64,000 bases of DNA from Epulopiscium sp. Nele67-Bin005 (GCA_002007365.1 LNZR01000080.1:1-64000); one strand, 5' to 3'. Numbered from the stretch's first letter, positions 1 to 64,000 are shown. The notes: generated by a model not told the origin, from the sequence alone. Numbers and translations are program-made.

Positions 1-1
1 T

Positions 2-754
<753 letters not shown>

Positions 755-765
755 GGAGGAAATCC

Positions 766-2316
766 ATGCATAACCAAGATGAAATAATTGTAGTTCTTGA
801 TTTTGGAGGGCAGTACAATCAATTAATTGCAAGACGTGTACGAGAAAATAACGTTTATTGTGAGGTTCACCCTTATGATATTAGTATGGAAAAATTAAAA
901 CAATTAGCACCTAAAGGGATTATTTTTACAGGTGGGCCAAACAGTGTTTACGCTGAAGATTCGCCAATTTGTAGCAAAGAAGTTTTTGAACTGGGAATTC
1001 CTATTTTAGGGATTTGTTATGGTGCTCAACTTATGGCTCATATGTTAGGTGGGACGGTTTCGACTGCGCCAGTTAGTGAATATGGTAAGACGGAAGTTGA
1101 AGTTAATACATCTGTTCAACTTTTTGAAGGGGTAAATAAATCTACAATTTGTTGGATGAGTCACACAGATTATATTGAAAAGTTGCCAACAAATTTTGAG
1201 GCTATTTCAAATACTCCAGTTTGTCCAGTTGCAGGAATGCAAAATACAAATGAAAATTTATATGCTGTACAGTTTCACCCAGAAGTAATGCATACTGAAG
1301 AAGGTCACACAATGCTTTCTAATTTTGTTAAGAAAATTTGTGGTTGCCAAGGTCATTGGAAAATGGACGCATTTGTTGAAACTAGCATTGCAAATCTAAA
1401 GACCAAAATTGGAGATGGAAAAGTATTATGTGCTTTATCAGGTGGAGTTGATTCATCGGTTGCAGCTGTTATGTTATCAAAAGCAATCGGAAAGCAATTA
1501 ACTTGTGTATTTGTTGACCATGGTTTACTTAGAAAAGATGAAGGTGATGAAGTAGAGGCGATTTTTTCAGGGGAAAATAGCAAATATGAGTTGAACTTTA
1601 TTAGAGTTGATGCAAGTGAGCGTTTCTTTGAAAAATTAAAAGGTGTAACTGAACCAGAAGCTAAACGTAAAATTATTGGTGAAGAATTTATAAGAGTTTT
1701 TGAAGAAGAAGCTAAAAAAATTGGAACAGTAGATTATTTAGTTCAAGGTACAATTTATCCTGATGTAATTGAAAGTGGACATGGAAAATCTGCTGTAATT
1801 AAGTCTCATCACAATGTAGGGGGACTGCCTGATTATGTGGACTTTAAAGAAATTATTGAGCCACTTAGATTGTTATTTAAAGATGAGGTTAGAAAAGCAG
1901 GTTTAGAACTTGGATTGCCAGAGTATTTAGTGTTTAGACAACCATTCCCAGGGCCTGGGCTTGGAATTAGAATTATCGGTGAAGTAACTCCAGATAAGGT
2001 AAAAATTGTTCAGGAGGCAGACCATATCTACCGTGAAGAGATTGTAAAAGCTGGTGTAGATAAAGATATCAATCAATATTTTGCAGGTCTTACAAATATG
2101 CGTTCGGTAGGAGTTATGGGTGATGAGCGAACTTATGATTATGCAATTGCCTTACGTGCTGTAACTACTAGTGATTTTATGACAGCTGAAAGTGCAGAAC
2201 TCCCTTGGGAAGTGCTTGGAAAAGTAACGACTAGAATTATTAATGAAGTAAAAGGTGTTAACCGTGTACTTTATGATTGCACAGGAAAGCCACCAGCAAC
2301 TATAGAATTTGAATAG
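766..2316 (+). CDS. guaA: GMP synthase (glutamine-hydrolysing)
   Basis: GATase motif [13 protein letters not shown]-PPase motif SGGVDSSV, C-terminal [12 protein letters not shown] aaggagg. Confidence 0.98.
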
Positions 2317-2325
2317 TGAAAAATG

Positions 2326-2368
2326 CCTTGAAACCCTTATATATTAGGGAATTTCAAGGTCTTTTTTG
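2326..2368 (+). terminator. Rho-independent terminator of guaA
   Basis: ccttgaaa...tttcaagg stem followed by T-run. Confidence 0.8.
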
Positions 2369-2372
2369 TGTA

Positions 2373-2825
2373 AAGAATATGCTAGGAGGCTTTCCCTAAC
2401 GGGCATTTTCTTTAGCAAGGAATAGACAAGGTTTTGAAGATGAAAAAGGAATAGGAACATTATTTTTTGAGTTAGAGAGAATATTTAAGAAGAAGAAACT
2501 CAAAATTATTTTCCTAGAAAACGTAAAAAAATTAGTAGGACATGATAATAGAAATACTTTTAGAATTATCTTAGAAAAGTTAGATGAAGCAGGATACTAT
2601 GTAAAGTATCAGGTATTAAATACCATGGATTATGGAGATATACCACAAAAAAGAGAGTGTATATATATTATTGGATTTAGAAGTAAATCTTTATACCAAA
2701 AGTTTGAATTTCCAAGACCAATACAATTTAGAACACCATTATCTAGTGTTATAAATTATCATGATAAAGTTGAAGATAAATATTACTATACTTCATCTTG
2801 TAGTTTTTATGAGAAATTAGTGTAA
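2373..2825 (+). pseudogene. C5-cytosine DNA methyltransferase remnant (motifs IV-VIII only)
   Basis: Continuous frame V K N M L G G F P * R A F S L A R N R Q G F E D E K G...LFFELERIF...IIFLENVKKLVGHD...GDIPQKRECIYIIGF. The stop TAA (2397-2399) sits at the Cys of GGFPCQAFS; N-terminus and TRD are missing. Confidence 0.85.
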
Positions 2826-2864
2826 GGGGTGTTAGAATAAATTTTGGGGAAGGAGTTATAAGTT

Positions 2865-3164
2865 ATGCAAATAGAGCATTATTTGGGAAAGCTTACAACT
2901 AACGAAGTTGAAGAGATAGAAAAAATTTTGGATATAGTTAATGAGATTGGAGAAAATCGTTTTGAAATAAGTTTGGAAAATGAGTATCCTTCTTTGCTAA
3001 TTGGAGTAAAAGATTTTGGAAGAATTGCAACTTTGGTATATTGTCCTGAGCGAGGTCAAATGTTTGCTATTCCTGATACTCAAGGAAATAGATACCACTC
3101 AAATATAACAGAAATTAAAAGAGTAGTTCAAATATTTTTGAGAAATAAAGGACAATTTATATAA
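2865..3164 (+). CDS. Small hypothetical protein
   Basis: 99-aa ORF with upstream aaggag; no family recognised. Confidence 0.5.
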   Translation: MQIEHYLGKLTTNEVEEIEKILDIVNEIGENRFEISLENEYPSLLIGVKDFGRIATLVYCPERGQMFAIPDTQGNRYHSNITEIKRVVQIFLRNKGQFI

Positions 3165-3706
3165 AAAATATTTGTTTTTGGTAAAAAAGGAAATACTTGG
3201 AGTGATATTAATAAGGAAAGAACTCCTATTATAAACTTTAAACTTGATAAAATTAGTGAGAAGACGGAACTGTATTTATACTTATGTAGAAAATTTGAGG
3301 AAAGTAAATATATAATAAATATTCATGCTCTGTGATTAAAAATTATAGAGTGTTTTTTTATGCAAATTTTTACAAAACGAATTAAACTAAATATTTTTGA
3401 AATGAAAAATAAGGAGCAGAAAAAATAAAAAAATTTAGTATGAGGTGATTAAAAGGAAAAAAGAATGGCTATACTCTTAAAAAAAGTTGGAAAAGGAGAT
3501 AAAAATATTTTTGCAAAAGTGATTATGCGTATGGGAATTTGGCTATAATCTAGGCAAAGTGAGAGAGAGGAAAATTTTAAAAAGTGATTAGGAAGTTGAT
3601 TAAAGTAAGAAAAAATTGGTAATACTCTTAGATGAAAAAATTAAAACCTTGAAATTTATGTTCAAAAATAATAAACTATAAAAAATACCAAAACAAAGGA
3701 GAAAAA

Positions 3707-4453
3707 ATGTCTGTTACGTTTAAGCTAGAGGATTTTGAGGGGCCATTAGATTTATTATTACATTTATTAAGCAAAAACAAGATGAACATTTATGATATAG
3801 AAATTTTTTTGATAACTAAGCAGTATATGCAATATTTAGATGAGGCGAAGGAGTTAGAACTTGAGTCGATGAGTGAGTTTATCGTTATGGCATCAACGTT
3901 GCTTCTTATTAAATCAAAAATGCTTTTGCCAAAGCCAAAAAAAGAAAATGTTGAGGAGGAAGACCCTAGGGAGGAGCTTGTGCGAAAGCTTTTGGAGTAT
4001 AAAAAAATAAAATATATTGCTCAGGAATTAGATGAGCGTCAGGAGGAAAATTTAGGGTATTGTTTTAGGAATACTGAAATTATTAATATGATAGATGTTT
4101 CACCTCTAACTAGTGAGGAAATTCTTAAAGATACTACATTGGATTTGCTTTATGAGGCGTATGAAACATTGTTGCATCTTAAAAAAATTAATATGGATAC
4201 TAAAGAGCAAGAAATTTCACAGGAAATTCTCAAAAAAGATAGTTATACTATTAAGGAAAAAAGTACATATATTTTAAATGTTCTACAGCGTCAAGGCGAA
4301 GTAACTTTTTTTAATTTATGTAGACCAGAAATGCCTAAAATGGAGTTGATTGTAACGTTTATGAGTTTGCTTGAGTTAGTTCATAAAAATAGAGTTTTGT
4401 TAAAGCAAGAAAATTATACTAAAGATATTATTATTACAGGGGTGAAAGAATGA
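3707..4453 (+). CDS. scpA: Segregation and condensation protein A
   Basis: VTFKLEDFEGPLDLLLHLLSKNKMNIYDI...; overlaps scpB. Confidence 0.96.
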   Translation: MSVTFKLEDFEGPLDLLLHLLSKNKMNIYDIEIFLITKQYMQYLDEAKELELESMSEFIVMASTLLLIKSKMLLPKPKKENVEEEDPREELVRKLLEYKKIKYIAQELDERQEENLGYCFRNTEIINMIDVSPLTSEEILKDTTLDLLYEAYETLLHLKKINMDTKEQEISQEILKKDSYTIKEKSTYILNVLQRQGEVTFFNLCRPEMPKMELIVTFMSLLELVHKNRVLLKQENYTKDIIITGVKE

Positions 4454-5031
4454 TGAAACGAACAATGTTAGAGAGCCAATTAGAGTCAATTCTCTTTTTT
4501 GCAGGAGATGTTGTTGCTATAGATAGGTTGTGTAATGTGTGTGAGGTTGCTGAAATTGAGGTTCATAAAGCGGTTATGCAACTTAATGAAGGTTATGAAA
4601 AAATGAATAGTGGGTTAAATATTTTGGAAATACAGACAGGTTATCAAATGTGTACTATTCCACAAAATATAAATGTTATACAGAGGTATAAACAAAAACC
4701 TCCTAAGAAGTTATTAACACAAGCACTTCTTGAAACTTTGGCAGTAATTGCATATGCTCAACCTATTACTAAAGTTCAAATTGAGGATATTAGAGGGGTT
4801 AGAGCTGAGCATACTTTGGCAAAATTAACCGAGTATAACTTAATAGAAGAAGTTGGAAGAATGAATGTTGTGGGGAAACCGATTTTATTTGGGACTACTT
4901 CTGAATTTCTTAGGCATTTTGGATTTTCAAGCGTTGCAGACATTCCGACAGTAAAAGAAGCAGTGCTTGAGGTGTTTAAAAAAGAGGTTCAACAAGAAAT
5001 AAACTTTGTTGATGAGATAAAAGAGGTATAA
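4450..5031 (+). CDS. scpB: Segregation and condensation protein B
   Basis: LLETLAVIAYAQPITKVQIEDIRGVRAE...GRMNVVGKPILFGTTSEFLRHFGF. Confidence 0.96.
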   Translation: MMKRTMLESQLESILFFAGDVVAIDRLCNVCEVAEIEVHKAVMQLNEGYEKMNSGLNILEIQTGYQMCTIPQNINVIQRYKQKPPKKLLTQALLETLAVIAYAQPITKVQIEDIRGVRAEHTLAKLTEYNLIEEVGRMNVVGKPILFGTTSEFLRHFGFSSVADIPTVKEAVLEVFKKEVQQEINFVDEIKEV

Positions 5032-5085
5032 AACCTTTATAATGAGGGAAGCTAAAAATAGGACATTATAAGAAGGAGCTTAATT

Positions 5086-6222
5086 ATGAAATGTAAACAA
5101 GGACTTTTCCTATTAACATTAGTAATAGGAGCAACACCTATTTTTGCTGACTCGTCAGTAGGCACTTTGGGTGCTAAAGGGGCAATTTTAGTTGAACCTG
5201 AAAGTAAGAGAATTTTGTATAGTGTACATGGGGAAGAACCTTTGCCTATGGCTAGTACAACAAAAATTATGACTTGTATTTTGGTGCTTGAAAAAGGAAA
5301 TTTAGATGACATTGTAACTGTGTCAAAACAAGCTTCTCAAGCACCACCAGTAAAGTTAAAGTTGAAAGCAGGTGAGAAACAAAAGCTAGGAGATTTATTG
5401 TATTCGTTAATGTTGGAATCTCATAACGATACTTCTGTGGCGATTGCAGAACATGTTGGAGGAAGTGTTGAGGAATTTTGTAATATGATGACTGAGATGG
5501 CTCACTCTATCGGTGCTACTCAAAGTTCTTTTAAAACTCCAAATGGATTAGATGCCGAAGGACATTATGCTAGTCCATATGATCTTGCGATTATAGCAGG
5601 GTATGCTCTTGAAAATCCAAAATTTGTAGAAATAATAAATACACCAAATAAAACTATTCCAAGTGAAGCTTTGGAGGGTAGTTATCGACATGACTTGCAA
5701 AATAAAAACAGATTTTTATCTATGGTTTCAGGAGCAAATGGCGTAAAAACAGGCTATACATCAAAGGCTGGACATTGTTTTGTAGGTGCTGCAAAGCGTG
5801 ATGATATGCAACTTATCGGGGTGGCTCTTGGCAATTTTGGGAATAGTGGAAAAAGTCGAAAGTACACAGATGTGCAAAAAATGATAGAATATGGCTTTAA
5901 AAATTTCAAGCCTTATGTTATTATAGATAACAATCAGATACTTGATACGATAGCAGTTACGTATGGAAAATCGAAAGATGTTAAATTAGTAGCTCAAGAA
6001 CAACTAAAAATTCCTCTTACAAAGGAAGAAGTAGAAAAAGTTAAGCTTAGTATTACAAAGCCTGATGCAATGGAAGCACCTATTAAAAAAGACCAAGAAA
6101 TTGGACGTGTGGATATTGTTTTAGATGGATTAGTTTTAGGAACAACACCTCTTTATGCTGAAAGTGACGTAGCAAAAATGACATTATTAGAGCGCTTTAA
6201 AGAATATATGCAAACGCTATAA
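5086..6222 (+). CDS. D-alanyl-D-alanine carboxypeptidase (DacF-like)
   Basis: Signal peptide; SxxK motif MASTTKIMT, SHNDTSVAIAEHVGGS, KTGYTSKAGHC. Confidence 0.93.
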   Translation: MKCKQGLFLLTLVIGATPIFADSSVGTLGAKGAILVEPESKRILYSVHGEEPLPMASTTKIMTCILVLEKGNLDDIVTVSKQASQAPPVKLKLKAGEKQKLGDLLYSLMLESHNDTSVAIAEHVGGSVEEFCNMMTEMAHSIGATQSSFKTPNGLDAEGHYASPYDLAIIAGYALENPKFVEIINTPNKTIPSEALEGSYRHDLQNKNRFLSMVSGANGVKTGYTSKAGHCFVGAAKRDDMQLIGVALGNFGNSGKSRKYTDVQKMIEYGFKNFKPYVIIDNNQILDTIAVTYGKSKDVKLVAQEQLKIPLTKEEVEKVKLSITKPDAMEAPIKKDQEIGRVDIVLDGLVLGTTPLYAESDVAKMTLLERFKEYMQTL

Positions 6223-6253
6223 CAGTGGGGAGGGTACGGAAAGGATTACAAAA

Positions 6254-6961
6254 ATGCGACTACAAAAGTATTTAGCTGACGCTGGAATTGGGTCAAGAAG
6301 AAAATGTGAGGAATATATATTAGAGGGAAAAGTTACAATTAATGGACAAATGGCAACTTTGGGATTAAAAGTGGATATAGGTGACAAAATAACTTTTGAG
6401 GGGAAGCCTGTCGGTTCTCAAGAAAAAAAAGTATATTATATGCTAAATAAGCCCCCTGGTTACATTACTTCTGTTTCAGATGAAAGGGACAGAAAGACGG
6501 TTCTTGAGTTGTTGCCTGATGTTAAAGAGAGAATTTTTCCTGTAGGAAGGCTGGATTATCAGACTTCTGGATTATTATTGCTTACAAATGATGGAGATTT
6601 TGCGTATGCTCTTACTCACCCAAAACATAAAGTGGCTAAAACTTATGTTGCAATTGTAAAAGGAAAAGTAACTCAACACGTTATAGATAGGTTGCAAAGT
6701 GGTATTAAGATAGAAGATTATACTACGGCCCCTGCAAAAGTATCTTTAATTGAACAAGGGGATAAAAAAAGCAAGCTTCAAATAATAATTTCTGAAGGCA
6801 AAAATAGGCAGGTTAGAAAGATGTGTTCAGCTGTTGGACATGATGTTGTGTCGTTGGAGCGTATTGCTGTTGGAAAAGTAAATACAAAAGGGATATCACG
6901 AGGGCAGTTTAGACAGCTAACTAAAAAAGAAGTTGAGTATTTTAAGGGGTTTGGAGTATAA
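6254..6961 (+). CDS. rluB: Pseudouridine synthase RluB/RsuA family
   Basis: S4 domain MRLQKYLADAGIGSRRKCEEYI; catalytic VGRLDYQTSGLLLLTNDGD. Confidence 0.93.
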   Translation: MRLQKYLADAGIGSRRKCEEYILEGKVTINGQMATLGLKVDIGDKITFEGKPVGSQEKKVYYMLNKPPGYITSVSDERDRKTVLELLPDVKERIFPVGRLDYQTSGLLLLTNDGDFAYALTHPKHKVAKTYVAIVKGKVTQHVIDRLQSGIKIEDYTTAPAKVSLIEQGDKKSKLQIIISEGKNRQVRKMCSAVGHDVVSLERIAVGKVNTKGISRGQFRQLTKKEVEYFKGFGV

Positions 6962-7606
6962 ATGTGGACAAGAGATATAACTCAAAATGCTCATCAATTT
7001 ATTTTATCTCATATTAGTAATTGTGAGGAAAATAGTCTAAATGTACTTGATGCAACAATGGGCAATGGGAATGACACATTATTTTTAGCAAGTCTTGCTC
7101 AAGCTAGAGAGGTTTGGGCATTTGATGTACAGCGATTGGCAATTAAAAATACAAAAGAAAATTTAGAGAATAAGTTAAATATATTATCAGATAGTTCAAA
7201 TAAATACCATAATACAAATATAGAAAATATTAACGAAGTAAGTATAAAAACATCAAATAATACTAAAATTAATCTTATTTGCCAATCACACTTAGCCTTT
7301 ACAGATTTTATTACTGATAAATTAGATATAATAATGTTTAATTTGGGGTATCTCCCAACTAGTGATAAAAAAATTTCTACAGAGGCTGAGATTACTGTAA
7401 AAACTATCGAAAAATGTTTGAAACAACTAAATTCGATGGGTATAATGACTATAATTACTTATATTGGTCATGATAATGGTATGGAATATAGTATTATTAA
7501 ACAATATTTAGGTAATATAGCATATAAAGATTATAAAGTTTTACGTATTACAATAGATAACGCAAGTGAAAATTGTCCACAATTATTTGTTGTAATAAAG
7601 GAGTAA
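6962..7606 (+). CDS. Class I SAM-dependent tRNA methylase, YtqB/MnmM-like
   Basis: VLDATMGNGNDTLFLASLAQAREVWAFDVQ and NLGYLPTSDK motifs typical of the YtqB family. Confidence 0.8.
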   Translation: MWTRDITQNAHQFILSHISNCEENSLNVLDATMGNGNDTLFLASLAQAREVWAFDVQRLAIKNTKENLENKLNILSDSSNKYHNTNIENINEVSIKTSNNTKINLICQSHLAFTDFITDKLDIIMFNLGYLPTSDKKISTEAEITVKTIEKCLKQLNSMGIMTIITYIGHDNGMEYSIIKQYLGNIAYKDYKVLRITIDNASENCPQLFVVIKE

Positions 7607-7741
7607 GAGGGAAAAAGCACCAAAATAATACACACAAAAAATATTTTAGAATAAAAAAGCAACTCTTTTAAATAAATAGACTATATTTTTTGTTGCAAAG
7701 TGTGTATAATGAAAAAAGAATGTATTAAAGGAGGAGTTATA

Positions 7742-8812
7742 ATGGAAGATAACTTAACAATGTATGACTTAATGGCTGATGTCGAAAAGTCAATGGCAAA
7801 AATCCATAAAAACGAAATTAAACAAGCAGAAGTAATTGAGGTAACAGAAAATGAAATTACGGTAGATATTGGTTACCGTGCAGATGCAATCATTCCTTGG
7901 AAGGAGTATAGCTCTGAGCCTGTTGTTGATAAATCTGAAGTTAAAGTTGGTGATACCTTTAAAGTTGCCATCATGAGAATAGATGATGGTGAAGGGAATG
8001 TATTGGTTTCAAAACGCCGTGCTGAATCAGAACGTGCGATGGGTGAAATCGAAACTTTATATAAAGATCAAGCTATTGTTGATGTAAAAATTAAAGAAGC
8101 TACAAAAGGTGGGTTAATCACATTTGTAAAAGGAGTACGTGCCTTTATTCCAGGTTCACAAATTACAGATACATACGTAGAAGATTTAAATAGCTACGTA
8201 GGACAAACTTTACCTGTACAAATTATTCAATTTGAACCAAAAAACAGAAGACTTGTGTTGTCTGGAAAGACTTTAGCTAGACAACAAAAAAGTCAAAAGC
8301 GTGCTGAGCGTCTTTCTCAACTTGTAGTTGGAGAAGTTTACACTGGAACTATTACAAAACTTATGCCATACGGAGCTTTTGTAAGCTTAGATGGTGTTGA
8401 GGGACTTGTTCACAATACTGATTTATCATGGGTTAGAATTAAACACCCATCTGATGTTGTTAAAGAAGGTGAAGCGGTTAAAGTTAAAGTTTTAAGTGTA
8501 GATAACGAAAAAGGCCGAGTTGCATTAAGTGTTAAAGATATGCTAGAAGATCCATGGCAAGCAGCAATGGGTAATTTAGAAGAAGGACAAACGGTTTCAG
8601 GATCAGTTGTTAAATTTATGAGTTTTGGAGCTTTTGTTAAAATTAGTGAAGGTGTTGAAGGATTAGTTCATATCTCACAAATTTGTGACAAGCGTATTAC
8701 AAAGCCAGAAGAAGCATTAGAGATTGGTCAAGAAGTTAACGTAAAAATTACTAAGATTGACCGTCAAGAAAAGAAAATTGCATTAAGTATTTTGGCAGCC
8801 CAAACTGTCTAA
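7742..8812 (+). CDS. S1 RNA-binding domain protein (ribosomal protein S1 / YpfD-like); start corrected from 7700
   Basis: Four S1-type repeats (VKVGDTFKVAIMRIDD..., GEVYTGTITKLMPYGAFVSLDGVEGLVHNTDLSW, GQTVSGSVVKFMSFGAFVKISEGVEGLVHISQI). SD aaaggaggag lies just before ATG 7742. Confidence 0.92.
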   Translation: MEDNLTMYDLMADVEKSMAKIHKNEIKQAEVIEVTENEITVDIGYRADAIIPWKEYSSEPVVDKSEVKVGDTFKVAIMRIDDGEGNVLVSKRRAESERAMGEIETLYKDQAIVDVKIKEATKGGLITFVKGVRAFIPGSQITDTYVEDLNSYVGQTLPVQIIQFEPKNRRLVLSGKTLARQQKSQKRAERLSQLVVGEVYTGTITKLMPYGAFVSLDGVEGLVHNTDLSWVRIKHPSDVVKEGEAVKVKVLSVDNEKGRVALSVKDMLEDPWQAAMGNLEEGQTVSGSVVKFMSFGAFVKISEGVEGLVHISQICDKRITKPEEALEIGQEVNVKITKIDRQEKKIALSILAAQTV

Positions 8813-8821
8813 CACATTTTT

Positions 8822-8854
8822 AAAAGAGCTGTTTAATGCAGCTCTTTTATTTTT
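8822..8854 (+). terminator. Rho-independent terminator
   Basis: aaaagagctg-tttaatg-cagctctttt then T-rich tail. Confidence 0.85.
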
Positions 8855-8872
8855 AATGTAAAGGGTGATAGT

Positions 8873-10084
8873 ATGAAATGGAGATGGCTTGAACGATTAA
8901 AAAATCGCCGTAAAAAAAGTGGAATAACTGTTGAAGACCAAATTGAGGCAAACGATATAGATGGTCTGTTTGATGTACTTAGAGCTAATTATCTAAGACT
9001 TAGTAAACTTAAACGTAGACTAAAATCTTTGGAACAAACTAAGGCTTGTTTTGAAAGTTATGAAAGTCTTTCAAAAGATGAAAAAGATAAACTTCATAAT
9101 TTAGCACTGTCGTATAAAGATAGTGTTGATGATAGAAGAAAGCTTCAGGCTAGACTGATACGAAATAATCCTGCTCTTAATAGGCTAGTGAAATATGAGA
9201 AAGAACTGCCTTCATTAATTGAAGAGTTAAAATCTGTATCTAACCAAGTAAAAATTACAACTAGTAATATAAAATATTTAAAAGAAGAGCAAGAAGAATT
9301 AAGGGAAGATAGAATAGTTTTGATTAATGGCTATCGCTATCTTAAAATTTTTGGGGTTGTATGTTTAAGTTTAATTGCAATAGCCATGTTTTTAATTTTT
9401 GCTATGATGCAGGTATTACGGCAAGATATTTGGTTATATATTACGGGGATTTGTACAATATTTTTATTTTTTGTAGCTGGGCTAGTTTTTGCAAAAGATA
9501 AGCTCGAGAAGGAAATTAGAAAAAATGAGTTGCTTCAACAAAAAGTAGCTAAATATATAAATAAATATCATGTATATTATTACAATGCCAAAGCCTACCA
9601 AGATTATGAATTTCAAAAGCTTGGAGTAGATAGCATGGCACAACTTGAACTTTACTATAACAGATATATGCAAAATAAAGATCATGAACATACGTATAAT
9701 CAATTGCGTGTTAGAATGTTAACTATCGAGCAAAAAATGAAAGAAACACTTACTGGCAATATGCTTGACCCAACTAGTACAGAGATGCTTGAGGAATGGA
9801 TTTTATCTCCAGGCAAGCAAGAACAAGCCCGTGCTTTAATTAATGAATATGAGCAGTTAGCTGAACAGGTGAATTCTCTTGAGGAGTATGAGCAAGATAT
9901 TTATAGACAAATATTTATTTATGGTGAAGTTGAGGAATATAAGGAAACAGTTACCAAAAAACTTGATCGTCACTATAGATTAACAAAAGAAACAGAAAGT
10001 ATTGAAGAGGAAGAGGAATTATCCTTGCCACAAGAAAAACCAAAGAGTAGAAGGTGGCGAAAGGAGGAAGTTGCATACAATTAA
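8873..10084 (+). CDS. Coiled-coil protein with two central TM helices, hypothetical
   Basis: Long charged heptads; LKIFGVVCLSLIAIAMFLIFAMMQVL and WLYITGICTIFLFFVAGLVFA. Confidence 0.7.
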   Translation: MKWRWLERLKNRRKKSGITVEDQIEANDIDGLFDVLRANYLRLSKLKRRLKSLEQTKACFESYESLSKDEKDKLHNLALSYKDSVDDRRKLQARLIRNNPALNRLVKYEKELPSLIEELKSVSNQVKITTSNIKYLKEEQEELREDRIVLINGYRYLKIFGVVCLSLIAIAMFLIFAMMQVLRQDIWLYITGICTIFLFFVAGLVFAKDKLEKEIRKNELLQQKVAKYINKYHVYYYNAKAYQDYEFQKLGVDSMAQLELYYNRYMQNKDHEHTYNQLRVRMLTIEQKMKETLTGNMLDPTSTEMLEEWILSPGKQEQARALINEYEQLAEQVNSLEEYEQDIYRQIFIYGEVEEYKETVTKKLDRHYRLTKETESIEEEEELSLPQEKPKSRRWRKEEVAYN

Positions 10085-10275
10085 TAGGATTTGTATTATT
10101 TGTAATCGGCCTTGGAATTTGCTTTTTGGCAAAACGAATAATTATGAGAAAAATGGATATAGACCAGCAAGATAGAAAGGAATTTGAAATGTTAGTTTCA
10201 GGTGCAATTTTAGCAGTTAGGCTTGCAGGGTTAGTTACGTCAGCCCTTGGTTTTATATTTTTATTAATAAGCTAA
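10054..10275 (+). CDS. Small membrane protein, hypothetical (GTG start)
   Basis: Two hydrophobic segments; overlaps the upstream CDS by 31 nt. Confidence 0.5.
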   Translation: MAKGGSCIQLIGFVLFVIGLGICFLAKRIIMRKMDIDQQDRKEFEMLVSGAILAVRLAGLVTSALGFIFLLIS

Positions 10276-10300
10276 AGAAAATGAAATATGGAGGTTTTTT

Positions 10301-12931
10301 GTGTTAGAAAAAGTTTATAATCCGAAATTGGTAGAAGATAGGTTATATAAGAAGTGGGTTGATAAAAATTATTTTCATGCAGAGGTTGATAAATCGAAAA
10401 AGCCATTTACCATTATGATGCCACCACCAAATATAACTGGTAGGTTGCATATGGGACACGCTTTAGATAATACTTTGCAAGATATTTTAATTAGGTACAA
10501 ACGTATGCAGGGGTATAATGTTCTTTGGTTACCAGGGACTGACCACGCAAGTATCGCTACAGAAGTTAAAGTTACAAATCAACTTGCTGAACAAGGAATT
10601 TTAAAAGATGAGCTTGGCAGAGAAGGATTTTTGGAAAAAGTTTGGGATTGGAAAAATCAATCAGGGAGCATTATTACAGAGCAGTTAAAAACTTTGGGAG
10701 TTTCTTGCGACTGGCAAAGAGAGCGTTTTACTATGGACGATGGATTGTCAAATGCAGTTCAAGAAGTTTTTATCAAATTATACGAAAAAGGGTATATTTA
10801 TAAAGGTGAAAGAATTGTAAACTGGTGTCCAGTGTGCCAGACAGCTATTTCAGATGCTGAAGTTGAACACAAAGAGCAAGATGGATTTTTTTATCATTTA
10901 CGTTATCCAATTGATGGGACAGATGAATTTATAAATCTTGCTACAACTCGCCCAGAAACAATGCTTGGAGATACTGCAATCGCTGTAAATCCTGAAGATG
11001 AGAGATATCAACATCTAATTGGAAAAATGATTAATCTTCCTCTTACAGACCGTCAAATTCCAATTATTGCTGATGAATACGTTGATAAAGAATTTGGAAC
11101 AGGGGTTGTAAAAATTACTCCATCTCATGATCCAAATGATTTTGAGGTTGGTCAACGCCACAATCTACCTCAAATTTGTGTAATGAATGATGATGCTACA
11201 ATGAATAAAAATGCTGGGAAATATGAGGGTCTGCATCGTAAAGAAGCTAGAAAAGCAATTTTAGCTGACTTAGAAACTCAAGGATTTTTTGTAAAAGCTG
11301 AAAATCATACTAATAATGTAGGAACTCATGATAGATGTGGAGATATTATTGAACCAATGATTAAAATGCAGTGGTTTGTAAAAATGTCGGAGCTTGCAAA
11401 GCCAGCAATTGAGGCCCTTCAGAAAAAAGAGTTAAATTTTGTGCCAGAAAGATTTGGAAACACATATCTTAGATGGTTAGAAAATATTAGAGATTGGTGT
11501 ATTTCTCGTCAATTATGGTGGGGACATCGTATCCCAGTTTATTATTGTACTAAGTGCAAAGATTATGTAGTTTCAGCAACAAAACCAGAAGCTTGTAAGT
11601 GTGGGCATACTGAATTTACTCAAGAAGAGGATACTTTAGATACTTGGTTTAGTTCGGCACTTTGGCCATTTTCAACGTTGGGTTGGCCAGAAAAAACTGA
11701 GGAATTAGAGCATTTCTATCCAACAAGTGTTTTGGTTACTGGATATGATATTATTTTCTTCTGGGTTGTAAGAATGGTGTTTTCTGGGATTGAGCAGATG
11801 GGAGAAGTTCCGTTTAAAGATGTTCTAATTCATGGTCTTGTTTTAGATGATCAAGGGCGAAAAATGAGTAAATCTTTAGGCAATGGAATTGACCCATTAG
11901 AAGTAATTAATGATTATAGTGCTGATGCTTTACGCCTAACTTTAGTTACGGGGAATGCCCCAGGAAACAATATGCGTTTTTATTATGAGCGTGTAGAAGG
12001 TAGTCGTAATTTTGGTAATAAGTTATGGAATGCTACTAGATTTATTCTTATGAATTGTGAAAATGAAACAATAGATTTGGATAAGATGCCACAGAATTTA
12101 ACTCCTGCAGACAAGTGGATTTTATCAAAAGTTAATACGCTTTCTACAGAAGTAACGGAAAATATGGATAAGTATGAACTTGGAATTGCTGTTCAAAAAG
12201 TATATGATTTTGCGTGGGAAACTTTTTGTGATTGGTATATTGAGATGGTAAAACCAAGGTTGTATAACCAAGAAGATGCAACACGAGTTACAGCTCTTTG
12301 GACATTAAAAACTGTAATGATTAACGTGTTAAAAATGCTTCACCCATTTATTCCTTTTATAACAGAAGAAATTTTTATGGGCTTACAAGAGGTTGAAGAA
12401 AGTATTATGATTTCGGCTTGGCCAACTTTTAATGATGCTTGGCATTTTGAAACCGAAGAAAAAGAAGTAGAACTTATCCAAAATGCTGTACGAAATATTC
12501 GTGATGTGCGTACGGAAATGAATGTTCCTCCATCAAGAAAAGCCAAAGTTTTTGTAGTATCTGAAGATGAAAATATTAGAAAAGTGTTTGAAAATGGAAA
12601 AGTATTTTTTGCTACTCTTGGATTTGCATCAGAAGTTATTATACAGTCTAACAATGATGGAATAGAAAAAGATGCAGTTTCTACTATAATTCCAAATGCA
12701 ACTATTTTTATTCCGTTTGCAGAACTTGTGGATATTAGCAAAGAAATTGAACGTCTTGAAAAAGAGAAGAAAAAATTTGAAAGTGAAATTGAACGAGTTG
12801 ATAAGAAACTTTCAAATCAAGGGTTTGTGGCCAAAGCTCCTGCTGATTTAATTGAAGCTGAGAAATCTAAACGAGAAAAATTCCAGACTATGTTAAATGA
12901 AGTTTCAGAAAGATTAAATAGTTTTAATTAA
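10301..12931 (+). CDS. valS: Valyl-tRNA synthetase (GTG start)
   Basis: PPPNITGRLHMGHALDNTLQD, GRKMSKSLGNGIDP, C-terminal coiled coil. Confidence 0.98.
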   Translation: MLEKVYNPKLVEDRLYKKWVDKNYFHAEVDKSKKPFTIMMPPPNITGRLHMGHALDNTLQDILIRYKRMQGYNVLWLPGTDHASIATEVKVTNQLAEQGILKDELGREGFLEKVWDWKNQSGSIITEQLKTLGVSCDWQRERFTMDDGLSNAVQEVFIKLYEKGYIYKGERIVNWCPVCQTAISDAEVEHKEQDGFFYHLRYPIDGTDEFINLATTRPETMLGDTAIAVNPEDERYQHLIGKMINLPLTDRQIPIIADEYVDKEFGTGVVKITPSHDPNDFEVGQRHNLPQICVMNDDATMNKNAGKYEGLHRKEARKAILADLETQGFFVKAENHTNNVGTHDRCGDIIEPMIKMQWFVKMSELAKPAIEALQKKELNFVPERFGNTYLRWLENIRDWCISRQLWWGHRIPVYYCTKCKDYVVSATKPEACKCGHTEFTQEEDTLDTWFSSALWPFSTLGWPEKTEELEHFYPTSVLVTGYDIIFFWVVRMVFSGIEQMGEVPFKDVLIHGLVLDDQGRKMSKSLGNGIDPLEVINDYSADALRLTLVTGNAPGNNMRFYYERVEGSRNFGNKLWNATRFILMNCENETIDLDKMPQNLTPADKWILSKVNTLSTEVTENMDKYELGIAVQKVYDFAWETFCDWYIEMVKPRLYNQEDATRVTALWTLKTVMINVLKMLHPFIPFITEEIFMGLQEVEESIMISAWPTFNDAWHFETEEKEVELIQNAVRNIRDVRTEMNVPPSRKAKVFVVSEDENIRKVFENGKVFFATLGFASEVIIQSNNDGIEKDAVSTIIPNATIFIPFAELVDISKEIERLEKEKKKFESEIERVDKKLSNQGFVAKAPADLIEAEKSKREKFQTMLNEVSERLNSFN

Positions 12932-12970
12932 AAAAAACTCGATACTTTTGTGGTATCGAGTTTTTTTTAT
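12931..12970. terminator. Hairpin between convergent genes, probably bidirectional
   Basis: aaaaaaactcgatac-ttttgtg-gtatcgagttttttt, A-run and T-run on both sides. Confidence 0.85.
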
Positions 12971-13035
12971 TATCTTACTACGTCTGTAGTAGTGTCGTCA
13001 GTTGTTGCCTCAGTTGTTGAGTCAGTTGTTGTATC

Positions 13036-13506
13036 TCAATTTGCATCTGTAGTAGTGTTGTTAGTTGTATCATCAGTTGTTGAGTCAGTACTGGTATCTA
13101 CATAAGGCCCACTTACTACTGGTTGGTCTGTTTCAGGTCCAGTTGTTTCTGGAAATGTTATTGGTGGCTCACCTACTTCAGGTTCTTCAAGTGCTGTATC
13201 ATTTACAATTCCAGCATAATCAAGTAAATCTTCAAGATTTAATGATAAAAGTAATTGTTGTTTGATAACATCACGTAACATTGTATTTACAGAAGCGTTA
13301 GTATCTAAAATTTCTTCTAAACTGCTTGCTGTATCGTTAGCTGTTGAAAGTGTTCCTAATGCATATTGAACTTTTTCAGCTTCAGCATTTAAAAGGTGAG
13401 CTAAACTTAAACCTTCCATTCCGATTGAAGCAAGAATTAAGTTAACAGCCTCATCTTTAGTTAAAGAAATGTTTGGGGTAATATCTGGGATATTTGACAT
13501 TGACAT
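13036..13506 (-). CDS. Structural/surface-type protein with Thr/Asp-rich tail
   Basis: NLILASIGMEGLSLAHLLNAEAEKVQYALGTL head, low-complexity TDSTTDDTTNNTTTDAN tail; SD ggagg upstream. Confidence 0.65.
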   Translation of the reverse strand: MSMSNIPDITPNISLTKDEAVNLILASIGMEGLSLAHLLNAEAEKVQYALGTLSTANDTASSLEEILDTNASVNTMLRDVIKQQLLLSLNLEDLLDYAGIVNDTALEEPEVGEPPITFPETTGPETDQPVVSGPYVDTSTDSTTDDTTNNTTTDAN

Positions 13507-13750
13507 TGTGGTTTCCTCCCTTCGTGTTGCAACCTAATAGTATACTATGTGGGTTAGAATTTTATGTGACTAGTTATAATTAAGTTGTCTTATTTTTTAT
13601 GATAAGAATTTTTAATAGGTAAAATTTGCTAATTACAAAAAATAACAATATTTGGAAATATATAATGAATATAAATATTTACATCTTGTTGCACTTTATA
13701 AAATCTCTCATATATTGATCTTATATAACTATGGAATAAGGAGGAAAATT

Positions 13751-14404
13751 ATGGGAATGCCTCAAATACCTGAAGGTACAAACCGACCCTGTTTTGATGA
13801 ATTAATTATAGATTTATTAGAGTCAATTGCGTTAGAAGAGATGGCGATGGCTCACTTAATGAACGCCGAAGGGGAAAAAATGCAAGAAGTTGTGAACCGT
13901 TATCGCAATAAAGAAGCTTGTTTTTGCCATCTAGCAGAAGCCTACAGCGATACTCAGCAGATGATTAATAGTTTAATTATGCAAGAATGGTTATTAATAA
14001 ATAAATTAATTAGAGTTCAAAAATTTAATGATAGTCGTCCTTGTAGTGAACGAGAAACTTGTAAAAAGGAATGCAAATCTCCATGTCATAATCACTGCAA
14101 AAATCATTGTAAAAAGGATTTATGTACGCAAAAAACTTGTGGAGAAGAAGAAGCAAAAAAATCGGCTGAACAAATATTAGAGGTAGAAAAATTAGTTAAT
14201 CAAAAAATGTTAGATATTGAAAAATTAGTGAATGAAAAGTTAGAAAATAATTTGGGGGAAGTTCCATCATGCCCAAAAGAAGATTTTTGCTATCATTATC
14301 CACATGATTATAGTAGAAATAATTATTATTGTGAACCAAAATATTATAATTCATGGAATTATTTTGGTACGTGTCCCCCTAATTACCGAGCTAAATATTT
14401 TTAG
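13751..14404 (+). CDS. Paralogous structural protein with Cys/His-rich tail; start corrected from 13652
   Basis: LLESIALEEMAMAHLMNAEGEKMQEVV head matches the 13036-13506 protein; tail CKKECKSPCHNHCKNHCKKDLC. SD aaggagg at ~13739. Confidence 0.65.
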   Translation: MGMPQIPEGTNRPCFDELIIDLLESIALEEMAMAHLMNAEGEKMQEVVNRYRNKEACFCHLAEAYSDTQQMINSLIMQEWLLINKLIRVQKFNDSRPCSERETCKKECKSPCHNHCKNHCKKDLCTQKTCGEEEAKKSAEQILEVEKLVNQKMLDIEKLVNEKLENNLGEVPSCPKEDFCYHYPHDYSRNNYYCEPKYYNSWNYFGTCPPNYRAKYF

Positions 14405-14603
14405 AAGAATTAAAATTTGTAAAGGGAATTTTATAAAAAATTTCCTTTTATTTAATTTAAGTTGTTGAATTTTATAGGTGATTGTTGTAAAATATAAAAG
14501 TAAAGGTTAAAATTTTCACTAATTTAATTGTATTTAGAGGGGTTAAGTGAAGTATTTAGTAACCTCAAATATTTTAAAATAATATAGAAATGGGGAATTT
14601 AGC

Positions 14604-15362
14604 GTGGAAAAAAATGTTTTAGACTTAGCTAGCCAAAGTACATCATTTAGAGAGCGATTACGAGGTACTTTAGAAACGGAGCTATTAAATAATTTTATTG
14701 CTGACAAAAATAATAATGAACTTTATGATGTTTTGGTAAAATTATTAGAGGAAACAAAATCAAATCAACAACTTGGGCAAAATCTTGACTATTTAGAGGA
14801 GCAGTATAAAGAGCTTAAGATTAAATATATGAAAATGGAACAAGATTTTCAGGCTGCTGAGGCTCAACGTCAAATTTTGGCTAAAAGTTTAGAAGAACAT
14901 AACGCAAGGGTAAAAGCTTTAACAAAAGGAATTGAGAGCTTTGAAGATAGATATAATCACGTAGATGAAATTTACGAGATTTATTTGGGGCTTGATGAAG
15001 GAGTAAAAAGTGGGCTTGATGGAATTTTCAAGTTGACTGATACTGTGGATCAATTTTTACTTTGTGGAACAGAATATGAGCGTTTAGAAATGCTTTGGGA
15101 TTTTATTTCATACGCAATTGCAAATGTTGATGGTGATGATGCGATTAATAAATTAGGAGAAATCTTTGATTATTTCTTTGATTTATATCGCCAAATGAAC
15201 CCAATGTATGAGCGTCTTGAAGTTAATACGGGTACTGCATTTGATGGGTCAACTCAAACAAAAGTTGGTCGTACAAGTGGGCGTGTTATTGAAGTAAAAT
15301 TAAGAGGAATTAAAAACGTACACACTCAAAAGATTTTACGTAAATCTGTTGTTCTGCTATAA
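14604..15362 (+). CDS. Coiled-coil protein with GrpE-like C-terminal domain (paralog 1)
   Basis: Heptad-rich N-terminus; C-terminus LEVNTGTAFDGSTQTKVGRTSGRVIEVKLRGIKNVHTQKILRKSVVLL. Confidence 0.6.
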   Translation: MEKNVLDLASQSTSFRERLRGTLETELLNNFIADKNNNELYDVLVKLLEETKSNQQLGQNLDYLEEQYKELKIKYMKMEQDFQAAEAQRQILAKSLEEHNARVKALTKGIESFEDRYNHVDEIYEIYLGLDEGVKSGLDGIFKLTDTVDQFLLCGTEYERLEMLWDFISYAIANVDGDDAINKLGEIFDYFFDLYRQMNPMYERLEVNTGTAFDGSTQTKVGRTSGRVIEVKLRGIKNVHTQKILRKSVVLL

Positions 15363-15398
15363 AACTACTTGTCCTCCTAAAAATCTACAAAAAATTAC

Positions 15399-15427
15399 TT
15401 GACAAACCAAATAAAATATACTATTCT
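15399..15427 (+). promoter_or_regulatory. Sigma-A type promoter for the riboswitch transcript
   Basis: TTGACA - 17 nt - TATTCT immediately upstream of the riboswitch. Confidence 0.7.
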
Positions 15428-15439
15428 TAATAATATAAT

Positions 15440-15539
15440 CTTATCAAGAGAGGCAGAGGGAGTGGCCCTGTGAAGCCCAGCAACCTGTTAACACAAGGTG
15501 CTAAATCCAACAACTAAAAATTTAGTTGAAAGATGAGTA
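15440..15539 (+). ncRNA. SAM-I (S-box) riboswitch
   Basis: cttatcaagagaggcagagggagtggccctgtgaagcccagcaacctgt...aaggtgctaaatccaac...gaaagatgag matches the S-box consensus. Confidence 0.96.
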
Positions 15540-15555
15540 TAAATTGAGCGTATAT

Positions 15556-15587
15556 GAGCCTAAGTTTATACTTGGGCTTATTTTTTC
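15556..15587 (+). terminator. Expression-platform terminator of the SAM riboswitch
   Basis: agcctaag-tttata-cttgggct followed by attttttc. Confidence 0.8.
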
Positions 15588-15641
15588 GTAAAGATTTTAT
15601 AAATGCGCTCTTGAATTTTTTATTATTAAGGAGGAAAGGTC

Positions 15642-16196
15642 ATGGAACAAAAAAAATTATCAATCAAAACTATAGTAGCAATTGGAATTGGGTCAGCAGT
15701 ATTTTTGGTTTTAGGAAGATTTGCAAGTATTCCAACGGGTGTCCCAAACACAGAAATTCAAACGGCTTATGCATTTTTAGCACTAATGGCAATTTTATAT
15801 GGACCAGTAGCAGGGCTTAGTATTGGATTTATTGGGCATACTCTAAAAGATATTACGGCATATGGTTCGCCATGGTTTAGCTGGATTATTGCATCAGCAG
15901 TAGTTGGTCTTGTGATTGGATTTGCAAAAAATAAAATTAATGTCGAAGAAGGAAATTTAACAAAAAAAGATATTATTACCTTTAATATTTTTCAAGTTGT
16001 TGCAAATGTTGTAGCATGGGGAATAGTAGCTCCAACTTTAGATATTTTTATTTATAGTGAACCTATGAACAAAGTTTATTTACAAGGTGCAGTAGCTGGT
16101 GTCTCAAATATTATTACTGTAGGAGTTATCGGTACTATGTTATTGATTACATATAGCAAAACACGTGTACAGAAGAATAGTCTTGAGCTAGAATAA
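15642..16196 (+). CDS. ECF transporter substrate-specific (S) component, UPF0397-like
   Basis: [60 protein letters not shown]; multi-TM. Confidence 0.85.
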
Positions 16197-16203
16197 AAAA
16201 ATT

Positions 16204-16230
16204 AACGGAGGTTTAATACCTTCGTTTTTT
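16204..16230 (+). terminator. Hairpin plus T-run between S-component and ATPase genes
   Basis: aacggaggt-ttaat-accttcgtttttt. Confidence 0.65.
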
Positions 16231-16271
16231 ATCGACTATTATAATTTTTAATTAAATAGAAAGGAAATTTT

Positions 16272-17975
16272 ATGAAGAAGCCAGTAATTGAATTTGAAAA
16301 TTTTAACTTTCAATATAAAGCTCAAAAATCACCAACTTTAAAAAATATAAATTTAACTATTTATGAAGGAGAAAAAATTGTAATTGTAGGCCCATCAGGG
16401 TCAGGAAAAAGTACTCTTTCGCATTGTATAAATGGATTAGTCCCTTTTTACTACGATGGAAAAATAGATGGCAAACTAACTATTATGGGAAAAGAAACTA
16501 AGAATAGTTCAATCGCAAAAATTTCAAACGATGTAGGAACAGTTTTACAAGACCCAGACGGACAATTTATAGGGCTTACAGTAGGAGAAGATATTGCTTT
16601 TAAGCTTGAAAATGATTGTATTCCACAAGATGTAATGAAACAAAAAGTGGAACAGGCTAGCAAATTGGTAGATATAAATTCTCATTTAGATGTTGCTCCT
16701 CATCAACTTTCTGGGGGGCAAAAACAAAGGGTAACCCTTGCTGGCGTATTAGTTAGAGATGTTCCAATTTTATTATTTGATGAACCTTTGGCGAGTTTGG
16801 ACCCTGCAACAGGAAAAACGGCAATGGAGTTAATTGATACAATTAGAAATAATGAACAAAAAACTATTATTATAATTGAACATAGATTAGAAGATGTACT
16901 TCACTGCAAAGTAGATAGAATTATAATTGTAAACGATGGGGAAATAATTGCCGATGCTTCACCAAATGAAATATTAGCACAAAATATTTTAACCGAAACA
17001 GGAATTCGTGAACCGTTATATATTACTGCACTAAAGTATGCAAATTGTAAATTAGATAGCAAGATGGAATTGGAGGATTTGGAGAAATTAAATTTAGGTG
17101 AGGCAAAGGCTCAATTAGAAAAATGGGAACAAGCTATTAATAAGGAAGAAACTCCAACAAAACAAGTTCCATTATTAGGTTTTGAAAATGTAAAATTTGG
17201 TTATAGCAAGAAAAAAGAAATTTTAAAAGATGTCAGTTTTACAATTTACAAAGGAGAGATGTTGAGTGTGGTTGGTAGAAACGGAGCTGGAAAATCAACA
17301 CTATCTAAATTAATTTGTGGATTTTATAAACCAACTTCGGGTAAAATTTTATTTGATGGCAAAGATATTGCACCTCTAACTATAAAAGAACGGGCAGAAA
17401 AAATAGGGATAGTTTTGCAAAATCCAAATCAAATGATTTCCAAAACTTTAATCTTTGATGAAGTTGCACTAGGATTAAAAATTAGAAATGTTAACGAAGA
17501 AGAAATTAAGGAGCGAGTATTTGAAACTCTAAAAGTTTGTGGACTTTATGCATATAGAAACTGGCCAATTTCGGCACTTAGTTTTGGACAAAAGAAACGT
17601 GTAACTATAGCTTCAATTTTGGTACTAAATCCTGAACTTTTAATTTTAGATGAGCCAACAGCTGGACAAGATTTCAAACATTATACAGAAATCATGGAAT
17701 TTTTGAAGGAGTTAAATAGTAAAGGGACAACTATTATTATGATAACTCACGATATGCATTTAATGTTAGAATATACTGACCGAGCAATTGTAATTTCTGA
17801 TGGGCAGAAGTTAGCAGAAACTCACACATATGAAGTGTTAACAAATTATGAACTTATAGAGCCAGCTCATTTAAAGGAAACTTCTTTATATACTTTGGCC
17901 GTAAAAGCTGGGCTGAATTCTCCAAAAACATTTGTAAAAAGCTTTATTCAATATGATAGGGGGTTACGCCAATGA
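16272..17975 (+). CDS. ECF transporter duplicated ATPase (two ABC domains in one chain)
   Basis: Two Walker A (GPSGSGKST, GRNGAGKST), LSGGQKQR and LSFGQKKR signatures, two Walker B. Confidence 0.95.
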   Translation: MKKPVIEFENFNFQYKAQKSPTLKNINLTIYEGEKIVIVGPSGSGKSTLSHCINGLVPFYYDGKIDGKLTIMGKETKNSSIAKISNDVGTVLQDPDGQFIGLTVGEDIAFKLENDCIPQDVMKQKVEQASKLVDINSHLDVAPHQLSGGQKQRVTLAGVLVRDVPILLFDEPLASLDPATGKTAMELIDTIRNNEQKTIIIIEHRLEDVLHCKVDRIIIVNDGEIIADASPNEILAQNILTETGIREPLYITALKYANCKLDSKMELEDLEKLNLGEAKAQLEKWEQAINKEETPTKQVPLLGFENVKFGYSKKKEILKDVSFTIYKGEMLSVVGRNGAGKSTLSKLICGFYKPTSGKILFDGKDIAPLTIKERAEKIGIVLQNPNQMISKTLIFDEVALGLKIRNVNEEEIKERVFETLKVCGLYAYRNWPISALSFGQKKRVTIASILVLNPELLILDEPTAGQDFKHYTEIMEFLKELNSKGTTIIMITHDMHLMLEYTDRAIVISDGQKLAETHTYEVLTNYELIEPAHLKETSLYTLAVKAGLNSPKTFVKSFIQYDRGLRQ

Positions 17976-18802
17976 GTTCTCCAATGCTTGGGTATATAGA
18001 AATTAATTCACCAATTCACAAATTAACAGGAGCAACTAAACTTATTGTGTTAATATTATGTTCATTAACTGCAATGTTAACTTACGATACACGTGTTTTG
18101 GTAGGGTTATTATTGTTTAGTGTAGTGATGTTTAAGGTTTCTAAAGTAAAATTTAGCGATATTTCATTTGTATTTTACTTTATATTATTTTTCCTAACGA
18201 TTAATAATATAGCAATTTTTATATTATCGCCGTATCAAGGTGTCGAAATTTATGGTTCAAAAACAATATTATTTGAAATAGCAGGCCCTTATGCAATGAC
18301 AGCAGAGCAACTTTTTTATCATTTAAACATTACACTAAAGTATTTTGCAGTAATACCTTTTGCATTATTATTTATGGTAGCCACACACCCTAGTGAATTT
18401 GCTGCATCACTTAATAAAATTGGGGTAAGTTATAAAGTTGCATATTCAGTAGCTATTGCTTTGCGTTACATTCCAGATATTCAAAGAGATTATCAAGATA
18501 TTTCTTTTGCTCAACAAGCTAGAGGAATAGATTTATCTAAGAAAGAAAAACTTGGGAAACGCATTAAAAATGTGAGTGCTATTTTAGTGCCACTAATTTT
18601 TTCAAGCCTTGAACGTATTGAAACTATTAGTACGGCTATGGAACTTAGGGCGTTTGGAGAAAATAAAAAAAGAACTTGGTATAGTGCTAGAGATTTTCAC
18701 AAAAACGATTTTTTAATGTTAGCACTAGTATTTTCTATGTTCATTTTATCAATAATAGTAACTTTTTCTAACGGAAGTAGATACTTTAATCCATTTATAT
18801 AG
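17972..18802 (+). CDS. ECF transporter transmembrane (T) component
   Basis: SPIHKLTGATKLI..., conserved AQQARGID and AMELRAFG motifs; overlaps the ATPase gene. Confidence 0.93.
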   Translation: MSSPMLGYIEINSPIHKLTGATKLIVLILCSLTAMLTYDTRVLVGLLLFSVVMFKVSKVKFSDISFVFYFILFFLTINNIAIFILSPYQGVEIYGSKTILFEIAGPYAMTAEQLFYHLNITLKYFAVIPFALLFMVATHPSEFAASLNKIGVSYKVAYSVAIALRYIPDIQRDYQDISFAQQARGIDLSKKEKLGKRIKNVSAILVPLIFSSLERIETISTAMELRAFGENKKRTWYSARDFHKNDFLMLALVFSMFILSIIVTFSNGSRYFNPFI

Positions 18803-18813
18803 AGATAAAAAAT

Positions 18814-18848
18814 AAAAATCTTAGCGTATTATTATGCTAAGATTTTTT
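18814..18848 (+). terminator. Rho-independent terminator
   Basis: aaaaatcttagc-gtattatta(t)-gctaagatttttt. Confidence 0.85.
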
Positions 18849-18969
18849 GTTTTCTATAAGTGTTTATTTTTGGTGTAATAAAAATGTAATATTTATAATG
18901 TTGACTTTTGACTAATAATGTATTAATATAGAGCGTGAAATTACCAAGATTAGTAAGGAGGGCAAATTT

Positions 18970-19809
18970 TTGTATAATAAGGCGAGTTTATTAAATTATG
19001 CTAAAGAAAATTTATGCTTTGGTCAAAATTTAAAGTCTGTTGTAGAGTTACATTTATTAGAACAATTTATTAAAGAAAGTTCACAAGATGAGATAAACGA
19101 GCTTTTGAAACAATTAAATGAGTTCCATAAAGAGGCTTCCCCTACAATAGAGCAATTAAATTTAAATATTGATGAGGAGTATAATAAAGTTGTAATTGAA
19201 AATTTGAATTTAAAATTACAAAATGCATATAATTATATATTGCATCTAGAAGATGTAGTGGAAAAATTACAGTCACAAACCGTTGAAGAACTTAGGTTTT
19301 TAAAGAATGAGGCACATTTATTACAAAACAAAAAAGAAATTTATAAAAAAAATTTAAAAAAAGTGGAACAAAATTTGAATGAATTTCGTCTAAGTTATGA
19401 AACGTTGGAAGATATATACAATTTATATCTTAGTATACCAAATGAAATACAATTAGAGTTAAGTCATATTTTTAAATCAACTAACAATTCTTGTCAATTT
19501 TTAGCATGTAGTTCTAATATAGAGAGTTTAAAATTATTTTGGGATTATATTTTTGAATGTATGCAACAGGAAAAAGATGAGAATAATTTGATATGCAACT
19601 TAATTACAATTTTTGATTATTTCTTTGATTTATACAACCAGCTTAATCCGAATATTGAAAGATGTATTGTAGAAGTTGGAGACAAGTATGATAAAAATTT
19701 GCACACTAGTTTAAGAAGAGTTATCGGAAATATAAAGCTTATTCAACTTCTTGGAATTCAAGATAATACGACAAATGAAATTATAAGAAAGTCGATTGTT
19801 TGGTTATAA
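18970..19809 (+). CDS. Coiled-coil protein with GrpE-like C-terminal domain (paralog 2; TTG start)
   Basis: C-terminus VGDKYDKNLHTSLRRVIGNIKLIQLLGIQDNTTNEIIRKSIVWL parallels paralogs 1 and 3. Confidence 0.6.
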   Translation: MYNKASLLNYAKENLCFGQNLKSVVELHLLEQFIKESSQDEINELLKQLNEFHKEASPTIEQLNLNIDEEYNKVVIENLNLKLQNAYNYILHLEDVVEKLQSQTVEELRFLKNEAHLLQNKKEIYKKNLKKVEQNLNEFRLSYETLEDIYNLYLSIPNEIQLELSHIFKSTNNSCQFLACSSNIESLKLFWDYIFECMQQEKDENNLICNLITIFDYFFDLYNQLNPNIERCIVEVGDKYDKNLHTSLRRVIGNIKLIQLLGIQDNTTNEIIRKSIVWL

Positions 19810-19836
19810 AAATACATTTTAATGGGAGGATTTATA

Positions 19837-21279
19837 ATGAAAAAGATGGCAATAGTGGCTGGGGTATTACTACTTAATATGCCAGCAGTTATGGCGACAA
19901 CTGATGAAGTTATGGCTACAGCCGATGAAGTTATGGCTACAGCTGATGAAGTGACAGCGCCAACTAATAATTTTACTCACTTAACGAAAGGTATGTGGTT
20001 ACAGCGTGGAGGAGAAAGTTATTATTGTAATGAGTGGGGAGTAACAGTAACAGGAATAAATGTTATAGAGGGTAAACTATATAATTTTGGAGATGATGGA
20101 AAACAAGTAACAGGATTGTTAGAAACATCAGAAGGGCTACAAATATTTTTGCCAGAAGGAACAGCAGAGGGATTGGTGGAATACCTTGAGGACACATATT
20201 TTGTAGGGTCAGATTATATGCTACAGACTGGTATGCAAGAGTTTAACGGGCAAACTTACTATTTCGACAATGTAACTTATAAACTATCAACAGGCATAGT
20301 CCACGATGGTGAAAACTTTAAGTTATTAGTTGATACAGGTTCAGTTAGTGCAGGAATTGTTGAATACCAAGGAGATTATTATTTTATTGATGAATATTTA
20401 AACTTACATTCAGGGTTACAACAAGTTGATGAAAAAGTATTTTTATTCGACCAAGAAACTTTTGTAATGAAAACTGGCTGGCAAGAAGTAAACGGAGAAC
20501 AAGTTTATATAGATCCAGAAGTTGGTTTGGCAGTAGATGGCTGGACTACAATTGGAGGAGAAACTTATTATTTTCAAGATGGTAGCTTGGCCAATGGAAT
20601 TGTTGATATTAATGGTTTGGAATATGCATTTGAAAATGGTGTAGGAAAATTTGGACTTCAGAATATAGATGGAAACTACTATTACTTTTTAGATGAAGGT
20701 GGAACTTATAAAGGTGGTTGTAGTATTGATGGGCAATCATACTTTTTTAAAGAAGATGGAATTGGAGCAATTGGATATTATACAATTGAAGGAAAATTAT
20801 ATTATTTTTATGAAGATGCAACATTAGCCACAAATACAACTATAGGAATGTATACTGCAAATGAGTATGGTGCTTTAACTAAAATGGCTGCAAATTGGGA
20901 TAATTTAGGATACCATTTGGAATCGATTTTAGATCAATATGGATATACTCCAGAACGAGCAACTGCTGCTGTAAGAGATTTGATGAAGTATAAATATTAT
21001 ACTGAACCAGCAACTACAGTTGATGGAGCAATATTTGCAATCAACAATAAAAACGGGGCTTGCTATCACCATGCAGCTTTGGCATATGAATTAATTACTT
21101 ATATGGGATACGAGGCACATTATATTGTTGGAATTGGGCGATTAGCTAGTGAACATGCTTGGGTAGCAGTGTATTATCCAGATGAGGGTTGGTTCTATCA
21201 TGATCCAATTTATCAATCAGCTAGATATACAGAACAACAAATAATAAATTTAGGCTACAAATGGGACAGAAATTATTAA
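19837..21279 (+). CDS. Secreted cell-wall-binding-repeat protein with C-terminal transglutaminase-like domain; start corrected from 19822
   Basis: Signal peptide; many YYF..G/GW..I.G.TYYF repeats; Cys-His-Asp motif GACYHHAAL...EHAWVAVYY...HDPIYQ. Confidence 0.85.
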   Translation: MKKMAIVAGVLLLNMPAVMATTDEVMATADEVMATADEVTAPTNNFTHLTKGMWLQRGGESYYCNEWGVTVTGINVIEGKLYNFGDDGKQVTGLLETSEGLQIFLPEGTAEGLVEYLEDTYFVGSDYMLQTGMQEFNGQTYYFDNVTYKLSTGIVHDGENFKLLVDTGSVSAGIVEYQGDYYFIDEYLNLHSGLQQVDEKVFLFDQETFVMKTGWQEVNGEQVYIDPEVGLAVDGWTTIGGETYYFQDGSLANGIVDINGLEYAFENGVGKFGLQNIDGNYYYFLDEGGTYKGGCSIDGQSYFFKEDGIGAIGYYTIEGKLYYFYEDATLATNTTIGMYTANEYGALTKMAANWDNLGYHLESILDQYGYTPERATAAVRDLMKYKYYTEPATTVDGAIFAINNKNGACYHHAALAYELITYMGYEAHYIVGIGRLASEHAWVAVYYPDEGWFYHDPIYQSARYTEQQIINLGYKWDRNY

Positions 21280-21298
21280 ATTGAATTGAGGTTTAAAC

Positions 21299-22717
21299 AT
21301 GATATTTAGCTCGATAAGTTTTATATTTTTATACCTTCCTATAGTATTTATAATTTATATGTTGTTACCAAACTTACAGTTAAAAAATAAGTTTTTGATG
21401 ATAGCAAGTTTGTTATTTTATGCATGGGGAGAACCTATTTACATTTTTCTGATGTTAATATTGGTGTTTATCAATTGGCGATACGGGATAAAAATCCACG
21501 AAAATCGACATTTAAGAACTCAATTTGTAAAAGAAGCTGTCATAATAAATATTGGATTATTGTTTATATTTAAGTATATGGGATTTTGTGTGGAAGTGAT
21601 AAATTCAATTTTATCTACACAACTACCAGTTCCAGACTTACGTTTACCAATAGGAATATCATTTTTTACATTCCAAGCACTTTCTTACATTATAGATGTA
21701 AAACGAGAAGATGCAGAGGTTCAGAAGAGTTATTTTGATTTATTATTATACATTACTCTTTTCCCTCAACTAATAGCTGGACCTATAGTAAAATATCATG
21801 ATATTTCAATTCAATTAAATGAAAGAACAATTACAACAGATAAAATTGCAAAAGGAATACGCCGATTTATTATTGGACTAACGAAAAAGGTTGTTATTGC
21901 TAACAATATGGGTCTGATAGCAGATACTATTTTTAGTAGTAACTTAACAGAATTAAACTTTGTTTCAGCATGGATTGGAGCAATTGCGTATGTTTTCCAA
22001 ATTTATTTTGATTTTAGTGGTTATACAGATATGGCCATTGGAATTGGAGGTATGTTTGGGTTTATGATTAAAGAAAACTTCAATTATCCACTAATGGCAA
22101 CAAGTATTAAAGAATTTTGGAGAAGATGGCATATATCGCTATCAACTTGGTTTAGAGAATACTTATACATTCCATTAGGCGGGAATAGAGAAGGGGCAAG
22201 ACGTACTTATATTAATCAATTTATAGTTTTTTTAGCAACAGGATTATGGCATGGGGCAAACTTTACATTTATAGTATGGGGTCTAATGCATGGATTATTT
22301 TTGGTTTTGGAAACAACAGGAATTATTAAAATTGATAAAATCAAAAATAATTTTATAAAACGTATATATACTTTATTAATAGTTACACTATTATTTGTAC
22401 TGTTTAGAGCAGATACGTTAACATATGGAATAGGATATATTGGAGTAATGTTTTTTGAATTTGACATGGCAAACAGTGTAGTAGGATTAAATTTTATGAC
22501 TCCGTATATAATTACAATTTTCATAATAGCGTTTATTGCATCAACAGATATTTTAAAACGAGTGCAAGTAATATTGACAAAATCTGATTATTTCCTATTC
22601 TTGCATAAAGATTTTTGGGAAAGGAGTACGTATATAGTGACCTTCGGTTTGTATATTTATAACATTTTAATATTAGCATCAAACGCCTATAATCCATTTA
22701 TATATTTTCAATTTTAA
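21299..22717 (+). CDS. MBOAT-family O-acyltransferase (AlgI/DltB-like)
   Basis: FFTFQALSYIIDVKR...QIYFDFSGYTDMAIGIG...FWRRWHISLSTWFREYLYIPLGGNR...TGLWHGANFTFIVWGLMHG. Confidence 0.94.
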   Translation: MIFSSISFIFLYLPIVFIIYMLLPNLQLKNKFLMIASLLFYAWGEPIYIFLMLILVFINWRYGIKIHENRHLRTQFVKEAVIINIGLLFIFKYMGFCVEVINSILSTQLPVPDLRLPIGISFFTFQALSYIIDVKREDAEVQKSYFDLLLYITLFPQLIAGPIVKYHDISIQLNERTITTDKIAKGIRRFIIGLTKKVVIANNMGLIADTIFSSNLTELNFVSAWIGAIAYVFQIYFDFSGYTDMAIGIGGMFGFMIKENFNYPLMATSIKEFWRRWHISLSTWFREYLYIPLGGNREGARRTYINQFIVFLATGLWHGANFTFIVWGLMHGLFLVLETTGIIKIDKIKNNFIKRIYTLLIVTLLFVLFRADTLTYGIGYIGVMFFEFDMANSVVGLNFMTPYIITIFIIAFIASTDILKRVQVILTKSDYFLFLHKDFWERSTYIVTFGLYIYNILILASNAYNPFIYFQF

Positions 22718-22750
22718 AGGGGGTGATGCCGAATAAATAGGAGCGCCATA

Positions 22751-24091
22751 ATGAAAACAATGGGACAAAAGTTTTATATAGCAGTATTTTTAATGATAAG
22801 TTGTATACCTGTTTTAACTATGCCTTTTGTGAAATTTGAAGGAAGTTATACAGTTATGAGTAATAAAGCCAAAAAGCCAGAAGTTATAAGTGGTGGACAG
22901 TTGAATTTTCAATACTTTGAGGAATTAAACGATTATTTGGCTGATAACTTTAATGGGAGAGAAGCATTAATTGAAGCAAATGCTACATTGATGGAAAATA
23001 TTTTTTCAACGAGTGCTGACTCTCAGGTTATTGTAGGGCAAAATGATTGGTTATATTTTAGTGCTACACTCCATGATTTTACAGGTAAAAATTTATTAAC
23101 TGATATAGAAATAAGACAAATTGCAAAAATATTGAGTCTAATCGCTGAATATGTGCAAAGTGAAGGTGCAAAATTTATTTTTACAGTTGCACCTAATAAA
23201 AATTCGATTTATCCAGAAAATATGCCAGCTAATTATTTAGCAAGCAATCAATTGACTAATGCTCAACAATTAACACCATATCTTGACCCAAGTTATTATG
23301 TGGATTTGTTTAAGATTTTAGATGACAGTGAAGAGATTACCTATTTAAAAAGGGACTCACACTGGAATAATTATGGAGCGTATTTAGGATTTTTAGCAAT
23401 TATGGATAAATTAGAATTAGAAACAAATTTTAATATATTAAATAAAGAAGTAAGGCAAGAATTTGAAGCTGATTTAGAAGGTATGTTATACCCTGCAAGT
23501 GGTCATTTTGACGAGCAAGTTTATTATACTTTTGATACGGATTTTGAATTTTTGACAAGATTTAAGACGGTAGAAGACATCATAATTCAGACAGAAAGCC
23601 CAACCGGAACAAACCGAATGATAGTTTTTAGGGACTCATTTGGAAACGCCTTATTAGATTTTTTTGCTAGACAGTTTGAATATTTGGAGTTTAGCCGTGC
23701 AGTACCTTACCAAGTTTTTAACGCAGCAGAGATGGACTATGTTGTAATCGAAATTGTAGAAAGAAACTTGGGGAATTTATTACAAACTGCTCCTATTATG
23801 CCATCTATTTTACGAGAGAGCAATTTTGACCAAGACTATTTAATTGCTGAAAATGTTACTTTTAACTTTGAAGAAAGAAATGATTTAAAGCAAGTATATG
23901 GCTACTTTGAAATTGACCCTCAAATAGAAGTGGAGCAAATCGAATTAATATTACACGATGGCAGTATATTTGAAGCGTTTCCAATTTTGGAGAGCAAGTT
24001 AAATTTAGAAAGTAGTGAAGGAATACAAGGTTTTTCGTTGTATTTATCGCCAGAACTTTCATTTGAAAATATGATTGTAAAATATAGATAA
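22751..24091 (+). CDS. SGNH/AlgJ-AlgX-like (DHHW) protein paired with MBOAT
   Basis: DSHWNNYGAYLGF and FRDSFGNALLDFFARQFE motifs; N-terminal membrane anchor. Confidence 0.8.
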   Translation: MKTMGQKFYIAVFLMISCIPVLTMPFVKFEGSYTVMSNKAKKPEVISGGQLNFQYFEELNDYLADNFNGREALIEANATLMENIFSTSADSQVIVGQNDWLYFSATLHDFTGKNLLTDIEIRQIAKILSLIAEYVQSEGAKFIFTVAPNKNSIYPENMPANYLASNQLTNAQQLTPYLDPSYYVDLFKILDDSEEITYLKRDSHWNNYGAYLGFLAIMDKLELETNFNILNKEVRQEFEADLEGMLYPASGHFDEQVYYTFDTDFEFLTRFKTVEDIIIQTESPTGTNRMIVFRDSFGNALLDFFARQFEYLEFSRAVPYQVFNAAEMDYVVIEIVERNLGNLLQTAPIMPSILRESNFDQDYLIAENVTFNFEERNDLKQVYGYFEIDPQIEVEQIELILHDGSIFEAFPILESKLNLESSEGIQGFSLYLSPELSFENMIVKYR

Positions 24092-24109
24092 CCTTTGGAG
24101 GATAAGAAT

Positions 24110-24613
24110 ATGAGAAAATTATTAGCAGGATTAGCATTAGGAACATTATTAGTAGGAAGCACACCAACACACGCATTTTCATTTACTAGCTGGTGGTCAC
24201 AACCTGCACAAACAGCAGTAGCATCAACACAAGTAACAGTAAATGAAGTAACGTTAGAAGTAGGAGCAAACTTTACTAGTGAAGTAGCATATGCAGTAGG
24301 AACACCAGTAAGTGTAGTAGAAGCGCCAAGTTGTCATTTTGAAGGAACAGATACAATTTACACATACGAAGATTTTGCAGTGTACACGTACCAACAAGAT
24401 GGAGCAAACAAAATCTATATCATTGAGATGTTCACAGAAAATGTAGCAACACCAGAAGGAGCTACTGTAGGAATGACAGTTGAGCAAGTAGCAGAATTAC
24501 ACGGAACAGGATACACAAGAGAAGGAAACTTAGTAACATATAGCGATGATGTAGCAAACACAGCATTTTATGTAAACGAGTACAACGTAGTAACAGGAAT
24601 TGAAATTTTTTAA
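24110..24613 (+). CDS. Small secreted protein, hypothetical; start corrected from 24095
   Basis: Signal peptide MRKLLAGLALGTLLVGSTPTHA; SD ggaggat; C-terminal VGMTVEQVAELHGTGYTREGNLVTYS. Confidence 0.65.
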   Translation: MRKLLAGLALGTLLVGSTPTHAFSFTSWWSQPAQTAVASTQVTVNEVTLEVGANFTSEVAYAVGTPVSVVEAPSCHFEGTDTIYTYEDFAVYTYQQDGANKIYIIEMFTENVATPEGATVGMTVEQVAELHGTGYTREGNLVTYSDDVANTAFYVNEYNVVTGIEIF

Positions 24614-24644
24614 TTCCATTTAATAAGGAAGAAACTCATAAAAA

Positions 24645-24680
24645 GCAGATTATAAATTAAAGTTTATAGTCTGTTTTTTT
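24645..24680 (+). terminator. Rho-independent terminator
   Basis: cagattataaa-ttaaag-tttatagtctgttttttt. Confidence 0.85.
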
Positions 24681-24773
24681 GTATAAAAAAATAAATAAAA
24701 AATTTTTAAAAGATGTATATATCTTGAAAAAGATGGCTAGACTCTACATAACAATATTAGGAGAGAGGGAGAA

Positions 24774-27725
24774 ATGGCAAATGTACTTCAGGATAATTCT
24801 AACGAGTTATCAATAATAAATTATAATAAGATTTTAGCAGTAATTACGGAAGAAATAGGGCAATTAGAGTTAGAAGCTACGGCAGATTTTATAGACTTAC
24901 ACCCTATATTGCGTTTTGTAAAACATATTTCGGCTAAGTTAGGAGCAGGAACTAATTATAATGCCTATGATATTTTAAAAATAGATAAAAATAAATCACC
25001 AAAAGTAATTTCTATCAATCATGAAAAGTATGAGGAATTTGCAAATATAATTAAAGAAGTTTCTAATAAAATATATATTAAAAATAACCATTTAATTAAA
25101 ATGAATTCTATAATGGATTTTCAAAAAAAGCAAATAAGTGAGTATAGATTTGGTTTGGAGCATAATTTTGTTGGAAAGAATTTTAGTAAATCTCAAGTTT
25201 CAATGATGGATAATTCAGCAACCAATAAGCGTTTAAGGGTGTCGAATGTAGAAATAAAACTACCAATTCAAGATATTGACCATAAATTAAAAGATAACAT
25301 TAAACAGGTGCTTGTTAAAAATAATGATCCTAGTGATATTGTAATAGAAGAAAAAGTACGTCTAATTGATGAGGGAAACTCAGAAGTTGAAGGAATAGTT
25401 GAACTGTTAAATGATGAAAGTTTGCCTAGAATTAGAAGAACACTTTCTTATATGTATATGATTTATTTATTGAGAAATAGTGATGATCATGAAAGTTTAA
25501 AATTAGCCAAAAATTATGTATTACGTATTTTAGATATAGAAAAATTTTTGAGTGAGTTAAATTTATCTTCAAATGAAGAGAGAGAAGTAAATCTTGGCAC
25601 AAATACTTATGATATATGTGATATTTTGTCAAGAGGCGATGCTTTTTCAGTGCTTCCGTTTATTGGCAAAATAGAAAAAGTATTATCCGAAGAAACAACA
25701 GATACCCACAAAACATTTAAGCTTGCAATTAGTATGAAATTAAATGGAGTGGTTCAAAACACTGGGTCTAATTCTAAATCGGCATTTGAATTTCACATAG
25801 AACAAATATTAAATCCAGAAATTTCAGATGAGGCACGTATAAAAAGATTTTTCTTATATAGTAGTCTATTTATTATGTTAGAGGATAAAGAGTATCCGTT
25901 TAGAGAGTATTGGGGAACTTTGAAAAAGGAAATTGAGGAACATGGTTTAAACGAAGTGGCAAAGTTTCTCATCAATATATATTTTGATAAAAATAGCGAA
26001 CATGGGAATAAATTAAATAAACAAATAAAAGGTTTGGAGCAGTATTTTAAAGGAACAGTATCAAATGAGAGAGAGTTTAAGGACATAGATTTGAGTTTAA
26101 ATTTACTTTTGTATAAAGGGATTTTAGCAGATGCTTGTGATGAAAACATCTTGAAACCTGTTAAAAATAATTGGCGAACACCCTATTTAAAATATGTTTC
26201 AGTGTTGAATGATGATGATAATGTAGGGACGCTTTTAAATATACCTCTTGAAGTTAAGTGGAAAACACAAAGTTTGTATGAAGATAATAAAGTTGATACG
26301 ATAAAAATGGACTATGATTTAAATAATATAAGTAGTTTACCTGTTGTAATTTATCCTAATATTGAAAGAACCAATGAGGATTTTTACGGACTTATCAATA
26401 AATCTTTAAATGGAAGATATCATGTTAGGTTACCTTATATGTTAGATGAAAAAGATGTTCTTGAGCAAAAAGGACTAATTAATGTACTTATATATAATAT
26501 TATCTCATATATGGTTGTGGATAAAATTTTGAGCTACTTAAATTTAATAAAAGATAAAAATTTGAAGGATACTGATGAAGTTCTTCCGACACAATTAGCT
26601 AAAAATTTATATATTCCAGTATTTAGAGTCCACACCGTGGAGCAGAAAAACTCAAATTCTAGGGCAGGTGCATATATGGGTAGGCTTGGAAAAATGTTAG
26701 CCCAACTATTAGCGATTGATTATAAGTCAAATTCTCAAGGGTTAATATGGAACAACTCTAAGCCAAACAGGTCTAGTTATGCAAATGCTCAAACTTCTTT
26801 GTATAGTAGGTTGCCAAAAAAATTTAAAACTAGTAAAGATATTAATATTAGAAAAATTGCAATAATTGTAGTTTCTAGTAGAAAGTGTGATGCAAAAAGA
26901 ACCGCTAAAAATCAAGACAACGAAATTTATTTATTGAGTGGAGAGGTTATTTTGTTTTCTAAACAGAGAGACAAAACTATTAATTGTGAGACTTACAAAA
27001 GTTTTTCAGATTATTATACTAAAGAACAATTATATAAATCGCCAGTAATTTTAAAAGATATAGTAAACGAAATTTATAAAAAAGGTTATAAGCGAATTCT
27101 TTATATATCACAAGCTCCGTATACTTCAAAATTGAACTTAACTACAAAAATTAAAAATGAGTATTTTATGAGTGATAGGTTGATGGAGGAAATATATCAA
27201 TTTGACAATATAAAGATTTATCCTTTGTATTTTGAAGAATATTCTTGTTTTGATTTTAAAGAAAAATCTGTGCAATCAAAAGATATTGCAGCATTATATA
27301 TTAATAATTCTTCAGAAATTGAGAAAATTTATTCATCTGAAAAACAATCCGTAATGGGAGTGTTAAACTTATATGCGGCAACTAATAGTAAGATGGGTTT
27401 TTATAATGGAGTAATATTATATTCTACTTTGATGAATATTTATAGAGAGCAGAAAATGAATGATGCGATAAATAATGATATGATAAATGAAGGAATTGGC
27501 AAAGATGCATTGACAGATATTATGATTTTACTACATTATGCAAGAGCAGAATCAAGCTTTGCAAGAACTATAAAAGTTAATCCATATGAAAATTTAATTG
27601 GTGATGAAAGTACACCAGCCAAAGCTATATTTGATTTTCAGATGGAATTGAATGTATATTTAAAAGTTAATATGTTGGCGTTATTAACAGATGTCAAAAA
27701 AATTATAGATAGGGGGGACCGATGA
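24774..27725 (+). CDS. 983-aa orphan protein, first gene of helicase cassette
   Basis: Long ORF with SD ggagagagggag; ATGA overlap with the next gene. No family recognised with confidence. Confidence 0.75.
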   Translation: MANVLQDNSNELSIINYNKILAVITEEIGQLELEATADFIDLHPILRFVKHISAKLGAGTNYNAYDILKIDKNKSPKVISINHEKYEEFANIIKEVSNKIYIKNNHLIKMNSIMDFQKKQISEYRFGLEHNFVGKNFSKSQVSMMDNSATNKRLRVSNVEIKLPIQDIDHKLKDNIKQVLVKNNDPSDIVIEEKVRLIDEGNSEVEGIVELLNDESLPRIRRTLSYMYMIYLLRNSDDHESLKLAKNYVLRILDIEKFLSELNLSSNEEREVNLGTNTYDICDILSRGDAFSVLPFIGKIEKVLSEETTDTHKTFKLAISMKLNGVVQNTGSNSKSAFEFHIEQILNPEISDEARIKRFFLYSSLFIMLEDKEYPFREYWGTLKKEIEEHGLNEVAKFLINIYFDKNSEHGNKLNKQIKGLEQYFKGTVSNEREFKDIDLSLNLLLYKGILADACDENILKPVKNNWRTPYLKYVSVLNDDDNVGTLLNIPLEVKWKTQSLYEDNKVDTIKMDYDLNNISSLPVVIYPNIERTNEDFYGLINKSLNGRYHVRLPYMLDEKDVLEQKGLINVLIYNIISYMVVDKILSYLNLIKDKNLKDTDEVLPTQLAKNLYIPVFRVHTVEQKNSNSRAGAYMGRLGKMLAQLLAIDYKSNSQGLIWNNSKPNRSSYANAQTSLYSRLPKKFKTSKDINIRKIAIIVVSSRKCDAKRTAKNQDNEIYLLSGEVILFSKQRDKTINCETYKSFSDYYTKEQLYKSPVILKDIVNEIYKKGYKRILYISQAPYTSKLNLTTKIKNEYFMSDRLMEEIYQFDNIKIYPLYFEEYSCFDFKEKSVQSKDIAALYINNSSEIEKIYSSEKQSVMGVLNLYAATNSKMGFYNGVILYSTLMNIYREQKMNDAINNDMINEGIGKDALTDIMILLHYARAESSFARTIKVNPYENLIGDESTPAKAIFDFQMELNVYLKVNMLALLTDVKKIIDRGDR

Positions 27726-30700
27726 GTAATCTAGGATTTGTATTTGAATTAGGGTTTAATATGGGGATTTTATCTTGTTTTGATAAAGATACTCAAAAGT
27801 ATTTTAGAACTTTTTTGCAAGATAATTGTTATTTACCGAGCAATGCATATTTAAGCGTTACGAAAAATGAAACTGATGAAAACCAAGAAAGAATTTTATG
27901 TGATGCAACAGATATGCTGTTATTTAAAGGAAAGTTATGTGGAGAAAACTTTTTTAATGAATGGATTAAAGCTAAATCTAAAATATCTTATGAAATTACT
28001 TACTTTCAGGCTAATTTTAATCAGGTTTTTTATGAACAATCTATATTAGGTAAGCAACAATATTACCCAGATTTAGTAAAACATCAATTACAAGTTGAGC
28101 TATCTAATTCCGAAATTGAGGGGTTGTTAAAGAAAGGAGAAATGTTTAATGCTGATACAATAATTTTGATTAAAAGTAGAGGGAAGTATCATCTTTGCGT
28201 AATTGATAATGCAATTGGGCTGAGAAATTGTATAGATATAGAAGATTTTGAGCAGATAAAAATAGTTTTGAATGATGCGATTTATACCAGAAGAGCAAAA
28301 AGCAGTTTTAGTAATTTATCTGTAGACCCTATTTCAGAATTAGATTTAGAGCTAGAAAAAAACTTGGGTTCATTTATGGAAGGCCTTGCCACTAAAGATA
28401 AGCCTCTATTTAAAATGGTTCAGGCTGGAAGTTATGCTAATAGTTTTCTTAAACTTCTTAAAGTACATCGAAAAGATATTTATGAAAATTTAGAAAGTAT
28501 TTGTGTGGTGGGATATACAGATGAGGAAGTTAGTAGTATAAATTTAAATCTCAGTCAATCAAATGTTTTGGCAACTTGCAAGGAAATCTACACCCATGTT
28601 CAAAATAGAGAAGAAGATAAAACCTATTTAGATAAAGTTTTTAATAGGATAAAACGAAATTTTGGTAAATTATTTGATGTATCTCAAAAGGAATTAACGA
28701 AATTTGAGCAAACATCTAATTCTACAAGTGAAATTAATATTTCAGAAAAAATTGAGGGTTTTCAAAATTCAGCTAGGAACTTTAATTACAACGGAGAAAT
28801 TGATACTTTTAGAAATATTCATGCAAAAATAATTAAAAAATATCTTTATGATAAGGATAAATTTTTATTATTTTTAACTGGAAACCCTGGAATTGGTAAG
28901 ACAACAGCTGTAATAGATTTTTTGAAAAATGATTTGAAAAATGATGGCTATTTATTTTTGTATTTAAGTCCAAGAACTCAAGTGAATAAAGATGTTGAAG
29001 AAAAATTTTTAGACGAAAATTCAAATATGTACAATGATACTTCCGTTTATTTGACAACTAATAGTCAAGATGAATGTAATAATGGTGATATTGTTAATTT
29101 TAGAGCCAATAATCAGACTCCATTTTTAGAAGTTAAATCTCCAATTAAATTTTTACCTTTGGATAGAGAACGAAATTCAGTTCGACAAAAATCAAAAAAT
29201 TTAGTTCCTTTAAATGATGGGATTATGCAAGTTAAAGAAATTTCTAAATCTGGAGTTATAAAGCGTTTAGCAACAGGCATAAAAAAAGTTATAAGTAGTA
29301 AGTTAAGTAATCAAATTGTTGCAACTGCTACAATTCAATCTTTAAAAAAGGTTGCTCGCATCAAAACTACAGCTAAAAATTTAAAAATAATATTTGATAC
29401 TTTTTATAATGAAAGAACTAATATGATTGATGAAAAAAAAGCTGAAGAATTTATAACTAGATTTCCAAATATAGTTATAATGATTGATGAAATAACTGGA
29501 GATGAAAGTGGAGTAGCTTTTTTGGACGAGCTTATAAGAATTTTTATTCACCAGCTACATGATGAATTGCCAGTTCGTTTGCAGGCTCAATTAAATTTAA
29601 AAATTATAGTGGCTGACGCATCTATTACAAATAATGATTTAATAGATAAGCATATGCATTGTAGTCGAGCAACTAATGATAAAATTTATTTTCAAAAAAC
29701 AGCTGAGGATAGGGCTAAACCTTTGGAAGAAATAGATTTTTTATTTAGAGAAAAGTATAAATCTGTTTGTATTAATACTAATTCGTTTCCTGCCAAACTG
29801 CTAAATATAAATTATAATATTATTATGCAAACTAGAGAAATAAAAGGAAGTAAAGATTATTTTCCACAGGAATTAAAGGACACTCTAAATAATAAGATTG
29901 TGAATAAAGCTTTAGAGTTATATTTGGGAATGACGGAAAAATATCAGATTATCATTTATATTCAAGATATTAGTAGGCTTAGACAGGTTGAAGAACAGTT
30001 GAGAATATTATATAAGCAAGCAACTAAGGAAAATTTATTTCCCGAAAAAGATTATATAATGATTAATTCTACTCTAACAGAAAAGCAAAAAGATACTATT
30101 ATGAAGGTTAAAAATAGTGCAAAATTTGTATTAATAACATCTTCTGCAAGTAGGGGGGTATCTTTTGAAAATACTACGCATATACTAGTTGATGTCCCAA
30201 AGTTTAACATAGAGCAAAACTTGATGGAAATTTTGCAACTAATATACAGAGGGCGTGGAAACAAAACTATTGATGAGGAGCAAGAAAAGTATATTCATTT
30301 TTATATTAGTGATGTTTTGTATCATAAAGGTGAGATTGTAGAGGTAAGCAAGCAACGTCATATGATAAGTATTTTCACTTTGCTTATATTGCTTAAGATT
30401 AGTATTTCAACACGTATCAAAGGAAGCGAATTGATTAATAATGAACATATATCTATAATTCCGATAGGGTCAAAGGGAGTAAATGGGATTGGAAATACTC
30501 TAATTGAAAATTTGGCTATATTAGTTTCTAAATTAAAAATGGAGTACCGTAGAGATTTTAAAAATTTTGAGATACAAGTTTTATATAACAAGTTAGAGTC
30601 AATTTTAAATAATGTTACTTTTAATACAACTGAAATTTTTAATAATTATAAAATGGATAAAATTGTATATGAGTTTAAATCGTTGTGGAATAAAGGAATA

Positions 30701-31294
30701 GTTAACTTATTAGATTTTAGACCATTTCACAATCCAAAATTGCTCGGGAATATTCTAATTTTTAAGTTAGAAAAAGAAGTGACTAGTGAAATTGAATTCA
30801 GTAGAAGAGTAGTGGATTATTTATTTGAACAAGAAGGCAAAATTATTGGACAACTTATATATAAAATTTGTATTAATGACTCGATTTCATGGCAACTCAA
30901 AAATCATGTTAAGGAAATAGACTCAATTTTATATCAAATTAGGAATGATATAAACAAAAATACAAAAATTTTGCGTGAATATGAGGCAGAAGTATCTGAT
31001 GATAGATTTGCAGCGATACCCCTAGTTGCTCCGTTTATGATACACAAGTTTAATGATTATAGAGATAATCCAGAAAATGATGATGATACTTTTAAAAAAA
31101 TTTTGGAAAGGTATGTAAAATCCTACTATTCTATAGATAACGTTGTCCCTATTTCCAACGATTATGAAAACTTTCCATTTATCATATTTAGGAGTGGAAC
31201 TCTTGAGGCAATAAGATCGAAGATTTATAATAATCAGTACATTTTTTGCTCAAGTGAGCTAAATTTATTAAATCTACTGTTACTAAAACAATAA
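27722..31294 (+). CDS. 1190-aa SF2-helicase-like P-loop protein
   Basis: Walker A FLTGNPGIGKTTAV; Walker B IVIMIDEITGDES; motif III-like IIVADAS; motif V/VI SSASRGVSFENTTHILVDVP...EILQLIYRGRGN. Confidence 0.8.
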   Translation: MSNLGFVFELGFNMGILSCFDKDTQKYFRTFLQDNCYLPSNAYLSVTKNETDENQERILCDATDMLLFKGKLCGENFFNEWIKAKSKISYEITYFQANFNQVFYEQSILGKQQYYPDLVKHQLQVELSNSEIEGLLKKGEMFNADTIILIKSRGKYHLCVIDNAIGLRNCIDIEDFEQIKIVLNDAIYTRRAKSSFSNLSVDPISELDLELEKNLGSFMEGLATKDKPLFKMVQAGSYANSFLKLLKVHRKDIYENLESICVVGYTDEEVSSINLNLSQSNVLATCKEIYTHVQNREEDKTYLDKVFNRIKRNFGKLFDVSQKELTKFEQTSNSTSEINISEKIEGFQNSARNFNYNGEIDTFRNIHAKIIKKYLYDKDKFLLFLTGNPGIGKTTAVIDFLKNDLKNDGYLFLYLSPRTQVNKDVEEKFLDENSNMYNDTSVYLTTNSQDECNNGDIVNFRANNQTPFLEVKSPIKFLPLDRERNSVRQKSKNLVPLNDGIMQVKEISKSGVIKRLATGIKKVISSKLSNQIVATATIQSLKKVARIKTTAKNLKIIFDTFYNERTNMIDEKKAEEFITRFPNIVIMIDEITGDESGVAFLDELIRIFIHQLHDELPVRLQAQLNLKIIVADASITNNDLIDKHMHCSRATNDKIYFQKTAEDRAKPLEEIDFLFREKYKSVCINTNSFPAKLLNINYNIIMQTREIKGSKDYFPQELKDTLNNKIVNKALELYLGMTEKYQIIIYIQDISRLRQVEEQLRILYKQATKENLFPEKDYIMINSTLTEKQKDTIMKVKNSAKFVLITSSASRGVSFENTTHILVDVPKFNIEQNLMEILQLIYRGRGNKTIDEEQEKYIHFYISDVLYHKGEIVEVSKQRHMISIFTLLILLKISISTRIKGSELINNEHISIIPIGSKGVNGIGNTLIENLAILVSKLKMEYRRDFKNFEIQVLYNKLESILNNVTFNTTEIFNNYKMDKIVYEFKSLWNKGIVNLLDFRPFHNPKLLGNILIFKLEKEVTSEIEFSRRVVDYLFEQEGKIIGQLIYKICINDSISWQLKNHVKEIDSILYQIRNDINKNTKILREYEAEVSDDRFAAIPLVAPFMIHKFNDYRDNPENDDDTFKKILERYVKSYYSIDNVVPISNDYENFPFIIFRSGTLEAIRSKIYNNQYIFCSSELNLLNLLLLKQ

Positions 31295-31464
31295 ATTTCT
31301 TTGTAATTTCTTAGGGATTTAGTAATTTTAGAATAAAATTTAAAAAATATTGCTCTAAGGTCTTGTTAAAATGATATAAATTATTTATAATAAAGATATG
31401 TAATTAATTAAACATTTATCTAAGATATTATTTATATCAATCTATGTATAATAAGGAGGTTCTT

Positions 31465-33177
31465 ATGTTTAAAGAACAATATCAAGTATGGTTAGAAAAG
31501 GTACAAGACCCAGAATTATCAGCAGAAATTAAAGGTTTAACAGATGATGAAGATATTAAAGATAGATTTTACAAAGATTTAGAGTTTGGAACTGCTGGTC
31601 TTCGTGGAAAGTTAGGCGTTGGAACAAATCGTATGAACGTTTACACAGTAGGAAAAGCAACTCAAGGTCTTGCTCAATATTTACTTAACCATTTTGAAAA
31701 GCCAAGCTTAGTAATCGCTTATGATTCACGTATCAAAAGTGATGTGTTTGCTGAACTAAGTGCTTCTATTTTAGCAGCTAACGGAGTAAAAGTATACTTA
31801 TTTGAAAGTTTACGCCCAACTCCAATGTTATCTTTTGCTGTAAGACACTTAGGAACTGATAGTGGTATTGTAATTACTGCTTCTCACAACCCTACTATTT
31901 ACAATGGATACAAAGTTTATGGTTCTGATGGTGGACAAATCACAGATGAAACAGCAACAGAAACATTCAATGAAATTAGTAAAGTTGATGCATTCACAGG
32001 CGTTAAACACATGAGCTTTGAAGATGGAAAAGCTAGTGGTTTAATTGAAATTATTGGTGAAGATGTAGATAAAGTTTACTACGAAAAAGTTAAACAACTT
32101 GTAGTACGTCCAGAACTTGTTAAAGAAAAAGCTGGAGAACTTAAAATTATTTATACTCCAATCCACGGAACAGGAAACATTCCTATTAGACGTGTATTAA
32201 GTGAACTTGGATTTACTCAAGTAGAAATCGTAAAAGAACAAGAATTACCAGATGGAAACTTCCCAACTGCTCCATATCCAAACCCAGAAGTTCCACAAGT
32301 ATTTGAACTTGCGTTAAAACTTGCGGAAACTGTTAATCCAGATATCATTATGGGGACAGACCCAGATGCTGACCGTATTAGTGCAGTTGTAAAAGGTGAT
32401 GATGGATACCAAATTTTAACAGGAAACCAAATGGGTATGCTACTTACTGAATACATTTTAAGTGCCAGAAAAGACTTAGGTCAATTACAACCTACTGATG
32501 CAATCATCAAAACTATCGTAACTTCAGATTTATGTAAACACATTTGTGATGGATACGGAGTTCAAATGATGGAAGTATTAACAGGATTTAAATATATTGC
32601 TGAAATCGTTCAAAACTTCCAAGAAACTAACAGCAACAAATTCTTATTAGGATTTGAAGAAAGTTATGGATATTTATCAGGAGAGTTCGTTCGTGATAAA
32701 GATGCAGTAATTGCAGCAACTCTAATTGCAGAGATGGCTCTATACTACAAAACTCAAGGAAAAACTCTTTATGATGCATTACAAGACATCTATAGTAAAT
32801 ACATCTACACAGTAGAAGATGTTATTGCTGTAGAGATGGACGGAGCTAGTGGGCAAGAAAAAATGAAAGAATTAATCGACAGCCTACGTAACAACCCTCC
32901 AACTCAACTTGGAAACGAGCAAATTTCAGTAGTTGAAGATTACGGAACAAGCACTCGCCGTAATTTAGAAACTAAAGAAGAAGAAACTATCAACTTACCA
33001 AAATCTAATGTTATCAAATTCAAATTTAAAGATGGTGGTTGGTTTGTAGTTCGTCCTTCAGGAACTGAGCCAAAAATTAAACTTTACTTCTACATCGAAG
33101 GAAACAACAAAGAACAAGCTCAAGCAAACCTTGCAGCTATCAAATCAGAAGTACAAAACAAATTATTTGCTAACTAA
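31465..33177 (+). CDS. Phosphoglucomutase/phosphomannomutase; start corrected from 31444
   Basis: GTAGLRGKLGVGTNRMN, TASHNPTIYNGYKVYGSDGGQI, GTDPDADR, RPSGTEPKIK; SD aaggagg before ATG 31465. Confidence 0.96.
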   Translation: MFKEQYQVWLEKVQDPELSAEIKGLTDDEDIKDRFYKDLEFGTAGLRGKLGVGTNRMNVYTVGKATQGLAQYLLNHFEKPSLVIAYDSRIKSDVFAELSASILAANGVKVYLFESLRPTPMLSFAVRHLGTDSGIVITASHNPTIYNGYKVYGSDGGQITDETATETFNEISKVDAFTGVKHMSFEDGKASGLIEIIGEDVDKVYYEKVKQLVVRPELVKEKAGELKIIYTPIHGTGNIPIRRVLSELGFTQVEIVKEQELPDGNFPTAPYPNPEVPQVFELALKLAETVNPDIIMGTDPDADRISAVVKGDDGYQILTGNQMGMLLTEYILSARKDLGQLQPTDAIIKTIVTSDLCKHICDGYGVQMMEVLTGFKYIAEIVQNFQETNSNKFLLGFEESYGYLSGEFVRDKDAVIAATLIAEMALYYKTQGKTLYDALQDIYSKYIYTVEDVIAVEMDGASGQEKMKELIDSLRNNPPTQLGNEQISVVEDYGTSTRRNLETKEEETINLPKSNVIKFKFKDGGWFVVRPSGTEPKIKLYFYIEGNNKEQAQANLAAIKSEVQNKLFAN

Positions 33178-33187
33178 TTAAAAATTA

Positions 33188-33226
33188 AGCAGACTATAGA
33201 TATTTAGTTTATAGTCTGCTTTTTTG
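33188..33226 (+). terminator. Rho-independent terminator
   Basis: gcagactata...tatagtctgctttttt. Confidence 0.85.
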
Positions 33227-33485
33227 ATATAAAAAATTAAAAATAATGGATAATATTTACATATAAAAGGAGTGTGTATAGCTGTATATTATTAGATAAA
33301 AAGTTATAATTAATGCTCCCAACCCCCAGAGATTAAAGGGATAGCTAGGATAATTTTATTTCACAAACTCCTCACAAATATAACATCAAAAACACAAAAT
33401 CTAAGCATATAATAAAATTATCAAATCACACAATACAAGTGAAATTTACAAATTACAAATTGTTAAATATATGGAGGTAATTATT

Positions 33486-34007
33486 ATGAAAAAGTTTTTA
33501 GCATTAGCAGCAGTAGCAGTATTATCAATTGGTGGAGTAGTAACTAACATTCACGCAACTGAAGAAAGACCACAAGTATCAGCAGAAGAAAGAGCTGACC
33601 AACTTATTGCAAAATTAACTGAAGAAGGTTTAAGTGAAGAAGAAATCGCAGTTAAGTTAGCTGAAATTAAAGAAAGAGCTGAAAATGGTGAAAGACCAGA
33701 AGGTAAAAAGCCAGCAGGTGAGAGACCAGAAGGTGAGAGACCAGAAGGTGAGAGACCAGAGGGTGAGAGACCAGAGGGAGCTAGACCAGAAGGTGAAAGA
33801 CCAGAAGGAGCTAGACCAGAGGGAGAGAGACCAGAATTAACAGAAGCTGAAAAAGAAGCTCATTTAATCGCAAGATTTGAAGAACAAGGATTAAGCGCAG
33901 AAGAAATTGCTGAAAAATTAGCTAATAGACCAGCTGAAGGTGAAGAAGGACACAGACCTCATCGTCCACACGGTGAAAATGGAGAAAGACCAGAAAAAGC
34001 TGAATAA
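33486..34007 (+). CDS. Small secreted protein with RPEGE pentapeptide repeat; start corrected from 33471
   Basis: Signal peptide MKKFLALAAVAVLSIGGVVTNIHA; two ADQLIAKLTEEGLSEEEIAVKL-like segments flank the repeat. Confidence 0.75.
   Translation: MKKFLALAAVAVLSIGGVVTNIHATEERPQVSAEERADQLIAKLTEEGLSEEEIAVKLAEIKERAENGERPEGKKPAGERPEGERPEGERPEGERPEGARPEGERPEGARPEGERPELTEAEKEAHLIARFEEQGLSAEEIAEKLANRPAEGEEGHRPHRPHGENGERPEKAE
33687..33836 (+). repeat. 15-bp in-frame tandem repeat (ggtgagagaccagaa), about 10 units
   Basis: Direct reading: GERPEGKKPAGERPEGERPEGERPEGERPEGARPEGERPEGARPEGERPE. Confidence 0.95.
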
Positions 34008-34018
34008 TTTTTTAAACA

Positions 34019-34048
34019 CAGGTTATAATTTATAGCCTGTTTTTTTGT
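34019..34048 (+). terminator. Rho-independent terminator
   Basis: caggttata-attta-tagcctgttttttt (approximate). Confidence 0.75.
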
Positions 34049-34130
34049 GCCTAAAAATAAATTGTAGTTAGTTTCTCAAAAATACAAGTAATAGCAAAAC
34101 TGAAAACTTCTTAATTTCTAATTATATTAA

Positions 34131-34190
34131 TTCCAAAATCCAAAAATCGTGATAATTGAACTTTTCTGTCCTATATTTTTTGAAAAAATA
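34131..34190 (+). repeat. Dispersed intergenic repeat, copy 1
   Basis: ccaaaatccaaaaatcgtgataattgaacttttctgtcctatattttttgaaaa. Confidence 0.85.
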
Positions 34191-34236
34191 GATAAAAGTA
34201 TATAATTTTAATAGAAAAGAGAGAAGGCAACTAAAA

Positions 34237-34290
34237 TCCCAAAATCCAAAAATCGTGATAATAACTTTTCTGTCCTATATTTTTTGAAAA
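34237..34290 (+). repeat. Dispersed intergenic repeat, copy 2
   Basis: cccaaaatccaaaaatcgtgataataacttttctgtcctatattttttgaaaa; near-identical to copy 1. Confidence 0.85.
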
Positions 34291-34441
34291 TAAAAAATTA
34301 ATAGTCTAGTATAAAAGACTTCACCAACTTATCACCTACAAAACATCAAACCCACAAAAACTTACTCTATAATATAACTATGGAGGTTCACCAAATATTA
34401 AAATTATGAAATATAGTTTTTGCATTTAAGGAGGTAATAAT

Positions 34442-34666
34442 ATGAAGTTAAGAATAATCGTTTGTGGAGCATTGTTATCAATGGGTGTGTCTAGTGTTTG
34501 TGCATCATCATATATTTCTGCAAACTCTAATAAACCATTAACAAATGAACAATTATCTGAGGAAGAAAAACAATTACAGGTAGTTGAAAGTTTGCAAAAT
34601 TCTGGAGTTTCACAAGAGTACATTGAAGAAACAGTTCAACGACTTAACAGCAGTCATATTAGGTAA
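34442..34666 (+). CDS. Very small secreted protein, 'SGVSQEYIEETV' helical motif
   Basis: Signal peptide MKLRIIVCGALLSMGVSSVCA; SD aaggagg 7 nt upstream. Confidence 0.65.
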   Translation: MKLRIIVCGALLSMGVSSVCASSYISANSNKPLTNEQLSEEEKQLQVVESLQNSGVSQEYIEETVQRLNSSHIR

Positions 34667-34762
34667 ATTGACCCCTTGAATAACCCAAATATAAGTAGTA
34701 AAATATGTTTAATGAGTAACAATTTGGAAAGACAATATTAAAACAACTTGGAGGATACAGAT

Positions 34763-35167
34763 ATGTTAAACAGAAAAAAATTTTTAGCAATGGCAGTAGC
34801 AGTTTTATCAATGGGAGTAAGCCCTATTTATGCAGCACCAGATGAGCAATCAACACACAAACAAGGGGATAAAAAGTGTGATAAAGATTTGACTCCTGAG
34901 CAACATAAGGAGAAAATGATGGAAAAGCTTAAGGAGCAGGGTTTAAGTGAAGATGAGATTACCAAAAAAATGGCTGAACATGAGGCTAAAGTTGAGGAAA
35001 TCTTGGCAAAAAATGGACTAACTTCTAAAGATATGGAAAGTTTAAGAGCTATTCACAAAGAAAGTGAAGAAAAGTTTGAGAAAGCTTTAGAAGAAAAAGG
35101 GATTGATAAGCAAAAGTTTAAAGCTATGGCTAAAGAATTAAAAAGCTTACACAAAGAAAACAAGTAG
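34763..35167 (+). CDS. Small secreted charged helical protein, 'EQGLSEDEI' motif; start corrected from 34748
   Basis: Signal peptide MLNRKKFLAMAVAVLSMGVSPIYA; SD ggagga. Confidence 0.7.
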   Translation: MLNRKKFLAMAVAVLSMGVSPIYAAPDEQSTHKQGDKKCDKDLTPEQHKEKMMEKLKEQGLSEDEITKKMAEHEAKVEEILAKNGLTSKDMESLRAIHKESEEKFEKALEEKGIDKQKFKAMAKELKSLHKENK

Positions 35168-35188
35168 TATCCAATAAGCAAATATCAA

Positions 35189-35220
35189 AAACTAGTTTAA
35201 ATAATAGGCTAGTTTTTTTG
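35189..35220 (+). terminator. Rho-independent terminator
   Basis: aaactagttta-aataa-taggctagttttttt. Confidence 0.75.
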
Positions 35221-35291
35221 TGATATACGAATAAATATCTTAAATATGCACATCTTATTATTAGATAAATTTTCTAAGATGAGGTGAGCAT

Positions 35292-35504
35292 ATGAGTTAT
35301 AATGATTTAGAGCAACAAGATAAAGATATCCTGCATACTGCAAGTGATTTAACTCAACTAGTAGCTGGAGAAATCAAAGATGAATTTAAGAGCCAAATTG
35401 AGAAACAAAAAATCCGTAACAAAGTTGATGAATTAAAAGATGAATATAGCGAAATGGTTCATTCTGTAAAAGAAAAGATTACAAATCAGCTGGATAAATT
35501 TTAG
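35292..35504 (+). CDS. Small acidic/helical hypothetical protein
   Basis: 70-aa ORF with SD gaggtgag and downstream hairpin terminator. Confidence 0.6.
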   Translation: MSYNDLEQQDKDILHTASDLTQLVAGEIKDEFKSQIEKQKIRNKVDELKDEYSEMVHSVKEKITNQLDKF

Positions 35505-35508
35505 TATT

Positions 35509-35543
35509 AAGCTTTCTTCTGTAAAAAGAGGAAAGCTTTTTTG
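35509..35543 (+). terminator. Rho-independent terminator
   Basis: aagctttc...gaaagctttttt. Confidence 0.75.
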
Positions 35544-36005
35544 TTAAAAAAATTGAAATATAGTTAATTACTAATGAATAAAAATTTTGCTTGTCAATCA
35601 AATGTAGATAATTTTGCCAAAATTTAAATCTGTTATAGTTATCCTAGAAAAATTGAAATAAAATGTTAATTATACATATCTGCAACTAGTTATTTAAATA
35701 ATTCCAAAGTAAAAATTATTGTGATTTCTGAAAATTAATTATATAAATCAGATGATAATTCAACTGTAGTTAATTATAATTACTATTTCTTAGGAATATT
35801 TAATGATAATTTTATATAAATTTAATATATTAATTATATTTCTTATATTGCAATCTACAAAATTATAAGGTATAATAAAGCAAGAAGTAAAATTGATATC
35901 ATATATAAAAATTTATAGGCTGATGTGAAAATTTATCAAGAAAGGAGTTATTGCAATAACTGTTCTTGAAATATAAATAGAAATTTATTGCAATAGTGGT
36001 AAAAT

Positions 36006-38003
36006 ATGATGAATAATAAAAAACGAACTTTGGCAAAACAAATTAGAATTATTTTTAACTTATTAATAGTAGGATTGCTCCTAATTACAACATCTCTCCA
36101 AGTATTTAACTTACGTAATTTACTAATGAGAGAAGCAGAGTCGGTAATTAGTGGAAATAGTATGGTAGCACAGGCAGCTTTTGAGGGGTGGCTTGGAGAG
36201 AGATATGCAATTGTAAATACCATGGTTGTTGATATGGAAATTTTGCAAATGTATAATTTTGTAGATGACGAAGAACAATTTAAATTCTTAGAAAATTATT
36301 TTGCAGTTCATACAGAAAATATAGATGGAATTATAGGAGTGTTTTTTGGTCGTGAAGATGCAACATTGGCTAATTCTCAAGGTTGGAGACCTGACTCAGA
36401 CTACATAGTAACAGATAGGGAGTGGTATCAAGGAGGTAGAAATGCCGAAGATTTTTATTTAACAGAGCCGTATATTGACGCTTATACTGGAGAGTTAATC
36501 ATTACTATTGCTCACAAAGTATTAGATACAAGAAATCAAATTATAGGGGTTATCGGTCTTGATATTAGTATGGAAGTATTGAAAGATGTAGTTACAGCAT
36601 TATCAGGAGATGATGGAATGTATCTTTTCGTTATTAATGATAAATGGGAAATAATTATTCACCCAGATGAAAAATTTCAACCAACAGAAAGTAAACGTAT
36701 ATTATTACAGGAAACTGGTGGAGATTATTCATCTATAATTAATACTCCAAATGAAGTGCAACAAATAAAAACTGCATATGGAGCAGTGGCATACAGCAAG
36801 CTTCAATCAATTGATGATACTGAATTGAAGATAATTTCTAATTATCCAGCAACATTTGTAAATAAAAGAATTGGAACAGAATTAGTAACATCATTTTTAA
36901 TTGGAATGAGTGTAATATTTATTAGTGGATTTGTAATTGAATGGTTTACAAAAAAATATATTTCACCAATTGAAAAATCTACTTCAGCATTATCAAAATT
37001 CAAAGAGGGTAATTTGCATATTGATACAAGTGTAATTACGCCAGATAGCTATGAAACAGAAGTTTTAGTTAGTGTAATAGATGATGTTTCTGTAATGTTA
37101 ACCAAATATATTAAAGAAATGAAGCATATTTTATCAAGCTTTGCCAATGGTGATTTTACGGTACAACCAGAACTTACTTATGTTGGAGATTTCAAGGAAA
37201 TTCAAACTTCTTTAATAGATATTGGGGACACTGTAAAAGAACTATTACAAGAAGCTAGTAAATCAACTAGAGAGGTAAATGCAGGAGCTAAACAGATTAC
37301 AAGTTCTGCCATTGACCTTGCATCATTAACAGCAGTTCAATCAGAATTGCTTGATGAATTTAGAGGAAATTTAGTTGATGTAACAAAGGAAATTATTTAT
37401 TCAATTGATGAAATTGATGAAAGTTATACTATCATTAAAGAAATGACAGATAAAGCGACAGATGGAAAAGAAGTTGCAACACAAATGGTAGCTTCTATGC
37501 AACAAATCACACAGGCAACTAAAGAAATTTCTGAAGTAATAACATCAATTGACGAAATCGCAAATCAAACTAATTTACTGGCACTAAATGCGGCTATTGA
37601 GTCGGCAAGAGCTGGTGAAGCAGGCAAAGGATTTGCAATTGTAGCGAGTGAAGTCCGTGAGTTATCAACAAAAACTACGGAAATCGTATCAGAAATTTAT
37701 GATCTAATTAAAATTAATTTAGCGAGTGTGGAAAAAGGTGAAGAGATGGTAGGTCTTACTTCATCGGCATTAGATGAAATTGTAAAAGCGAGCAATCAAA
37801 GTGTTGATATGTCACGCTCAGTACGTAATAAAGCTTTAGGCCAAAAACAATCTTTAGAAGAGGTAGTTGGTATTACTGGCAACCTTGTTGATGAGATTTC
37901 TAAAAATGCAAATATCTCTCAAGAAAATATGTCGATAAGTGAAGAATTAATGGCACGTTCTGAGTCATTACAAACTCAAATGGATAAATTTAAATTTAAT
38001 TAA
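36006..38003 (+). CDS. Methyl-accepting chemotaxis protein, Cache-type sensor (tandem paralog 1)
   Basis: Two TM segments, DREWYQGG...[12 protein letters not shown] periplasmic domain, HAMP-like region, hairpin [38 protein letters not shown]. Confidence 0.95.
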
Positions 38004-38008
38004 TTAAA

Positions 38009-38046
38009 ATAACTGTGAACAAATTTGTTTGCAGTTATTTTTTATT
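38009..38046 (+). terminator. Rho-independent terminator
   Basis: aataactgtgaac-aaattt-gtttgcagttattttt. Confidence 0.75.
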
Positions 38047-38454
38047 TTGGCAAATTATGGAAAAATTTTATTAAGAAAATTCACAAAAAATTCAAAGTGC
38101 ATTTTATATTAAAATGACTCATACTATTATATATAAATCTATATATTGAATTTTCAGGGGATTGTGCAAAGATTAACTTAATTTTAAGTATAATATAATC
38201 GCTTAATTTATTGCAACTTAATTTAATATAATGTATAATGTAGTTAGTACAACAAGTACATATAGCTAAAACCCTTAAGTTTTTATGTATCATAATTAAT
38301 ATTTAATGTAATCCCCTACAGGATTTTTAAGGAAATATAAAAATCCTTCAACAAAAATCAAAAAAGGAGGGAAGTGCTACTAAACAAAATATCCATTGTC
38401 AATTTATTGGGAAAATGGTTATATTTGTTCATATTTTGAGTAGCAAATAACTTA

Positions 38455-40452
38455 ATGAATAATGAAAAAAGAACCTTAACTCAATTAATTAGAATAATCT
38501 TTAATATGCTTATCGTTTCATTACTTATAACGACTACAACACTACAAGTCTTAAACCTCAACACTTTATTGGTAAGTGATGCCGAGAAGGTTATTACAAA
38601 TAATACTATGATTGCTACAGCAGAATTTAACGGCTGGATGAAAAACCAATTAGCTACTTTGACAACATTAAAAAACGATATTCAAGTGTTAGAATTATAC
38701 AACAATTTAGATGACAAAAATAATTTTGACAAAATGGAAAAATTATTAGCGTCTCACGTTAAAGATAGCTTTGATATTGCAATGATTTATATAGCAACTG
38801 ATGCAAAAGCTTTTCCAAACTCTGATGGGTGGGTAGGGCCTAGTGATTATGACCCAACTACAAGAGGGTGGTATATAGGGGCAATGAATTCTAATAGTTT
38901 TTATTTAACAGCACCGTATATTGATGCAAATAGTGGAGAGTTAGTAATAACGTTAGCTGAGAAATTAGTAAACGAAAGAAATCAACCAGTAGGAGTACTT
39001 GGACTTGATATTAAGATGACTATTCTTGAGGAAGTAATTTTAAGTTTATCAAGTGATGACGGAACATATTTATTCATTATTGATGAGAATGAAGAAATTA
39101 TCATTCACCCAAATCCAGATTTTCAAACATCAGACACTAAAACTGTAACATTATCAAGTACTGGTGGGGATTATGGTAGTATGTTGGGCAAACCTGAGGG
39201 GACAGTTCACAAAATTACTACATCATTTGGAGATGTGGCGTATAGTAAATTTAAGAGTATTCCAGATATTCCATGGAGAATTATTTCAAATTATCCAGCA
39301 AGATATGTAACACAACAATTGTGGGAAGAAATTTTATCAGCATTTGTAATTTGTATTTTAGCAATAGTAATTGGAGGTTTTGTAATTAGCAAATTTACAA
39401 GACGTTATATTTCACCAATAGAAAAATCTGTAAAAGCAATTACACAAATAAAAGAGGGACAGCTTACAATTGATACAAGTGATATAAGCCGTGATAGCTA
39501 TGAAATTAATATATTAGTAGGTGTAATTGATGATTTATCACACGCCTTAACTACCTATATCAAAGAAATTTCATATATTTTATCAAGCTTTGCACAAGGA
39601 GATTTTACAAAAGAACCAACGCAAGTTTATGTTGGGGATTTCAAAGAAATTCAGGTTTCAATGATTGATATAAGAAAAACTTTAAGTGAGTTATTAACAG
39701 AAACTAATATTTCTAGTAACGAAGTTAATGCAGGGGCTAACCAGATTACACAATCTGCGTATCAACTTGCCAACTTAACAATAGAACAATCTCAATTATT
39801 ACATGAATTTAGAGATAGTACGCTTGGAGTAACTCAAGATATCATAAATTCTATTGGGCAAATTGATAAGAGTTACAAAATTATTAAAGATGTTACGCAT
39901 AAAGCTAAAGATGGTAAAGAAGTTGTAAATGAAATGGTTAACTCTATGCAACAAATTACAAATTCTACAGAACAAATTTCAGAAGTAATTACAGCGATTG
40001 ATGCTATTGCAGACCAAACAAATTTACTTGCATTAAATGCAGCAATTGAGTCGGCAAGAGCTGGTGAAGCTGGTAAAGGATTTGCAATTGTGGCAAATGA
40101 GGTTCGTGATTTGGCGGCCAAAACATCAGAAATTGTACAAGAAATTTATGATATGATTAAGGTCAATTTGGAGAGTGTTCAACAAGGGGAACGTATGGTT
40201 GCCTTAACTTCTCAATCGCTTGATGCTATTGTAGGAGCAAGTGTTGAAAGTGTTGAGCTTTCTAAGTTAGTAAGAGATAATGCATTAGAGCAAAAGTTAT
40301 CTTTGGAACAAGTTGTAGAAGGTACAGAGAGATTATCAACAGAAATTTCAAAAAATACTTCTATTTCACAAGAGAATGTAGCAGTAAGTGAAGAATTATC
40401 AGCAAGAGCTACATTACTTGAAAATCAAATGAGTAATTTTATAATAAAATAA
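38455..40452 (+). CDS. Methyl-accepting chemotaxis protein, Cache-type sensor (tandem paralog 2)
   Basis: Same length (665 aa) and layout as paralog 1; [38 protein letters not shown]. Confidence 0.95.
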
Positions 40453-40460
40453 GTTTTTGA

Positions 40461-40501
40461 AGTCCCTTTTTCTAATTAATTTTAGGAAGAGGGATTTTTT
40501 T
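40461..40501 (+). terminator. Rho-independent terminator
   Basis: agtccctttttct...aggaagagggatttttt. Confidence 0.7.
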
Positions 40502-40569
40502 GCTATTATATAGACAAGTCGTACATATACTTAAAGGGACAACATTTTTTAGAAAGAGGAGGAAATTTT

Positions 40570-41553
40570 ATGATACAACAACGCAAATATATACCAAGGC
40601 TTAAAGCAAATGTCCCAATGGAGCAAGAAGATATGGATTTTAATACGTTATTAGATATTTCAAAAGGAAATTCGGAGCTAGAAGAAATTGTAATCTATAG
40701 CATAACTACAGCGCTTGTAAAAAAATTAACACATTCAGCAGACACAGAAACTCTAACACATTGGTTAAGTAGTATTCAGCCAACTACTCCAACTACAAAA
40801 ACTTTGGCAAATTCGGAATTAGAAGCTCAGATGCAAAATATAAAAACGCAAAATTCTACTTATGCCGAAGCTATAAGTGAACTGGAGGCTAAAATTTATC
40901 AGCTTAATCAAGATAAGCAAATTTTGGAAAATGAACTAAGCTCTTTTGTTACAGATATGAGAAAGTTAAATCATGAAAAGTTGCAACTTCAATCAGAAAA
41001 AGAACAACTAATAGCAAATTTAAATGACCAAAAAAATCAAGTAGAAGAAATATCTCAAAAGGAGCAAAAGCTAATTGCAGAGCGTGATACTTATAAATTA
41101 GAGGTTGGGCATATTCAGCATAAACTTGCAATTTATCACCAAAAATATGCAATCCCAGAGGAAGTTTACAATATGTATACACGCCTTCCACCCGTAATTT
41201 TGCAAGGGCTTAGCAGTATTTTTAAAGGTCAAGATACTGTAGTTGGATTTTTACTTTGTGGAGCTGGTGACTATAGACGACTAGAAATGTTTTGGGATTA
41301 CATAGAACATAGTATATCACTTTATCCTCATGAACTTAATAAATTAAACACAATTTTTGATTACCTATTTGATTTAAACAGAATAAATCACCCACAATTT
41401 AAACGACTAGAAGTAGGAATAGGAACACCATTTGACGCAGAATATCACATAAGAACAGGTAGAGCAACTGGGATAGTTAAAGAAGTAGTTTTGCGAGGAA
41501 TTGTAAATACTACAACGAATAAAATTACACGTAAGACAGTAGTATTATTATAA
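40570..41553 (+). CDS. Coiled-coil protein with GrpE-like C-terminal domain (paralog 3)
   Basis: Long heptad N-terminus; C-terminus LEVGIGTPFDAEYHIRTGRATGIVKEVVLRGIVNTTTNKITRKTVVLL. Confidence 0.65.
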   Translation: MIQQRKYIPRLKANVPMEQEDMDFNTLLDISKGNSELEEIVIYSITTALVKKLTHSADTETLTHWLSSIQPTTPTTKTLANSELEAQMQNIKTQNSTYAEAISELEAKIYQLNQDKQILENELSSFVTDMRKLNHEKLQLQSEKEQLIANLNDQKNQVEEISQKEQKLIAERDTYKLEVGHIQHKLAIYHQKYAIPEEVYNMYTRLPPVILQGLSSIFKGQDTVVGFLLCGAGDYRRLEMFWDYIEHSISLYPHELNKLNTIFDYLFDLNRINHPQFKRLEVGIGTPFDAEYHIRTGRATGIVKEVVLRGIVNTTTNKITRKTVVLL

Positions 41554-41666
41554 ATAGGAGTGCTTTAGTTACAAAAGGAAACTAAGTCACTTTATTGTGG
41601 CTACTATACAAGAGGAACAAAGTGAAGTAATATAACAATATAAGATTTTGTAAAGGAGAAGGAGAA

Positions 41667-42500
41667 ATGAAATTTGGTAAAAAACTAATGATAATATTTT
41701 CAACAATTATTTTTGGAATGAGTATGGTAGGTTGTGGGTCAGATGAGGTAGCCCAAACACCTGAAAATGTTCAAGTTGAAGCACCAAAAGAGGTGTTGGT
41801 AGTTGGAATGGAACTTAAATTTCCACCATTTGAAACTATAGACACAAGTGGAAATCCTATGGGGGTATCTGTGGAGTTAGCTCAAGCTCTTGGGGAAAAA
41901 TTAGGTGTAGATATTGAAATTCAAGGGTTAGACTGGGCTGCCTTAATTCCGTCACTACAATCTAAAAATATAGATTTAATAATTTCATCTATGAGTATAA
42001 ATGAAGAAAGACTTCAAGCAATTGATTTTAGTGATGAATACGCAAAATCAGATATTGCACTAATGGTAAATAATAATGTCGATATTTCGCATTATTCGGA
42101 GCTTGACCAAGAAGGATTTACTGTTGCTGTAAAACAAGGAACTATTGGAGATTTGTGGGCTAGTGCCAACCTGCAAAATGCTGATATCAAATACTTTTCA
42201 GAAACAGGAGCAGGGTTTTTAGATGTAAATCAAGGGTTAAGTACTGCATTTATTTATGACCCACTAAGTTTGATTGAGGCTAGTCAAAATTTGAGTAATG
42301 TTAAATTATTGCTTGACCCACTTCCTGGAACTCAAGGTTGGGGAATTGGAATGCGAAAAGGTGAAACGGAGCTTCTAACTAGAGTAAATAAAGCACTTCA
42401 GGAAGTTAAAGATGACGGGTTTTTTGATGATATGAGAGAAAAATATTTAAAAGAAGATGTAGAAAAGTATGAGTCTTATGGTTTAGATTACTTTTTCTAA
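41667..42500 (+). CDS. Amino-acid-type ABC transporter substrate-binding lipoprotein
   Basis: Lipobox MVGCGSDE; GMELKFPPFETIDTSGNPMGVSVELAQALGEKLG...SMSINEERLQAIDFSDEY. Confidence 0.9.
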   Translation: MKFGKKLMIIFSTIIFGMSMVGCGSDEVAQTPENVQVEAPKEVLVVGMELKFPPFETIDTSGNPMGVSVELAQALGEKLGVDIEIQGLDWAALIPSLQSKNIDLIISSMSINEERLQAIDFSDEYAKSDIALMVNNNVDISHYSELDQEGFTVAVKQGTIGDLWASANLQNADIKYFSETGAGFLDVNQGLSTAFIYDPLSLIEASQNLSNVKLLLDPLPGTQGWGIGMRKGETELLTRVNKALQEVKDDGFFDDMREKYLKEDVEKYESYGLDYFF

Positions 42501-42512
42501 AAGGAATATTAT

Positions 42513-43259
42513 ATGAAAAAAGATACTTTAGGTAAACTTAGAGATATATTTATTGTCGTTTTGATATTTGTAGGACTTTGTATGTTTGTAGTAAATCAAA
42601 ATCCAGACTTTAAAATAAACTTGGACTCTTTACATAACTATCGAGAATTGTTATTAAAAGGCTACTGGCAAACTATATGGATAAGTATAGTTTCATTGAT
42701 TGGGAGTTTATTTTTTGGTGGAATATTATTTTTTATGTGCATATCAAAAATACAAGTTTTGCGATATTTATATATAGCTTTTACCCAAATCGCATTAGGT
42801 GTGCCACTGATGGTTCATGTTATCGTGCTATACTTCTTTTTTACATCGGCAATTGGAATAAGAGATCCACTAATTGGGGGAACTCTTATTTTGTCGTTGT
42901 ATATGGGGTGTTATTTCGCCAAAACTTTTGAAGGAGCATATAAAGATTTGGGAACTCAACAATTTAAAATGATGCATATATTACAACTTCCCAAAAGTGT
43001 ATGTATGACTAAAATAATTTTGCCACAAATAATCAAAGGCACATTACCAACTTTAACGAGTCATTTTTCATTATTAGTAAAAAGTACAGCGTTATTATCA
43101 TTGATTTCTGTACCAGAGTTTACAAACTATATAAATATTTTTAATTCAAGAACGCTACAATTTGTAACAGGATATATAGTTCTTGCAGTAGGATATTTAA
43201 CAATTACAATACCACTAAGTATTTTTACAATGTGGTTAAATAAAAAGGTGACTAAATAA
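42513..43259 (+). CDS. Amino-acid-type ABC transporter permease
   Basis: KGYWQTIWISIVSLIGSLFFG...ILQLPKSVCMTKIILPQIIKGTLPTLTSHF. Confidence 0.9.
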   Translation: MKKDTLGKLRDIFIVVLIFVGLCMFVVNQNPDFKINLDSLHNYRELLLKGYWQTIWISIVSLIGSLFFGGILFFMCISKIQVLRYLYIAFTQIALGVPLMVHVIVLYFFFTSAIGIRDPLIGGTLILSLYMGCYFAKTFEGAYKDLGTQQFKMMHILQLPKSVCMTKIILPQIIKGTLPTLTSHFSLLVKSTALLSLISVPEFTNYINIFNSRTLQFVTGYIVLAVGYLTITIPLSIFTMWLNKKVTK

Positions 43260-43982
43260 ATGGATTTAACTATTAAAAACTTAAATAAAACGTATGAAAA
43301 TGAACAAGTGTTAAATATTAAAGAATTAGAACTTACTAATATTCGCACACTTGCTATTGTAGGCCCAAGTGGAGGAGGCAAAAGTACTCTATTAAAATTA
43401 TTAGGCACAATAGAAATCGCAACCTCAGGTTCTTTAATGTTGAATAATCAAGAAATTGTGGGACTTAGCGACTATAAAAATTATTTAAAAGAGATAGGAT
43501 ATGTGTTTCAGCATGATAATTTATTTCCAAATTTAACAGTGATAGAAAATGTCACAATTCATCTTCTGCACACATACAAAATCCCAAAAGATGAAGCCTA
43601 TTCTACAGCAAGAAATTGGCTCAAAAAAGTGGGTATCATTGAACATGAAAATAAGAAACTTCATCAATTAAGTGGGGGTCAGGCACAACGTGTAGCTATT
43701 GTGCGTGCTTTGGTAACTGGGGCAAAACTTTTGATGTTAGATGAACCAACATCAGCACTAGATCCAGAGCTTGCCTATGAAGTTATGATGACTCTTATCG
43801 GCATGAAAAATGAAGCAGATATGATAATTGTTACACACGAATTAAATTTTGCACGTAGATTTGCAGATTACTACATTTTTATTGAAAATGGAGATATTTT
43901 ATCTCATGGTCCAATTGAAAATTTATTTGAAAATGATGAGCCTCGAATTAAAGCTTTTGTTGAGAAGATGACATTTAAATAA
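43260..43982 (+). CDS. Amino-acid-type ABC transporter ATP-binding protein
   Basis: GPSGGGKSTLLKLL, LSGGQAQRVAIVRAL, MLDEPTSALDPE. Confidence 0.95.
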   Translation: MDLTIKNLNKTYENEQVLNIKELELTNIRTLAIVGPSGGGKSTLLKLLGTIEIATSGSLMLNNQEIVGLSDYKNYLKEIGYVFQHDNLFPNLTVIENVTIHLLHTYKIPKDEAYSTARNWLKKVGIIEHENKKLHQLSGGQAQRVAIVRALVTGAKLLMLDEPTSALDPELAYEVMMTLIGMKNEADMIIVTHELNFARRFADYYIFIENGDILSHGPIENLFENDEPRIKAFVEKMTFK

Positions 43983-43989
43983 AAATTTT

Positions 43990-44019
43990 CCCTCTACTAA
44001 AATGGTAGAGGTTTTTTTG
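43990..44019 (+). terminator. Rho-independent terminator
   Basis: cctctac-taaaatg-gtagaggttttttt. Confidence 0.8.
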
Positions 44020-44202
44020 TGCAAATATTGGAAATACAAGGCTTTACATACTAACTTTATGTATATCCTCTAAACTAAATGAAGAAAATTAAAAAAACTT
44101 TTTTTGGGTGAATAAAATTTTTATTTCTTGTCCATAGTCTAAATACGGTATATAATGTTTAAGATGTTTCTATATTTTTGAATTACAGGGGGATTTTAAA
44201 TC

Positions 44203-45834
44203 ATGATTAAAAAGATAAGTGTGGGAATAATGGTAGGCACATTACTGTTATCCTCACAAACGATGTACGCAAGAGGATTAGATAGTATTAGAATTGGTCT
44301 TGAGAGTGTATATAAAGATGTTAGCATTGTTCGTTTAGAAAGTGATGCGAACTTTGATTTTGGGTATATAAAAAATAATGATTTTGTTAAAATTGGGGAA
44401 CTCCCTACAAAAAGTTTGATGCTTCGTGAAACAGCAAATAGCTATTATTATAATGAATATGAGGTTTACACTAGGTTTGATAGAGCTGAGGAAGTGGCCA
44501 AAGAAGAAGATGGAGTTGTGGCTTATATTGCACCTAATGAATATTACGTATATTATAAGGAAGAAACTGGTTATACAGTGCCTGTTAATGCTTCTGATAT
44601 GTACATTGAATTACTTAATGAAAATTCGCAAGTTATAGGGGTTGCCAACTATGAAGATGATGCGATTGTTTTTCAGGGTTCAAGCAAAAGTCATGATTTT
44701 CCAGTAACTTCAGTGGGTAGTAATAACTATCGAGGAGTAATTGAAGTTGTCAATGGACAAACTCGAGGTTTAACAGCTGTTAGTGTTGTAGATATGCAAG
44801 ATTATTTATATGGAGTTGTTCCGTATGAAATGAGTCCATCTTGGAATATTGAGGCCCTAAAAGCTCAAGCAGTAACAGCACGTTCAATCGCAAATTTTCA
44901 GGCCAACAGATATTTAAGCCGAGGATATAATTTGGTAGATACAACGTATAGTCAAGTTTATAAAGGGATTGAGCGAGAAAGTGCCAACTCAAATATGGCA
45001 GTCGATGCAACAAATGGCGAAGTTGTAACTTATAATGGTCAAATTGCTGAAGCGCTATATTTTTCAACGAGTGGAGGCTATACTGATAGCCCAGAATATG
45101 TTTGGGGTAATCAGGTTGGGTATTTGCAACCAGTAGAAGATATTTATGAATTAAATCCATATGCAGCACCTTGGACTAGGGAGATTACTTTTGCTGAAAT
45201 TAAGCAGGCTTTAGCTAGTCGAGGAGAAAATATTGGTGATATTTTACGAGTGAATATTAATGCACGTTCGGAAGCTGGTAGAGTTTATGAGTTAGAAATT
45301 GTAGGGGAAGATGGAATTTACACTCTTAATAATGAGGCAACACGTACATTTTTTAGTTCAACTTCGGGAGGCTCTCTACAAAGTCAAATGTATAGTTTTA
45401 CACCTTATTTGGAGCATAATTTTCAAAGAAGCCTAATTAATATAGAAGATGACAATGAGGAAATTTTTGTACTTAGTGCTTCGGGAAAAGAAGAAGCTAA
45501 CCCGTTTGAATTATATGCCATTGGTGCATCTTCTAACAAAGCACAAAGTTTAGATGAGGATTTGATTTTTGTAGAAGGTGAATTATCACGAATAATTTTA
45601 GAAAATGATAGTGATAATAGTGATAGTTCAAGTAGTAGTTCTGAAAATGAATTTGCTCCTAATAACGAAAAACCTCAATACGAGAGTGTAAACAGTGACT
45701 TTACGATTTATGGAAAGGGCTGGGGGCATGGTGTTGGAATGAGCCAAAGTGGTGCTAAAGATATGGCAGACTTAGGTTATACTTATGATGAAATTTTACA
45801 TTTTTACTTCACAGATATTAAGATTGAGAAATAG
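44203..45834 (+). CDS. SpoIID/LytB-domain protein
   Basis: VVDMQDYLYGVVPYEMSPSWNIEALKAQAVTARSIA...STSGGYTDSPEYVWG...GKGWGHGVGMSQSGAKDMA. Confidence 0.93.
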   Translation: MIKKISVGIMVGTLLLSSQTMYARGLDSIRIGLESVYKDVSIVRLESDANFDFGYIKNNDFVKIGELPTKSLMLRETANSYYYNEYEVYTRFDRAEEVAKEEDGVVAYIAPNEYYVYYKEETGYTVPVNASDMYIELLNENSQVIGVANYEDDAIVFQGSSKSHDFPVTSVGSNNYRGVIEVVNGQTRGLTAVSVVDMQDYLYGVVPYEMSPSWNIEALKAQAVTARSIANFQANRYLSRGYNLVDTTYSQVYKGIERESANSNMAVDATNGEVVTYNGQIAEALYFSTSGGYTDSPEYVWGNQVGYLQPVEDIYELNPYAAPWTREITFAEIKQALASRGENIGDILRVNINARSEAGRVYELEIVGEDGIYTLNNEATRTFFSSTSGGSLQSQMYSFTPYLEHNFQRSLINIEDDNEEIFVLSASGKEEANPFELYAIGASSNKAQSLDEDLIFVEGELSRIILENDSDNSDSSSSSSENEFAPNNEKPQYESVNSDFTIYGKGWGHGVGMSQSGAKDMADLGYTYDEILHFYFTDIKIEK

Positions 45835-45863
45835 TTGACGCTATCAAAATTGTAAAGTATAAT
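45835..45863 (+). promoter_or_regulatory. Sigma-A type promoter for queA, overlapping the spoIID stop
   Basis: TTGACG - 17 nt - TATAAT. Confidence 0.7.
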
Positions 45864-45923
45864 TTGTAGATAATAAAGAGGAGTGATTTTTGCTCCTTTT
45901 TTAATAAAGTTTAGGAGCAAATT

Positions 45924-46961
45924 ATGAAAACATCAGATTTTTATTTTGATTTACCAGAAAATTTAATAGCGCAAGTGCCTCTTGAAAATAGGGAAGCATC
46001 AAGATTATTAATTGTTGATAAAAATACAGGAAGCTTGGAGCATAGGAACTTTAGCGATATTGTAGACTATTTAAATAAAGGGGATTGCCTTGTGCTAAAT
46101 AATACAAGGGTTATTCCAGCTAGATTATTTGGCGAAAAAGAAAGCTCTGGAGGAAAAGTTGAGTTTTTATTATTAACTAGAACAACTGAAAATACTTGGG
46201 AAGTTTTGGTTAAACCTGGAAAGAAAGCAAAAATAGGAGCAAAAATAATTTTTGGAAACGGTATTTTGACTGCTGTAGTTGATGATATTATTGAAGATGG
46301 AAAGCGCCTTGTAACCTTTAGTTATGAAGGGATTTGGGAAGAGGTGTTGGACAAACTAGGAGAAATGCCGCTACCACCGTATATTGTTGAAAAATTAGAA
46401 GATAAAGAGAGATATCAAACTATATACTCAAAACACAATGGGAGTGCAGCAGCTCCAACGGCAGGACTTCATTTTACAGATAATTTATTAAATAAAGCTC
46501 GAGAAAAAGGGGTTAATATTGCGTTTGTAACTCTTCATGTTGGTTTAGGTACTTTTAGACCTGTAAAAGTGGATAACGTTTTGGAACATGAAATGCATTC
46601 CGAGTTTTTTCAAATAGATGAAGAAAACGCAAATATAATTAATAATACCAAATCTCAAGGGGGAAAAATAATTTGTGTAGGGACAACTAGCACAAGAACT
46701 ATAGAAGCCAACTGTGATGCTGAGGGAAAAGTTATTGCAGGAAGTGGTTGGACAAACATCTTTATATACCCTAGTTATAAATTTAAATGTGTAGATAATT
46801 TAATAACTAATTTTCATTTACCAGAGTCTACCTTAATCATGTTAGTTAGTGCATTAACTTCAAAAGAGATTATTTTGAAGGCTTATAATACGGCAGTTGC
46901 TGAAAAATACAGATTTTTTAGTTTTGGAGATGCAATGTTAATTACAGATATGGGGAATTAG
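45924..46961 (+). CDS. queA: S-adenosylmethionine:tRNA ribosyltransferase-isomerase
   Basis: [29 protein letters not shown]...[12 protein letters not shown]...[14 protein letters not shown]. Confidence 0.97.
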
Positions 46962-46975
46962 ACGAGGGGTGAATT

Positions 46976-47395
46976 ATGAAGGATAACATAAAAAAGTTAT
47001 TCGAGTTAATGATGAGTGCCAGTGTAATAATGGTTTTTGTTGTAGGATTTTATTTATTTACTGTTCTAGCAGGAGCAACTATCATGACTTGGTTTGGATT
47101 TGAATACAAGTCTATACAAAGTGTAATTATATTTTTTGTAGTAGCTGATATTATTTCAATTCCTATAGAACTTTTAATAAAAATAGTTGCACAATCACTA
47201 TTAAGCAAAGGTGCAACTATGAATATGGTAAAAGCATTTTATGTTATAGCTTGTACTATAAATTTAGGGGGTTGTATGGCTCTTATGGATTATTATATGA
47301 GGGATATTGTAGCTCCTGATTTAGCAATTTTGGTCATAGGTATAATAAGTTCGTTTTTAGATGTTAACGACCTAGACCAGCAAATGATGATGTAG
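46976..47395 (+). CDS. Small membrane protein, YrvL-like
   Basis: Four hydrophobic segments; overall resemblance to YrvL-type regulators, unverified. Confidence 0.5.
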   Translation: MKDNIKKLFELMMSASVIMVFVVGFYLFTVLAGATIMTWFGFEYKSIQSVIIFFVVADIISIPIELLIKIVAQSLLSKGATMNMVKAFYVIACTINLGGCMALMDYYMRDIVAPDLAILVIGIISSFLDVNDLDQQMMM

Positions 47396-48299
47396 ATTGC
47401 ATTCCCAAAACATAATTTAGAGTGCCAGTTTGCAGATTATAAATTGATAAATATAGTGGAAATTTGGTATAATTTGTATCAGCCATCACTAAATACAAAA
47501 ATTCTTCTTCATACAAAATATCCAATACTGCTATATTTTCAGCAGGCAAAGGAAGTTTTGTGGTTTGTACTAAATTTAGGTTTTTGTTTAATAAATTGGC
47601 TTCCAAAAAATCTTCGTTTTCAACAAGAATTAGAGTAAAATCACCTTGTGTAATTACAAAATCATACTCAAAATGTTCTGGTAAAATTAATGTTCCATTG
47701 GCTGTTAAACCAAATTGATATTTACTATTGGTTAGAGTTGGTAATTTTTCAGCATTAATAATTGTAAAATCAGTTAATTGCGCTTCAAAATATAATGCAT
47801 TATTTGCAAATGCTTCAAGACCTAGAATAAAAAGTTTGTCCTCATCAATTATAATATGAGATACGTACATCGTTCCAAAATTTTGAGATTTATCAAAATT
47901 TAACTGGTAAATATGGTTCGTATCTTTTTTTTGTATATAAATTTCCTCAAGGCCTCCAGCAAATGCATAAATTTTCCAAGTTTCATCTTCGTAAATATAG
48001 TGTAAGGGGTATTTTGTATTAATAAGGTCCTCAATTTTTTTGTACTCAAAGCTATTTAAAAAACCTTCTGTATAAGCCGTAATATTTTCGCTTTGCCCAA
48101 CAAGAGGATTAGATTTTTGGGGGTTAAGGGTATATTTGGTAGGGTCAGCCCCAAAGTATAAGTTTACTGATTGGTTAAAATTTGAGGGTAGTGTATTCAA
48201 AATAGTAGTAGTTTTTGGTTTAGAAGATGAAAAAAGCATAAATCCACCCAAAATTATTACTATTGCCACTAAAATTAAGTTTATAATTTTTTTAATCAT
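47364..48299 (-). CDS. Membrane-anchored extracytoplasmic hypothetical protein
   Basis: N-terminal TM IINLILVAIVIILGGFMLF; four-nucleotide overlap with the upstream gene. Confidence 0.6.
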   Translation of the reverse strand: MIKKIINLILVAIVIILGGFMLFSSSKPKTTTILNTLPSNFNQSVNLYFGADPTKYTLNPQKSNPLVGQSENITAYTEGFLNSFEYKKIEDLINTKYPLHYIYEDETWKIYAFAGGLEEIYIQKKDTNHIYQLNFDKSQNFGTMYVSHIIIDEDKLFILGLEAFANNALYFEAQLTDFTIINAEKLPTLTNSKYQFGLTANGTLILPEHFEYDFVITQGDFTLILVENEDFLEANLLNKNLNLVQTTKLPLPAENIAVLDILYEEEFLYLVMADTNYTKFPLYLSIYNLQTGTLNYVLGMQSTSSFAGLGR

Positions 48300-49111
48300 A
48301 ATTTTTTAGGGTTAATTCCAAAAATTTGCATGACCTCAAGGTGAGGACTTTTTGCAAAATCTTGTGGTGATACCCAAATTCCTCCGTTTCCGTCTAAGTT
48401 TATACCAAAAGCCATAAAAGCTTGCCATACAATTAATGAACAATGGGTGCTAGTTGGTGATTTACCTTGCCATTTATGAGCTAGAATATTGTAGGGGACT
48501 CCTTGTAAGTTGGTAAGGGCATAGTTTGCAATTTCGTTTCTTGTTTCTTTTGGTAATTTTGTTGCACGAAGCATCTCAAAAGTAGGGTAGTACTCCCACT
48601 TGCTGGCATTTTGTAATATAGATTTTGTATTTGGCTCTAACGACTCCAATACTTTTCCATGAACTTCATCAACTACAATCCCTGCGTGTCCATGTCGCCA
48701 ATTAGCTGTGTAGGTAGATTTGGTTACAAAAATATCACCATTTTCATAAGGAGCAAGCTCAAAAACTGGAGTCCAATTTCCTTTTCTATCCAAGACTTTA
48801 TCCCAAGATGTAAAAATGCTCATAGCTGTTTTTTGTACATAATAGTGTTTATAATAATTATTTTGTAAGCGTAAAATTTGCGTTTCAAAATCTGGTTGTT
48901 GTTCGAGTTGACGAATTAAAATTTTATTTATTCCAGTTTGTTCATAAATTGTATTATAATCTTCATCGGCTAAAACCTCTTTTTGTAACATATTAACTAA
49001 ACTAATTCTTTGTGAGTTTGGAAAATAAAACATATCTTGTCTAACTTTATACCCAGCTAATAAATACAAACATAATCCTAATATTAAACTTAAAAATAAA
49101 AATTTTCTCAT
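48296..49111 (-). CDS. YiiX-like permuted NlpC/P60 (papain-like) hydrolase
   Basis: Catalytic-type motifs WRHGHAGIVVDEVHGKVLES and THCSLIVWQAF. Confidence 0.75.
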   Translation of the reverse strand: MRKFLFLSLILGLCLYLLAGYKVRQDMFYFPNSQRISLVNMLQKEVLADEDYNTIYEQTGINKILIRQLEQQPDFETQILRLQNNYYKHYYVQKTAMSIFTSWDKVLDRKGNWTPVFELAPYENGDIFVTKSTYTANWRHGHAGIVVDEVHGKVLESLEPNTKSILQNASKWEYYPTFEMLRATKLPKETRNEIANYALTNLQGVPYNILAHKWQGKSPTSTHCSLIVWQAFMAFGINLDGNGGIWVSPQDFAKSPHLEVMQIFGINPKKL

Positions 49112-49148
49112 AAAAAAGCTCCTCTTGCTTAGTATGGCAAAAAGAGCT
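49106..49148 (-). terminator. Terminator hairpin of the 49157-50968 gene, overlapping the RBS of the downstream gene
   Basis: Minus strand: agctctttttgc-catacta-agcaagaggagctttttt. Confidence 0.6.
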
Positions 49149-49156
49149 ATGAACTA

Positions 49157-50968
49157 TTACTTCAATTTATCAGATAATTTAAATAAGTATGGAGTACAAG
49201 ATTTACAACAAAGGTAAGGTTTTAGAAGTTTCATTACTGGCTTAACTTTTTGTAAATTTTCTACACTATCAACCATATGAGGTAGCCAACTTTCTAGAGT
49301 ATTATCAAAGCTATAGATATGAACAAAACTTATTGTTTTAGGGGTATCCATATTTGATAATTGAATTGGAGTTGTGTAAAATTCTAAAAATGAACTAAAT
49401 ATAAGTTGAGATAAATCATTTGCTATATTTTCGCTCACTATATATTTTTTATCAACTAGGTTAGACTTGTTGATAAAATAATTTTCAGCAAAACTAATAA
49501 TTGTTGCAAACCAATCATTGTGTAATGGTTCAAATAAATTTCGCTTATTATAAATAAATAAATTTTCATAATATTTATAACTAGAAACAAAAGCAATAGT
49601 AAAACGTCTATCTTTTATACGATATAGCACATAAAAAAGTGAGTCCCCAACTTTGCTATATGAACTCAAATAGGGTGAATATTTATTAAACAAAGTTTCG
49701 GCAGTTTCGGTGTATAAATCACGGATAAAATCTATTACTACAGCATAATCTGGGCATAACATACAAACGTTTTGCAAAAAATTTTCATTCCAACCATCAA
49801 TTTCATATAACATATATTCCGTTATGATATTAATTAATCCATTGATTTTTGTAGCAGGATAAGTTTTTAGACAATACTCCATTTCCTCAAACCAAATTTC
49901 CGAAGTTTTATTTGGACTCAAACCAAGTAAAACCCCTTTTTGGGTATCATCAATTAATTTTAGCTCGTTCGCAATAAAATCAATCATTTCAGCACTATTA
50001 TTTCTATATAATAGACGTTCAAACTGGCATTGATATCCTACTAGTGTTAAAAACATAAAAGTTAGCTCGTTAAAAATATCCATAACACTATCCCTATCAC
50101 TAGGTTCTGAGTTGATAACTTTCATTAAAATACTATTTATAGCTACGTTCCCAAGTTTATACATCTTTTCATCTCCATATTCGTCATGTTCTAATAATAG
50201 ACTAGGAGTTTTGTTAAGCAAGTGGATAAAAATTTCCTTGTTGTCTGGTAAAGTGTAGGCTAGTTGATAAACTAATCCAGTATAATTAAAATTATTATCT
50301 ACTGGGTTGAATAAATTATCAAGTACATAAACTATATCATCTATAGTGCCAATTAATAATAAAATGATTAGTGAGGGAAGTTTATTATTAATTGTGAGTA
50401 CTTTTTCTTTAGAGTTTTCAATAAGTTCAGGGTGTATTGGTTTTAAAGGCTCTAGCATAGGAGCTATATTTTTATAGAATGTAGACCAATTTGCAAGCTG
50501 TTGTTTGTTCAAAAATTTTGTTATAAATATACTAGACCTGTTAAATGCTCTAAAATCATAAATAGCTTCACTATTAATTAATTTTAGGTTTGTAAAGTTA
50601 TCATCTATATACAAATTACTACTATTATGCAAAGGAGTGCCATGTTTTTTTTGGAGTGAATTTATGGTGATTTTTGAAATATTAGTATAGAGAACAGGAA
50701 TATCTTTTACTTTATTTTCAATAGGCAGATTGCTACCTAAATTATTGCAAGAAACTAAATTTAGAGCATCAACCAAACCTATAACAAATAAAATATTTGT
50801 TGATTGTCCAGAAGTTAACTCGTTTAAGTGTAGTACAAGTTTTTGGATAACTTTTTGATTTGAAGTTGCAAGTTGATTAGTGATTTTTTGAATGCTAACA
50901 TTATTTATAAGGCTATCTTTACCTCCCAAAATACAATTGGTAAGTTGTTTTTTTAATTCAGTGAACAT
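49157..50968 (-). CDS. 603-aa hypothetical protein, no recognised domain
   Basis: Long ORF with SD aaggag upstream on the minus strand. Confidence 0.65.
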   Translation of the reverse strand: MFTELKKQLTNCILGGKDSLINNVSIQKITNQLATSNQKVIQKLVLHLNELTSGQSTNILFVIGLVDALNLVSCNNLGSNLPIENKVKDIPVLYTNISKITINSLQKKHGTPLHNSSNLYIDDNFTNLKLINSEAIYDFRAFNRSSIFITKFLNKQQLANWSTFYKNIAPMLEPLKPIHPELIENSKEKVLTINNKLPSLIILLLIGTIDDIVYVLDNLFNPVDNNFNYTGLVYQLAYTLPDNKEIFIHLLNKTPSLLLEHDEYGDEKMYKLGNVAINSILMKVINSEPSDRDSVMDIFNELTFMFLTLVGYQCQFERLLYRNNSAEMIDFIANELKLIDDTQKGVLLGLSPNKTSEIWFEEMEYCLKTYPATKINGLINIITEYMLYEIDGWNENFLQNVCMLCPDYAVVIDFIRDLYTETAETLFNKYSPYLSSYSKVGDSLFYVLYRIKDRRFTIAFVSSYKYYENLFIYNKRNLFEPLHNDWFATIISFAENYFINKSNLVDKKYIVSENIANDLSQLIFSSFLEFYTTPIQLSNMDTPKTISFVHIYSFDNTLESWLPHMVDSVENLQKVKPVMKLLKPYLCCKSCTPYLFKLSDKLK

Positions 50969-51007
50969 TTTAATTCTCCTTAGTTATTGTCTGAGATATT
51001 AATTTTG

Positions 51008-51054
51008 AGGATAGGACAAAAAAGTAATATCATCACGATTTTTCAATTTTTAAA
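51008..51054 (-). repeat. Dispersed intergenic repeat, copy 3
   Basis: Minus strand: aaaaattgaaaaatcgtgatgatattacttttttgtcctatcc. Confidence 0.8.
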
Positions 51055-51262
51055 TTTTGAAATCTAATTTTCGTATTAGTTGTAAAACTCGTTTGAGAGT
51101 TGAAGAGTTGTCAAAAATTATAATTTCGTTTATCTATTTATAAGTGATTATATCATAAAATGGTGACATATGTAGGTTATAATAAAAATTTTTGCTAAAA
51201 GTGATAGATTTTTAGATAAGTTTACGGATTAATAGTTGTATACATCAAAAGAGGAGGGGCAT

Positions 51263-51814
51263 ATGCGAATAACAGAGGAAAATTTTATTACACTATTAAT
51301 TCAAAAAAATGAAAAGGCGCTAGATTTTGTAATAGATAATTATGGCTGGGTTATTCAGTCCGTTGTAAAAAAACAACTTGGAAATTTGGAGGGTTATACC
51401 GAAGAATGTGTTAATGATGTTCTTTTGGAAATTTGGAATAATGCAAAATATTTTGACCCAAGTAGAAGCACTTTTAAAAATTGGATTGGGGTTATTGCCA
51501 AATTTAAAGCTATAGATTATCAGCGAAAATATATTAAACACCTAGAAAATCAGACTTCACAGGAGCTTTTGCAAACTTTGGTTCAAGGGTGTGAAATGGT
51601 TGATGCTTCATTGTTGCAAGATGAATTAAGGCGTGAAATTGATAAGATGTTGGTTCATTTGAATGAGCAAGATAGGCATTTGTTTTTGGAAGCTTATGAA
51701 AATGAGAAGCGTATTAAAGATATTTCTACTGAGACAGGCATTAAGGAAAGTGTTATTTATAACCGACTTTCTAGGGCAAAAAAGAAGTTGAAAGTGATAT
51801 TTGGGAGGCGATAG
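51263..51814 (+). CDS. ECF-type RNA polymerase sigma factor; start corrected from 51236
   Basis: YTEECVNDVLLEIWNNAKYFDPSRSTFKNWIGVIAKFKAIDYQRK and KESVIYNRLSRAKKKL; SD gaggagg. Confidence 0.92.
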   Translation: MRITEENFITLLIQKNEKALDFVIDNYGWVIQSVVKKQLGNLEGYTEECVNDVLLEIWNNAKYFDPSRSTFKNWIGVIAKFKAIDYQRKYIKHLENQTSQELLQTLVQGCEMVDASLLQDELRREIDKMLVHLNEQDRHLFLEAYENEKRIKDISTETGIKESVIYNRLSRAKKKLKVIFGRR

Positions 51815-51817
51815 TTT

Positions 51818-52876
51818 ATGAATAAATTTGATTTGTTTAATGAGATGTCGGTGGAAATTGATGGTGAGCAGGAGCAAAATTTTACGGATTTGGATAGAAA
51901 ACGCATGAAAAAAGGAGCTAGGCATATGATTAATAATGGAAAAAATATGTCAAAGAATATTAGAGGTTGTGTTGCAGGAGCAGTAGTTATTGCATTAGGT
52001 ATGCCTGTAGCTGGAAATTATTTTTCAAATAATACACAAGAGATGATAAATGTTAGTAAAAATTTGGACGACTATATTATGAGTATTGGGCAAAGTGTAA
52101 CTCATAATGAAACTACAATTACCCTTGATGAAGTATTGATAAATGGTGATAGTTTGATGATTTTAACTACAATTCAGACAAGTGAAAATATAGGGTTAAA
52201 TAGCTTTTTATCGGAGGATTTTGTTAGTTTTAGACCAACGGTTTATATAGATGGTGTGTTGGCTTATGGGAGAAGTGTTACTGGGGAGAGATATGGGGAA
52301 AATGTAATTAGGGAGCTTAGGGAATATACTCCAACTCAAGTGTTATCAAGGGATATAACGGATAATTTAAATGTTAAAGTAGTGTATAATCAATTTGAAA
52401 TTATAGATAATCAAGAGCAACTTAATGTTGATGTACCAGAATGGGTTTTTGAGTTTAAAACTGATGATAGCACCATGATTGAGGATACAGTTACTTACAA
52501 TATTAATGAACAAATAGTGATAGATGATGGCATGGTTATCGAAGTTTTTAATATAAACCGTAATTCTATATCAACAAAATTGTACTATGATAGAGTGGAT
52601 AAAGTAGGCGTTGGTTTAACACAATCTGTTGAATTTGAAATAATAGATAATTTGGGAAATTATGTGTCTCAACCAAGTGCAAGTTATAGCCATACAGAAG
52701 GTGGTGTTATTAGGCTGGAGACGCATATTTTTGATGAAAATGGGAATTTTGTAGAAACTGTTGGAGGTATCGTTGATGAGGCTGAAAGTTTAACGATTAC
52801 ACTTATTGCAATTAATCCTAAAAACGATGGTCAATTAGATTTTAGGAGTGAGCCTATAATTGTAAATTTGAAATAG
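51818..52876 (+). CDS. Anti-sigma factor, DUF4179-type ectodomain
   Basis: Immediately downstream of the sigma gene; single TM VAGAVVIALGMPVAG; SIGQSVTHNETTITLDEVLINGDSLMILT. Confidence 0.8.
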   Translation: MNKFDLFNEMSVEIDGEQEQNFTDLDRKRMKKGARHMINNGKNMSKNIRGCVAGAVVIALGMPVAGNYFSNNTQEMINVSKNLDDYIMSIGQSVTHNETTITLDEVLINGDSLMILTTIQTSENIGLNSFLSEDFVSFRPTVYIDGVLAYGRSVTGERYGENVIRELREYTPTQVLSRDITDNLNVKVVYNQFEIIDNQEQLNVDVPEWVFEFKTDDSTMIEDTVTYNINEQIVIDDGMVIEVFNINRNSISTKLYYDRVDKVGVGLTQSVEFEIIDNLGNYVSQPSASYSHTEGGVIRLETHIFDENGNFVETVGGIVDEAESLTITLIAINPKNDGQLDFRSEPIIVNLK

Positions 52877-52880
52877 AAAA

Positions 52881-52916
52881 AAAGACTGTAAACTTTTATG
52901 TATACAGTCTTTTTGT
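52881..52916. terminator. Hairpin between convergent genes
   Basis: aaaaagactgta...tacagtctttttg. Confidence 0.8.
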
Positions 52917-52925
52917 TTTGTAATT

Positions 52926-55900
52926 TTATTCATTCAATGAAATAATATAAACTTCCTCTAGTTCTTTGGAAATTTCCGTTTGTGGAGAGTGTGCTATAGC
53001 TCGTAAAATCGTAGTATTTTCTATTATTATAGGCTCAGAATATTGTTCTCCATTAACAACTGGGTCAAGTCCATTTAATGTATAAAAAATAGTGGCATTT
53101 GGTGTTATGCTACTAAGTTCCACGGTTTGAATAGAGTCATATTCTCCACCTATTACAGATGCTATTGGAGGTGCTACAGTTTGGAGTATAATATAAGTTT
53201 CTTCCATTATGTCAGAATTTTCCATATTGTTAGCAATAGCAATGGCCTTTAGAATGGTAGTTTCTTCTATTAAAATAGGTTCGACATATTTTAGGCTATC
53301 TTCGTTTGGCTCAAATCCATCTAACGTATAATAAATTGTTGCCCAATCAGTTAATGAATATAGTGCTACTAGTTGAGCGTCGTCATATTCGCCACCAGAA
53401 ATATCAGAAATTGGTATTTGTGCCGAATTCAAATTTATAGTGTAGGTTTGCTCAAAAATACTAGAATTTTGCATATCAGGAGCAACTGCAATAGCTTTTA
53501 GTAAAGTTGTCTCGGAAATTGCAAATGAAGACTCATATTTTTGGCTATTTTGTGTAGGCGTAGAACCATCTAGTGTATAAAAAATTTCTGCATTTTCAGT
53601 GTCTGAATGTAGCTCAATTATGTTTTGGTCAGTAGTTACGCCGTAGATAATATTAGCTGTTGGTGTTTGTGCTATCAAAATTTCGTTATCAACTTCGGAA
53701 GTTTCATCTAAATTTTCTAAATCTTTTTCTAGTTCAGCAATAGTTTTTGTTGGTTCGATAAAGATTTGAGTCCAATAATTGTTGTAATATCCTATCCCGA
53801 TATGAGTTGTCGAGCTACTCAAAATATTAGCTTTATGCTCCTCACTATTTAGCCAAGTTTCTAGGACGGTTTCGGGAGTTTTTTGCCCATATGCGATATT
53901 TTCAGCCATGGTCCACCAGTCAATTTTAAAAATATCTAGCAATTGTTCGGCATCTCCAAAATATGAACTAGTGTGAGAAAGCTCATTGTTTAGAGCCATA
54001 TCAGTAGATTTAATATGAGCAATTGTTGTTAATTTATCGTGTAAAATCAGTGGTTCAAGGTTATATTTTGCTCTTTCATTATTTATTAATTGTAGTAATT
54101 CGTAAACAAATGACTCATTAATTTGAGGGTCTATTGTAATGAAAACTTCTTTAATTTCAGAGTCTATAGCGTTTTCTTTTGTGGCCAAAATTTTAAGCTG
54201 TGTATTTTGGGTAATAGTAATTTCACCAGTATACAAAGTTGAGTTTTCGGTTGGGTCAGTTCCATCAGTTGTGTAAAAAATAGTGCTATTATCTGTATAG
54301 CAGTCTAAAATTACAGTTTGATAGTTAGAATTTTCAGCTTCGCCACTAATAATAGTTAAATTTGGAGTAGTAACTTGTTCTAAATTTATTATAAATTGTT
54401 CGGCTAACACTTTTGAAAATAGTCCGTTTTTCTCAATAACAGCTTGTAATGTAGCAGTTTCTTCTATTAAAATAGGGGCTACATATTGCGTACTATTTAT
54501 TGTAGGAATTTGATTATCTAAAGTATAATAAATATTTGCACTATCAATATTTGTTGAAAGTTCTATAGTTTGAGGATTGTTAAAAGTTGCTCCTTTGATA
54601 GAAATATTAGGTTGTTGAGTTAAAAGATAATCCTCCAAATCAGTGCTAGAAGTACTATTTTCAGGCTCAAATTCTATAGGCTCATCAATTTTTGGGTTAT
54701 TATCTTTGATGAAAATTTGAGTCCAATAATGTTTGTAATGATCGTTAGCATTATAGCTATAGCCAATTCCTATATGCGTTGTTGAGCTACTTAAAATGTT
54801 AGCTCTGTGACCACTACTTTCCAGCCATGCATTAACAACAGCTTCTGGAGAAGTTTGCCCAGTTGCAATATTTTCAGCACGTGCAGTCCAATTAATATCA
54901 AATACTCCCAACAATTCTCCAGCAGAACCAAAATATGGGCTAGTGTGGGAGAACACATCATTTAGAGCCATATCGGAAGATTTAATATGAGCGATTGTAG
55001 TCAAATCTTCGTGCAATAATAAAGCCGATAGACCTTCTTTTTCACGTTCAATATTAACAAGACGCAATATTTCTTCAACATAATCATCATAAGTTGTGGG
55101 TTCTATCGTAATAAAAACAGAGGTTACATCTGAAGTTTCATATTCTTTATGAACAGAAATTATTTTTAGTTCACAATTTTTCGTAATATTAAATGCTCCA
55201 TTATACAAAGTTGAGTTTTCGGTTGGAATTGTTCCATCGGTAGTGTAATAAATAGATACATTATCTGTGTCGCAATCTAAAGTTATGGTTTGGTATTTAT
55301 TAGTCAATCCGTCTATAATTGATAGAGTTGGCATTTCGCATTGAATGTTAGAAAAATTAATTTGGTATACTTCTGTTAAAATTTCTGAAGTTAAGTCACC
55401 TTTGATAGCCATGGCTTTTAGTGTAGCAGTTTCTTCTATTAAAATAGGTTTTGTATACAAAGTTGAATTTTTGGTTGGGGTTGACCCATCAAGCGTATAA
55501 TATATTTTAGCATCATCTGTAATTGTACTCAAAGATATAGTTTGGCTGGAGTTGAATTCTCCTGCTTCGATATCTGTAGTCGGACTTTGTATAATTAATT
55601 CTGTATCAATATACGTATCTATATTTGTGTCAATGTTAGTATCTATATCTGTATTTAACCCGTTGTCAAAATCTAGCTCCCAATCAGGATTATCATCAAA
55701 AATTGGAGGCTTATAGTCGTCTTCTATAGGTGGTTGGTATGTTTGGGTAGTGATATTAGTTGGACTAGAAGTCACATTATTTATAGGATTTTGTACAATC
55801 ATATTAGAATTTTCATCTAAAGTTAAAGTTTTATTTCCGTAGTTAACAGTTGTGTTAGCAGTTTCAATATTAATTTTATTTGTACTAATATCAATATTTG

Positions 55901-56876
55901 TATCTATAGTAATATCATTATGAACCCAAAGTTCAGAAATTTTGGCGTATCCACCAATGTTAGCTTGAGATATAATTTCTAGCGAATTAATTGTAGTATT
56001 TTTATCTGTAGAAATGCGAATTGTATCGTTATATTTATCTATGACCATAAAATTTAAATCGCAATCTTTCAAATAAACTGTATTGTCTCCACAACCTTCG
56101 ATATAAACTATCCCTTGTACAGTAACGTTTTCTAAAAATACTTCACCTTCGCCAATTCCTTGAGTTAGGTATAAATTTCCTTGGATAAAACTATCTTTTA
56201 AAACGACATCTGTTGTATTTATGATGGCATGACCATCTGTATCTATTGAATATGCTCCAGATTGAGCAATTAATTCTGCCGTTAATCTACTAAATAAAGT
56301 TATAGCTTCGGCTCTAGTTATTTCGTCTTGAATTCCCAAAGAACCATCAGGGCTACCCTCTAAATATCCATGTGTTACGAGCGTTTCTACTGCATCTTTT
56401 GCCCAGCTTGAAATTTGTGAGCTATCTGTAAAATTTAGTGAAGTTGTTTGATTATCATGAATTAGGTTATAAGCTTGAACTAGTGCATAAATTACTTCTT
56501 CTCGTGTAGCTTGCGCATTTGGAGCAAAAGTATTACCATAATCATTCATTATGCCAGCCGAAGAAATTGCAGTGATTGCCTCGCTATACCAAGCATTTTG
56601 AGCGACATCAGTATATATTTTTGCGTCTTTAAAATCTTGTAGGTGAAATATATTTTGTATGCAAGTAGCAAGTTCAGCACGTGTCAGCCCAGAGCTTGGT
56701 TTAAATATGCCATCGTCATATCCAAATAGAATGCCATTTTTTGCAAATTCTTCAATGGTTTGTTCTGCCCAATGACTTTGGATATCCGAAAGTTGAGCTG
56801 AGTTAGCTTGCATTGGAAACGATAGTGCCATAACCCCTAGAGTTAGCTCCATTCGTTTTTTCAAAATTTTACTCAT
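52926..56876 (-). CDS. Giant surface protein: 3 SLH, 2 CAP/SCP domains, multiple chitobiase-C-terminal-like repeats
   Basis: SLH: SHWAEQTIEEFAKNGILFGYDDGIFKPSSGLTRAE. CAP: LLHEDLTTIAHIKSSDMALNDVFSHTSPYFG...ENIATGQTSPEAVVNAWLESSGHRANIL (twice). Repeats: IYYTLDGSTPT.NS..Y..PI.I.ETT.LKAIA. Confidence 0.9.
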   Translation of the reverse strand: MSKILKKRMELTLGVMALSFPMQANSAQLSDIQSHWAEQTIEEFAKNGILFGYDDGIFKPSSGLTRAELATCIQNIFHLQDFKDAKIYTDVAQNAWYSEAITAISSAGIMNDYGNTFAPNAQATREEVIYALVQAYNLIHDNQTTSLNFTDSSQISSWAKDAVETLVTHGYLEGSPDGSLGIQDEITRAEAITLFSRLTAELIAQSGAYSIDTDGHAIINTTDVVLKDSFIQGNLYLTQGIGEGEVFLENVTVQGIVYIEGCGDNTVYLKDCDLNFMVIDKYNDTIRISTDKNTTINSLEIISQANIGGYAKISELWVHNDITIDTNIDISTNKINIETANTTVNYGNKTLTLDENSNMIVQNPINNVTSSPTNITTQTYQPPIEDDYKPPIFDDNPDWELDFDNGLNTDIDTNIDTNIDTYIDTELIIQSPTTDIEAGEFNSSQTISLSTITDDAKIYYTLDGSTPTKNSTLYTKPILIEETATLKAMAIKGDLTSEILTEVYQINFSNIQCEMPTLSIIDGLTNKYQTITLDCDTDNVSIYYTTDGTIPTENSTLYNGAFNITKNCELKIISVHKEYETSDVTSVFITIEPTTYDDYVEEILRLVNIEREKEGLSALLLHEDLTTIAHIKSSDMALNDVFSHTSPYFGSAGELLGVFDINWTARAENIATGQTSPEAVVNAWLESSGHRANILSSSTTHIGIGYSYNANDHYKHYWTQIFIKDNNPKIDEPIEFEPENSTSSTDLEDYLLTQQPNISIKGATFNNPQTIELSTNIDSANIYYTLDNQIPTINSTQYVAPILIEETATLQAVIEKNGLFSKVLAEQFIINLEQVTTPNLTIISGEAENSNYQTVILDCYTDNSTIFYTTDGTDPTENSTLYTGEITITQNTQLKILATKENAIDSEIKEVFITIDPQINESFVYELLQLINNERAKYNLEPLILHDKLTTIAHIKSTDMALNNELSHTSSYFGDAEQLLDIFKIDWWTMAENIAYGQKTPETVLETWLNSEEHKANILSSSTTHIGIGYYNNYWTQIFIEPTKTIAELEKDLENLDETSEVDNEILIAQTPTANIIYGVTTDQNIIELHSDTENAEIFYTLDGSTPTQNSQKYESSFAISETTLLKAIAVAPDMQNSSIFEQTYTINLNSAQIPISDISGGEYDDAQLVALYSLTDWATIYYTLDGFEPNEDSLKYVEPILIEETTILKAIAIANNMENSDIMEETYIILQTVAPPIASVIGGEYDSIQTVELSSITPNATIFYTLNGLDPVVNGEQYSEPIIIENTTILRAIAHSPQTEISKELEEVYIISLNE

Positions 56877-57177
56877 CAGTTTTTCCTCCTGTGTGTGATA
56901 TACATATGACTGTATTTTAATTATAGTTAAAAAATTAATGAAAGTCTATATTGAATAAGGCAATTTGTCCCTTTATTAATTATACCTATGAAAAATATCG
57001 ACAAATAATATAATTATTATACAATATAGAAAATTTTTTTCTATATAATATTATCAAACGTTATATATAAATGATTTTTACTCAAATTTTATAGCATTAC
57101 AGAGGAGGAAACTTTTTATAGTATTCACTCAAAAAAGCTCTCAGATAAGTCCATCAGCAAAAAAATAATTTTTAGAT

Positions 57178-57210
57178 AAAAAAAGAGAGCTAACATAAGT
57201 CAGCTCCCTA
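57178..57210 (-). terminator. Rho-independent terminator (minus strand)
   Basis: gggagctgac-ttat-gttagctctctttttt. Confidence 0.8.
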
Positions 57211-57216
57211 CAAGTT

Positions 57217-58059
57217 TTAGGAGGATAATCCTTCACCGATTTTTAGAAGATGTATCTCAAAGAGAGTCATTCCTGTTTTTTGTGCAATTTCTTCGGCTGA
57301 AATATTTGGTGTGTGCAAAAGTTTACGCGCAATATTTGTAAGTTTAATTGCAGCTTTTAGCTCATGAATATTCACGTTAGATTTTGTCTCTTTAACGTTG
57401 TGGGCTAAGTCATAACGTAATTTATTTATTATAGCCTGATGTCCAGTATCCTCTAAGGCTTTATAAAATTGAGTCTGAATTGCAAGGGGTGCAAGGGGTA
57501 AACTCATTTTGATTATGGCAAAAAATTCTTCATATGTTCTTGTAAAAAGAAGACTTGCCAACAATACATGGGGTGTGTGTCCTAAAGAGGAATTGATTGT
57601 ATAAGTATTAATGTTAAATGTGTGATAAGACATATAAATTGAATTTTTAATCTGTGGATTTATTTTATAATCGTGTAATTTTTCAGTAGGGTTAACATTT
57701 AAAACTAGGGGAACTATAGTTGGCATTTTAAACTCATTTATGTTAGGAAAGCAGAATTTTCCATATTGTTTTGTATGGTAGTACAAGATTTGGTTAACTG
57801 CATTAGAAGTCATTAGATGAGGAGGTGTTTCGCCTGTATAAAAATTAATTGCTAAATATATATTATGAAGTTGGTCGTAATATAGGTTATCAGGATATTT
57901 CTCAGACAAAGTTACTTCTTCAAAGCGAGCATTATCTCGAATTCTTCCGATTGAGCGTAAATATGAATTAGCTACAGTTCTAACTATGTTTACAGAATTA
58001 AAAATATTATATGATAGTTGCTTAATAAATTGTTCAAATTGATTTTGTGTTATGTTCAT
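57217..58059 (-). CDS. Hypothetical protein, faintly Rpn/PD-(D/E)XK-transposase-family-like (unverified)
   Basis: MPTIVPLVLNVNPTEKL core and C-terminal SAEEIAQKTGMTLFEIHLLK. Confidence 0.5.
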   Translation of the reverse strand: MNITQNQFEQFIKQLSYNIFNSVNIVRTVANSYLRSIGRIRDNARFEEVTLSEKYPDNLYYDQLHNIYLAINFYTGETPPHLMTSNAVNQILYYHTKQYGKFCFPNINEFKMPTIVPLVLNVNPTEKLHDYKINPQIKNSIYMSYHTFNINTYTINSSLGHTPHVLLASLLFTRTYEEFFAIIKMSLPLAPLAIQTQFYKALEDTGHQAIINKLRYDLAHNVKETKSNVNIHELKAAIKLTNIARKLLHTPNISAEEIAQKTGMTLFEIHLLKIGEGLSS

Positions 58060-58153
58060 AGTCTTCTCCTTTTACTCTCATAGATTTACTAATAAAAGTC
58101 TTTAGGTTATACTATATTATATGCAAGATTTTGTAACATATCACAAAAATAAT

Positions 58154-59116
58154 TTATTGAGTTATATAATTTGCTAAATATTCTATATTAGGAGCAATAA
58201 TTCTACATGATGGAGTTTGTATTGCTACCAATAAATCATGGGCAACACGCTTATTAAGTTCAGATGAATTAATATGCTCTAGCAATATTAGTAATTCTTT
58301 TACAAAAACAGGATAGTTTGGTGCATTTGAAATATAATAATAAAATTGAAGTTTTGGTTGTACAAATTTAGTGAATTTTGGTTCAGCTAGAGGAGTCAAA
58401 TTGCGTGAATAATAATTAATGTCTAATAGGCTAGAAATAGTTTCTTCTCTTGTCATTCTAATAGTTTTATATTCAAGTTTTGGAATTAGAGGAGATATAA
58501 TTTTTTCTATTTCTTGATGCTCTTCAAACTCAGTAGCTTCAATATCTTTTGTATAATATTCATTATGGTGAAACTCATCATAATAACGGTGGTGGTTTGG
58601 AACTTCAAAAATGAGATTTACAATTTGAGGAGGTAAACTTTGCGTAGATTTAATATGCGCCAAGTTATTGTGAGTGTAGTGTTTATCCAAAATTGTATGC
58701 GTTGAATTTAAAACCAAAAAACTAGGGTGAAGTTTGGATTGATTAAACGTTGTAACTGTTACAAAGATATCGCTAGTAGGGTCATGAAAAATTTCACTTG
58801 GGTTAAGAGTTCGATAAAGTGGTGAAAGATGAGGTAAACTTAACGGAAATAAATCTGTAATTCTCTTACCAAGTGCGGGTTTGTCCTCCATAACCTCAAA
58901 AAAATCTAAACTAAAATTGCCAAGCTCTACAATAGTTTGGAGGTCTTGAGTACCAAGGGTTTGGAGATTATTCATTAGTGTGCAAAATTGACGATATGGC
59001 AAATGTTGTTCAAAACTTAAATTATTTGGATTAAATGCGATATGATGATGCTTATTTAAAAATTGACTCATGTTTTTTATTCCTTTCGATAAATAAATTT
59101 TATTAAATATCGACAT
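58154..59116 (-). CDS. Hypothetical protein, possibly a divergent paralog of 57217-58059
   Basis: Long ORF; similar size, order and layout to the neighbour. An internal ATG (MSQFLNKHH, ~59071) with SD is a likelier start. Confidence 0.5.
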   Translation of the reverse strand: MSIFNKIYLSKGIKNMSQFLNKHHHIAFNPNNLSFEQHLPYRQFCTLMNNLQTLGTQDLQTIVELGNFSLDFFEVMEDKPALGKRITDLFPLSLPHLSPLYRTLNPSEIFHDPTSDIFVTVTTFNQSKLHPSFLVLNSTHTILDKHYTHNNLAHIKSTQSLPPQIVNLIFEVPNHHRYYDEFHHNEYYTKDIEATEFEEHQEIEKIISPLIPKLEYKTIRMTREETISSLLDINYYSRNLTPLAEPKFTKFVQPKLQFYYYISNAPNYPVFVKELLILLEHINSSELNKRVAHDLLVAIQTPSCRIIAPNIEYLANYITQ

Positions 59117-59359
59117 AAAATAAGTTTTTATTAAATTTAAACTACTAATTATTTATAACTATTACATTAGATTACAAAAAGTTTATTTGGTCTTCAAAGT
59201 TTTATAGTAAAATTAGATTTATCATACATATTTAATGTGTAAATTTTGATAAAAAATGCGAACACCTCAATAATTATTGACACTGATTTTAATTTAAACT
59301 ATATTGTAAGTAGCATATTTGCTAACATTTTAGGGTTTTTAAATTGTAGGAGAGATAAA

Positions 59360-60727
59360 ATGAAATTAATAAAAAAAGTTTTACCGTTAGTAGCATCGTT
59401 GGTAATTTTTACACCAACAGTTTTTGCAGGAGGGGTAGATGGATTTGTATCACAGTCTAATGCAGACCTATACCCTAGTTATTCGACAAAATTAGTTGAC
59501 CAATACCCAGATTTAGCCCCATATATTGTAAATATTAATGAGTCGGTGGAAGTTGAGGGAACTAAGTTTACAATTGAAGATGCATTAAAAATTGATGGAG
59601 TTATAAAAGTTAATGCAAAGTTAGAAAAAGTTGATGGTACACAATTTGAAACTGAACTTCACCGTTCAAGTCGTTTATCTTTGCAACAAGCTACAGATTT
59701 GAATAATGAAATTTTTCAAATAATTATGCGTTTGATAAGTTCAATGGAGCAAGATGTGTTTGAGGTAATTACACCAGATGATTGGTTGTTTTTAAGCTCA
59801 ATTTTTGGAAATGGGTCTGGGAGTTCATCATCAAGCAGTGTAGTGTCTGATGATGGAAAATCAATTCACTATGAATATACGGTAATCTTTGAAGATACTG
59901 ACTCTATGGGGAGTGACTTTAAGCTAAAAGTTGAGGAGCTTGGCTTTTGGGATACCGAAGAACAGGCGCTAGATTTAGAGCTATATTCTATAGTTCATCA
60001 CAATGAGATGGGGCAAATTTTGGATAAGAATTTGATTGGTGAAGATGAAGAAACAGCTATGGAGTTAAAGAATAAATATTCTATGGAGTATGCACTAGGT
60101 GGAGGCTATGTACTTGATTTAATCCAACATTATGAAAACAATGATGGGGATATGGTTTTGAGTATTATTTATACAGAGGCAGAAACTAACGGAAATTTAA
60201 GTTTGGATTTAAAAGTTGATGACAGCCCTATTTATGGTAGTGGAATGTGGGGAATGCGTATTGATGATACGTATATTAATATAGTGGAGTATATTATTGA
60301 TGATATTTCAAACGCAAAACTTGTCGTATCAACAAGCGATTTTATTCCATATAATATTGATGGACTAGAGTTAAACTTTTCGTTGCCAAACACTGAAGTT
60401 CCAACATTAGAAACAGCTCAAACCATTGCTACTGCAAATAAAGATGGCTCTAGTGTTGAGATTAGAAATATCAAAATCAACCCATTAAGAGTTATGTTGG
60501 AAGGTAGTATTTTTGATATGGGAGATAGATTTGGATATGTGGATTTAGTTGAAGTTCAGTATAATGATGGAACTACGTTAGAATTACAACAATGCAATTC
60601 AACAGGCAGTTACAACGAGGACTATACAGTTGTAGATTTTGAAGTTGGTTATGAACTTTTAGAAGGTAGTATAAATTTGGATAATGTCGAAGCAATTTTA
60701 GTAAATGGTATGTCTTTAGCATTTTAA
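59360..60727 (+). CDS. Secreted DUF4179-ectodomain-like protein 1; start corrected from 59246
   Basis: Signal peptide MKLIKKVLPLVASLVIFTPTVFA; SD taggagag; VNINESVEVEGTKFTIEDALKIDGVIKVNAKLE. Confidence 0.75.
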   Translation: MKLIKKVLPLVASLVIFTPTVFAGGVDGFVSQSNADLYPSYSTKLVDQYPDLAPYIVNINESVEVEGTKFTIEDALKIDGVIKVNAKLEKVDGTQFETELHRSSRLSLQQATDLNNEIFQIIMRLISSMEQDVFEVITPDDWLFLSSIFGNGSGSSSSSSVVSDDGKSIHYEYTVIFEDTDSMGSDFKLKVEELGFWDTEEQALDLELYSIVHHNEMGQILDKNLIGEDEETAMELKNKYSMEYALGGGYVLDLIQHYENNDGDMVLSIIYTEAETNGNLSLDLKVDDSPIYGSGMWGMRIDDTYINIVEYIIDDISNAKLVVSTSDFIPYNIDGLELNFSLPNTEVPTLETAQTIATANKDGSSVEIRNIKINPLRVMLEGSIFDMGDRFGYVDLVEVQYNDGTTLELQQCNSTGSYNEDYTVVDFEVGYELLEGSINLDNVEAILVNGMSLAF

Positions 60728-60740
60728 GATTTAATTAAAC

Positions 60741-60780
60741 ATAGGACTATATTATATAAGTAAATAGTCCTATTTTTTTG
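60741..60780 (+). terminator. Rho-independent terminator
   Basis: aggactat...atagtcctattttttt. Confidence 0.85.
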
Positions 60781-60819
60781 TGGAAACATTAAAATAATTA
60801 AAATTTTTTAAAGAAAGTA

Positions 60820-60848
60820 TTGACAAGGGTATGCGCCTATCGTATACT
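60820..60848 (+). promoter_or_regulatory. Consensus sigma-A promoter
   Basis: TTGACA - 17 nt - TATACT. Confidence 0.8.
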
Positions 60849-60954
60849 AAGTGTATCACATGAATTGGTACACGCAAACAGCGAGTAACAGGTAAGTTAA
60901 AATTATAATTACACATTTAACATGAAAATTTAATGTATATAAGGAGAAGATATT

Positions 60955-62334
60955 ATGAAACTATCTAAAAAAATTTTACCAGCATTGGCAACAGTAGTAT
61001 TAGGAACAACAAGCGTATTTGCAGCAGGACATGGCTCAGTAACAGTTGATGCAGGTGCATATGATACGCATAAAGATACACTACCATTAAGCGAGAAATA
61101 TCCAACACTTTCTGAGTATGTACTAGACGTTAATCAATCAGCAGAATTTGATGGAATTAGATTTACTGTTGAAGAAGTATTATTAGTAGACCAAAGTATA
61201 TATTTAACTGCATTGATACAAAGCATTGATGGTACACCATTTCCAACGGTAGAATATGGTCTTGGATTTGATAGAATAGATATAGAAAAAGTTTTATCAG
61301 CTGAAGAGCAACAAAATGAAAAAGTTTATGAAATCGTGCAAAAATTAGTAAATTCTTATGATATGGATCAACTTTTGGAAATTATCCCTATGAATGATTT
61401 AGAATTTTTATTCAACAATTTAAGGATTGATGGATATAGTAGAGGTGCAAATAGTGGTATTACAATGATTGATGGTTCAACAATGAGAATGGATATGAAT
61501 TTTGATTTTGGTACAGAATTAGCTGGAGAAACGGTGAAGGTAAACGTTAGAGATTTACAATATTGGTCTCATAATGAACAACAAATTGATGTAGATTTAA
61601 GCCACTTAATCGAATTATTTGAGGGGATTGATGCTGAATTAGAAGAAATAACTAATATTGACTCAATTAATTATGTGATTGAAGACTTTGATGGATTTTT
61701 GATTAATTATGCAGGGCAATATATTGATGAAGAGGGTCAAAATACTGTAAAAATTGTGTCTAGTTATAACAAATCAAATAATTCTGGGGCAAATTTACAC
61801 GTAAGAAATGCGGCAGATGGTAACTATATTCCAACTCATACTTTCTCAAATTATTTATCAGATGAAACGTATTGTGATGTATTAGAATTTAAAGTAGACA
61901 ACATAGAAGATATTGAGCTATACATTTCATCACACACAACGAATGTGGTAGCACAAGGAGAAGCTACTATTGAAGTTGCACTTCCAGCTGTAAATACTCC
62001 AATTTTATCTGCTCAAAATGGGGTGAATTTTGTAAATGAACAAGGGGTTAATGTAGAGATTAGCTCTATAAAAGTTACGCCAATGGCTGTTGAATTAGAG
62101 GGTCAATACACTGGTGTTGTTGAGTATTTCACTAATGAAATTGGAAATATGGAAATTGTGTACAAAGATGGAACAACTCAAACTTTAAACCAGCATTCAG
62201 CTAGTGGGTCATATCAAAATGAAGGTGACGCAGAACAATTTTATATGTCTTTGCACGCTGGTTATTATAATGAAGTAATTGATATCAACAATGTTAGTGG
62301 AATTATTTTGCACACTGAAACAATTAACTTTTAA
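60955..62334 (+). CDS. Secreted DUF4179-ectodomain-like protein 2
   Basis: Signal peptide MKLSKKILPALATVVLGTTSVFA; VNQSAEFDGIRFTVEEVLLVDQSIYLTALIQ. Confidence 0.75.
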   Translation: MKLSKKILPALATVVLGTTSVFAAGHGSVTVDAGAYDTHKDTLPLSEKYPTLSEYVLDVNQSAEFDGIRFTVEEVLLVDQSIYLTALIQSIDGTPFPTVEYGLGFDRIDIEKVLSAEEQQNEKVYEIVQKLVNSYDMDQLLEIIPMNDLEFLFNNLRIDGYSRGANSGITMIDGSTMRMDMNFDFGTELAGETVKVNVRDLQYWSHNEQQIDVDLSHLIELFEGIDAELEEITNIDSINYVIEDFDGFLINYAGQYIDEEGQNTVKIVSSYNKSNNSGANLHVRNAADGNYIPTHTFSNYLSDETYCDVLEFKVDNIEDIELYISSHTTNVVAQGEATIEVALPAVNTPILSAQNGVNFVNEQGVNVEISSIKVTPMAVELEGQYTGVVEYFTNEIGNMEIVYKDGTTQTLNQHSASGSYQNEGDAEQFYMSLHAGYYNEVIDINNVSGIILHTETINF

Positions 62335-62401
62335 TATTGGGGCTAAGGGATAAAAATTCTCTTAGCCATATAATTTACACATATAAAAATTGGAGAATAG
62401 T

Positions 62402-63811
62402 ATGAAATTAACAAAAAAACTTTTATCAATGGTAGCAACTTTAGCAATTTTAGTGCCTAATGTTTATGCACAACAAGAAATGCAAATAGTAAATGTAGTT
62501 GAGGCAGTAGCAGTAACGGAAATATCGAATGATACATTAGCTTTTGATTATAACAAACTTCCGTTAAGTGAGAGATACCCAACACTTTCAGATTACATTG
62601 TTCCAGTTAATCAATCTGTAGAATTTGATGGAATTAAGGTTACAGTTGAGGAATTACTAGTTGTTGAGAAAAGTGTATATTTAAGCGCTATTGTAGAAAA
62701 ATCAAATGGCTTAGCTTTTGATGATTTAGAGTATTTTCATTTTGATAATTTTTCGATAGACATGGTTTTATCTCCAGAAGAGGAAGAAAAAGCAAGAGTA
62801 AGAAATATTGTAGAGACGTTGGTTAACAACAGTTGGGAGAGTCTTTTTGATATTATTACAGAAGAAGAATTGGATTTATTAATTCATAATTTAGACTTTA
62901 CTTCTTATTCAAGAGGGGGTTCATACGGACAAACTAAGTTAGATAATGGAACTTTTCGCTACAATGCAGAATTTGATTTTGAAAAAAATTTAGATGGGGA
63001 ACAAATTCAAGTTACATTTCGAGATTTATTAAATTATTCTTATGATGAAAAAGAAGTTTCCCTTGATTTTCAAGCATTAGCTAAACAATGCGAGGGAGTT
63101 TCTGACAATATTTGGGATAATTTGGAGGATAATTTTGAAGAGCTTAATCAGTATTCGTTAAATTATAAAGTTGATGAAAATTTTGATTATACAATTGAGT
63201 TGGTAAGATATTATGTAAATGATGATGGGGAAACTGTTATAAATATATTATCTTCTTCGGAAAATCCAAATAGTTGGGCAAATTTAAACGTAAAAAATGT
63301 GAATTCAGCATATGCAGGTACGGCAAGTCATGTTTATCCTAATTTTGTAACCCAAGAAATCAGGTTAGATAATATTGATGAGTTAGAAACGGAAATTAGT
63401 ATTAGAACGATGAATATTATTGCAAAAGGTAACGGGGAAATTCAACTTGCAATACAATCAACAGGAGTTCCGACGTTAACTTATGATAAAGGGGTAGTGG
63501 TTGAAGGCGAAAATGGATTTACATTAGGGATTGATACGATTAAAGTTACACCGATGGGCATTATTTTGGAAGGTGGAAATGGTAATCCAGAAATGATTTT
63601 TAATAACCTGTTAACAATTGAAGTGCTGGATAAAGATGGGAGTTCAAAAATGATGCAATCAATTAGTAGTTCTGCTGGGTACGATACAGAGCAACAATTA
63701 AATGAATTTATTGTAAACTTCAGACCAAAAGAATATTATAAATATGTTGATGTTTTAAATATTGAAAATATTTCTGCAATTAAAATAAATGGAATGACAA
63801 TTACATTTTAA
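62402..63811 (+). CDS. Secreted DUF4179-ectodomain-like protein 3; start corrected from 62390
   Basis: Signal peptide MKLTKKLLSMVATLAILVPNVYA; VNQSVEFDGIKVTVEELLVVEKSVYLSAIVE. Confidence 0.75.
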   Translation: MKLTKKLLSMVATLAILVPNVYAQQEMQIVNVVEAVAVTEISNDTLAFDYNKLPLSERYPTLSDYIVPVNQSVEFDGIKVTVEELLVVEKSVYLSAIVEKSNGLAFDDLEYFHFDNFSIDMVLSPEEEEKARVRNIVETLVNNSWESLFDIITEEELDLLIHNLDFTSYSRGGSYGQTKLDNGTFRYNAEFDFEKNLDGEQIQVTFRDLLNYSYDEKEVSLDFQALAKQCEGVSDNIWDNLEDNFEELNQYSLNYKVDENFDYTIELVRYYVNDDGETVINILSSSENPNSWANLNVKNVNSAYAGTASHVYPNFVTQEIRLDNIDELETEISIRTMNIIAKGNGEIQLAIQSTGVPTLTYDKGVVVEGENGFTLGIDTIKVTPMGIILEGGNGNPEMIFNNLLTIEVLDKDGSSKMMQSISSSAGYDTEQQLNEFIVNFRPKEYYKYVDVLNIENISAIKINGMTITF

Positions 63812-63817
63812 ATTCCA

Positions 63818-63854
63818 AATTAGGGATAGGCTTTGGCTTATCTCTAATTTTTTT
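63818..63854 (+). terminator. Rho-independent terminator
   Basis: aattagggata-ggctttggc-ttatctctaattttttt. Confidence 0.8.
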
Positions 63855-63864
63855 GGAAAATTTT

Positions 63865-63912
63865 TTCAAAAGGACAAAAAAGTATGATCATCACGATTTT
63901 TGGATTTGAAGT
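63865..63912 (-). repeat. Dispersed intergenic repeat, copy 4
   Basis: Minus strand: aaatccaaaaatcgtgatgatcatacttttttgtccttttgaaaa. Confidence 0.8.
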
Positions 63913-64000
63913 TTAAAAGTTATTTGTAGAACTCAAATATTATATTTGAAGTAATATGACAAAGTTAGATGATATTTATGAAGCAATATAAAAAACCTAC

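Follow-up and report, generated by a model that had tools for sequence, protein, structure and literature searches.

What do two very large adjoining genes do in the genome of Epulopiscium sp. Nele67-Bin005? A sequence-only reading of the locus had proposed a two-gene conflict or defence cassette that targets nucleic acids, an interpretation that our computational analysis partly supports. The two proteins, referred to here as A and B, are predicted to form a two-protein interference system of the Argonaute-helicase type that a guide directs against foreign DNA, to which we assign a probability of about 0.6.

Two intact genes outside a defence island

In the 64-kb stretch that we analysed (the window), genes A and B are both intact and adjoin each other on the + strand, as do all their features given below. 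Gene A (24774..27725) encodes a predicted Argonaute/PIWI-fold protein of 983 aa, predicted to be catalytically inactive, and gene B (27722..31294) an SF2 helicase of 1190 aa with an N-terminal nuclease-like domain; the two reading frames share four bases, ATGA. The sequence-only reading had these coordinates exactly, and it had correctly described the flanks, which consist of MBOAT and AlgX-like acetylation genes upstream and a phosphoglucomutase downstream. In the sequence, an AGGAG ribosome-binding site of gene A is present at 24759..24763. The strong terminator claimed ahead of the pair is a fair description of an A+T-rich, terminator-like hairpin with a T run (24640..24679), whose stem of 17-18 pairs has a folding energy of -16.8 kcal/mol (z -7.2; equally stable shuffles 0/200). 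A consensus terminator scan missed this hairpin because its stem has no G-C pairs.

Both are real genes, since full-length homologues occur in Epulopiscium, cyanobacteria, Laceyella, Ktedonosporobacter and Proteobacteria. The genome containing the window measures 2.09 Mb, and its nearest pair-bearing relatives are other Epulopiscium genomes. Between two near-identical Epulopiscium genomes, dN/dS values of 0.40 and 0.61 (<1) were obtained from only 17 and 13 differences.

The window also encodes a cobalt-type ABC transporter and chemotaxis receptors, and its surroundings are not a defence island. A SAM riboswitch (15438-15539) lies 5' of the cobalt-type transporter, and two adjoining methyl-accepting chemotaxis receptors with Cache domains, of 665 aa each, are encoded at 36006-38003 and 38455-40452. 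An empty-site test at the phosphoglucomutase loci of relatives could not demonstrate a clean insertion site for the pair, because those loci lack the window's upstream genes.

Protein A adopts a predicted Argonaute fold

Searches with protein A gave no match in Pfam, PADLOC, NCBIfam, PHROGs or the sequences of the PDB; at E-values up to 1 no family profile matches it, Pfam Piwi (PF02171) and pPIWI-RE (PF13032) included. An AlphaFold model built on an alignment of 52 relatives (pLDDT 84.8, pTM 0.87) was compared with the PDB using Foldseek, and the matches ranked 1 to 27 are all Argonaute/PIWI proteins (E 7.2e-6 to 0.025), including TtAgo, Hili, MILI, human Ago1/2 and CtAgo. By its predicted structure, A is thus an Argonaute/PIWI-fold protein with a MID-PIWI fold, the fold that serves RNA interference, a likeness beyond what the sequence-only reading could show. 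Of the two roles which that reading had offered for A, sensor or effector, sensor is the likely one. TM-scores against Argonautes are low, about 0.2-0.3, indicating that A is strongly diverged and that its N-terminal half is different. Against viral structure models nothing fell under 0.001; the weak matches include the RNase H-fold proteins endonuclease V, RNase H and RuvC. Profile-profile comparison of A with pAgo and pPIWI-RE gave no signal, and since the control comparison of pPIWI-RE with pAgo was also weak, the missing link proves little.

Three regions can be delimited in A, with boundaries and assignments that are tentative. Residues 1-559 (24774..26450) form an N-terminal and beta-rich region, judged from secondary structure, that appears to replace the N/PAZ lobes. 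Residues 560-689 (26451..26840) probably correspond to MID and hold R618, the pair Q655-G656, invariant across Firmicutes, cyanobacteria, Ktedonosporobacter relatives and Proteobacteria, and K682, which is 96% conserved. Judging by these residues, Q655-G656 and K682 resemble half of a guide 5'-end pocket; of the canonical motif in MID (Y-x3-K ... Q ... K), the Y-x3-K half is absent from A.

The remaining residues, 690-983 (26841..27722), make up a likely PIWI/RNase H-like region in which D706 and E724 are kept. Among 14 deeply diverged members, 13 retain D706, which closes the first PIWI strand. None of the 52 members has the acid expected on the fourth PIWI ('RDG') strand, a position assigned by topology to residues 779-782, where 779-781 read A/S, mostly K/Q and mostly A. 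The DEDX catalytic tetrad, which defines active Argonautes only, is therefore incomplete: D706 is kept and the second catalytic acid is absent, so A looks catalytically dead. We infer that it is a catalytically inactive long Argonaute-like protein.

Protein B combines an SF2 helicase with a putative nuclease domain

B is an SF2 helicase, with motifs I, II and VI and two RecA folds. Its core (residues 360-870, 28799..30331) is recognised by a Helicase_C match, found in every B member, and by the fold model, which matches SF2 helicases with MrfA as the top hit. Conservation is complete or nearly complete in motifs I, II, III, V and VI; among them are motif I/Walker A (GNPGIGKTT, 28880..28906), whose GIGKTT the earlier reading had picked out and which is invariant among relatives, motif II/Walker B (DEITGD, 29486..29503) and motif VI (QLIYRGRG, 30236..30259). 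Residues 871-1190 (30332..31291) constitute, by alignment and model, a conserved C-terminal region with no conserved nuclease motif. Because MrfA tops the fold matches, an origin of B from YprA/DUF1998 helicases was weighed; the survey of YprA makes no mention of Argonaute. A PADLOC mad8 match to B (2e-4) was rejected, as the same model matches the window's ABC transporter at 5e-19.

The N-terminal 345 residues (27722..28756) display the secondary-structure order alpha-beta-beta-beta-alpha-beta, and E9, D145, D/E162, K231, Q234 and Y238 (the last two as Q234xxxY238) are kept as far as Proteobacteria. This order and the acids fit a PD-(D/E)XK core in which the motif lysine is displaced to K231; we take the motifs to be comparable to those of RecB/Cas4-type PD-(D/E)XK nucleases, with the lysine shifted. 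Searches of this segment against Pfam and the PDB gave no nuclease profile or structure match. We call it a putative PD-(D/E)XK nuclease domain, because no profile confirms the assignment.

A and B form an obligate pair

Among cyanobacteria, A was identified in 35 of 291 genomes and B in the same 35, with neither gene alone anywhere, a count of strong matches only that takes in one decayed pair. Co-occurrence across genomes, proposed in the earlier reading as a check, is therefore complete for cyanobacteria (35/35). A divergent sub-family gives several further cyanobacterial copies, and fragments of A and B adjoin each other in three genomes (G427, G458 and G487). The order A then B on the same strand is seen in 63 loci, with a median gap of 21 bp.

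The Epulopiscium family carries both genes in 6 of 6 pair-bearing genomes, and in three of these the genes are unlinked; two further genomes of the family (G116 and G171) have neither. Coordinates on the single 3.28-Mb contig of G071 put about 1.86 Mb between A and B, and G124 and G081 carry the two genes on different contigs; both are retained in each case. Tree distances of A and B are correlated at r 0.99 in a mirror-tree analysis (permutation maximum 0.37), a value inflated by shared host ancestry, so that it shows co-inheritance of A and B and not contact. The pair is obligate, and its survival after separation of the genes reveals a dependency rarely visible in defence systems.

Several loci depart from the simple arrangement. 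Tandem A-B-A or A-B-A-B arrays occur in some cyanobacteria (L026, L027, L043 and L064), and an Okeania locus (L023, 5786-7295) has three B-like fragment copies, about 662 bp apart, between A and a full-length B. In G081 (L118, 6054-6200) the B frame opens with a peptide like B's own post-Walker A segment, suggestive of a partial gene duplication upstream. The decayed pair noted above (G446:C1:2057260-2063694) is a purQ-A-B locus in which all three genes are riddled with stop codons.

ZorA- and ZorB-like genes are found a few kb from the lone A in three Epulopiscium loci, L015 (2526-4923, in G071), L016 (8002-10399) and L018 (5128-7564); those of L015 match PADLOC models at 1e-32 and 2e-74. No other Zorya gene was recognised near them.

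Distribution and inheritance

Besides Epulopiscium, the pair occurs in Laceyella, Ktedonosporobacter and filamentous cyanobacteria, with more distant pairs on plasmids of Cupriavidus, Acinetobacter and Acetobacter. In the phylum of Ktedonosporobacter, B is present in 7 of 151 sampled genomes, and 3 of the 4 regions checked are distinct loci with A beside B. The other sampled Firmicutes gave short P-loop matches only. A viral origin was rejected, as searches of viral contigs, of phage records and of structure models of viral proteins yielded no relative at E 1e-3.

Inheritance is mostly vertical, and some copies reside on conjugative plasmids. In Nostocaceae the pair sits after purQ, where it is present at 10 of 30 sampled loci and absent from the other 20, and Microcoleus-type genomes also hold it at fixed chromosomal loci. 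Such stability, together with the unlinked genes of the three Epulopiscium genomes and the window's lack of a defence island, does not support the picture of a compact mobile cassette. Mobility itself holds for some copies, namely those on conjugative plasmids of Trichormus, Tolypothrix and Nostoc and on the Acinetobacter plasmid; elsewhere inheritance is mostly vertical and at fixed sites. The suggested search for defence neighbours was likewise divided in outcome, since the Acinetobacter copy adjoins the defence candidate PDC-S37 and the window is not a defence island. The plasmid copies, the PDC-S37 neighbour and the patchy occupation of the purQ site fit a conflict-type setting. On the conjugative Trichormus plasmid C (L007, 12128-19621), the pair is followed by two large sacsin-domain proteins.

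Vertical inheritance at fixed sites is unusual for defence, and it bears on the main rival explanation, genome maintenance. Under it, the hosts, which are filamentous and in many cases polyploid, would use the pair on their own DNA or RNA-DNA hybrids, for instance in replication, at R-loops or in copy control, and the pair would have no defensive role. We consider this explanation unlikely. The fixed loci in Nostocaceae and Microcoleus-type genomes would suit it, as would the retention of both genes after their separation in Epulopiscium, the largely taxon-congruent trees of A and B and the predominance of filamentous or giant lineages as sources of the loci, whereas a maintenance function is hard to reconcile with carriage by only 35 of the 291 cyanobacterial genomes, with the purQ loci that lack the pair and with the conjugative plasmids that bear copies.

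Proposed mechanism

Interference with foreign DNA is our preferred function for the pair, and the architecture of the two proteins supports it. A, being nuclease-dead, would hold a short nucleic-acid guide in its MID-like pocket and pair with complementary foreign DNA, whether of a plasmid, a phage or another element. It would then recruit or activate B, whose SF2 helicase would unwind the target and whose N-terminal PD-(D/E)XK-like domain may cut it. Within this proposal the guide, its target and the cleavage are predicted, and so are the recruitment of B, its nuclease domain and the loss of catalysis in PIWI. Against it stand the low TM-scores of A, the missing profile link to pAgo and pPIWI-RE and the absent Y-x3-K, as well as the putative nuclease of B, with its displaced lysine and without a profile or PDB match, and chromosomal settings that are mostly not defence islands.

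Some of these same features would be expected if no guide were involved and a PIWI-like A read the structure of DNA or hybrids, with B as a helicase effector whose N-terminal domain is inactive. The missing Y-x3-K of the guide pocket and the displaced (D/E)xK lysine point in that direction, but the invariant Q-G and the conserved K682 stand at about the spacing of a MID pocket, and E9, D145, K231, Q234 and Y238 of B are strictly kept across phyla, which makes a guide-free sensor distinctly improbable.

Comparison with known systems

A guided interference pair of this kind would work most like DdmDE, ApsAB and pPIWI-RE, and it falls outside these families by their defining features. As in DdmDE, an Argonaute-like protein is encoded together with a large helicase. 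The nuclease of DdmD, which we take to be C-terminal, contrasts in position with the N-terminal nuclease-like domain of B. Neither DdmD nor DdmE is among the PDB sequence matches of the A and B profiles at E-values up to 1, on the assumption that the 2026 PDB copy includes them. In Vibrio cholerae, a guided pAgo-like protein of this system brings the helicase-nuclease to its target (PMC12904381).

ApsAB, an antiplasmid system of E. coli ST38, also consists of an SF2 helicase and an Argonaute-like protein (PMC11096173), and it shares with our pair the two-gene organization and the Q-G and K of a MID-like pocket. ApsB carries a QG...K motif together with Y-x3-K, and it reportedly lacks an RNase H PIWI fold (PMC11096173); in A, on comparison with this published description, Y-x3-K is missing. 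In ApsA, the DELH and SAT motifs are about 290 residues apart, motif VI reads QAVGRVER and the nuclease is C-terminal (PMC11096173), whereas in B the spacing from motif II to SAT is about 43 and motif VI reads QLIYRGRG.

The likeness to pPIWI-RE lies in a divergent PIWI protein, a helicase and a partner with a restriction-endonuclease fold. That system comprises three genes (REase first, then the DinG helicase, then PIWI), and its DinG carries an iron-binding cysteine cluster (PMC3702460); A and B are two genes with the PIWI-like one first and no PF13032 match, and no cysteine cluster is conserved among B members. Long-B pAgos resemble A as long, apparently catalytically inactive Argonaute folds, and differ in that A has no Piwi (PF02171) match, a replaced N-terminal half and an obligate SF2 helicase partner.

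No profile of DISARM, Hachiman, Druantia or Zorya in the 2023 PADLOC release matches A or B, whose PADLOC matches are P-loop noise only, which agrees with the earlier placement of this two-gene nucleic-acid-targeting module outside the systems it had listed. The pair is set apart from pPIWI-RE by PF13032 and gene set, from ApsAB by motif spacing and nuclease end, and from DdmDE by the absence of a PDB sequence relation. That it is a divergent member of DdmDE, ApsAB or pPIWI-RE is thus very unlikely, despite the shared logic of an Argonaute-like protein with a helicase-nuclease and the QG...K motif of ApsB, given these differences (in gene number among them) and a genome (G392) in which A/B, pPIWI-RE and pAgo are encoded as separate genes. 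Our search of the open-access literature found no paper on this pair; a prior description elsewhere is possible.

A probable Argonaute-helicase system in a giant polyploid lineage

Argonaute-helicase pairs such as pPIWI-RE, DdmDE and ApsAB are a young topic, each being thought to destroy invading DNA by means of a guide. If our interpretation is true, A and B extend this group by an independent family in which the domain layout is swapped. With evenly poised odds, they may be the founding member of a separate class of prokaryotic Argonaute that is nuclease-dead, has an obligate helicase partner with an N-terminal nuclease and is ancient enough for Firmicutes, cyanobacteria, Proteobacteria and relatives of Ktedonosporobacter to share it. 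It would also be the first Argonaute-type system seen among the giant, highly polyploid gut bacteria of the Epulopiscium lineage. Its presence on natural cyanobacterial plasmids and chromosomes makes the pair open to laboratory testing. It also raises the question of how self would be told from foreign DNA in a cell whose genome is present in thousands of copies.
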